Origin: Bacillota bacterium
GTDB lineage: Bacteria; Bacillota; Sulfobacillia; Symbiobacteriales; Symbiobacteriaceae
Direction: 5' to 3'
Assembly: GCA_023623185.1 (NCBI GenBank)
Contig: JAMNXV010000083.1
Location: forward strand, 1 to 36,422
Length of the DNA stretch: 36,422 nt
This document shows positions 1 through 36,422 of this stretch, one piece after another. The notes under the pieces are model-generated. The model did not search any database. It was not told the origin of the DNA and saw nothing but the letters and a program-made list of their open reading frames with translations. The number at the start of each line of letters is the position of its first letter. Position 1 is the first letter of the stretch. The translations under genes and the position numbers were made by a program.

Positions 1-557
1 GTGGTGTTGCCGCCGGTGCGGAAGATGTACGGGTTGAAATCCGTGGTGGTCAGCTGGTCGCCCGCCGCCGGGTCGACCATGAAGACGACCTCATACAGCT
101 TCGCCTGCTCGGCCACCGCCAGCGCCACCGGCGTGGAGGCGGAGCCCTGCAGGATGTGGACGCCGTCCTGCTCCAGCAGCTTGATGGCCTTCTGCTTGCC
201 GACGTCGGGGCTGCCGGTGTCGTCCTCGATGATGATCTCGATGGGCCGGCCCAGCACCTCGTTGGTGCCGCCGGTCGCATATTCGATGCCCAGCCGGAAG
301 CCCTTGATCTCCTGGTCCGCGTAGCCTGCCAGGGGGCCGGTGACCGAGGTGATCACGCCGATCTTGATGGGCTCGGCCGGGGCCTGCGTGGAGCCGCCGG
401 TGTCGCCGCCGGGGCTCGGGCTGGCGCCGGAGCTGCCGGCGGCGCCTCCGCCGTCACCTCCGCCGTCACCGCCCGAGGAGCCGGTCGAGCCGCAGGCCGA
501 CACCAGCAGCAGGAGCACCAGGGCCAGCGCGCCCAGGGAAAGCCGGGACTTGCGCAT
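1..557 (-). CDS. Branched-chain amino acid-type ABC transporter substrate-binding lipoprotein (N-terminal part; runs off the window)
   Basis: This should be the extracellular ligand receptor of an ABC importer of the Leu/Ile/Val-binding type. Only the first 185 codons are in the window; the rest lies beyond base 1. The protein opens with a positively charged, very hydrophobic signal peptide ending in lipobox VSAC, so Cys22 would be lipidated. A Gly/Ser/Pro-rich tether of about 35 residues follows. The mature domain begins with KIGVITSVTGPLAGYA and continues with GRPIEIIIEDD, which is the typical first lobe of periplasmic-binding-protein type 1 receptors. The ATG at 557 is preceded by GGAGGTGG at a 7-base spacing. 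It is the fourth gene of a minus-strand operon, 37 bases after the condensing enzyme. The ligand cannot be read from the sequence; the linked acyl-CoA synthetase suggests a carboxylic or amino acid (inference). Confidence 0.85.
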   Translation of the reverse strand, partial: MRKSRLSLGALALVLLLLVSACGSTGSSGGDGGGDGGGAAGSSGASPSPGGDTGGSTQAPAEPIKIGVITSVTGPLAGYADQEIKGFRLGIEYATGGTNEVLGRPIEIIIEDDTGSPDVGKQKAIKLLEQDGVHILQGSASTPVALAVAEQAKLYEVVFMVDPAAGDQLTTTDFNPYIFRTGGNT

Positions 558-594
558 TGAAGATCCACCTCCGTGAAAGGGTTGAATGCGATCG

Positions 595-1629
595 TTACGG
601 GCCCCACCGGATGGCGGTGGCCGCCCAGGTATAGCCGGTACCGGCGCTCAGGAGCACCGCCAGGTCGCCGGGCGCAAGCAGGTTGCGCCGCTCGGCCTCG
701 TAGAGGGCGACCAGGGGGTCGATGGCCGACATGTGGCCGTACTCGTCCAGGTAGACCTGCCGCTCGGGCGGGATGCCAAGGGCGGCCATTACCTGGTCGA
801 ACAGGGAGCGCTTGGTATGCAGCATGCCGATGAAGCGGATCTCGTCGGGCCGGCAGCCGCTGCGCTCGGCGGCGGCCCGGGCCACGTGGATGAAGCGCTG
901 CGCCGAGACCGGGTCCAGCCGCTCCTTCATGGCGGCGGGGTCGGTGACGTCCAGGTAGTGCATCCGTCCGGCGATGGTCTCGGGGCTGGCCGGATGCCGG
1001 GAGCCGCCCGCCGGCACCCGCACGAACTCGTGGAAGGAGCCGTCTGAGATGGCGGCGGTGGCCAGCACCTGCCCCTTGCCCGGACCCCGGCCCAGCAGCG
1101 CCGCCGCGGCGCCGTCGCCGAAGTTGAACATGAAGCGGGAGCGAACGTTGCTGTATTCGATCAGGTAGGACTCCCGGCTCGCCCCCACCAGCAGGACGTT
1201 CCGCAGGGAGGGGTCGGCGGCGAGCATCGACCGGGCGACGCTCAGCCCGATGGGGCAGCCTGCGCTGACGGCCGACACCTCGAATGCGGTGGCCGCCGTG
1301 AGCCCCAGCTCATGCTGGATCTTGGGCGCCGCCAGCCAGACGTAGTAGTCCTTGTGCGGACTGCCGAAGTAGATGACCGCATCGATGGTGGAGGGGTCCA
1401 CCAGTTCCAGCAGCGGTCGCGCCGCCTTCACGGCCATGTCGGAGACGTGCTCGTCGGGGCCGGCCTTGCGCTTGCCCTTCAGACCGAACTTCGTCTCGAC
1501 CACCGCCCGCGGCAGCCCCGCCTGTGCCGCGATGGCCTCCGCCGGCTCCACCTGCTCGGGCATGTAGATGCTGACCCCGAGCAGGCTGACCGCCGCGCCC
1601 TCGGGCCCGGCTGCAGTCGGTCTGTCCAT
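595..1629 (-). CDS. Ketoacyl-ACP synthase III-like condensing enzyme with non-canonical active site
   Basis: The 344-residue protein has the thiolase-fold layout of FabH-type enzymes: an N-terminal condensing half, a glycine-rich FNFGDGAAAALLG segment near 168-180, and a C-terminal half ending in SAGTGYTWAATAIRW. Such enzymes join an acyl-CoA with a malonyl-ACP or another acyl thioester. The active site is unusual. Aligning FEVSAVSAGCPIGL by eye to the FabH pattern FDxxAACAGFxxAL puts Ser122 where the nucleophilic Cys belongs, with a Cys three residues later (Cys125). The usual His is kept (His271, LHTKRS), but the usual Asn of YGNTSA is His299 (YGHMSA). The ATG at 1629 follows GAGGAGG. The gene lies 27 bases after the acyl-CoA synthetase, which could supply its substrate. 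True fatty-acid FabH is unlikely; a specialised acyltransferase or ketosynthase is more plausible. Confidence 0.8.
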   Translation of the reverse strand: MDRPTAAGPEGAAVSLLGVSIYMPEQVEPAEAIAAQAGLPRAVVETKFGLKGKRKAGPDEHVSDMAVKAARPLLELVDPSTIDAVIYFGSPHKDYYVWLAAPKIQHELGLTAATAFEVSAVSAGCPIGLSVARSMLAADPSLRNVLLVGASRESYLIEYSNVRSRFMFNFGDGAAAALLGRGPGKGQVLATAAISDGSFHEFVRVPAGGSRHPASPETIAGRMHYLDVTDPAAMKERLDPVSAQRFIHVARAAAERSGCRPDEIRFIGMLHTKRSLFDQVMAALGIPPERQVYLDEYGHMSAIDPLVALYEAERRNLLAPGDLAVLLSAGTGYTWAATAIRWGP

Positions 1630-1656
1630 GCGCGCGTGCCTCCTCTCGGGTATCGG

Positions 1657-3207
1657 TCACATGCCCTGGGTCAGGTCGGCGAGCCGGCTCTTGACCACCT
1701 TGCCCGCCGCGTTGCGGGGCAGTTCGTCCAGGATGAAGAAGCGCTTGGGGATCTTGTACTTGCCCAGCCGCGTGAGGCAGTGGGCCCTGAGCTCGTCCTC
1801 GGTGACCGACGCCCCGGGCCTCAGCATGACCGCCGCGTGGGGCACCTCGCCCCATTCGGGGTGCGGCACGGCGAAGACGGCCGCCTCCGCCACCGCCGGG
1901 TGGGTCTGGATCGCCTGCTCCACCTCGACCGGGTAGATGTTCTCGCCGCCGGAGATGATCATCTCCTTCAGCCGGCCGGCGATGGTGACGAAGCCCTCCT
2001 CGTCGATGCGGGCCAGGTCGCCGGTGTGGAACCAGCCGTCGCGGATGGCCTGCCGGGTCGCCGCCTCGTTCTGCCAGTAGGCGGTGAAGACGTTGGGTCC
2101 CCGGACCGTGATCTCGCCCACGCCGCCCGGGGGCACGCGCTCGCCTGTGACGGGATCGACGACGCGCACCCGGTTGAAGGGCGCCGGCCGCCCGATGCTG
2201 CCCGCCTTCCGCGCGAAGTCCTCTTCGAGCAGCATGAACACGGTGGGCGAGGTCTCCGTGAGCCCGTAGCCCTGGCCGAACTTGCAGCCCCGCTCGTGGA
2301 AGGCCCGGATGAGCGGCACGGGGCACGGGGCGCCGCCGCTGTAGAACATGCGGACGCGGGAGAGGTCGGGCTTCAGCCGGTCGATGGCCTCCAGCAGCCG
2401 CTGGTGCACGGTGGGCACGCCGAAGACGATGGTGACCCGCTCGTCCTCGATCAGGCGCACGGCCTCGTCGGGATCGAACCGGTCCGGCAGCACGACCCGG
2501 CCGCCGGCGAAGAGGGTGGGGAGGGTGAAGAGGTTGACCCCGCCGATGTGGAACATGGGCAGCAGGGTGATGGTGACGTCATCCGACCTGAGGTCGACGG
2601 TCAGCAGGTCGTTGACGGCGTTGAAGAACATGTTGATGCCGCTGAGCACGGCGCCCTTGGGCCGGCCGGTGGTGCCGGAGGTGTAGCCGATGAGGAGGGG
2701 CCGGTCCCAGGGCTGGGGATCGCGCTCGCCCGGCGGCTCCGCCCCGGCCGGCTCGGCGGCGAGCAGCCCGGCCAGGTCCAGCACCGCATCCGCTTCGGGC
2801 GCCGTGTTGGGCGCAGGCGTGATGCGCACCGGCGGCTCGAGGCCGATCCGGCTGGTCAGCTCCAGGGCGGTGGCGGCGTACTCGGCGCTGCAGAGGATCC
2901 GCCGGGCGCCGCTGTCCCGGATCTGGAACTCCAGTTCACCGGGGGTGAGCCGCCAGTTCAGGGGAACCAGGATCACGCCGGCCCGGGACGCTGCCAGGAT
3001 CACCAGGACGTACTCCAGGCAGTTGGTGCTGTAGACGGCCAGCCGGTCGCCGGGCTGAAGGCCGAGCCGGCTCCGGAAGGCCCGGCTCAGGCGCACCACC
3101 CGATCGTGCAGCTCCCGGTAGGTCCAGCGCTCGCGGCTGCCCACCAGGGCGACCTTGTCGGGCCGCATCCAGGCCTGGGCTTCGATCCAGTAGCTGATCT
3201 CGTACAC
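1657..3207 (-). CDS. AMP-dependent acyl-CoA synthetase / ligase
   Basis: This is an adenylate-forming enzyme of the ANL superfamily that activates a carboxylic acid with ATP and then forms its CoA thioester. At 516 residues it has the full family length. The P-loop-like A3 motif YTSGTTGRPKGAVLSG, the A5 motif GYGLTETSP, the A7 motif GWFHTGDLARID, the hinge A8 region GRLKEMIISGGENIYPVEVE and the A10 lysine in PRNAAGKVVKSRL are all present. The open frame extends far upstream, but I chose the GTG at 3207: it has GAGGTGAG just ahead of it, and the family homology starts there (YEISYWIEAQA). It begins 5 bases after the tetR stop, so the two are almost certainly co-transcribed. Chain length of the substrate cannot be read; medium- or long-chain fatty acids or an aromatic acid are all possible. 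Confidence 0.93.
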   Translation of the reverse strand: MYEISYWIEAQAWMRPDKVALVGSRERWTYRELHDRVVRLSRAFRSRLGLQPGDRLAVYSTNCLEYVLVILAASRAGVILVPLNWRLTPGELEFQIRDSGARRILCSAEYAATALELTSRIGLEPPVRITPAPNTAPEADAVLDLAGLLAAEPAGAEPPGERDPQPWDRPLLIGYTSGTTGRPKGAVLSGINMFFNAVNDLLTVDLRSDDVTITLLPMFHIGGVNLFTLPTLFAGGRVVLPDRFDPDEAVRLIEDERVTIVFGVPTVHQRLLEAIDRLKPDLSRVRMFYSGGAPCPVPLIRAFHERGCKFGQGYGLTETSPTVFMLLEEDFARKAGSIGRPAPFNRVRVVDPVTGERVPPGGVGEITVRGPNVFTAYWQNEAATRQAIRDGWFHTGDLARIDEEGFVTIAGRLKEMIISGGENIYPVEVEQAIQTHPAVAEAAVFAVPHPEWGEVPHAAVMLRPGASVTEDELRAHCLTRLGKYKIPKRFFILDELPRNAAGKVVKSRLADLTQGM

Positions 3208-3212
3208 ACCGC

Positions 3213-4028
3213 TCACCTCGCATTCGGATCGGTATCGGGGTCTGGGCTTGGGCTGCGATTCGGGGTGGGATCTGCGTCTGGGGCTGGGTCCTGGCCGGGG
3301 CTGTTGCTCGGGCCCGGGTCTGCGCTGGCGTTCTCGCCTTTGTCGTGGTCGTGCCCCGGCGTTTCCTCCGGGCCCGCGCCCGGGACGGGATCCGGCCCGC
3401 GGCCGGTGGGGTCGATGCCGTACAGCATGGCCGAGACGATGGTCTCCACGGCCTCGCGCGGCGGCAGGGTGTTCTCCCAGTAGGTCCAGCGCATGCCGAT
3501 CATGTGGGCTGCGCCCATGAGGAAGTAGGCCAGGGCTTCTGGGTCCATTTGCCGCACCTGCCCCCGCGCCATGGCCACCCGCAGGCCGCGCACGTAGCCC
3601 TCCGCCAGGCGCTGGTAGTGCCAGCGGTGCAGTTCCGGATCGACGAACTCGCACTCCCGCATCACGGTGTAGAGGTTCCGCCGCTGGAGGACGAACTCCA
3701 GGAAGGTCTCGAGGCCTACCCGTTCGGCGTCGCGCCGGTCGAGGATGGGGGCGGTCGCCTCCTGCAGGGTCCGGCGCAGGTCGTGGCTCATCTTGCGCAC
3801 CAGCTCGCGGAAGATCTCTTCCTTGGCCTTGAAGTAGAGGTAGAAGGTGCCCTGGGCCACGCCGGCGCGCCGGGTGATCTCGGCGATGGAGGCGCGGAAG
3901 AAGCCCTGCTCCGCGAAGACCTCCTCGGCGGCCTCCAGCAACCGGTCGCGGGTCATCTCACCCCTCTCGCGCATGCCCGTGGGCCGACGGTCGGGCGCTG
4001 CCGCGGCCCGGTTCTGGGACTGCAGCAC
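3213..4028 (-). CDS. TetR/AcrR-family transcriptional regulator with a Pro/Asp-rich C-terminal tail
   Basis: The DNA-binding head is clear: TRDRLLEAAEEVFAEQGF, then IAEITRRAGVAQGTFYLYF (helix-turn-helix) and KAKEEIFRELV, followed by an all-helical ligand-binding part to about residue 205. The GTG at 4028 has GGGGAG nine bases upstream; an internal ATG (residue 19 or 26) is also possible. The protein is 271 residues, longer than most relatives (about 190-220). The excess is a tail of some 65 residues dominated by Pro, Asp, Ser and Asn, with DP/SP/TP dipeptides, running into the ribosome site of the next gene. As first gene of an operon with an acyl-CoA synthetase and a condensing enzyme, it probably senses an acyl-CoA and represses its own promoter, like FadR/PsrA-type TetR proteins (inference). 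Confidence 0.88.
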   Translation of the reverse strand: MLQSQNRAAAAPDRRPTGMRERGEMTRDRLLEAAEEVFAEQGFFRASIAEITRRAGVAQGTFYLYFKAKEEIFRELVRKMSHDLRRTLQEATAPILDRRDAERVGLETFLEFVLQRRNLYTVMRECEFVDPELHRWHYQRLAEGYVRGLRVAMARGQVRQMDPEALAYFLMGAAHMIGMRWTYWENTLPPREAVETIVSAMLYGIDPTGRGPDPVPGAGPEETPGHDHDKGENASADPGPSNSPGQDPAPDADPTPNRSPSPDPDTDPNAR

Positions 4029-4357
4029 ATGCGTTCACTCCCCTGTGGCGACGTTCTCGTGAGACTGACGCCTGAATCATGTGTCACGTCAAAAGGTGTG
4101 TCATGATGACCTTATGCTGCCGGCTTGCACTGATTCCTGACTCAGTCGTCACCGGGTTGGCTAGATGGTTACGACGCCAGACAGACTTATCCTTCTACAT
4201 CGAAGAATGTGAAATCAAGAATTTATCGACACTAGTCGCCGGGGTTGGGCAGCCGCCGTGCCGACCGGGGTGTGCGGCCGGGGATCGCGGCCCCGTGGCG
4301 GCGTGGGCACGACTCTCCTGCGCCCGCAGGGCATACTACCGGCGCGGGGGTGTCTGG
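4029..4357. promoter_or_regulatory. Divergent intergenic region between the tetR operon and the coiled-coil gene
   Basis: These 329 bases separate two divergent genes and are less GC-rich than their surroundings, especially 4064-4235. No convincing gene is seen; an open frame entering from 4079 has no ribosome site. Visible signals are a direct repeat TGTGTCA at 4080-4086 and 4097-4103 (17-base period), an imperfect inverted pair TGACG (4066-4070) / CGTCA (4087-4091), and a weak plus-strand promoter-like pair TTATCC (4187-4192) and TGAAAT (4210-4215) with 17-base spacing. The repeats sit where a TetR operator would be expected, 50-75 bases upstream of the tetR start. Assignment as operator is inference. 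Confidence 0.35.
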
Positions 4358-4852
4358 ATGGACAGGACTGAGGAGCTCCTGAAAGCCAGCTTCAACCGGC
4401 TGGAGGGGCTGATTGGCGAGGTGAGGGAGCTGCGGTACAAGGTCAAGAACGTTCAGGGCGACCTGGAGTCGCTGCGGGCGGCCTTGAAAGGGGGAGGGAA
4501 GTCGGGCGGCGGTGAGGGCGGCGGACCGGGTCAGCCCGGGGGTGAGGCCTCGGGCGGCGATGGTGGGAATGGAATCTCCGCGGGCGAGGGCGCGGTGAAC
4601 GCCCCCGGCGGCTCGGGCAGCGAGGCCGGCTGCGGTGGTTCCGGCGAATCCGGGGGCGGCAGCGGGAAGGGCGGTGCGGACGATTTCCGGGGCGGCAGCG
4701 AGATGGGCGGTCGCGGCGGCACGGGCGAGAGCGCCCTCGATCAGCGCCTGCGCCGCATCGAGGAGCGCCTTCAGTACCTGGGCCACAAGTGGCTGGAGTT
4801 GGACGAGAAGATCTACCACCTGCAGCAGCAGAACGGGCCGGCATCGGGCTGA
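4358..4852 (+). CDS. Small protein with two helical ends joined by a long glycine-rich linker; function unknown
   Basis: I do not recognise this 164-residue protein. Residues 1-44 form a charged, heptad-like helix (LLKASFNRLEGLIGEVREL and on to LESLRAALK). Residues 45-125 are a Gly/Ser/Glu/Asp-rich low-complexity stretch (GGG, GGSGSEAG, GGSGKGG) with no strict Gly-X-Y period. Residues 126-164 return to a helix, LDQRLRRIEERLQYLGHKWLEL, that again looks coiled-coil-forming. There is no signal peptide or membrane segment. The ATG at 4358 lies 7 bases after a GGGGGTG stretch; upstream frame sequence has no ribosome site. It is followed 58 bases later by an AAA+ ATPase gene on the same strand, so the two may be co-transcribed. 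A flexible dumbbell-shaped adaptor or oligomerising scaffold is a guess from architecture only. Confidence 0.7.
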   Translation: MDRTEELLKASFNRLEGLIGEVRELRYKVKNVQGDLESLRAALKGGGKSGGGEGGGPGQPGGEASGGDGGNGISAGEGAVNAPGGSGSEAGCGGSGESGGGSGKGGADDFRGGSEMGGRGGTGESALDQRLRRIEERLQYLGHKWLELDEKIYHLQQQNGPASG

Positions 4853-4885
4853 CGTGACAGGAATCAACCTTTCAGCAGCCAATAA

Positions 4886-4900
4886 CCCCCTACCAGGGGG
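4886..4900 (+). promoter_or_regulatory. Hairpin that includes the ribosome binding site of the AAA+ ATPase gene
   Basis: CCCCCT (4886-4891) and AGGGGG (4895-4900) are perfectly complementary around a three-base loop, ACC. The purine-rich right arm continues as GGGAGA, which is the only Shine-Dalgarno candidate for the ATG at 4911. Folding in the mRNA would therefore hide part of the ribosome site. The stem is seen directly; regulation by it is inference. It is too short, and lacks a T-run, to be a terminator. Confidence 0.4.
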
Positions 4901-4910
4901 GAGAAATTCC

Positions 4911-6212
4911 ATGTTCGACACCGTGTGGCCGCAGCCGGAGTCGCTCGTTCTGTACCAGGATCTGTTCACCGCTGGACCCGGCGCGGCGATGGCTGCCTTC
5001 CTGCAGGCCTTGCCCCAGGGCGGCGGGGCCGCGCGGCGGGCCTACCTGGACCTTGTGCGCGCGCTGTACCTGGCCGAAGACGTACCAGGTCCTGCCGGAG
5101 ACGCCTGGCAGGATTACGTGATCCACCGCGTGCTCAGCGCCGACAACGCCTTCACCCGGGCCGCCTCTGCGGGCAGCGTGAGTCCTGGGTTGCGGGCCGC
5201 GGCCGGGTGGGACCTGATGCACCTGCAGCAGTGCTTCCGGCTCTCCCGCCTGCGGTGCCTGGCGCTGCTGGGGGGCGGGGTGCCCGATGAACAGCTCCCG
5301 ACCTGGGCGGGCCGATCCGATTCGGACGCGGCGGGGCCGTTCGTCTCCGACGCCTTCCGGGCGATGGCGCACCGGCTGGCCGGTTCCGACGATTGGGCCG
5401 CCCTGGTGGACGAACTGGCGGCCTTCCACCGCGCCCAGGGCTTCGGCGCCGTGGCCCGCACCTGGTTCCTGACGTGGGACGGCGCCGGGCTGGAGCCCGT
5501 GGAGGAGCCCGACTTGGTGGACCTGGACGACCTCGCGGGACTGGAGGACCAGAAGGCGGCGGTGCTGGAGAACACCGAGGCCTTCCTGCGCGGCGGCGTC
5601 GGCCAGAACCTGCTGCTGTACGGCCCGCGGGGCACGGGGAAGTCCTCGCTGGTGCGCGGGCTGGCACTGCGGTACGGGGAGGCCGGGCTCCGCCTGGTGG
5701 AGGTGGGCCGGGACCGGCTCGGCACCCTGGGCGGCCTGTACCGCACCGTGCGCCGGTATCCGCAGCGGTTCGTGCTTTTCCTCGACGACCTCAGCTTCGA
5801 GGCGGACGACGCCGACTACCGGGCGTTCAAGTCGCTGCTGGAGGGGGCGTTGGAGCGGACCCCGCCGAACCTGGTGCTGTACGTGACGTCGAACCGCCGG
5901 CACATGGTGCCCGAGCGCTGGTCGGACCGGAACAGCCCTGAGGATGCCGAGGTGCACGGCCAGGACGCCCTGGAGGAGCGGCTCTCGCTGGCGGACCGGT
6001 TCGGGCGGACGATCCTGTTCCTGCGGCCGGATCAGGAGGAGTACCTGCGGATCGTGGAGCACCTGGCCGCCCGGCGCAACCTGCCCATCGGGCGGGGGGA
6101 GTTGCGGGAAGCTGCCCGGCGGTGGGCGCTGTGGCAGAACGGGCTCTCGGGCCGGACCGCCCGGCAGTTTGTGGATGATCTGGAGGCGCGGTTGCTGGGC
6201 GGTCGTGAATGA
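4911..6212 (+). CDS. DUF815-type AAA+ ATPase
   Basis: The 433-residue protein has a helical N-terminal half without recognised motifs and a C-terminal P-loop ATPase half. Near 239-247 is a Walker A, GPRGTGKSS, preceded by LEDQKAAVLENTEAFLRGGVGQNLLL. A Walker B, RFVLFLDDLSF, follows near 286-296, then LYVTSNRRHMVPERWSD (sensor-1-like) and a C-terminal helical lid ending in GLSGRTARQFVDDLEARL. This combination is characteristic of the DUF815 family of uncharacterised ATPases found across Bacillota. The ATG at 4911 is the first start with a purine-rich site ahead of it. Family members are thought to remodel some protein or nucleic-acid partner, but the substrate is unknown. The preceding glycine-linked coiled-coil protein is a possible partner from gene order alone. 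Confidence 0.9.
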   Translation: MFDTVWPQPESLVLYQDLFTAGPGAAMAAFLQALPQGGGAARRAYLDLVRALYLAEDVPGPAGDAWQDYVIHRVLSADNAFTRAASAGSVSPGLRAAAGWDLMHLQQCFRLSRLRCLALLGGGVPDEQLPTWAGRSDSDAAGPFVSDAFRAMAHRLAGSDDWAALVDELAAFHRAQGFGAVARTWFLTWDGAGLEPVEEPDLVDLDDLAGLEDQKAAVLENTEAFLRGGVGQNLLLYGPRGTGKSSLVRGLALRYGEAGLRLVEVGRDRLGTLGGLYRTVRRYPQRFVLFLDDLSFEADDADYRAFKSLLEGALERTPPNLVLYVTSNRRHMVPERWSDRNSPEDAEVHGQDALEERLSLADRFGRTILFLRPDQEEYLRIVEHLAARRNLPIGRGELREAARRWALWQNGLSGRTARQFVDDLEARLLGGRE

Positions 6213-6287
6213 GACGCCGACCCGACCTGCAGCCGAGCTGATGGCGGGGGCGGCCGGCCTGCCGATGGAGATGCCTGTGTGCAGACG

Positions 6288-6322
6288 CGGCCGGGGGCCA
6301 CGATAGACGTGGCCCCCGGCCG
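6288..6322. terminator. Strong intrinsic terminator, probably bidirectional
   Basis: A perfect 15-bp stem (6288-6302 with 6308-6322) around the loop ATAGA is followed on the plus strand by TTGCCGTTT. It lies 75 bases after the DUF815 ATPase stop and, on the other strand, just after the end of the small membrane-protein ORF, so it can close both converging transcripts. Confidence 0.8.
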
Positions 6323-6329
6323 TTGCCGT

Positions 6330-6591
6330 TTATCCGAACAGGATCCCCAGCAGCCACAGCACGAACGTCGTCGTCGCAGACGCAAGCCGTGCCCTCTGGT
6401 TGACCTCGGCCCGCAGGCGGAGGAGGAGCGCGATGCCGTACCCGACCGGAAACTGAAACTCGTTGAAGCTGAAGGTGAAAAACCCCAGCACGGCGTAACC
6501 TGCCAGTTTCCAGAGCAGCGAGGGCTCAGTCGGGTCATCGGCCAGGAGACGGCCGAGACGAGCCGGCCACCTTTCACCCGTCTTCCGCCAT
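6330..6591 (-). pseudogene. Small membrane-protein ORF interrupted by a +1 frameshift
   Basis: From the TAA at 6330-6332 backwards, one minus-strand frame encodes a plausible membrane protein: LLWKLAGYAVLGFFTFSF, then FPVGYGIALLLRLRAEVNQ, and finally ATTTFVLWLLGILFG. This frame has no ATG, GTG or TTG start. An ATG at 6591 reads Met-Ala-Glu-Asp-Gly and stops at TGA after five codons. Removing a single G from the GGG before that stop joins the two frames into one 86-residue reading: MAEDGERWPARLGRLLADD and onward. The total span is 262 bases, one more than a multiple of three. It is either a sequencing error, a recent pseudogene, or a CTG-initiated shorter protein. No clear ribosome site precedes the ATG. 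It lies downstream of pyruvate carboxylase with a 57-base gap and ends at the shared terminator. Confidence 0.5.
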
Positions 6592-6648
6592 GGTACTACA
6601 ATCGAACGACGAGGCGCAACATTCTGACGCGACCGCCTCTGATCGAGT

Positions 6649-9600
6649 TCACCCCTCCAGGACCACCAGCAGGTCGCCGGCCTCGACCCGGTCGCCCTCC
6701 TTCACCAGCACGTCCTTGACCGTGCAGTCCCGCGGCGCCGTCAGCACGTTCTCCATCTTCATTGCCTCGGTCACCACCAGCTGCACGCCCTTGGCGACCT
6801 CGTCGCCCGGGGCCACCAGCACCTTGATGACCTTGCCCGGCATCGAGGCCCCGAGCTGGCACGGATCGCCCTTGGCCGCCTTGGGCCGCCGGACGACGGC
6901 GTCGACCATCCGGTGGTCGGGCACCTCGACCTCCCGGGGCGAGCCGTTCAGCTCGAACAGGACCTCCCGCATGCCGTTGGGCTTCGGATCCCGCACGTTG
7001 ATCAGCTTGATGATGAGCGTCTTGCCCTGCTCGATCTCCACCGCCGTCTGCTCGCCCGGACGCAGGCCGTAGAAGAAGGTGGGGGTGTCGACCACGGACG
7101 TGTTCTCGTACTCCGCGCGGTGCCGGGCGAACTCCTCCACGAGCCCCGGGAAGAGGATCTCCGACAGGACCTCCCGCTGCGTGGCGGGCCGGCCGAGCCT
7201 CTCCGAGAGCTCCGCCCGCTTCGCCTCAAAGTCGATGGGCGGCAGCAGCTCGCCGGGCCGCACGGTGATGGCCTCCCGGCCCTTCAGCACCACCCGCTGG
7301 AGCTCCTTCGGCCAGCCGCCGGGGGGCTGCCCCATGTAGCCGGACAGCATCTGCACGACTGACTCGGGGAAGGCCAGTGTCTCGCCCCGCTCGATCAGCT
7401 CCTCGGGGGTGCGGATGCCGTTCTGCACCATGAAGAGGGCCAGGTCCCCGACTGCCTTGGACGACGGCGTGACCTTGACGATGTCGCCCAGGGCCAGGTT
7501 GGCGGTCCGGTAGGCCTCGACCACCTCGTGCCAGCGGCCGCCAAGGCCGAGCGAGACCGCCTGCTGCCGCAGGTTGGAGATCTGCCCGCCGGGCATCTCG
7601 TGCAGGTACGTCTCCGCGGAGGTGGCGCTGAGCCCCGACTCCCAGGGGGCGTACCAGCGGCGGACCTCCTGCCAGTAGTCCGCCAGCTGCTGCAGGGCGG
7701 CCAGGTCGAGCCCCGTGTCCCGCTCGCCCCCCTGCAGGGCGGCCACCAGCGTGTTCAGCGACGGCTGCGAGGTCAGCCCGGAGAGGGAGGAGATGGCGGC
7801 GTCCACAATGTCCACCCCGGCCTCCGCCGCGGCCAGCAGCGTCGCCACGCCTGTGCCGGCGGTGTCGTGGGTGTGCAGGTGCAGCGGCACGCCGACCTCC
7901 TGCTTCAGCGCGGCGATCAGCATGCTGGCTGCCCTGGGCTTCAAGAGGCCCGACATGTCCTTGATGCCGATGATCTGCGCCCCGGCCCTCTCCAGCTCGC
8001 GGGCCAGCTCCACGTAGTACTTCAGGTCGTACTTGGTGCGGCCGGGGTCGGTGATGTCGCCGGTGTAGCAGAGGGCCACCTCGGCCACCTTGCCCTCGTT
8101 GCGCACGGCCTCGATCGCCGGCACCATGTTGGGCAGCCAGTTGAGCGAGTCGAAGATGCGGAAGATGTCGATGCCCGCTGCGGCGGCCTCCTTCACGAAG
8201 GCCTGCACCAGGTTGTCGGGGTAGTTGGCGTACCCGACGGCGTTGGCCCCCCGCAGCAGCATCTGGAAGGGGATGTTGGGAATGGCCTTGCGGAGGAGCT
8301 CCAGCCGCTCCCAGGGATCCTCCTTCAGGAAGCGCAGGGCCGTGTCGTAGGTCGCGCCGCCCCACATCTCCAGCGAGAAGAGCCCCGCCCCCAGCCGGGC
8401 GGTGGCCGGGGCGATGGCCAGCATGTCCCGGGTCCGCACCCGGGTGGCCAGCAGCGACTGGTGCGCGTCGCGCATGGTCGTGTCGGTCACCAGGAGCCGC
8501 TTCTGGGACCGGATCCACTCTACCAGCCCCTCGCTGCCGCGCTCCAGCAGCACCTGGCGGGCGCCGGGGGGAACGGGCCCCTCCGCCCTGGGGATCGGGA
8601 CGTGGGTCCGGGTCGGGGGCTTGGCCCCGGGGGGGACTCCCGGCCCGCCGTTGACGACCACATTCCCGATGTAGCGGAGCAGCTTGGTGCCCCGGTCGCG
8701 CCGGGGCGTGAACTGGAAGAGCTCCGGCGTGTCGTTGATGAAACTGGTGTCGACGTCGCCGGCCAGGAAGCGGGGATGGCGGACGACGTTCAGCAGGAAG
8801 GGGATGTTGGTCTTCACCCCCCGGATGCGGAACTCCTGGAGGACCCGGACCATCTTGGAGGCCGCCGCCTCGAAGGTCAGCCCCCACGTGGTGAGCTTCA
8901 CCAGCAGCGAGTCGTAGTGCGGGGTGACCTCGGCGCCCACGAAGCCGGCGTCGCCGTCCAGCCGGACCCCGGGGCCGCCGGCGGAGCGGTAGACCAGGAT
9001 GCGGCCGGTGTCGGGCAGGAAGTTGTTGGCGGGGTCCTCGGCGGTCACGCGGCACTGGATGGCGTAGCCGTGCCGGTGAACCTGCGCCTGCGAGGCCACC
9101 CCCAGCGCCTCGTCCAGCCGGGCGCCCTCAGCGATGCGGATCTGGCCCTGCACGATGTCGAGGCCCGTAATCTCCTCGGTCACCGTGTGCTCCACCTGGA
9201 TGCGCGGGTTGACCTCCATGAAGTAGTAGCGGCCGTCGGGCGCCACCAGGAACTCGACGGTGCCCGCCCCCACGTAGCCCACCCGCGCCATGAGGCGGAC
9301 GGCGGCGCTGCAGATCTCCTGCCGCTGGCTGTCGGTGAGGGCCAGCGACGGCGCGATCTCGACCACCTTCTGATGCCGGCGCTGGATGGAGCAGTCGCGC
9401 TCGTACAGGTGCAGCACGTTGCCGTACCGGTCGGCCATCACCTGGACCTCGATGTGGCGGGGCCGCTCCACGAACTCCTCCAGATAGATGGCGCCCGAGC
9501 CGAAGGCCGCCTGCGCCTCGGAGCGGGCCCGCTCCAGCGCGTCCTTCAGCTCGGCGTCGGAGCGGACCACCCGCATGCCCCGGCCGCCCCCGCCCAGGAC

Positions 9601-10086
9601 GGCCTTGATGATGATCGGATAGCCCACCTCCCGGGCGAAGGCCAGCGCCTCCTTCACCGAGGTGACGGGCCCATCGGTGCCCCGGGGCAGGGGCAGCCCG
9701 GCTTCCCGCGCGATCTGCCGCGCGGCCACCTTGTCGCCGAACATCTCCAGATGCTCCGGATCCGGGCCGATGAACGCGATGCCGTTATCCCGGCAGAGCC
9801 GGGCGAAGGCGGAGTTCTCGGCCAGGAAGCCGTACCCGGGGTGGATGGCGTCGACCTCGTGCTCCAGTGCCAGCCTGATGATCCCCTCCATGTCGAGGTA
9901 CGCCTCGACGGGACCCAAGCCCTCGCCGATGAGGTAGGCCTCGTCGGCCTTGTAGCGGTGGAGCGAGAGGCTGTCCTGTTCCGAGTAGATCGCGACGGTC
10001 TGTTTGCCCAGTTCCGTGCAGGCGCGGAAGATGCGGATCGCGATCTCGCCCCGGTTTGCGACCAGAATGCGGCGGAAGGCTGGCAT
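6649..10086 (-). CDS. pyc: Pyruvate carboxylase
   Basis: This biotin enzyme carboxylates pyruvate to oxaloacetate with ATP and bicarbonate, refilling the TCA cycle and feeding gluconeogenesis. The 1145-residue length matches single-chain pyruvate carboxylases. Residues 1-450 are the biotin carboxylase: the ATP-grasp loop GGGGRGMRVV, and EVNPRIQVEHTVTEEI. The carboxyltransferase starts near 530 with DTTMRDAHQSLLATRVRT. The carbamylated metal-binding lysine is in IGIKDMSGLLKP near 706. The biotinyl domain closes the protein with EAMKMEN, the biotin being carried on Lys1110. The ATG at 10086 is preceded by GGGGTGA. The gene stands alone apart from the broken small ORF after it, and is divergent from a sugar-type ABC importer. 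No frameshift or missing residue was noticed. Confidence 0.97.
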   Translation of the reverse strand: MPAFRRILVANRGEIAIRIFRACTELGKQTVAIYSEQDSLSLHRYKADEAYLIGEGLGPVEAYLDMEGIIRLALEHEVDAIHPGYGFLAENSAFARLCRDNGIAFIGPDPEHLEMFGDKVAARQIAREAGLPLPRGTDGPVTSVKEALAFAREVGYPIIIKAVLGGGGRGMRVVRSDAELKDALERARSEAQAAFGSGAIYLEEFVERPRHIEVQVMADRYGNVLHLYERDCSIQRRHQKVVEIAPSLALTDSQRQEICSAAVRLMARVGYVGAGTVEFLVAPDGRYYFMEVNPRIQVEHTVTEEITGLDIVQGQIRIAEGARLDEALGVASQAQVHRHGYAIQCRVTAEDPANNFLPDTGRILVYRSAGGPGVRLDGDAGFVGAEVTPHYDSLLVKLTTWGLTFEAAASKMVRVLQEFRIRGVKTNIPFLLNVVRHPRFLAGDVDTSFINDTPELFQFTPRRDRGTKLLRYIGNVVVNGGPGVPPGAKPPTRTHVPIPRAEGPVPPGARQVLLERGSEGLVEWIRSQKRLLVTDTTMRDAHQSLLATRVRTRDMLAIAPATARLGAGLFSLEMWGGATYDTALRFLKEDPWERLELLRKAIPNIPFQMLLRGANAVGYANYPDNLVQAFVKEAAAAGIDIFRIFDSLNWLPNMVPAIEAVRNEGKVAEVALCYTGDITDPGRTKYDLKYYVELARELERAGAQIIGIKDMSGLLKPRAASMLIAALKQEVGVPLHLHTHDTAGTGVATLLAAAEAGVDIVDAAISSLSGLTSQPSLNTLVAALQGGERDTGLDLAALQQLADYWQEVRRWYAPWESGLSATSAETYLHEMPGGQISNLRQQAVSLGLGGRWHEVVEAYRTANLALGDIVKVTPSSKAVGDLALFMVQNGIRTPEELIERGETLAFPESVVQMLSGYMGQPPGGWPKELQRVVLKGREAITVRPGELLPPIDFEAKRAELSERLGRPATQREVLSEILFPGLVEEFARHRAEYENTSVVDTPTFFYGLRPGEQTAVEIEQGKTLIIKLINVRDPKPNGMREVLFELNGSPREVEVPDHRMVDAVVRRPKAAKGDPCQLGASMPGKVIKVLVAPGDEVAKGVQLVVTEAMKMENVLTAPRDCTVKDVLVKEGDRVEAGDLLVVLEG

Positions 10087-10136
10087 GTCTCTCTCACCCC
10101 TTTAATGTATTGAAATCCACCTATTCGCCCTGCTTT

Positions 10137-10220
10137 GGGGGATTCCTTCAAGCCCCCGCGTTAACAGAAGGTTGACGGAATGTTAAGCCGGTTAATGTTT
10201 TATTTGTATTTAGATAAGAT
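10137..10220. promoter_or_regulatory. Divergent control region between pyc and the sugar-type ABC operon
   Basis: The 207-base gap 10087-10293 turns clearly AT-rich from 10160 to 10220. It holds TTAACA (10161-10166) facing TGTTAA (10181-10186), and an overlapping imperfect palindrome TTAAGCCGGTTAA (10183-10195) resembling the CG-centred operators of LacI-type sugar regulators. TTGACG (10172-10177) could be a -35 element for the plus strand, but no good -10 lies at the normal distance; TAAGAT at 10215-10220 is the best TATAAT-like hexamer. Nearer pyc, GGGGG (10137-10141) and CCCCC (10153-10157) can pair. None of these is decisive. Confidence 0.35.
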
Positions 10221-10293
10221 TCAGAGAACGAGGCAGGAGTCTGTGCCCGCGGATGGAATTATACCCCACACCATCGCGAAGGGAGGAACGTCC

Positions 10294-11226
10294 TTGGCCG
10301 GCCAACCCGCGCGGGCGACAGCCGCCCGAACGCGCGTGTCCTCGCCGAAATGGCGGGCTCGCTGGGCGGAGAGGGTGGAGCCCTATCTCTACATTGCCCC
10401 CAGCCTGGCGCTGCTCATCATCTTTACCTTCTACCCGATTGTGCGCTCGCTCTACCTCAGCCTGTTTCTCACCAACCCGCTGGGCGAGCCCCGCGTCTTC
10501 GTGGGCCTCGAGCACTACGCCAACGCCCTTACGACCACGTTTCTGAAGAGCATGGGGGTCACGCTCCTCTTCGTGCTCTACACCGTGCCCGTCGGGCTGC
10601 TGCTGGGCCTCGCCCTGGCCCTGCTCGCCCACCAGCCCCTGAAGGGCACCCGGTTCTTCCAACTCGTCTTCTCCTCGCCGCTGGCCATCTCGGCGGCCAT
10701 CGGCAGCACGATCTGGGTGATGATGCTGAACCCGGTCTCCGGCATCGTGAACTACCTGCTGAGCCTGGTGGGGCTGTCCCCTGTGCGCTGGCTGACCGAC
10801 CCCAGCTGGGCCCTGCCGGCCGTGGGCATGGTCAGCATCTGGCTGCGGCTGGGCTTCAACTTCGTCCTCATGCTGAGCGCCCTGCAGAACGTGCCGGAGG
10901 AGCTGCACGAGGCGGCGATGGTGGACGGCGCGGGCTTCTGGGCCAAGACCCGCCACATCACCGTGCCGATGATCTCGCCGACGCTCTTCTTTGCGGCGGT
11001 GGTGGGGGTCATCCACGCCTTCCAGGTCTTCGCCGAGATCGACATCATGACGGCCGGCGGCCCGTCTGACGCCACCAATACGGTTGTCTACCGCATCTAC
11101 CAGGTGGCCTTCCGGCAGTACGAGTTCGGCTCGGCCAGCGCCCAAGCGATCCTGCTGTTCATCGTGATGGTCATCCTCACCTACATCCAGTTCAGGCTCG
11201 GCGAGAGGCGGGTGCACTACCAGTGA
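10294..11226 (+). CDS. Carbohydrate ABC transporter permease, MalF/UgpA type
   Basis: This is an inner-membrane channel subunit of a CUT1-type importer. The 310-residue protein has six likely membrane helices, beginning with YLYIAPSLALLIIFTFYPIVRSLYL and ending with AILLFIVMVILTYIQF. The EAA loop that contacts the ATPase is ELHEAAMVDGAGFWAKTRHITVPMISPTLFF. I chose the TTG at 10294: GGGAGGA lies seven bases ahead, the resulting length is typical, and the frame upstream (to 10180) overlaps the AT-rich control region. Its stop overlaps the start of the second permease. Family and neighbours point to a sugar or glycerol-3-phosphate substrate, not proven here. Confidence 0.93.
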   Translation: MAGQPARATAARTRVSSPKWRARWAERVEPYLYIAPSLALLIIFTFYPIVRSLYLSLFLTNPLGEPRVFVGLEHYANALTTTFLKSMGVTLLFVLYTVPVGLLLGLALALLAHQPLKGTRFFQLVFSSPLAISAAIGSTIWVMMLNPVSGIVNYLLSLVGLSPVRWLTDPSWALPAVGMVSIWLRLGFNFVLMLSALQNVPEELHEAAMVDGAGFWAKTRHITVPMISPTLFFAAVVGVIHAFQVFAEIDIMTAGGPSDATNTVVYRIYQVAFRQYEFGSASAQAILLFIVMVILTYIQFRLGERRVHYQ

Positions 11227-12050
11227 GCGCTTCCTCCCGATTCACCCGGCTGCTTCTGTACGCGGCCCTCTGCATGGCGGGGCTCGTCATGGTGTTCCCC
11301 ATCCTCTACGCGGTTTCCATCAGCCTCATGCCGCCGGCTGAGGTCAACACCTTCCCGCCCCGCTTCCTCCCCAGCGCGCCGCAGTGGTCCAACTACGCCG
11401 AGGTCGCCCGGTCGGTGCCCGTGGGGCGGTATCTGCTCAATTCCCTGATCATCTCCGGCGCCGTCACCCTCGGCCAGGTGGCCACCGCCAGCCTGTCGGG
11501 CTATGCCTTCGCCTTCATGAACTTCCGGGGAAAGGCGGCCCTCTTTGCGCTCTTCATGTCCACCATGATGGTGCCCTGGGAGGTCACGCTCATCCCGAAC
11601 TACCTGACGATCCGCTCGCTCAGGCTGCTGAACTCCTACTCGGGGATGATCCTCCCCTTCCTGGCTACGGCCTTCGGCACGTTCCTGCTCCGGCAGTTCT
11701 TCCTGCAGATCCCCCTGGAGCTGGAGGACGCCGCCCGCATCGACGGCTGCGGGAGGTTCCGCTTCTTCTGGTCCATCGCCCTGCCCCTGGCCCGGCCCGG
11801 TCTCCTCACCCTGGGCGTCTACACGTTCCTCAGCACCTGGAACCAGTACCTGTGGCCGCTCCTGGTCACCGACTCGCGGCTGATGCGGACGGTGCAGATC
11901 GGCGTGCGCTTCCTTATGAACGAGGAGGGCATGCAGTACCACCGCATCATGGCCGGAGTGGTTCTCTGCATGGCGCCGGCCCTGCTGATCCTGGTGCTGG
12001 GGCAGCGCTACCTGGTGCGGGGGCTGATGGCCGGCAGCGTGAAGGGGTAG
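11223..12050 (+). CDS. Carbohydrate ABC transporter permease, MalG/UgpE type
   Basis: The 275-residue partner of the preceding permease starts at a GTG that overlaps the upstream TGA (GTGA), a sign of translational coupling. It begins with a membrane helix, LLLYAALCMAGLVMVFPILYAVS. The classic CUT1 second-permease segment ALFMSTMMVPWEVTLIPNYLTIRSLRLLNSYSGMILPFLATAFGTFLLRQF is recognisable, and the EAA loop is PLELEDAARIDGCGRFRFFWSIALPLARPGLL. The C-terminus VRGLMAGSVKG is typical of MalG/UgpE-like proteins. It forms a heterodimer with the upstream gene product in the membrane. No ATPase gene accompanies the operon; a shared MsmX-type ATPase encoded elsewhere is a reasonable inference. Confidence 0.94.
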   Translation: MSASSRFTRLLLYAALCMAGLVMVFPILYAVSISLMPPAEVNTFPPRFLPSAPQWSNYAEVARSVPVGRYLLNSLIISGAVTLGQVATASLSGYAFAFMNFRGKAALFALFMSTMMVPWEVTLIPNYLTIRSLRLLNSYSGMILPFLATAFGTFLLRQFFLQIPLELEDAARIDGCGRFRFFWSIALPLARPGLLTLGVYTFLSTWNQYLWPLLVTDSRLMRTVQIGVRFLMNEEGMQYHRIMAGVVLCMAPALLILVLGQRYLVRGLMAGSVKG

Positions 12051-12096
12051 CGGCTTGTGGATAGGAGGACAACGAAAACAGAGGAGGATTCTCTAC

Positions 12097-13464
12097 GTGC
12101 GTGCGCGGAGACGACCGGTATGGATGCTGTGGGCCCTGGTCCTGATCGTGACCCTGCTGGCCGGATGCGCCCGCGGGGGCGGTTCCCAGTCGGGCGGCGA
12201 GTTTCAGAAGGTGGAGATTCAGCCCGGCGAGCGGGTGAAGGTGACCTTCTGGCACGCGATGGGCGGGGCCGCCGGCGAGGCGGTGCAGCGGCTCGTGGAC
12301 CGGTTCAACAGCTCGCAGGATAAAGTGGTGGTGGAGGCCGCCTACCAGGGCACCTACGACGACGCGCTGCAGAAGCTGAAGGCCGCCGGGCCCGAGGGGC
12401 CGACGATCATGCAGGTCTACGAGATCGGCAGCCGGTTCATGATCGACTCCGGTATGATCACGCCCATGCAGAACTTCATCGACGCCGACGGCTTCTCCAC
12501 CGACGACTTCGAGCCGAACATCCTGGGCTACTACACCTTCGACGGGCGCCTGTACTCCATGCCGTTCAACACCTCTACGCCCATCGTCTACTACAACAAG
12601 GACGCCTTCCGTGAGGTGGGGCTGGATCCCGAGCGGCCGCCCCGCACCTTCGAGGAGTTCCAGGAGTACGCCCGCCGGCTGACGGTCACCCAGGGCGGCC
12701 AGACCCGCTACGGCGCCGGCATCGCCCTTTACGGCTGGTTCTTCGAGCAGTTCCTGGCCGTGCAGGGGGCCCACTACGTGGACAACGACAACGGCCGCAG
12801 CGCACGGGCCACAAAGGCGATCATCAACTCGCCGGAGGGCGAGCGCTTCGTGAACTGGCTGAAGGAGATGGTGGACGAGGGCTCGGCGGAGAACCTGGGC
12901 CGCAGGACCGCCGAGACCCAGGCCGCTTTCGCCGCCGGCCGCATCGCCATGACCCTGGACTCCACGGCGGCCCTGGCGCCGATCCTGAACGGCGTGGGGG
13001 ACAAGTTCGAGGTCGGCACCGCCTTCCTGCCGCGGCCCGAGGGGGTGGACGGCGGGGTCATCATCGGCGGCGCCTCGGTGTGGATCACCAACACCAAGCC
13101 GCTGAAGGAGCAGTGGGCCGCCTGGGAGTTCGTCAAGTGGCTGACGACCCCTGAGGTGCAGGCGGAGTGGTCCATGGCCACCGGCTACTTCCCGATCCGC
13201 CTGGCGGCCTACGACCAGCCGGCCCTGCAGGAATGGCACGCCCAGCGGCCGCAGTTCACCACCGCGATCGAGCAGCTGCGGGCCTCCAAGCTGAGCACCG
13301 TGACGCAGGGCGCGGTCATCGGCACGTTCCCACAGGCCCGCCAGATCGTGGAGGCGGCGATGGAGTCGGTGATCCTCGGCCAGGCTACCGCCGCGGAGGC
13401 GCTGACGTCGGCGGCCGAGGAGATTACGAAGGGGATCGAGGACTACAACCGGACGACGCAGTAG
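12097..13464 (+). CDS. Extracellular solute-binding lipoprotein, UgpB/CUT1 type
   Basis: This is the ligand-capturing component of the importer. From the GTG at 12097, with GAGGAGG nine bases upstream, it is 455 residues. The signal peptide ends in lipobox LLAGC, placing the lipidated Cys at 24. The mature part begins VKVTFWHAMGGAAGEAVQRLVDRFN, close to the opening of glycerol-3-phosphate-binding UgpB proteins (TFWH-MGG, then a segment like YQGTYDDALQKL). Later family landmarks are SMPFNTSTPIVYYNKDAFREVGLDP and WAAWEFVKWLTTPEVQAEW. Substrate is probably a sugar, a glycerol phosphodiester or glycerol-3-phosphate; the resemblance to UgpB is by eye only. It is the last gene of the operon, 46 bases after the second permease, and is followed by a terminator hairpin. 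An upstream TTG in frame at 12055 has no ribosome site. Confidence 0.93.
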   Translation: MRARRRPVWMLWALVLIVTLLAGCARGGGSQSGGEFQKVEIQPGERVKVTFWHAMGGAAGEAVQRLVDRFNSSQDKVVVEAAYQGTYDDALQKLKAAGPEGPTIMQVYEIGSRFMIDSGMITPMQNFIDADGFSTDDFEPNILGYYTFDGRLYSMPFNTSTPIVYYNKDAFREVGLDPERPPRTFEEFQEYARRLTVTQGGQTRYGAGIALYGWFFEQFLAVQGAHYVDNDNGRSARATKAIINSPEGERFVNWLKEMVDEGSAENLGRRTAETQAAFAAGRIAMTLDSTAALAPILNGVGDKFEVGTAFLPRPEGVDGGVIIGGASVWITNTKPLKEQWAAWEFVKWLTTPEVQAEWSMATGYFPIRLAAYDQPALQEWHAQRPQFTTAIEQLRASKLSTVTQGAVIGTFPQARQIVEAAMESVILGQATAAEALTSAAEEITKGIEDYNRTTQ

Positions 13465-13479
13465 GGGGAGGAACATGGA

Positions 13480-13510
13480 GAGAGCCCGGGCGGCAGAAGC
13501 CCGGGCTCTC
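13480..13510 (+). terminator. Intrinsic terminator of the ABC importer operon
   Basis: A perfect 12-bp stem (13480-13491 with 13499-13510) closes a seven-base loop and begins 15 bases after the binding-protein stop. The following sequence is TTGGGTG, so the U-tract is poor, but stem stability and position support a terminator. Confidence 0.7.
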
Positions 13511-13527
13511 TTGGGTGACACAGTGCG

Positions 13528-13560
13528 GGGCCCTGGATGCCGTTGGCGGATCCGGGGCCC
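13528..13560. terminator. Second hairpin between converging genes, probable terminator
   Basis: GGGCCCTGGAT (13528-13538) pairs with ATCCGGGGCCC (13550-13560) with one G-U wobble, and TTTCT follows on the plus strand. It sits between the importer operon and the stop of the minus-strand lipoprotein gene at 13573, so it can serve either direction. Confidence 0.6.
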
Positions 13561-13572
13561 TTTCTGCGGCCG

Positions 13573-14484
13573 CTATTCCTCTCCAACCGGCTCCAGCACC
13601 ACCCGCAGTTCGAGGCGGCCGGATCCGTTGACGTGTGCCGCGTAGACGGCGGCGAACTGCGGGAAACCCCGCTCCTGCGCATCGAAGACGAACTCCCGCT
13701 CAATCGTCTTCCCGGCCGGGAAGAGCATGGAGTGCACGGCCGGGCAGATCCGCCCGGGGTCCGGTCTCTCGCCGGGGAACCGCACGTGCACGAGTGATCC
13801 GCAGTCGAAGAGCAACTCGACGCCGGCGCCGCTCTTATTGGTAAGCGTGGCCCTCACGCGATACGTGTCGGCCTCTTCCCTGACGGCGACCACTTCCAGA
13901 GACAGAACATCATCCTCGGCAAAGCCCCGCAGCTCGTCCGGGAGGGGGTCGCCGGGTCGGACGCCGTTCTCCGGCGGCCCCGGTTCAGGCAATTCCGGGC
14001 CCGGCAGCCTCTCCAGCGGTGGCCGGATGGGCCGGGGCGGTGCGACGGGCGTCGGGGGCTTCACGGGCAGAGGGGGATCCTCCGGCAGGACGGGCTCCGG
14101 CACCGCCGGCACCGGCACCACAGGCGCCGGTACGGGCTTGGAAGGCGGCGTGGCGGGCGCTTCCTCACCCGGGCTACCCGGCTCCGCCGCGCCCGAAGGG
14201 CTATCCCCTGCGGGACCGGCAACAGGTTCGGCCGGCGTGGTCGAGCCGTCTGGGTGCGACGCGACAGTCTGATCAGGGTGCGGTGCCGGGGCATCCGCCG
14301 GAGCAGCGCTGTGCAGCTCGTTCGACGGCTCCGGCAGGGCGGGGATCACGTCCGGGCCCGGCCCGCCCGCCTCAGGCGCCTCTGCAGGCGCAGGCGCGGG
14401 GATGGGGACGTCGCCTCCTGCCGCGCCGCCGCAGCCGGTGAGCAGGACCAGCCCCAACAGCCCTGTTGCAAGCGTCTTGCGCAT
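13573..14484 (-). CDS. Proline-rich lipoprotein with a C-terminal BsuPI-like beta domain
   Basis: This 303-residue protein is predicted to be lipid-anchored on the outer face of the membrane. Its signal peptide MRKTLATGLLGLVLLTGC has lipobox LTGC with Cys18. Roughly residues 25-195 are an extended Pro/Ala/Glu-rich stalk (PAPVVPVPAVPEPVLPEDPP and similar). The remainder is a compact domain, LSLEVVAVREEADTYRVRATL, then LLFDCGSLVHVRFPG, a second Cys in RICPAVHSMLFPAGKTIEREFVFDA, and a final strand LELRVVLEPV. This order resembles the BsuPI (intracellular proteinase inhibitor) fold found in secreted Bacillota proteins. The two Cys could form a disulfide. The ATG at 14484 follows AGGAGGAGGG. The gene is divergent from the exonuclease gene. 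Cell-wall-spanning display of the C-terminal domain is an inference. Confidence 0.8.
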   Translation of the reverse strand: MRKTLATGLLGLVLLTGCGGAAGGDVPIPAPAPAEAPEAGGPGPDVIPALPEPSNELHSAAPADAPAPHPDQTVASHPDGSTTPAEPVAGPAGDSPSGAAEPGSPGEEAPATPPSKPVPAPVVPVPAVPEPVLPEDPPLPVKPPTPVAPPRPIRPPLERLPGPELPEPGPPENGVRPGDPLPDELRGFAEDDVLSLEVVAVREEADTYRVRATLTNKSGAGVELLFDCGSLVHVRFPGERPDPGRICPAVHSMLFPAGKTIEREFVFDAQERGFPQFAAVYAAHVNGSGRLELRVVLEPVGEE

Positions 14485-14539
14485 GGTCCCTCCTCCTCTC
14501 TGTGAGATAGACGGGGGATGCGGGTCTCCCCGTTTCCGG

Positions 14540-14592
14540 CAGGAATCGCTGCCACTTCCAGGGAAGTCAACCGAAACGGGACTGCGAGATCC
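14540..14592 (+). repeat. 53-bp imperfect direct repeat, copy A
   Basis: This copy aligns without gaps to 15156-15208, with 42 of 53 positions identical by my count. The best conserved blocks are CAGGA.TCGC, CCAGGGAAGTCAA, CGAA and ACTGCGAGA. It lies in the divergent gap between the lipoprotein and exonuclease starts, ending one base before the exonuclease ribosome site. Confidence 0.75.
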
Positions 14593-14608
14593 GGGAGGAG
14601 GCTGCCCC

Positions 14609-15145
14609 TTGCTGCACCGTCCATACGTCGTGCTGGACTTCGAGACCACCGGTCTCGCTGCATCCGACCGCGTGATCGAGATTGCGGCCGTCCGCTTCGA
14701 GCGTGGCCGAACCATCGAGTTCCACTCCCTGTGCGATCCCGGCTGCCCGCTGCCGCCGTTCATCCGGGGTCTCACCGGGCTGACCGACGCCGACCTGTGC
14801 GGCGCCCCGCCCACCACTCTGGCCATCAGGCGGCTGATGGCCGAGATCCTCCACGACGACCCGCTCCTCGTCGCCCACAACGCCTCGTTCGACCTGCGCT
14901 TCCTCAACCAGGAGCTGGCCCGGGCGGGGATGGCGCCTTTCGGCGGACCCCTCCTCTGCACCATGCAGCTCAGCCGCAGGCTCTTTCCCGGACTGCCCAG
15001 CCACAGGCTGGCGGCGCTGCTGGATTACTGGGGGATCCCGGTGGACAGGCACCACCGGGCGCTGGATGACGTGCGGGCCACCGCCGAGCTGCTGGACCGG
15101 CTGGTCGCGGCGGCGCACCAGCGGGGCATCGCGGTGGGGGGATGA
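14609..15145 (+). CDS. DEDDh-type 3'-5' exonuclease (DnaQ / Pol III epsilon-like)
   Basis: The 178-residue protein is a stand-alone exonuclease domain. Exo I is YVVLDFETTG, giving the metal-binding Asp10 and Glu12. Exo II is HNASFDLRFLN with Asp95. Exo III is HRALDDVRAT with His149 and Asp154, making it the DEDDh subtype. Such enzymes remove nucleotides from DNA (or RNA) 3' ends; stand-alone Bacillota versions act in proofreading or repair. The TTG at 14609 has AGGAGG seven bases upstream, and homology starts immediately after it; the open frame extending back to 14402 overlaps the divergent lipoprotein gene. It precedes sbcD-sbcC-addB-addA by 200 bases and is bracketed by the two copies of a 53-bp repeat. 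A hairpin follows, so it may be a separate transcript. Confidence 0.92.
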   Translation: MLHRPYVVLDFETTGLAASDRVIEIAAVRFERGRTIEFHSLCDPGCPLPPFIRGLTGLTDADLCGAPPTTLAIRRLMAEILHDDPLLVAHNASFDLRFLNQELARAGMAPFGGPLLCTMQLSRRLFPGLPSHRLAALLDYWGIPVDRHHRALDDVRATAELLDRLVAAAHQRGIAVGG

Positions 15146-15155
15146 CACCGGCGAG

Positions 15156-15208
15156 CAGGATTCGCCACCCCGCCCAGGGAAGTCAAACGAACAGGAACTG
15201 CGAGACCC
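15156..15208 (+). repeat. 53-bp imperfect direct repeat, copy B
   Basis: This is the second copy of the repeat at 14540-14592, in the same orientation. It begins 11 bases after the exonuclease stop and lies upstream of the sbcD control region. Shared blocks include CCAGGGAAGTCAA and ACTGCGAGA. Both copies are in gaps between genes. Confidence 0.75.
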
Positions 15209-15215
15209 ACCATTT

Positions 15216-15235
15216 CGGCCGGCGCACGCTGGCCG
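15216..15235 (+). terminator. Probable terminator after the exonuclease gene
   Basis: CGGCCGGC (15216-15223) pairs with GCTGGCCG (15228-15235) with one G-U pair and a GCAC loop, and is followed by GTTTCCATT. It lies 70 bases past the exonuclease stop and before the SOS boxes, which would separate the exonuclease transcript from the sbcD operon. Confidence 0.5.
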
Positions 15236-15258
15236 GTTTCCATTGATCACCCCGCCAT

Positions 15259-15274
15259 TCACCCGCGCGGGTGA
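15259..15274. promoter_or_regulatory. 16-bp perfect palindrome upstream of sbcD
   Basis: TCACCCGCGCGGGTGA is its own reverse complement. It stands only five bases before the first SOS-box match and 72 bases before the sbcD start. It could be a binding site for a dimeric regulator; no known consensus was recognised. Confidence 0.4.
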
Positions 15275-15278
15275 GAGG

Positions 15279-15292
15279 AGAACGCGCGTTCC
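15279..15292. promoter_or_regulatory. Candidate LexA/DinR SOS box 1
   Basis: AGAACGCGCGTTCC matches the Bacillus-type DinR consensus CGAACRNRYGTTYC at 13 of 14 positions, the exception being the first base. Its core GAAC-N4-GTTC is a perfect palindrome. It lies 54 bases upstream of the sbcD GTG. Confidence 0.7.
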
Positions 15293-15296
15293 GAAG

Positions 15297-15310
15297 CGAA
15301 CACATATTCC
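15297..15310. promoter_or_regulatory. Candidate LexA/DinR SOS box 2
   Basis: CGAACACATATTCC matches CGAACRNRYGTTYC at 13 of 14 positions (A for G in the second half). It starts 18 bases after box 1, and its CATATT could overlap a -10 element. Two near-consensus boxes in tandem just before the sbcD gene are hard to explain by chance. Confidence 0.7.
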
Positions 15311-15345
15311 AGCTCCATCAGGCTGGTCAGAAGGAGGATGGATCG

Positions 15346-16581
15346 GTGCGAATCCTCCACACCGCCGACTGGCACCTGGGCCGCACCCTGGAGGGCCGCA
15401 GTCGGCAGGAAGAACACGAGAAGTTTGTGGACGAGCTCTGTACCCTGGTGCGGGATGAGGCCATCGACCTGGTGCTCATCGCCGGGGATGTCTTCGACTC
15501 CGGAAACCCCTCGGCGGCCGCCGAGGAGCTCTATTTCGACGCGCTCGCCCGGCTGGGCGAGAACGGGCGGCGGGCCGTGGTGGTGATCGCCGGCAACCAC
15601 GACTCGCCCGACCGGCTCACGGCGGTCCAGCCCCTCGCCCAGCGGCACGGCGCCACGCTGTTCGGCTATCCTTACGACAACCCGGGCATCCATACCCCCG
15701 GGCCCGACCGGGTGCAGCGGGTGGCGGCGGGTCCCGGCTGGGCGGAGCTCACCGTGCCGGGGGTGGACCACCCGGCGGTGATCCTGGCGCTATCCTACCC
15801 CTCGGAGTCCCGGCTGAAGCAGCTGATCGCGGACACCCTGGGGGAGGAGGAGCTTCAGCGCTCCTACTCCGACCAGGTGAAGAGCTGGCTGGCCGCTGCC
15901 TCGCAGCGGTTCCGGCCGGACGCCGTGCGCCTGGTCGCCAGCCACCTCTACATGGCCGGCGGCGAGGAGTCCGACACGGTTGAGCGGCCCATCCAGATGG
16001 GCGGAGCCTACACGGTCTACCCCAGCGCGGTGCCCGGCGGGACGCAGTACGTGGCCCTGGGCCACCTGCACCGGCCGCAGGAGATTCACGGCGCCCCGGC
16101 CGTCACGCGCTACTCGGGGTCGCCGCTCTCCTTCTCCTTCCACGAGACGGGGTACGTGAAGGGCGTGACCATCGTGGAGGTGACGCCGGGCGATCCCGCG
16201 CCGGCGGTGCGGCAGGTGCCCATCTCCGCCGGCCGGCCGCTGGTGCGCTGGATCGCCGAGGAGGGCCTGGCCCAGGTGGAGCGCTGGGTGGAGGAGGGGA
16301 GGGACCCCGCGGCGTGGATATCCCTGGACGTCCACGTGGAGCACCCCCTCACCCTCGAGCAGGTCCACCGCCTGCGGACGATGCGGCCGGAGTTCGTGCA
16401 CATCCGGGCGGTCCTCCCGGCGGAGGCCGAGGTGGCCGCAGCCCGGGAGACCGAGCGGCTCGGGGTGGACGAGCAGTTCGCCCGCTTCTACACGCAGGTG
16501 CGGGGCGGTCCGCCCGCGCCTGAACTCGTCCGGCTCTTCCTCGAGCTGGTGAACGACCAGGACGAGGAGGTGGAGGCATGA
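15346..16581 (+). CDS. sbcD: Exonuclease SbcCD, nuclease subunit D
   Basis: SbcD is the metallophosphoesterase (Mre11-like) subunit of the SbcCD complex, which opens DNA hairpins and trims blocked ends at double-strand breaks. The 411-residue protein has all the manganese-binding motifs: HTADWHLGR, IAGDVFDSGNPS, VIAGNHDSPDRL, ASHLYMAGG and YVALGHLHRPQ. The GTG at 15346 has AAGGAGG eight bases ahead and homology begins at once (RILHTADWHLG). Its stop overlaps the sbcC ATG (ATGA), so the two subunits are translationally coupled. Two SOS-box matches lie just upstream, suggesting LexA control of the whole sbcD-sbcC-addB-addA run. Confidence 0.97.
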   Translation: MRILHTADWHLGRTLEGRSRQEEHEKFVDELCTLVRDEAIDLVLIAGDVFDSGNPSAAAEELYFDALARLGENGRRAVVVIAGNHDSPDRLTAVQPLAQRHGATLFGYPYDNPGIHTPGPDRVQRVAAGPGWAELTVPGVDHPAVILALSYPSESRLKQLIADTLGEEELQRSYSDQVKSWLAAASQRFRPDAVRLVASHLYMAGGEESDTVERPIQMGGAYTVYPSAVPGGTQYVALGHLHRPQEIHGAPAVTRYSGSPLSFSFHETGYVKGVTIVEVTPGDPAPAVRQVPISAGRPLVRWIAEEGLAQVERWVEEGRDPAAWISLDVHVEHPLTLEQVHRLRTMRPEFVHIRAVLPAEAEVAAARETERLGVDEQFARFYTQVRGGPPAPELVRLFLELVNDQDEEVEA

Positions 16582-19500
16582 GGCCCATCCGGCTGGAGTT
16601 TGCCGGGCTGCAGAGCTACCGGGAACCACAGGAGATCGACTTCGGCGAGCTGATGGGCGCCGGCCTCTTCGGCATCTTCGGGCCGACGGGGGCGGGCAAG
16701 TCCACCATCCTCGACGCGATCACCCTGGCCCTGTACGGCCGCGTCGAGCGGACCCGGGGCACCATGGGCATCATGAACCAGAACGAGAACCGGCTCTGGG
16801 TGAAGTTCACCTTCGCCCTGGGCGGTACGGAATACCGGGTGGAGCGCAGCTACCGGCGGGAGAAGGACACGCCGTCGATCCGCAGCGAGCACGCCCGGCT
16901 GGTGCGGGTGCGCCCCGAAGGCGATGAGGTTATGGCCGACAGGGAGCGGGACGTCACCCAGCAGGTCACGGACCTTCTGGGGCTCCAGCTGGACGACTTC
17001 ACCCGCGCCGTGGTCCTGCCGCAGGGGCAGTTTGCCGAGTTCCTGAAGCTGACCGGCGCCCGGCGCACCGAGATGCTGCAGCGCATCTTCGCCCTCACCC
17101 AGTACGGCGATGTGCTGAACCAGCGGCTGAAGCGGCGGGTGGAAGCCGTGGAGCGCCAGCTGGAGGCGGTGAACGGCGAGCAGAAAGGGCTGGGCGACGC
17201 CTCGGCTGAGGCCGTGGCCGAGGCCGAGGAGGCCCTGCGCCAGGTCGCGGAGGCCCTGGAGGAAGCCGAGCGGCATCTGGCCGACACCGAAGCCCAGGTG
17301 AAGGTGTGGGAGCGGGTCTGGCAGCAGCAGCAGGAGCTGGCCCAGGTGGCGCAGGAGCTGGCCCGGTGGGAGGCGCAGGCGCCGGACGCGGATGCCGCCC
17401 GGGCGGAGCTGGACGCCGCCCGGCGGGCCGATGCGGTGCGGCCGCACCTGGATGCCCGCGATCAGGCCGCGGCCGCGGCCCATCAGGCTGAGCAGGGCGC
17501 CGCGCTGGCCGAGCAGCGGCTGCAGGATGCGCAGGCGGAGGTCGCCCGCGCGGCCCGGGCGTACGCGGCGGCCCGCCAGCGCCGCCTGGAGGAGGCTCCG
17601 GCCCTCACCCGCAGGCAGGCGGACCTGCAGCGGGCGGTCGAACTGGAGGGCGGCCTGGAGCCGACGCGCCGCAAGTTGGCTGAAGGGAAAGCTCAGGTGG
17701 CCGAGGTGCGGGCCAGGTACGACAGGATCGACCACGAGATCAAACAGGGCGAGGCGCGCCTGGGGACGATGCGCACACAGATCGCCGAGTTGGAGGAGCG
17801 GGTTGCCCAGCTGGAGGTTCCGCCCGAGTTGCGGAACCGGGTCACCGATGCGCACCGCATGCTGGACAGGCTGAGGGAGGCCGAGCGGTCCCTGGAGCAG
17901 GCTGAACAACGGTTCAGGCAGCGGATGGAGGAGCTGGCCCGGGCCCAGCGGGAGGCCGAGCGGGCTGAAGCGATGCGCGCCGAGGCCGAGCAGCGGCTGC
18001 AGCAGGTGGAGACCGAGCTCGCACGGCTGGAGGCCGAACCGCCGGCGGACGAGGCCGATCTGCAGGCTCACGGGGCGTGGCTGGGCCGGGCCGGGGAGCA
18101 GATCCGCACCCTGATGGAGCTGGCGGCGCAGTGCGCCCAGCGGCAGGCCGAGCTGGATGCCCGCACACGGGAGTGCGAGGAGGCGACGGCCCGTCTCCGC
18201 CAGGCCGTCGCCGATGAGGAGCGGCAGCGGGAAGCGCTGGCGGCCGCGCAGCAGGCGTGGGAATCGGCGAGGGCCGCCGTCGCCGCGGCCCGGCAGCGGG
18301 CGCACGCGGCGGCGCTGGCCAGGGCGCTGGAACCGGGCCAGCCCTGTCCGGTCTGCGGATCGCGGGAGCACCCCCATCCTGTTGGCGTGGAGGCTGCCAC
18401 CGACCTGGAGGCTGAGGAGACGGAGCTGGAGCAGGCGGCCGCGCGCCTGCGGGCAGCCGAATCGGCGTTGGGCCGGGCTTCGGAGCGGCGGCTCGCGACC
18501 GAGGAGGAGGCGGCTGCAGCAGCCCGCCGGCGCGCCGACGCCGAACAGGCTCTGGCGGAGGTCCGGCAGGTTCTGGAGGGCGCCCGGGAGCGGCTGCCCG
18601 CGGCCTGGCGCGCCCTGCCTGTGGCAGAACTGGAGGATGCCCTCGCCCGGGACGCAGCCGACCACGATGCGCGCACCCGGCGCTTTGCCGAGTGGCGGCG
18701 TCAGGTGGACAGCCTGCGGCAGCAGCGGCAGGAATGCAGGGATGCGCTCTACGCTGCGGCCAGCGATGCCCGGGAGCGGCAGGCCGCGGTCAGCCATGCG
18801 GAGCAGGCCCTGGTTGATGTCCGGTCCGAAGCGGACGCGTTGCGGTCGGCCGTTGACAGGTGCACCCGCGACTTCGACGCGGCGCGGGGCGATCTGGATG
18901 CCGCGGGCGTGGAGGCCGCCGTGCAGAGCATCCGGGAGGCAGACGAGCGGCTGGCGGTCCGGCGGCGGAGGCTGATCGAGATCCGCACCGAGTACCACGA
19001 TCTGGAGAACATGGTGGGGCAGTTCCGCCAGGAAGCGACCGAGCTTGCCGAGCAGCTGCACCGGATCGAGGTCCTGTACGCCCAGGCGCTTCAGCAGTAC
19101 GAAGCGTCCGCGGCGGAATGGCAGCGTCTGTCCGGCGGCCGGCCGGCAGCGCCCCAGCTGGTTGCCGTCGAGGCGGCCCTGGCCAGGCTGGAGCAGGATG
19201 AGGAGCAGGCGGCGGCCGCACGGGAGCGGGCGGAGCGGGCCCGCAGCCAGGCCGAGGCGGCACGGGCCGCGGCCCGCAGGGAGCTGGAGATGGCCCGCCG
19301 GCGGGCCGTGGAGACCGACGCAGCGCTGGCGGAGGCCCTGGCGGCAGCCGGGTTCGCTTCCGCGGAGGAGGCCCGAGGGGCGCTCCGCCCTGCAGAGCGG
19401 CAGGCGGCGCTCGACGGGCTGATTCGGCGCTACGAGCAGGAGGGGGAGCGGCTGAAGGGGCGGCAGGCGGCCCTGCAGCAGCAGCTGGCCGGGCGGAGCC

Positions 19501-20180
19501 TCAGCCCCGAGGCCTGGCAGGGCTGGTTGGAGCGGTTGGAGCAGGCCCGCCAGATCGCCGCCCGGCAGCGGGAGGAGCGGGCGCGGGCGATGCAGATCCG
19601 CGACGACCTGCTCGCCAAGCAGCAGCGGTGGCATGAGCTGGAGGAGCAGCGGCTCGACCTCACCACGCAGCTCGGCCATCTGGAAGAGCTGCGCAAGGTC
19701 CTGAAGGGCAACGCCTTCGTGAACTTCATGGCCCAGGAGAAGATGGAGCGGGTGGCGCTGGATGCCTCACGGCGTCTGCGGAAACTCACCCGGGACCGCT
19801 ACGCCCTGGAGACGGCGCCCGACGGCAGCTTCCTCGTCCGGGACGAGACCAACGGCGGCGCCCTCCGCTCGGTCAGCACGCTGTCCGGCGGCGAGACCTT
19901 CCTGGCCTCGCTGTCGCTTGCCCTGGCGCTCTCGGCCCAGATTCAGCTGCACGGGCACTATCCCCTGGAGTTCTTCTTCCTGGACGAGGGCTTCGGTACC
20001 CTCGACCCGGAGCTGTTGGACGTGGTCATCTCGACCCTGGAGCGGCTGCACTTCGACCGGCTGAACGTCGGGGTGATCAGCCACGTGGCCGAGCTGCGCA
20101 ACCGGCTCCACCGCCGGGTGATCGTGGAGCCGGCGGAGCCCGGCGGCCGCGGCAGCCGTCTGCGCCTGGAGCGGGCGTAG
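16578..20180 (+). CDS. sbcC: Exonuclease SbcCD, ATPase subunit C
   Basis: SbcC is the SMC-like ATPase (Rad50 homologue) that pairs with SbcD. At 1200 residues it has the expected order. The Walker A is GPTGAGKST at 35-43. A Q-loop region VVLPQGQFAEFL follows. Two very long Ala/Glu/Arg/Gln-rich coiled-coil arms flank a zinc hook, CPVC (Cys590 and Cys593). The C-terminal head carries the signature LSGGETFLASLSLALALS near 1100 and the Walker B FFLDEGFGTLD near 1138. The ATG at 16578 overlaps the sbcD stop by four bases. The coiled-coil coding region gives rise to a 3-kb antisense open frame that is not a gene. The addB gene follows after 35 bases. Confidence 0.97.
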   Translation: MRPIRLEFAGLQSYREPQEIDFGELMGAGLFGIFGPTGAGKSTILDAITLALYGRVERTRGTMGIMNQNENRLWVKFTFALGGTEYRVERSYRREKDTPSIRSEHARLVRVRPEGDEVMADRERDVTQQVTDLLGLQLDDFTRAVVLPQGQFAEFLKLTGARRTEMLQRIFALTQYGDVLNQRLKRRVEAVERQLEAVNGEQKGLGDASAEAVAEAEEALRQVAEALEEAERHLADTEAQVKVWERVWQQQQELAQVAQELARWEAQAPDADAARAELDAARRADAVRPHLDARDQAAAAAHQAEQGAALAEQRLQDAQAEVARAARAYAAARQRRLEEAPALTRRQADLQRAVELEGGLEPTRRKLAEGKAQVAEVRARYDRIDHEIKQGEARLGTMRTQIAELEERVAQLEVPPELRNRVTDAHRMLDRLREAERSLEQAEQRFRQRMEELARAQREAERAEAMRAEAEQRLQQVETELARLEAEPPADEADLQAHGAWLGRAGEQIRTLMELAAQCAQRQAELDARTRECEEATARLRQAVADEERQREALAAAQQAWESARAAVAAARQRAHAAALARALEPGQPCPVCGSREHPHPVGVEAATDLEAEETELEQAAARLRAAESALGRASERRLATEEEAAAAARRRADAEQALAEVRQVLEGARERLPAAWRALPVAELEDALARDAADHDARTRRFAEWRRQVDSLRQQRQECRDALYAAASDARERQAAVSHAEQALVDVRSEADALRSAVDRCTRDFDAARGDLDAAGVEAAVQSIREADERLAVRRRRLIEIRTEYHDLENMVGQFRQEATELAEQLHRIEVLYAQALQQYEASAAEWQRLSGGRPAAPQLVAVEAALARLEQDEEQAAAARERAERARSQAEAARAAARRELEMARRRAVETDAALAEALAAAGFASAEEARGALRPAERQAALDGLIRRYEQEGERLKGRQAALQQQLAGRSLSPEAWQGWLERLEQARQIAARQREERARAMQIRDDLLAKQQRWHELEEQRLDLTTQLGHLEELRKVLKGNAFVNFMAQEKMERVALDASRRLRKLTRDRYALETAPDGSFLVRDETNGGALRSVSTLSGGETFLASLSLALALSAQIQLHGHYPLEFFFLDEGFGTLDPELLDVVISTLERLHFDRLNVGVISHVAELRNRLHRRVIVEPAEPGGRGSRLRLERA

Positions 20181-20215
20181 GGACCGTGCAGCACGACGCG
20201 AAGGAGGTCCGAACC

Positions 20216-23200
20216 ATGGGCGTGCGCTTCATCATCGGCAGTGCCGGCTCGGGCAAGAGTCAGCGCTGCCTCGACGAGCTCGCGGAGGCGGCGCAGGCAG
20301 CCCCGTCAGGCCCGCCGCTGATCCTGCTGGTGCCCGAGCAGGCCACGTTCCAGGTGGAACAGGCCCTGCTGGGCAGCGGACGGCTGCGCGGCATCATGCG
20401 GGCGCAGGTGCTCTCGTTCCAGCGGCTGGCCTGGCGCGTCTCCCTGAAGGTCGGCGGCCTCAGCCTGCCGCCGGTCAGCGACCTGGGCAAGCAGATGGTG
20501 CTGCGCGCACTGCTGGAGGAGAACCGGAAAGAACTCCGCCTCTTCCACCAGGTGGCGGACAAGCCCGGCTTCATCGAGCGGGTGGCCGGCTCCATCCGGG
20601 AGCTGCGCAGCTTCCGGCAGGGGCCGGAGAGCCTGCGGCGGCAGCTGGACCAGCTGCAGGCCGAGGGGCTGGGCGAGACCGCGCTGGGGGCGAAGCTGCA
20701 CGACCTCGCGCTGGTGATGGGCGAGCTGCAGACCTACATTCAGGGCAAGTTCACGGATCCCGACGATTACCTGACCGTCCTCGCGGCGCGGCTTGAGGAG
20801 AGCCGGCTCCTGGAGGAAGCCGAGGTCTGGGTCGACGGCTTCAACGGCTTCACGCCCCAGGAGCTGGCGGTGCTCGGCGCCGTCATGCGCTCGGCCCGGC
20901 AGGTCCACATCACCCTCTGCATCGCGCCCGGGCAGCTGTACAAAGCCGGGGGGCATCACTCTCCGGCGGATCTGTTCCACCCGGTGCTGACGACGTACGA
21001 CCAGCTGGTGCAGCTTGCGGAAGAGAGCGGCGTCACCGTGGATCCGCCCCTTCTGCTGACCGAAGCGCCCCGGTTCCGGCACGCCCCGGAACTGGCCCAC
21101 GTCGAGAAGTACCTGTTCCGGCGGTCGGCCGAGGCCTGGCAGGGCGCCCCTGCCCGCATCCGCCTGGTGGAGGCGCAGAACCGCCGGGAGGAGGTGGCGG
21201 CGGCGGCCCGGGAGATCCTGCGGCTCGTCCGGGAGGAGGGGCTCCGCTACCGGGAGATCGCCGTCATCGCACGCAACCTGGACGGCTACGGCGACCTCGC
21301 GGCCACCATCTTCGCCGAGCACGGCATCCCGGCGTTCATCGACCGGCGGCGCACCGTGGCGCACCATCCGCTGGTCGAGCTGCTCAGGTCTGCCCTGGAG
21401 GTGGTGCTGCAGGACTGGGCGTACGGCCCCGTCTTCCGGTACCTGAAGACCGACCTGGCCGGCGCCGCCCGCGCCGAGATCGACCTGCTGGAGAACTATG
21501 TGATCGAACACGGGATCCGCGGCCGCGCCTGGCAGCAGCCCGATCCCTGGCAGTACCTGCGCCGGTACACGCTGGAGGAGGAGACCGTCGTCGCCGGCCC
21601 GGGCCAGAAGGCCCTGCTGGAGGAGATCCACCGCATCCGCAGCCGGGTCACGGCCCCGCTGCTGGCCTTCCAGCGCCGCATCGAGCGCCGGGGCCGGCCC
21701 GGGCCCACCGTGCGCGAGCTCACCACCTTCCTCTTCCAGCTCCTGGAGGACCTGAAGGTTGCCCGCCAGCTGGAGGCGTGGAAGGCCGAGGCCGAAGCGC
21801 GCGGGGACCTGGAGACCGCCCGGGAGCACGAGCAGGTCTGGACCCGGGTGCTGGAGCTGTTCGACCAGATCGTGGAGGGGCTGGGCGACCAGGTGCTGAG
21901 TCCGAAGGTCTACCTGCAGGTGCTGAGCGCGGGGCTGGACGGCCTGAAGCTGGGCCTGATCCCCCCGGGCCTGGACCAGGTGATCGTCGGCACGGTGGAG
22001 CGCAGCCGCCACGCCGGCGTGCGGGCCACCCTGATCCTGGGCGCCACCGAGAAGGACTTCCCGCCCCAGCCGGCGGAGGACGCCATCTTCACCGACCGCG
22101 AGCGGGAGCAGTTGAAGCGCGACGGGCTCGACGTGGGGCCCACCAGCCTGGAACGGCTCTTCCAGGAGCAGTTCCTCACCTACGTCGCGCTGACCCGCGG
22201 GTCCGACTACCTGTGGATCAGCCACCCCCTGGCGGATGAGGACGGCCGGGCGACGGCCCCTTCGCCGGTGATCAGCCGCCTGCGCCGGCTGTTCCCCGAC
22301 CTGAGGCCCCTCCCGGCCGTGCCGGCGGCGCCGGACGCGGAGGCCGCGGTCGAACTGGTGACGACCCCGCGGCAGCTTGCGGCCCTCGTGGCCAGGGCCC
22401 TGCGGCAGGCGCGGTCGGGCTATGCCATCGAGCCTTACTGGCTCGACCTCTACCAGTGGATCGTCAGCGACCCGGAACTCCAGGAGGACTGCGCCTCCAT
22501 CCTGGCCGCCGTGGGCTACGAGGAGTGGCTCCACCGCCGCGGGGCGCCGCTGGGGCCTGACCTGGCCCGGCTCCTGTACGGCGACCGGCTGGTCACCAGC
22601 GTGAGCCGCCTGGAGTCGTTCCTGGCGTGCCCGTTCCGCCACTTCGCCGGCTACGCCCTGCGGCTGCAGGAGCGTGCGGAGTTCACCGTCAGCGCGCCGG
22701 AGTTCGGCCTCTTCTACCACGCGGCGCTCTCGCTGTTCGTGCGGGAACTGGAAGCGGAAGGGCTGCAGTGGGACACACTGACCCCAGATGAGGCGCTGCA
22801 GCGGATGAACGGCATCATCGACCGGCTGGCGCCGCGCCTCTCCGGCGAGATCCTGCTCTCCAGCCCCCAGCACCGCTACCTGCTCAGGGTGATCCGCCGG
22901 ACGCTGCACTCGTCGCTGGCCTACCTGGGCGAGCACGTGATTCACGGGGAGTTCCGCCCGGTGGCCGTGGAGGTTCCCTTCGGCGAGGGGACCGACGGCC
23001 TGCCGCCGGTGGCCGTCGACCTGCCGGGCGGAGAACGGGTGCTGCTGCGCGGCCGCATCGACCGGGTGGACGCGCTGCAGGCCCCCGACGGCCGCTGGTA
23101 CGTGCGGGTCATTGACTACAAGTCGAGCAGGCACGACCTCAGGCTGGGCGAGTTCTACCACGGCCTGGCCCTGCAGCTCCTGCTCTACCTCCTGGCGGTG

Positions 23201-23719
23201 GTGGAGGGCGGTGAGCCCCTGCTGCCCGGGACGCGGGTCCCCGCCGGCGCGCTCTACTTCCCGGTGTACGACCCGCTGGAGCGGGTCCCGGCCCCGATTC
23301 CGCCGGATGAGGTGCGCCGGCTCAGGCGCAAGCGGTTCCAGGCCCGGGGGCTGGTGAGCGACAGCCCGGACGTCATCCGGGCGATGGACGTCGCGGGGCT
23401 GGGGCTCATCCCGGCGAAGCTGAACAAGGACGGCAGTGTGCGCAAGAACTCGCCGGTGGCCAGCCAGGACCAGTTCGGCCTGCTCTTCGCCCACCTGAAG
23501 CAGGTCGTGCGGGCGTGCGGCGAGCAGATCCTGCAGGGGGAGGCCAGGGTGGCCCCGTTCCGGCTGGGCCAGCAGACCGCCTGCGCGTACTGCCCGTTCC
23601 ACCCGGTCTGCCAGTTCGATCCGGCCGTTGAGGCGCAGGAGTACCGGCGGCTGGAGAAGATGGACGCCCCCGCCGTCTGGCAGCGGGTGGCGGCCTCGGG
23701 AGGTGAGGGCGATGTCTGA
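20216..23719 (+). CDS. addB: ATP-dependent helicase/nuclease subunit B
   Basis: AddB is the second subunit of the AddAB helicase-nuclease, the Bacillota counterpart of RecBCD, which resects double-strand breaks and loads RecA. From the ATG at 20216 (AAGGAGG upstream) it is 1167 residues, almost the length of the Bacillus protein. It starts with an intact Walker A, GSAGSGKS. The C-terminal nuclease has [13 protein letters not shown]. The iron-sulfur cluster ligands are present: Cys805 in LACPFRH, then Cys1123, Cys1126 and Cys1132 in [10 protein letters not shown]. The stop overlaps the addA start by eight bases. Its order after sbcC differs from Bacillus, where addBA precede sbcDC, but the association is the same. 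Confidence 0.97.
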
Positions 23720-26700
23720 GGTGCGCTGGACCCCGGAGCAGGAGCAGGCGATCGCGGCCCGCGGGGCCGACGTCCTGGTGGCGGCGGCGGCCGGCTCCGG
23801 CAAGACCGCCGTCCTCGTGGAGCGGATCATCCGGCGGCTGGTGGACGAGCGCGACCCCCTCGACGTGGACGAGCTGCTGGTGGTCACCTTCACGGAGGCG
23901 GCAGCCACGGAGATGCGGGACCGCATCGGCGCCGCGCTTCAGGAAGCCCTGGCCAGGGATCCCGAGAACGAGCGGCTCCAGCGGCAGCTGGCGCTGCTGG
24001 GGCGCGCGGCCATCAGCACCCTGCACAGCTTCTGCCTGAGCCTCGTCCGCCAGTACTTCTACCGCCTGGGGCTCGATCCGGCGGTCACCGTGATGGGGGA
24101 GCACGAGGCCCTTCTGCTGCGCCACGAGGTGCTGGACGAGCTGTTCGCCCGCCGCTTCGATGAGGAGGAGGACGGACCGTTCCACGCGCTGGTGGACCGC
24201 TACGGGGGCGGCCGGGACGACGAGGGGCTGCGGAAGCTGGTTCTGGCCATCTACGACCACATGCAGGCCCTGCCCTGGCCCGAGGAATGGCTCGCGGAGA
24301 GCCTCGCGCGGTTTGACGTGCCGCCGGGCGCGGCCATTGAGGACCTGCCCTGGTGGCCGCCGCTGCAGCGGCGGATTCGGCTGGAGCTGGAGCTGGCGGC
24401 CGACGCACTGGCCGCCGCCCGGCAGCTGGCCGGCCGCCCCGGCGGCCCCGCCGCGTACGCCGATGTGCTGGCCGCCGAGGAGCAGGCGATCCGGGCCGCC
24501 GCCGCGGGCGCGCAGACCGCGTCCTACCAGGAGCTGGCCCGGGCGGTAGAGGCCATCGCCTTCGAACGGCTGCCCGGGACGAAGCGGGGCGAGGTGGACG
24601 AGGAGCTGAAGAAGGCGGTCTCCAAGCTGCGGGACCAGGCGAAGAAAGCGGTGCGCACCGTGCAGGACCGCTGGTTCTGCCGGACGGCCGACCAGTGGCT
24701 GGACGACCTGCGGGCCGTCGCGCCGCACCTGCGCACGCTGGGCGAGGTGGTGCGGGAGTTCGGCGAGGCCTTCCGGGAGGCGAAGGCCGCCCAGTCCGCC
24801 ATCGACTTCAACGACCTGGAGCGGTTCGCGCTGCAGCTCCTCCGGGATCCCGCATCCACCCCCGGGCGGCTGGTCCCCTCCGACGTCGCCCGGGATCTGC
24901 GGCTGCGCTACCGGGAGATCCTGGTGGACGAGTACCAGGACATCAACGGGGTTCAGGACGCCATTCTGACCCTGGTCGCCCGCGGCGGGGAGGAGGGGCC
25001 GCCCAACCGGTTCATGGTGGGCGACGTGAAGCAGTCCATTTACCGGTTCCGCCACGCCGACCCCGGCCTGTTCCTGGCCAAGTACGCCGCGTACAGGCCC
25101 TGGGACGGCGCGCCCGATCCCGGCGGGGCCGGCGCCCGCATCGTGCTGGGCGCGAACTTCCGCAGCCGGGAGGGCGTGGTGGATGCCGTCAACTTCATCT
25201 TCCGGCAGATCATGACCGCTGAGGCCGGCGAACTCGACTACGACAAGGACGCCGAGCTCGTTTACCGGGCCGGCTACCCGCCACTGCCCGGCGGCGAGTC
25301 CGGGGAGGCTGCGGAGCCGCCCGTGGAGCTGCACCTGCTGGATGGCGAAGCGCTGGCCGGAGGGGAGGAGGAGGACGCCCCGGCTGGCGACGGTGAGGCG
25401 TTCCCTGCCGGCGCCGGGGCGGATGATGACGGCACGTCCGGCGACCCGGCCGCGGCTGCCGCGGCCGAGCTCGCCGACCTGACGGCGATGGAGCGGGAGG
25501 CCCGGCTCATCGCCTCCCGCATCCGGGCGATGGTGGACGGCACCGACGGCGAGCCGCCGGTGCAGGTGTGGGACCGGAAGCTGAAGACGTACCGGCCCCT
25601 GCGGTACCGGGACATCGTCATCCTGCTCCGGGCGACGACCGGCCGGGTCAACACGGTGATCGAGGTGCTCAGCCAGGCCGGCATTCCCGCCTACGGCCAG
25701 ATGGCCACCGGCTACTTCCAGGCCACCGAGGTGCAGGTCTTCCTCAGCCTGCTGCAGATCCTCGACAACCCCCGGCAGGACATCCCGCTGGCGGCTGTGC
25801 TGCACTCCCCCATCGTCGGCCTGTCGGCTGCAGATCTGGCGCGCATCCGTCTGGCGGCGCCCAGGGGGTCGTTCTACGACGCCCTCGTGGCGGCGGCGGC
25901 ACCGGAGTGGCCGCCTGCTGCGGCCCCGGCATCGGCACCGGGTTCGGCGGCGGAGTTGGAACCCGCGGCGGCGACCTCGGTGGCGGGCGGAGAATGGCGC
26001 GAGGCTGCAGCCACCGCGGAAGCGACCCTGGCCGACCCGGGCGCGGCCGGTCAGACTGCGTCGGGGCTGGAACGCGTGCTGGCGGGGTTCCTCGCGGCCC
26101 TGGACCGCTGGCGCACCCTGGCCCGCCGGCGGCCCCTCAGCCAGGTCGTCTGGCAGATCTTCCAGGAGACCGGCTATCTGCACTACGTGAGCGGCATGCC
26201 CGGCGGGGCGCAGCGGCAGGCGAACCTCCTGGCCCTGTACGAGCGGGCCCGGGAGTTCGACCAGTTCGCCCGCCAGGGGCTGTTCCGGTTCCTGCGCTTC
26301 ATCGAGCGGCTCCAGGCGGAGAAGGCCGACATGGGCACCGCCCCCGCGCTCGGCGAGGGCGAGGACGTCGTGCGGATCATGTCGATTCACAAGAGCAAGG
26401 GGCTGGAGTTCCCGGTGGTCTTCGTGGCCGGGCTGGGCAGCAGGTTCTCCGACCAGGACCTGCGGGGCGACCTGCTGCTGGAGCGGGGGCTGGGGTTCGG
26501 CCCCCAGGTGGTGGATCCGGACACGCGGCTGAAGTACCCGACGCTGGCCTACCACGCGGTGCGGGAGGCCACTCGCCTCGCCAACCTGGCGGAGGAGTTG
26601 CGCGTGCTTTACGTGGCCCTCACCCGGGCGCGGGAGCGCCTCGTGCTCGTCGGCAGCGTGGACAGTCTGCGGGCCCGCTGTGCGCGCTGGGCCCGGGGGA

Positions 26701-27764
26701 CCGCGGCGCCGGGCTGGCCCCTGCCCGAATCGCTCCTCCTCTCAGCGGAGGGGTATCTGGACTGGATCGGCCCGGCCGTCATGCGCCACGCGGGCGGCGA
26801 ACCGCTCAGGGATCTCGCCGGCGATGCCGCCGGGACCGGCGCGGCCGGCCTGAACCCCGAGGTCGCAGGCGATGCCTCCCGCTGGGCGGTCACGATCTGG
26901 GACCAGGGGTCGCTCCAGCAGCTGCTGCAGCCTGCGGGGGAGGAGGCGCCGCCGGCCCTGGACTGGGCGCGCATCGGGGCCGCGGAACCGCTGGACCGGC
27001 CCCTGGACGAGGCTCTGGGCGATGCCCTGCGCGGCCGCTTCGGCTGGCGCTACCCGTTCGAGCCGGTGGTGCGCCGGTTCGGCAAGCTGTCGGTCACCGA
27101 ACTGAAGGGCTACTTCGATCCGGACGCCGAGGCGCCCGGGGAGCAGCTTGTGCCCCAGGACGAGGGAGGCGCCCCAGCTGGGCAGGAGGCGCCGGCCACC
27201 GGCTTCACGAGCCGCCCCCGGTTCCTGCAGGAGGACCGGCGGACGCTCTCGCCCGCGGAGCGGGGCACCGTGGCCCACCTGGTCATGCAGCACCTCGATC
27301 TCTCCCGCCCGCTGGATGCGGAAGGCGTGCGGCAGCAGGTGGCAGAGATGGAGGCCCGGGATCTGCTCACCCGGCAGCAGGCGGACGTCGTGGACGTGGA
27401 GGCCATCGCGGACTTCTTCGCGTCGCCCCTGGGCAGGCGCATCCTGCAGGCGCCGGGCCGGATCAGCCGGGAACTGGCCTTCACCCTGGCCGTGCCGGCC
27501 AGGGAGGTCTACAACGACCTGCCGCCGGAGGTCGCCGCGGACGACGTGGTCATCGTGCAGGGGATGATCGACCTGCTGCTGGCGGAGGAGGACGGGTACG
27601 TGCTGGTGGACTACAAGACCGACCGGCGCGACCCCGAGCAGGCGGCCCGGCGCTACGTGACCCAGATCCGCTTCTACCGGCAGGCGGTCGAGGAGATACT
27701 CGGCCGGCCGGTGAAGGAGGCCTACCTGCACTTCCTGGCGAGCCGGCAGTCTGTTCTCATGTAA
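23712..27764 (+). CDS. addA: ATP-dependent helicase/nuclease subunit A
   Basis: AddA is the UvrD-like 3'-5' helicase plus nuclease subunit of AddAB. The ATG at 23712 overlaps the end of addB and has GAGGTGAGGGCG before it. The 1350-residue protein carries motif [10 protein letters not shown] (Lys31), DEYQD near 405, [47 protein letters not shown], and the nuclease motif [10 protein letters not shown] near 1300. It is longer than the Bacillus protein (about 1230 residues). Much of the excess is low-complexity Ala/Gly/Asp/Glu-rich segments near residues 550-590 and 735-790, which look like surface linkers. It is the last gene of the repair operon; no convincing terminator was seen in the 145 bases before the next gene. 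Confidence 0.97.
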
Positions 27765-27909
27765 GATCGCCCCCCTGGCTTCAGTGAGGCGTGGGCACAC
27801 CCGACCGGGTTTGCTGACGTGGATGGAGCAGGAAGAAGGGGGAGCCGGTGTCTAAGTTAGTGGTTCGCAACCCGAAGTAATCATGATTCCCCTGGAGGCT
27901 CCATTCGCA

Positions 27910-29538
27910 ATGCTGAGTATTCTGCAAGAGAATCCGCTACTGTTGCTCTTCATCGTCGCCGGGATCGGCTATCCGCTGGGGCGCGTCCGCATCGGCGGGG
28001 TGCACCTGGGCGTGGCCGCGGTCCTGTTCGTCGGGCTCTTTTTCGGCGCGCTCGACCCCGACCTGAAGCTGCCGGAGATCGTCTACGAGTTCGGACTGGC
28101 CCTGTTTGTCTACTGCGTCGGTCTCAGCAGCGGCCCCGGTTTCATCCGTTCGCTGCGGGGGAAGGGCATAGGTTACAACCTGCTGTCGGTGGGCGCGATC
28201 CTGCTGGCTGCGCTCCTGCTGCTCATTCCGCACTACCTGCTGCACATGCGGCCCGCCGAGACGGCCGGCGTCTTTGCCGGCGTGCTCACCACCACACCGG
28301 CCCTGGCGGCTGCGGTGGAGTATCTAGCGCGGACCGGGGCGGCAGGGCAGGTGGCCGATCCGGTGGTGGGCTATTCCATCGCCTACCCGGCGAGCGTTCT
28401 CGGGGTCATCCTGGCCATCTACCTGGCCGAGCGGTTCTTCCGCATCGACTATCAGGCGGAGGCCCGCACGCTGAAGGACGTTCCGGGCGTGTCGCCGGAC
28501 ATCACCTGCTGGACGCTGCGGGTGGAACGGCCCGAGGCGGTTCAGCGGACGATCGCCGACCTGGTGGCCGAGCACAAGCTGGACGTGGTGTTCGGCCGGA
28601 TCCGGCGGGGCGAACACGCCGAGGTCGTGAGCTGGGAGAGCCACCTGGAGGAGGGCGACTTGGTCACCACCGTCGGCACGGAAGAACAGCTGAAGCGGGC
28701 CGTGGAGGTGATCGGCCCCGTCAGCGAAATTCAGGCCGACCTCGACCGCTCCGAGGTGGACATGCGGGAGGTCTTCGTCTCCAACCCCGACGTCGCCGGG
28801 CGCACCCTCCGAGAGCTCAACCTGCCCAACCGCTTTGGGGCGGTGGTGTCGCGGGTCTGGCGGGGCGACCTGCAGCTTTTGCCCTATGCCGACATGCCGC
28901 TGGAGCTGGGCGACCGCGTGCGGGTGCTGTCCCGCCGTGAGCGCCAGCAGGAGGTGGCCGAGTACCTGGGCGACTCGTACCGGGCCATCTCCGAGATCGA
29001 CATCGCCGTCCTCGGGTTCGGCATGGCCCTGGGCATCGGGCTCGGCCTCGTGCCCATCCCGCTGCCCGGGGGCATCACCGTGCGGCTGGGGCTGGCCGGA
29101 GGGCCCTTGATCGTCGCCCTGTTCCTGGGTGCGCGGCAGCGGACCGGCCCCCTGGTGTGGGTGCTGCCGTACAGCGCGAACCTGCTGCTCCGGCAGCTGG
29201 GGCTGACCATCTTCCTGGCCGCCGTGGGCACGCGGTCCGGCTACGAGTTCGCCCAGATGCTCACCCAGGTGCGCGGGTGGGCGATCCTGGGGGCCAGCCT
29301 GGCGGTCATCGTGCTGGTGGCCTGGGCGATGCTCTACGTGGGCTACCGGTGGCTGCGCATCCCCATGGGGCTGCTGACCGGCATGGTGGCGGGCATGCAG
29401 ACCCAGTCGGCCACCCTGGGGTTTGCCCTGGACCAGGCCGGGAACGACCTGCCCACCGTAGGGTACGCTACGGTGTATCCGGTGGCGATGGTGGTGAAGA
29501 TCGTTCTGCCCCCGGTTCTGCTGGCTCTGCTGACCTAG
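27910..29538 (+). CDS. AspT/YidE-type membrane transporter with two TrkA-C (RCK_C) domains
   Basis: This integral membrane protein has the aspartate:alanine exchanger (AAE) layout. The N-terminal membrane half begins MLSILQENPLLLLFIVAGIGYPLGRVRIGG and includes VYEFGLALFVYCVGLSSGPGF. Two soluble RCK_C-like domains follow (about residues 190-275 and 275-360, the second with RTLRELNLPNRFGAVVSRV). A second membrane half starts with IDIAVLGFGMALGIGLGLVPI and holds the family motif GLLTGMVAGMQTQSATLGFA. I chose the ATG at 27910 because GGAGG lies 11 bases ahead and relatives start at this point; an ATG at 27883 has no good ribosome site. The substrate is unknown; relatives exchange aspartate/alanine or other dicarboxylates. 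The last 71 bases overlap the end of the YkoP-like gene on the other strand. Confidence 0.85.
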   Translation: MLSILQENPLLLLFIVAGIGYPLGRVRIGGVHLGVAAVLFVGLFFGALDPDLKLPEIVYEFGLALFVYCVGLSSGPGFIRSLRGKGIGYNLLSVGAILLAALLLLIPHYLLHMRPAETAGVFAGVLTTTPALAAAVEYLARTGAAGQVADPVVGYSIAYPASVLGVILAIYLAERFFRIDYQAEARTLKDVPGVSPDITCWTLRVERPEAVQRTIADLVAEHKLDVVFGRIRRGEHAEVVSWESHLEEGDLVTTVGTEEQLKRAVEVIGPVSEIQADLDRSEVDMREVFVSNPDVAGRTLRELNLPNRFGAVVSRVWRGDLQLLPYADMPLELGDRVRVLSRRERQQEVAEYLGDSYRAISEIDIAVLGFGMALGIGLGLVPIPLPGGITVRLGLAGGPLIVALFLGARQRTGPLVWVLPYSANLLLRQLGLTIFLAAVGTRSGYEFAQMLTQVRGWAILGASLAVIVLVAWAMLYVGYRWLRIPMGLLTGMVAGMQTQSATLGFALDQAGNDLPTVGYATVYPVAMVVKIVLPPVLLALLT

Positions 29539-30076
29539 CGGGCCGCGCCATGGCCCGCAGCCGGGCCATGGGCAGGAAGATCTCGCGGGCGACCAGCGCC
29601 TCGTCGCGCTGCTGCAGGCGGCCGGCGCCGTCGGGATGGTACGCGGCCAGCAGCCGGCGCATGTACCAGGTGGCGAGCCGGCCGAAGGGGCCGGAGGCGG
29701 GCGCGGACACCGCGAAGCCCAGGGCGTCGAGCCCGCGGTGCAGCACGGTCAGCCCCCAGAGGCCGGTGGCTTTCGCCAGGGCGGGATCCGACTCCGCCGC
29801 CCGGGCGAGCGCGCGCAGGTCGGCCAGCAGCGCCCGCCGGAGCCAGAGGATCCGCCGGTGCGGGCTGGCGCCCGCCGTCGCCTCGGCGAGGCGCCGGCTG
29901 TCCAGGTGCAGCTCCAGCACCAGGTCGCCGGGGCGCAGGGCCGCGCCATCCTGCGCGACGATGCCCCGCCCGCGGTAGCGGCGCAGGGCGTAGCCGAGAA
30001 CGCCCTCCGGGCGGGCGGGGCGGATGCCGAGAAACCTACGGACGATGCGATCCCACGTTCTGACCAGGCGGCGCAT
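29468..30076 (-). CDS. YkoP-like protein linked to polysaccharide deacetylase
   Basis: The 202-residue soluble protein resembles the YkoP domain, often encoded beside, or fused to, NodB-type deacetylases in Bacillota. Recognisable parts are PEGVLGYALRRYRGRGI, PGDLVLELHLDSRRL, then HRRILWLRRALLADLRALA and LWGLTVLHRGLDALGF. Its biochemical role is not established. The start at 30076 lies within the last 41 bases of the deacetylase gene, so the two are coupled. The last 20-odd residues (ARSAEPAEPGAERSSPPSPP) are low-complexity and coded by DNA that is antisense to the end of the transporter gene, which suggests the reading frame has drifted into the neighbour. Assignment to the YkoP family rests on sequence memory and gene context. 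Confidence 0.7.
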   Translation of the reverse strand: MRRLVRTWDRIVRRFLGIRPARPEGVLGYALRRYRGRGIVAQDGAALRPGDLVLELHLDSRRLAEATAGASPHRRILWLRRALLADLRALARAAESDPALAKATGLWGLTVLHRGLDALGFAVSAPASGPFGRLATWYMRRLLAAYHPDGAGRLQQRDEALVAREIFLPMARLRAMARPARSAEPAEPGAERSSPPSPPDTP

Positions 30077-30797
30077 GCGACAGCCCCCTTCCCGCCGGCG
30101 CGAGCAACTCTGAGAGACTGACCAGCGAGAGCCCCTTGCGCCGCAGCCCCGTGATGAGCCGGGGCAGGGCCTGCGCCACCACCGCCGGCGCGTCGGGCCG
30201 TGAGCCCGGCCCCGCGGCGTCGTGCAGCAGGAGCACGGTGCCCGGTCCAGCGCTCTGCATGGCGTCCACGTAGATGGAGTTCGCCGTGGTGGACCGGGAC
30301 CATTCGGCCACGTAGAGCGACCAGACCACGGGGATGAGGTTGTGGCGCCGGGCCGCGAGCCCGGTCCACAGGTTGAAGATGCCCCAGGGCGGCCGGTAGT
30401 AACGGGGCCGCCGCTGGAGGATATCGGTCAGGATCCGGACGGTCGCCCCCACGTCGGTGAGGGTGGCCCGCAGGCCCTGGAGGGCGGGCACCCGGTGCCG
30501 GTACCCGTGCACGCCCACCTCGTGGCCGGCGTCGGCCACCTGCCGCACCAGGTCGGGGTGCGCCTCGGCGCGGCTGCCCAGCATGAAGAACGTCGCCGGG
30601 ACGCCGAAGCGGTCCAGGATCTCCAGTATCCGCGGGGTCCAGACCGGGTCGGGCCCGTCATCGAAGGTGAGCGCGACCTGCGGCAGGGCGGCGGGCAGCC
30701 GTTTCAGCACACGGCTGAACCCCGTCCGCGCCAGCAGTGTGGGCAGTCCGGCGTAACCGAAGAGGGTCAGGAGCAGCAGGGTGAGCGGATCCGACAT
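30036..30797 (-). CDS. Polysaccharide deacetylase (NodB domain)
   Basis: This is a carbohydrate esterase family 4-like enzyme that removes N-acetyl groups from cell-wall glycans. The first 22 residues are hydrophobic (LTLLLLTLFGYAGLPTLLA), so the protein is likely anchored with the catalytic domain outside. Motif 1 is TFDDGPD (Asp46 and Asp47), motif 2 HGYRH (His97 and His101, metal ligands), motif 3 RPPWG (Arg135), and motif 5 LLHDA (His192). All catalytic residues therefore seem intact. Length 253 fits a single domain. The ATG at 30797 has AAGGGGGA upstream. The gene overlaps the YkoP-like gene by 41 bases. The C-terminal tail APAGRGLSHAPPGQNVGSHRP looks unstructured and falls in the overlap. 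Confidence 0.93.
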   Translation of the reverse strand: MSDPLTLLLLTLFGYAGLPTLLARTGFSRVLKRLPAALPQVALTFDDGPDPVWTPRILEILDRFGVPATFFMLGSRAEAHPDLVRQVADAGHEVGVHGYRHRVPALQGLRATLTDVGATVRILTDILQRRPRYYRPPWGIFNLWTGLAARRHNLIPVVWSLYVAEWSRSTTANSIYVDAMQSAGPGTVLLLHDAAGPGSRPDAPAVVAQALPRLITGLRRKGLSLVSLSELLAPAGRGLSHAPPGQNVGSHRP

Positions 30798-30889
30798 GCG
30801 CGTTCCCCCTTGCCTGGAATCTCACCGTGAACGGAACAGGAGAGGGTCCGGCGTCCGGCGAATTTTCAGCCAGCAGGGGGGGATGACCT

Positions 30890-31156
30890 GTGCGTGGGGG
30901 ACTGCTTGGCTTCCTGATCACGTTGGCTGGCTGGGTCCTGCTGGCCCTGGTTTTCATGGGCATCGAGCTGCTGAGGGGGCAGAGCCCTGCGGCGATGTTC
31001 GCCTGGAACCCGGGAGGGCGGTACATCGCGATCACGGTGGCGTGTGTGCTCGCCCTGGGCGCGGGCATTGGCGTCGCCTCGGACCGGATGCGCCGGAAGG
31101 TTGTGGCGCAGACCCGCCGGGAAACTGAGAAGGAGGGATCGGTATCGCCAGGGTGA
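30890..31156 (+). CDS. Small two-helix membrane protein of unknown function
   Basis: The 88-residue product has two probable membrane helices, GLLGFLITLAGWVLLALVFMGI (about 4-26) and IAITVACVLALGAGIGVAS (about 46-64). A short polar loop joins them, and a charged cytoplasmic tail rich in Arg, Lys and Glu follows. I recognise no family. The GTG at 30890 has AGGGGGGATG ahead of it. The TGA overlaps the GTG annotated for the next gene, the D-2-hydroxyacid dehydrogenase, so the pair are co-transcribed. It is divergent from the deacetylase gene, with a 92-base gap containing a GTCCGGC tandem duplication and no strong promoter match. Confidence 0.7.
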   Translation: MRGGLLGFLITLAGWVLLALVFMGIELLRGQSPAAMFAWNPGGRYIAITVACVLALGAGIGVASDRMRRKVVAQTRRETEKEGSVSPG

Positions 31157-32079
31157 TTCTAATCTACGAAGCAACGCGTGCCGCTACGTATGCAGACCTG
31201 TTGAAGCGCCTGATCCCCAATTCGGCCGATTACACGCTGATTCCTTGCAACACAAGGGAAGAGGCCGCCCGCGCCATCGGGGAGGCCGACATTCTCTTCA
31301 GCTGGCGGTTTCCCCCGGACCTGCTGCCCCGGGCCCGCCGCCTCCGCTGGATCCAGGCGATGGGCGCGGGGGTGGAGGACCTGGTCGCGGCGCCGGTGCC
31401 GGAAGGGGTGCTGGTCACCCGGGTGGAGGGGCTCTTCGGCGCGGCCATGAGCGAATACGCCTTCGCCCACATGCTGGCCCACGCCCAGCAGCTGCCGCGG
31501 CTGTACGCCGCCCAGGCGGCCCGCCGCTGGGAGCCCTTCACGGCGGAGACCCTCTGGGGCAAGCGGCTGGGCGTTGCCGGAGTCGGGTCCATCGGCGGGG
31601 CGGTGGCGGCCCGGGGCCGGGCCTTCGGGATGGAGGTCTGGGGCCTGGCGCGCACGCCGGGGCCGAGGGCGCATGTGGACCGCATGTTCACCCCCGCCGA
31701 GGCCGATGTCTTCACCGCCGGGGTGGACTACCTGGTCAGCACCCTGCCGGACACGCCGGAGACCCGGGGGCTCATCGACCCCGAGGCGATGAAGCCGGGT
31801 GCGCTGCTCATCAACGTGGGCCGGGGCGCCACGATCGACGAGGGCGCCATTCTGCGGGCGGTGCGCGGCGGCCGCATCCGGGCGGTGCTGGACGTCTTCG
31901 CCGTCGAGCCGCTGCCGGCGGACCACCCTTTCTGGACGGAGCCGGGCATCACCGTCACGCCGCACCTGAGCGGCCCGAGCCGGCCCGAGGAGGTGGCGGC
32001 GTACTTCGCGGAGAACCTGCGGCGGTTCGAGCAGGGCGAGCCGCTGCGCGGCGCGGTGGACCGGGAGCGGGGTTACTAG
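31153..32079 (+). CDS. D-isomer-specific 2-hydroxyacid dehydrogenase
   Basis: This is an NAD(P)-dependent oxidoreductase that interconverts a 2-keto acid and a D-2-hydroxy acid. The nucleotide-binding motif is GVAGVGSIGG (Gly143, Gly145, Gly148). The catalytic triad is complete: Arg224 in INVGRGATID, Glu252 in LDVFAVEPLP and His271 in TPHLSG. At 308 residues it belongs to the shorter, GhrA/YoaD-like branch; physiological substrate unknown, with glyoxylate/hydroxypyruvate-type acids possible. The start is uncertain. The annotated GTG at 31153 is 16 bases past the only AAGGAGG (31130-31136). An in-frame ATC at 31144 sits at the ideal 7-base distance and would give an Ala-Arg-Val-Ile-Leu N-terminus. 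It is coupled to the small membrane protein upstream and ends before a strong terminator. Confidence 0.9.
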   Translation: MILIYEATRAATYADLLKRLIPNSADYTLIPCNTREEAARAIGEADILFSWRFPPDLLPRARRLRWIQAMGAGVEDLVAAPVPEGVLVTRVEGLFGAAMSEYAFAHMLAHAQQLPRLYAAQAARRWEPFTAETLWGKRLGVAGVGSIGGAVAARGRAFGMEVWGLARTPGPRAHVDRMFTPAEADVFTAGVDYLVSTLPDTPETRGLIDPEAMKPGALLINVGRGATIDEGAILRAVRGGRIRAVLDVFAVEPLPADHPFWTEPGITVTPHLSGPSRPEEVAAYFAENLRRFEQGEPLRGAVDRERGY

Positions 32080-32127
32080 CGCCGTCGGCGGCCGCGTCCG
32101 GTCAGCGGTTGCGGTCAAACGAAACAC

Positions 32128-32166
32128 GGCGGCCGTGCGGAGCCTGTTGGCTCACGCACGGCCGCC
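32128..32166. terminator. Strong bidirectional terminator
   Basis: GGCGGCCGTGCG (32128-32139) pairs with CGCACGGCCGCC (32155-32166). Inside it GAGCC and GGCTC extend the stem to 17 bp around a TGTT loop with one bulged A. TTCTGTCG follows on the plus strand, and GTGTTTCGTTTG on the minus. It separates the dehydrogenase operon from the converging YjzC-like and gap genes. Confidence 0.85.
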
Positions 32167-32187
32167 TTCTGTCGCGTCCTGGGTTCT

Positions 32188-32373
32188 TCAGCGGCTGTCC
32201 GCATGGTCGGGTTCGGCGGTCTTCTCCCAGACGGTGGACTTGCCGGTGGACGGGCACTCCCGGAACCGGTCGCCCGCCAAGTACGTCCAGCGGGTCTGGT
32301 CCTCGCACTGGTAGGTGCCCGACTCGATGACCTTCTCGCCCGTGCGGCCCCGCGGCGGCTGCCCCTGGCCCAC
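32188..32373 (-). CDS. YjzC-like small protein
   Basis: The 61-residue soluble protein starts MGQGQPPRGRTGEKVIESGTY and continues with CEDQTRWTYLAGDRFRECP and STVWEK. The opening MGQ, the GxY segment, the AGDxFxxCP segment and a late Trp resemble the YjzC family of short Bacillota proteins of unknown function. I chose the GTG at 32373 because AGGAGG lies exactly eight bases upstream; the longer frame start at 32382 overlaps that ribosome site. It is 54 bases downstream of gap on the same strand and ends shortly before the shared terminator, so it is probably read from the gap promoter. A redox or metal role for its two Cys is only a guess. Confidence 0.7.
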   Translation of the reverse strand: MGQGQPPRGRTGEKVIESGTYQCEDQTRWTYLAGDRFRECPSTGKSTVWEKTAEPDHADSR

Positions 32374-32427
32374 GCAGATCACCTCCTGCGGGGTAGTCTG
32401 CGCGATTTTCCGGGGCCGGACAGCCGG

Positions 32428-33465
32428 TTAATCCGCCGCGCCCGTCAGGGGCGGCGCCGCGGTCAGCTCCCGCGCCACCAGGGCGGCGAGGTCCACGACC
32501 CGGCACGAATAGCCCCACTCGTTGTCGTACCAGGCCATGACCTTGGCCAGATTGTCGGGCCCGACCATGGTCAGCGAGCCGTCGACGATGGCCGAGTGGG
32601 AATCGCCGATGAAGTCGGCGGAGACCAGCGGCGCCTCGCTGTACGCGAGGATGCCCTTCAGGGGCCCGGCGGCCGCGTCGCGGAAGACCTGGTTGATCTC
32701 GTCGCGGGTGGTCGGCCGCTCCAGCTGGGCCACCAGGTCGACCACGGAGACGTCGGGCGTGGGCACCCGCAGGGCGAAGCCGTTCAGGCGGCCCTTCAGC
32801 TCGGGCAGCACCTGGGCCACGGCGCGGGCGGCGCCGGTGGTGGTGGGGATGATCGAGGCGGTGGCCGCCCGGGCCCGCCGGAGGTCGCGGTGGGGGTTAT
32901 CCAGCATGTTCTGGTCGTTGGTGTAGGCGTGGACGGTGGTCATGAGCCCGGTGCGGATGCCGAAGGCCTCGTGCAGCACCTTGGCGACCGGCGCCAGGCA
33001 GTTGGTGGTGCAGGAGGCGGCGGCGATGACGTGGTGCCTGTCGGGGCGGTAGTCGCCCTGGTTGACGCCCATCACCACCGTGACGTCGGGGTCCTTGGTG
33101 GCCGTGGTGATGATGACCTTCCGCGCGCCGGATGCCAGGTGAAGTGCGGCGCGTTCCCGCTCCTTGTGCTTGCCCGTCGCCTCGATGACGATGTCGATGT
33201 CCAGCTCCCGCCAGGGAAGCTTGGATGCATCCCGCTCGGAAACCAGGCGGATGGCGCGACCGTTCACCAGGATCTCGCCGTCGCCCGCGAGCACCTCTGC
33301 ATCCAGCCGGCCGTGTACGGTGTCGTACTTCAGCAGGTGGGCAAGGGTCTCGGCCGGATACGACGCATTGACGGCGACCAGGTTGAGGTCAGGATGGGTG
33401 AGAACTCTGCGGCAGACCATGCGGCCAATGCGTCCGAAGCCGTTGATCGCCACGTTCGCCTTCAC
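32428..33465 (-). CDS. gapB: Glyceraldehyde-3-phosphate dehydrogenase, GapB-like
   Basis: This enzyme interconverts glyceraldehyde-3-phosphate and 1,3-bisphosphoglycerate. The 345-residue protein has the Rossmann motif INGFGRIGR, catalytic Cys152 in ASCTTNC, and the C-terminal NEWGYS. The segment after the second strand reads VNASYPAETLAHLLKYDTVHG, like Bacillus GapB. It lacks the acidic residue that selects NAD in glycolytic GapA (Ala34 here), pointing to NADP use and a gluconeogenic direction. That agrees with the presence of pyruvate carboxylase 22 kb away, though not in the same operon. The GTG at 33465 has AGGAGG nine bases upstream; a 25-residue frame extension lacks homology. A CGGGGC/GCCCCG hairpin (33485-33501) stands just upstream of the ribosome site. 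Confidence 0.93.
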   Translation of the reverse strand: MKANVAINGFGRIGRMVCRRVLTHPDLNLVAVNASYPAETLAHLLKYDTVHGRLDAEVLAGDGEILVNGRAIRLVSERDASKLPWRELDIDIVIEATGKHKERERAALHLASGARKVIITTATKDPDVTVVMGVNQGDYRPDRHHVIAAASCTTNCLAPVAKVLHEAFGIRTGLMTTVHAYTNDQNMLDNPHRDLRRARAATASIIPTTTGAARAVAQVLPELKGRLNGFALRVPTPDVSVVDLVAQLERPTTRDEINQVFRDAAAGPLKGILAYSEAPLVSADFIGDSHSAIVDGSLTMVGPDNLAKVMAWYDNEWGYSCRVVDLAALVARELTAAPPLTGAAD

Positions 33466-33525
33466 TTCATCAAACCTCCTGCCGCGGGGCTCGGGGCCCC
33501 GTAGTCCATAAGTGCCATCGATTTC

Positions 33526-33555
33526 ACCATAGCACGCCAATTGTGATCATGCTAA
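33526..33555 (-). promoter_or_regulatory. Candidate vegetative promoter of gapB
   Basis: On the minus strand TTAGCA (33555-33550) and TATGGT (33531-33526) are 18 bases apart. The latter is preceded by TGC, an extended -10. A transcript would start near 33519, leaving a leader of about 54 bases. The site lies in a less GC-rich patch that also holds a GATCAT direct repeat (33545-33550 and 33558-33563), a possible operator. Confidence 0.4.
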
Positions 33556-33626
33556 TCGATCATCCCGATGCGGGTTATCGAGTCCCTCTATAGGAAGTGC
33601 GGCGGCGGGTCTCCGGCTTCGGCACC

Positions 33627-33673
33627 TGCACCAGAGTGCCTGCAACCACTTGCACGGTCTGCAACGCCCTGCA
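33627..33673 (+). promoter_or_regulatory. Periodic TGCA half-site cluster, candidate enhancer for a sigma-54 activator
   Basis: TGCA occurs five times in 47 bases, starting at 33627, 33641, 33651, 33660 and 33670. The last four are spaced 9-10 bases apart, about one helical turn. Two of them form the perfect inverted repeat TTGCA-N5-TGCAA (33650-33664). The cluster is centred some 75-90 bases upstream of the expected sigma-54 start site, where an activator such as BkdR would bind. Confidence 0.5.
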
Positions 33674-33714
33674 GAGACCGCGGATTGGCGGCTGCGCCAA
33701 AGGCGCCATGAGAC

Positions 33715-33730
33715 TGGCACGAAAGTTGCA
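33715..33730 (+). promoter_or_regulatory. Sigma-54 (SigL/RpoN) promoter of the lpdV-bkd operon
   Basis: TGGCACG (33715-33721), four bases AAAG, then TTGCA (33726-33730) is a perfect match to the -24/-12 consensus TGGCACG-N4-TTGCW. The GG and GC dinucleotides are 12 bases apart, as required. Transcription would start near 33740, giving a leader of about 60 bases before lpdV. The Bacillus bkd operon is known to be SigL- and BkdR-dependent, which matches. Confidence 0.88.
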
Positions 33731-33800
33731 TCACCTGTCTGGTACCTCGGTACGCGCGGGCATCGGGCCCGTGCGGCCGCGAAAGGGGGCGCGATCTGCC

Positions 33801-35216
33801 ATGAGTCACTCCTTCGATGTCGTCGTCATCGGCGGCGGGCCCGGCGGGTACGTCGCGGCGATCCGCGGCGCCCAGCTGGGGCTCAGGGTCGCCCTGGTGG
33901 AGCAGGAGAAAGTTGGCGGCACCTGCCTGCACAGGGGCTGCATTCCCACGAAGGCCTACCTGCGCAGCGCGGAGCTGCTGCACACCCTGCGCCAGTCCCG
34001 GGAGTTCGGCGTGCTGGCCGAGGGCGCCGGCCTCGACTTCGCCGCGGTCCGGTCGCGCAAGGACAAGATCGTGAACAACCTGCATAAGGGCATCCAGGGG
34101 CTGCTGAAGAAGAACGGCGTCGCAGTCTTCCAGGGCCGGGGGGCCCTGGTCCCGCCCTCGATCTTCTCGCCCAATGGCCTGGTCGCGGTGACGGCCGGCG
34201 ACCAGCAGGAGCTTCTGGAGTTCGGCAAGATCATCATCGCCACCGGCTCCCGGCCGAAGACCATGGGCATTCCCGTGGACGGCGCCCACGTGATGACGTC
34301 CGACGAGGCCCTGGCCCGGCCGGATCTGCCCGCGTCGGCGATCATCATCGGCGCCGGCGTGATCGGCATGGAGTGGGCGAGCCTCTACGCCGACTTCGGC
34401 GTGAAGGTGACCGTGCTGGAGTTCCTGGACCGCATCCTGCCCACCGAGGATGAGGCGGTGGCGGCGGAGCTGCATAAGCTGATGAGCCGCCGGAAGGTGG
34501 AGATTGTGACCGGCGCCGCCGTGCTGCCCGAGTCGGTGCAGGTGGCGGACGGCCGTGTAACCCTGCAGGCCCGGGTGGCCGAGGAGACCCGGGAGTTTCA
34601 GGCGGAAGCCCTCTTGATCGCGGTGGGGCGCGAGCCGGTGACGAGGGACTTCGGCCTGGAGAACCGCGAGCGGATCGCCTACACCGAGGGCGGCTTCATC
34701 GCGGTGGACGGCTTCGGCCGGACCGGCGACCCGGCGATCTACGCCATCGGCGACGTGGCCGGCGGGGGGCTGGCCCACGTCGCGTCGCACCAGGGCATCA
34801 TCGCGATGGAGCACATCGCCGGCCTCAGCCCCGAGCCCTTCGATCCGACGCGGGTGCCCCGGTGCGTCTACACCCGGCCGGAGGTGGCTTCCGTGGGCCT
34901 CACCGAGGCCCGGGCCCGGGAGCAGGGCCGGGAGGTCCGGGTGGGCACGTTCCCCTGGCGGGGCATCGGCAAGGCGCAGGTATTCGGCTCGCTGGACGGC
35001 TTCGCCAAGATCGTCGCCGACGCCGCGACGGGCGACGTGCTCGGGGTTCACCTGATCGGGCCGGATGCGACCAACCTCATCTCCGAGGCCGGGCTGGCCA
35101 TGGCGCTCAACGCCTCGGCGTGGGAGATGAGCCAGGTGATCCGCCCGCACCCGACCCTCTCCGAGATCTTCGGCGAGGCGGCCCTGGCGGTGGAGGGGCG
35201 CGCGATCCACATGTAA
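33801..35216 (+). CDS. lpdV: Dihydrolipoamide dehydrogenase (E3) of the branched-chain 2-oxoacid dehydrogenase complex
   Basis: This flavoprotein reoxidises the lipoyl groups of the complex and passes electrons to NAD. The 471-residue protein starts with the FAD motif VVVIGGGPGGYVAA. The redox-active disulfide is GGTCLHRGCIPTK (Cys42 and Cys47). The NAD site is IIIGAGVIGMEWASLYADFG, and FGRTGDPAIYAIGDVAGG is the second FAD contact. The C-terminal RPHPTLSEIF supplies the catalytic His of the partner subunit. The ATG at 33801 is downstream of AAAGGGGG and begins the homology. It leads the genes for E1-alpha and E1-beta, the order seen in Bacillus bkd operons (lpdV-bkdAA-bkdAB-bkdB). A perfect sigma-54 promoter lies 70 bases upstream. 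Confidence 0.95.
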   Translation: MSHSFDVVVIGGGPGGYVAAIRGAQLGLRVALVEQEKVGGTCLHRGCIPTKAYLRSAELLHTLRQSREFGVLAEGAGLDFAAVRSRKDKIVNNLHKGIQGLLKKNGVAVFQGRGALVPPSIFSPNGLVAVTAGDQQELLEFGKIIIATGSRPKTMGIPVDGAHVMTSDEALARPDLPASAIIIGAGVIGMEWASLYADFGVKVTVLEFLDRILPTEDEAVAAELHKLMSRRKVEIVTGAAVLPESVQVADGRVTLQARVAEETREFQAEALLIAVGREPVTRDFGLENRERIAYTEGGFIAVDGFGRTGDPAIYAIGDVAGGGLAHVASHQGIIAMEHIAGLSPEPFDPTRVPRCVYTRPEVASVGLTEARAREQGREVRVGTFPWRGIGKAQVFGSLDGFAKIVADAATGDVLGVHLIGPDATNLISEAGLAMALNASAWEMSQVIRPHPTLSEIFGEAALAVEGRAIHM

Positions 35217-35282
35217 GTCGTCGGTCTGCAGGGGACCGAGCACGGAACGCGAGTGAGGACTGTGACGGGAGGGGGAGAGCGA

Positions 35283-36287
35283 ATGACGGAGGCGACCATG
35301 GCCCGGCATGAGGCGCTGGGACTCACGGCGGACCAGATGCGCGAGATGTACTACTACATGCTGCTGACCCGCCGGCTGGACGAGCGGCTCTGGCTGCTGC
35401 AGCGGGGGGGCAAGATTCCGTTCGTCATCTCGCCGCAGGGGCAGGAGGCCGCGCAGGTGGGGGCGGCGTACGCCTTCCGCCGGCGGCAGGACTGGTTCAC
35501 GCCCTACTACCGAGACCTGGGCGTCAACCTGGTGGTGGGGGTGACCCCGCGCGAGGTGATGCTGAGCGCCTTCGCCCGGGGCGCCGACCCGGCTTCGGGC
35601 GGCAAGCAGATGCCGTCGCACTGGGGCAACCGGCCGCTGAACATCGTCTCGGGCTCCAGCCCGGTGACGACGCAGCTCCTGCACGCGGTGGGGATCGCGC
35701 AGGCGGCCCGCATGCGGGGCGACGACGTGGTGGTCTACACGGCCTGCGGCGAGGGCTCCTCCAACCAGGGCGACTTCCACGAGGCCCTGAACTGGGCGGG
35801 GCTGCACAAGCTGCCGGTGATCTTCATGGTGCAGAACAACGAGTACGCCATCTCGGTGCCGCTCGACCAGCAGGTGGCAGGCGGGTCGGTGGCCGCCAGG
35901 GGGCAGGGGTACGGCATGCCCGGCATCGAGGTGGACGGCACGGACGTGCTGGCGGTCTATGAGGTCGTGAAGGCGGCGCACGAGCGGGCCCGCAGGGGCG
36001 AGGGGCCGACCCTGATCGAGGCCAAGTGCATCCGCATCACGTCGCACTCGTCCGACGACGATCAGCGGCGCTACCGGGACCCCGAGGAGATCGCGGCCGT
36101 TCAGGCCCGCGACCCCATCCTGAAGGCGCGCCAGTATCTGATGGACCACGGCCTGCTGGACGAGGCGGGCCACCAGGAGCTGGAGCGGAAGGTGACGGCG
36201 GTGGTGGACGATGCCACCGACTGGGCCGAGGCCCAGCCCTACGCAGCGCCGGAAGAGGCCCTGCGCCACGTGTACGAGGAGGGGTGA
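35283..36287 (+). CDS. bkdAA: Branched-chain 2-oxoacid dehydrogenase E1 component, alpha subunit
   Basis: E1-alpha with E1-beta decarboxylates branched-chain 2-oxo acids using thiamine diphosphate and transfers the acyl group to lipoyl-E2, giving precursors of branched fatty acids or energy from Val, Leu and Ile. The 334-residue protein has the cofactor motif GEGSSNQGDFHEALNWAGLHKLPVIFMVQNN (residues 156-186). The HSSDDDQRRYR stretch is typical of branched-chain rather than pyruvate E1-alpha. PSHWGNRPLNIVSGSSPVTTQ precedes the cofactor site. The ATG at 35283 follows GGGAGGGGGAG; an earlier in-frame start at 35253 lacks a site. It sits 66 bases after lpdV and its end carries the ribosome site of the next gene. 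Pyruvate specificity cannot be excluded by eye. Confidence 0.9.
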   Translation: MTEATMARHEALGLTADQMREMYYYMLLTRRLDERLWLLQRGGKIPFVISPQGQEAAQVGAAYAFRRRQDWFTPYYRDLGVNLVVGVTPREVMLSAFARGADPASGGKQMPSHWGNRPLNIVSGSSPVTTQLLHAVGIAQAARMRGDDVVVYTACGEGSSNQGDFHEALNWAGLHKLPVIFMVQNNEYAISVPLDQQVAGGSVAARGQGYGMPGIEVDGTDVLAVYEVVKAAHERARRGEGPTLIEAKCIRITSHSSDDDQRRYRDPEEIAAVQARDPILKARQYLMDHGLLDEAGHQELERKVTAVVDDATDWAEAQPYAAPEEALRHVYEEG

Positions 36288-36291
36288 GCTT

Positions 36292-36422
36292 ATGGCGGTG
36301 ATGAACCTGGTGGAGGCCGTGCGCGAGACGCTGCGGTCGGAGATGCGGCGCGATCCCGACGTCTGGATCGTGGGGGAGGACGTTGGCCGGAAGGGCGGCG
36401 TCTTCGGGGCGACGCTGGGGCT
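36292..36422 (+). CDS. bkdAB: 2-oxoacid dehydrogenase E1 component, beta subunit (N-terminus only)
   Basis: Only the first 43 complete codons fall in the window. They read AVMNLVEAVRETLRSEMRRD, then PDVWIVGEDVGRKGGVFGAT, which is the conserved opening of E1-beta subunits (GEDVG--GGVF). The ATG at 36292 is four bases past the bkdAA stop, and GAGGAGGGG spans that stop, so translation is coupled. The E2 gene is expected beyond the window. Confidence 0.92.
   Translation, partial: MAVMNLVEAVRETLRSEMRRDPDVWIVGEDVGRKGGVFGATLG

Follow-up and report, generated by a model that had tools for sequence, protein, structure and literature searches.

The window analysed here is the whole 36,422-nucleotide stretch of DNA. 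It is contig C205 of a draft genome (G000), 3.4 Mb in 226 contigs, that we take to be a Symbiobacterium. Its relatives used for comparison are two congeners (G001 and G002, the latter complete and in a single contig), one further family member (G004), and three genomes of the same order (G005, G006 and G007). The lpdV gene (33801-35216, + strand) is predicted to encode a 471-aa dihydrolipoyl dehydrogenase (E3), scoring 518 bits against TIGR01350, above its cut-off, with orthologues at 90% (G002), 85% (G001), and 73% (G004). It is followed by a bkdAA-like gene for a 2-oxoacid dehydrogenase E1 alpha subunit (35283-36287, +), assigned by comparison with solved relatives, and by the start of bkdAB (E1 beta; 36292-36422, +), which is truncated by the contig end; the complete operon, lpdV-E1 alpha-E1 beta-E2, is found in G002 (L105) and G004 (L110). 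The best solved relatives of E1 alpha are the Thermus 2-oxo acid dehydrogenase alpha subunit, then the PDH and BCKDH alpha subunits. The protein scores below the NCBIfam PDH equivalog cut-offs, and sequence models of E1 and E2 do not separate BCKDH from PDH.

The left border of the spacer upstream of lpdV is a divergent gene for a GAPDH-type glyceraldehyde-3-phosphate dehydrogenase (32428-33465, -; identified by ORF translation), an arrangement that is the same in G002 and G007. This gene is not regulated by the lpdV promoter described below. ATCGAT or ATCGAG repeats lie on the gap side of the spacer at 33517, 33555, and 33577, and the congeners keep part of them: these repeats are a possible operator for the divergent gene.

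Reading the spacer directly, we found the exact sigma-54 consensus TGGCACG-AAAG-TTGCA (TGGCACGAAAGTTGCA) at 33715-33730 (+), with 70 bases between the end of the -12 element and the lpdV ATG at 33801, as in the original prediction. The predicted transcription start is at approximately 33741. This is the sole -24/-12 match in the window under either a strict or a relaxed pattern (0.0 and 0.1 matches expected, respectively). Across the genome (genome-wide statements here are pattern searches of the genomes), the strict pattern gives 3 matches against 0 in the reversed control and the relaxed pattern 15 against 8. Given the latter ratio, the promoter consensus alone is weak evidence, and it is the adjoining array and its conservation that carry the case. 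The other two exact TGGCACG-N4-TTGCA sites precede a 162-aa gene near a LevR-type PRD activator (G000:C54:15887-15902, -) and a gene without known role (G000:C114:3439-3454, -); no TGCA array is present at either.

Upstream of the promoter are the five TGCA half-sites that had been predicted, four of them at 9-10 base steps. They start at 33627, 33641, 33651, 33660, and 33670 (steps of 14, 10, 9, and 10), that is, 88, 74, 64, 55, and 45 bp upstream of the -24 T. A four-member chain of TGCA at 9-11 bp steps occurs once in the window, whereas none of 300 first-order Markov simulations produced one. The array is both beyond chance and conserved: upstream of the lpdV orthologues, its steps are 14-10-10-10 in G001, G002, and G004 and 14-10-11-10 in G005 and G006 (with one degenerate half-site each), and G007 keeps three of the five half-sites in register. 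A -24/-12 element lies downstream of the array in all six relatives. In an alignment of G000, G001, G002, and G004, the half-site columns are invariant and the spacers vary freely; the -24/-12 element is invariant except at its variable positions. As a specificity control, we examined 18 lpdV-like genes outside the order (at most 57% identity, and so not strict orthologues), and neither TGCA pairs nor -24/-12 elements were found before them.

The last half-site lies 35 bp from the -24 element in G004, 45 bp in G000 and G002, 46 bp in G001, and 55 bp in G007: in these five genomes, the distance between enhancer and promoter changes by whole helical turns. It is longer in G006 (105 bp) and G005 (119 bp), which, together with the degenerate half-site in each, we count against the explanation preferred below.

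The two half-sites of a pair are a step of 10 apart in every genome, whereas successive pairs are separated by a step of 9, 10, or 11. Since insertions and deletions fall only between the pairs and the spacing within them is fixed, the operator unit is TGCA-N6-TGCA. In the window, this gives two proposed dimer sites (no strand assigned): D1, CCTGCA-ACCACT-TGCACG, at 33639-33656 (TGCA 33641 and 33651), and D2, TCTGCA-ACGCCC-TGCAGA, at 33658-33675 (TGCA 33660 and 33670). Both fit the consensus Y-N-TGCA-N6-TGCA-N-R derived from 36 pairs, in which the search itself imposes the TGCA columns and the outer Y/R is the informative flank (0.47 bits). The unit suggested originally, TTGCA-N5-TGCAA, has to be given up: at 33650-33664 it straddles the junction of D1 and D2, and the 9-bp step of G000 and the 11-bp step of G005 and G006 fall between pairs. 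The outlying half-site (33627-33630, also without strand), 14 bp upstream of D1, is kept in all six relatives (in G005 with the next half-site degenerate). Its 14-bp distance is strictly kept and mirrors a 14-bp gap between pairs at bcd (see below), and a degenerate TGCC partner follows it by 10 bp in the genus (33637-33640); we take it for one half of a weak third site.

The genome encodes a sigma-54 factor, the absence of which would have spoken against such a promoter: rpoN is on contig C187 (Sigma54_DBD, E 1.2e-63). A -24/-12-like sequence is located approximately 70 bp before the rpoN start, both here (TGGCACAGGACTTGCA in L237, G000:C187:14424-14439, -) and in G002 (TGGCACGGGATTTGCA in L220, G002:C1:265873-265888, +), and autoregulation of rpoN is possible. 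There are 8 real enhancer-binding proteins in the genome, and 4 further Pfam hits are weak. Alone among the 8, one encoded on contig C178 (L017 7847-9919, C178:25846-27918; assigned by Pfam and gene context) has a clear orthologue by reciprocal best hits in every array-bearing relative of the order, so that array and activator co-occur in the same six genomes. Its domains by Pfam are a Rossmann-like N-terminus, two PAS domains, Sigma54_activat, and a Fis-type HTH_8, and the region of its recognition helix, APRTLYYKLER, is identical in seven genomes.

A Spo0A-like gene lies directly before the activator gene, and genes of the leucine dehydrogenase type, for butyrate kinase, and for phosphobutyryltransferase follow it; the order spo0A-bkdR-bcd-buk-ptb is the same on C178 and in G001, G002, and G004. 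In Bacillus, a gene set of the ptb/bcd/buk type forms the front half of the bkd operon. Because of this context and the domain architecture, we call the protein BkdR and regard it as BkdR-like; its score against PrdR, the closest NCBIfam model with a name, falls short of the cut-off. This is the BkdR-type activator for which a search had been suggested, linked to bcd-buk-ptb and with operator and -24/-12 element directly behind its gene. On C178, ptb is followed by a further gene of the leucine dehydrogenase type and a further butyrate kinase gene (L017 3450-4523 and 2278-3369), which makes a tandem duplication of the pathway's front half. In G003, a 77%-complete draft, bkdR was not found and the bcd operator is present, which we also count against the preferred explanation. 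For a Bacillus BkdR, a scan of genome contigs returned only Symbiobacteriaceae and other Bacillota MAGs, and a plasmid search returned only generic PAS proteins.

The sensory part of BkdR was examined further. Structure prediction and fold search confirmed the PAS domains (CitA-like) and did not advance the mechanism. Residues 1-90 match Pfam NAD_binding_3 (26.4 bits; cut-off 24) and are Rossmann-like; orthologues from the class are without this part, their matches beginning near query residue 104-123.

In the bkdR-bcd spacer of G000, TGCA recurs at 10-14-10 steps and is followed by TGGCATG-AAAC-TTGCG; equivalents of this enhancer and promoter are present in G002 and G004. In G001, the bcd enhancer lies past an insertion, approximately 700 bp farther from bkdR, with TGGCACAGATGTTGCA; the same is found ahead of bcd in G003. 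The G001 insertion (L120 5600-6250), on the bkdR side of the enhancer, is repetitive DNA of approximately 600 bp with copies of a TGAAACTCCATGAGCCA...GAGTTACACTTTG block; enhancer and promoter are intact behind it. No bcd promoter was found behind bkdR in G005, G006, or G007, a further point that we set against the preferred explanation. The association extends beyond the order: activator orthologues occur in other families of the class, several of them then followed by bcd-type genes, and among 24 promoters with a -24/-12 element behind bkdR orthologues across the class (not fully independent, as several genomes are from one family), 14 have a 10-bp TGCA pair, whereas 300 shuffles gave 0.22 on average and never more than 3. 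The gaps between pairs class-wide are 14, 18, or 22 bp.

When the double-dimer pattern TGCA-N6-TGCA-N(4-16)-TGCA-N6-TGCA was searched in five genomes (G000-G004), the only matches in G000 and G002 were the lpdV and bkdR-bcd promoters, and in G001 and G004 only lpdV; there were none in the incomplete draft G003 and none in the reversed control. A looser pattern of three TGCA also matches in G000 at C223 and C54, which were rejected as BkdR targets because the matches are inside coding sequence, and before a glutamate dehydrogenase gene at C106, rejected for having no correctly spaced -24/-12 element and no conservation in G001 or G002. It matches at C145 and C21 as well. Another TGCA array accompanies the sigma-54 promoter of a formate/nitrite-transporter-like gene (L234, G002:C1:3521945-3522151, -; L235, G000:C163 near 6994, -), with 9-bp steps in G002 and TGCATGCA-type repeats in G000. 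As a response-regulator-type enhancer-binding protein is encoded nearby, TGCA half-sites may serve a second activator with different spacing.

In every member of the order that was examined, the bkd genes are divided between two loci. The proposed extension of the SigL/BkdR bkd circuit to a high-GC lineage thus holds as regards rpoN, the activator, and a common operator, but not as regards a single Bacillus-type operon, there being two transcription units here. The layout in which ptb/bcd/buk run into lpdV-bkdAA-AB-B is not found; this is a trait of gene layout and is not defining for the regulation. The two targets jointly encode deamination, oxidative decarboxylation, and acyl-phosphate and ATP formation, and are predicted to make up the complete route from leucine, valine, or isoleucine to a branched acid and ATP. 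The operator common to the lpdV operon and bcd-buk-ptb argues for BCKDH as the identity of the dehydrogenase. The same sigma-54 promoter and TGCA-repeat site at both loci would allow the split pathway to be switched on together.

The closed complex of sigma-54 RNA polymerase needs an AAA+ activator bound upstream. Judged from its sequence, the lpdV region looks to be built as a compact enhancer that keeps to one helical face. We consider it very probable that both halves of a split bkd regulon are served by BkdR dimers which, from sites 45-90 bp upstream, activate sigma-54 polymerase. The spacer would then be the regulatory region of the lpdV-bkdAA-bkdAB-bkdB operon, with BkdR supplied from elsewhere (C178). 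BkdR, presumably as dimers, would bind D1 (33639-33656) and D2 (33658-33675), aided by the half-site at 33627, and its AAA+ domain would contact, probably by looping, the polymerase at 33715-33730 and open the promoter. BkdR would also act on the equivalent enhancer and -24/-12 element behind its own gene, before bcd-buk-ptb, so that one activator would serve both halves of the branched-chain amino-acid degradation regulon. The signal is probably a surplus of a branched-chain amino acid or keto acid, perceived through the PAS domains.

It is also conceivable, but improbable, that the sigma-54 promoter is real and some other enhancer-binding protein of the genome binds the array. Seven other real ones are encoded in the genome, bkdR does not adjoin lpdV, and TGCA repeats, with 9-bp steps in G002, are likewise found at the sigma-54 promoter of the formate/nitrite-transporter-like gene. 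However, no other enhancer-binding protein has orthologues in all array-bearing genomes, 10-bp arrays are absent at the other strong -24/-12 sites of G000 and G002, and the double-dimer unit lies directly behind bkdR, which the 10-bp pair follows across the class.

We think it highly improbable that the array is an operator for a repressor or other regulator independent of sigma-54 (of gap, for example) that is near the promoter by accident: although the array is in the divergent spacer common to gap, and Bacillus bkd has been reported as a target of CodY and TnrA too (PMC2743287), G004 and all bcd-type loci carry the array with no adjoining gap, and the array shifts with the -24/-12 element in whole turns and is always upstream of a sigma-54 promoter. 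There is next to no likelihood that the region is instead an N-terminal extension of lpdV from a GTG at 33597, with incidental TGCA phasing. The frame is open from 33597 in G000, but in G002 it is open for only 19 aa upstream of the ATG; conservation is confined to the TGCA and -24/-12 blocks, alignment gaps are not in threes, and, as noted above, the simulations contained no chain of four. The alignment and the short G002 open frame refute this extension.

Activation by BkdR at both loci, the reading that we favour, would mean that a deep-branching lineage of high GC content controls branched-chain amino-acid degradation through sigma-54 and BkdR, as Bacillus does. It provides an explicit operator, YNTGCA-N6-TGCANR, usually in tandem, by which the regulon can be found from sequence, and it describes a pathway kept under one switch after its operon was split: each piece carries the same enhancer, and the genome has no third copy. 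The restriction of insertions and deletions to the DNA between dimer sites, together with the whole-turn distance changes, yields clean predictions for footprinting and helical phasing. More tentatively, and with considerable doubt on our part, the BkdR of the Symbiobacteriales may have gained a Rossmann (NAD-binding-like) domain ahead of its PAS domains. The split regulon would then answer both to branched-chain substrate and to NAD(H) redox state or a related ligand, and the multi-dimer TGCA-N6-TGCA enhancer through which this control acts would be a previously undescribed one. While the sigma-54/BkdR mechanism is already known, three things appear to be new with respect to the open-licence literature (an earlier description is possible): the operator TGCA-N6-TGCA, a split regulon held together by a copy of this operator at each half, and a BkdR with a Rossmann domain.

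The closest known system is the SigL/BkdR-controlled bkd operon of B. subtilis and B. thuringiensis. The Bacillus bkd promoter is sigma-54 and BkdR dependent (PMC4428206; PMC6461809), and that of B. thuringiensis is TTGGCACGGTATTTGCT (PMC4428206). Similarities include the sigma-54 promoter, an activator with two PAS domains, AAA+ and HTH, the same gene set (ptb, bcd, buk, lpdV, bkdAA, bkdAB, and bkdB), and an activator gene directly upstream of a target promoter. In contrast to Bacillus, the genes are here in two groups, bkdR-bcd-buk-ptb and lpdV-bkdAA-AB-B, with a separate enhancer for each group, and the Symbiobacteriales BkdR has the extra N-terminal Rossmann-like domain.

With respect to operator design, the nearest parallel is the Azotobacter VnfA1 enhancer, GT(T/A)C-N6-GTAC, of which there are usually two sites per promoter, bound cooperatively (PMC9542535). 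Both systems have self-complementary tetranucleotide half-sites one turn apart, usually two similarly spaced sites per promoter, and a Fis-type HTH activator, but the targets and sensory domains are unrelated. As the half-site is TGCA rather than GTAC, the site would work like a VnfA site but is not one. A reconstruction of enhancer-binding protein motifs in the Clostridiales, by the same method and logic as here, defined 39 groups, 15 of which use TGT-N10-12-ACA (PMC6615313); there, too, conserved upstream sites and -24/-12 elements adjoin the activator gene, often with amino-acid fermentation genes. The text of that paper contains no mention of BkdR, bkd, ptb, leucine dehydrogenase, or Symbiobacterium. 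Finally, the C178 protein and the BkdR of Pseudomonas have their name and bkd targets in common but differ in regulator family. Pseudomonas BkdR is an Lrp-family regulator and not an enhancer-binding protein. It has the bkd genes as targets and responds to branched-chain amino acids (PMC6461809).
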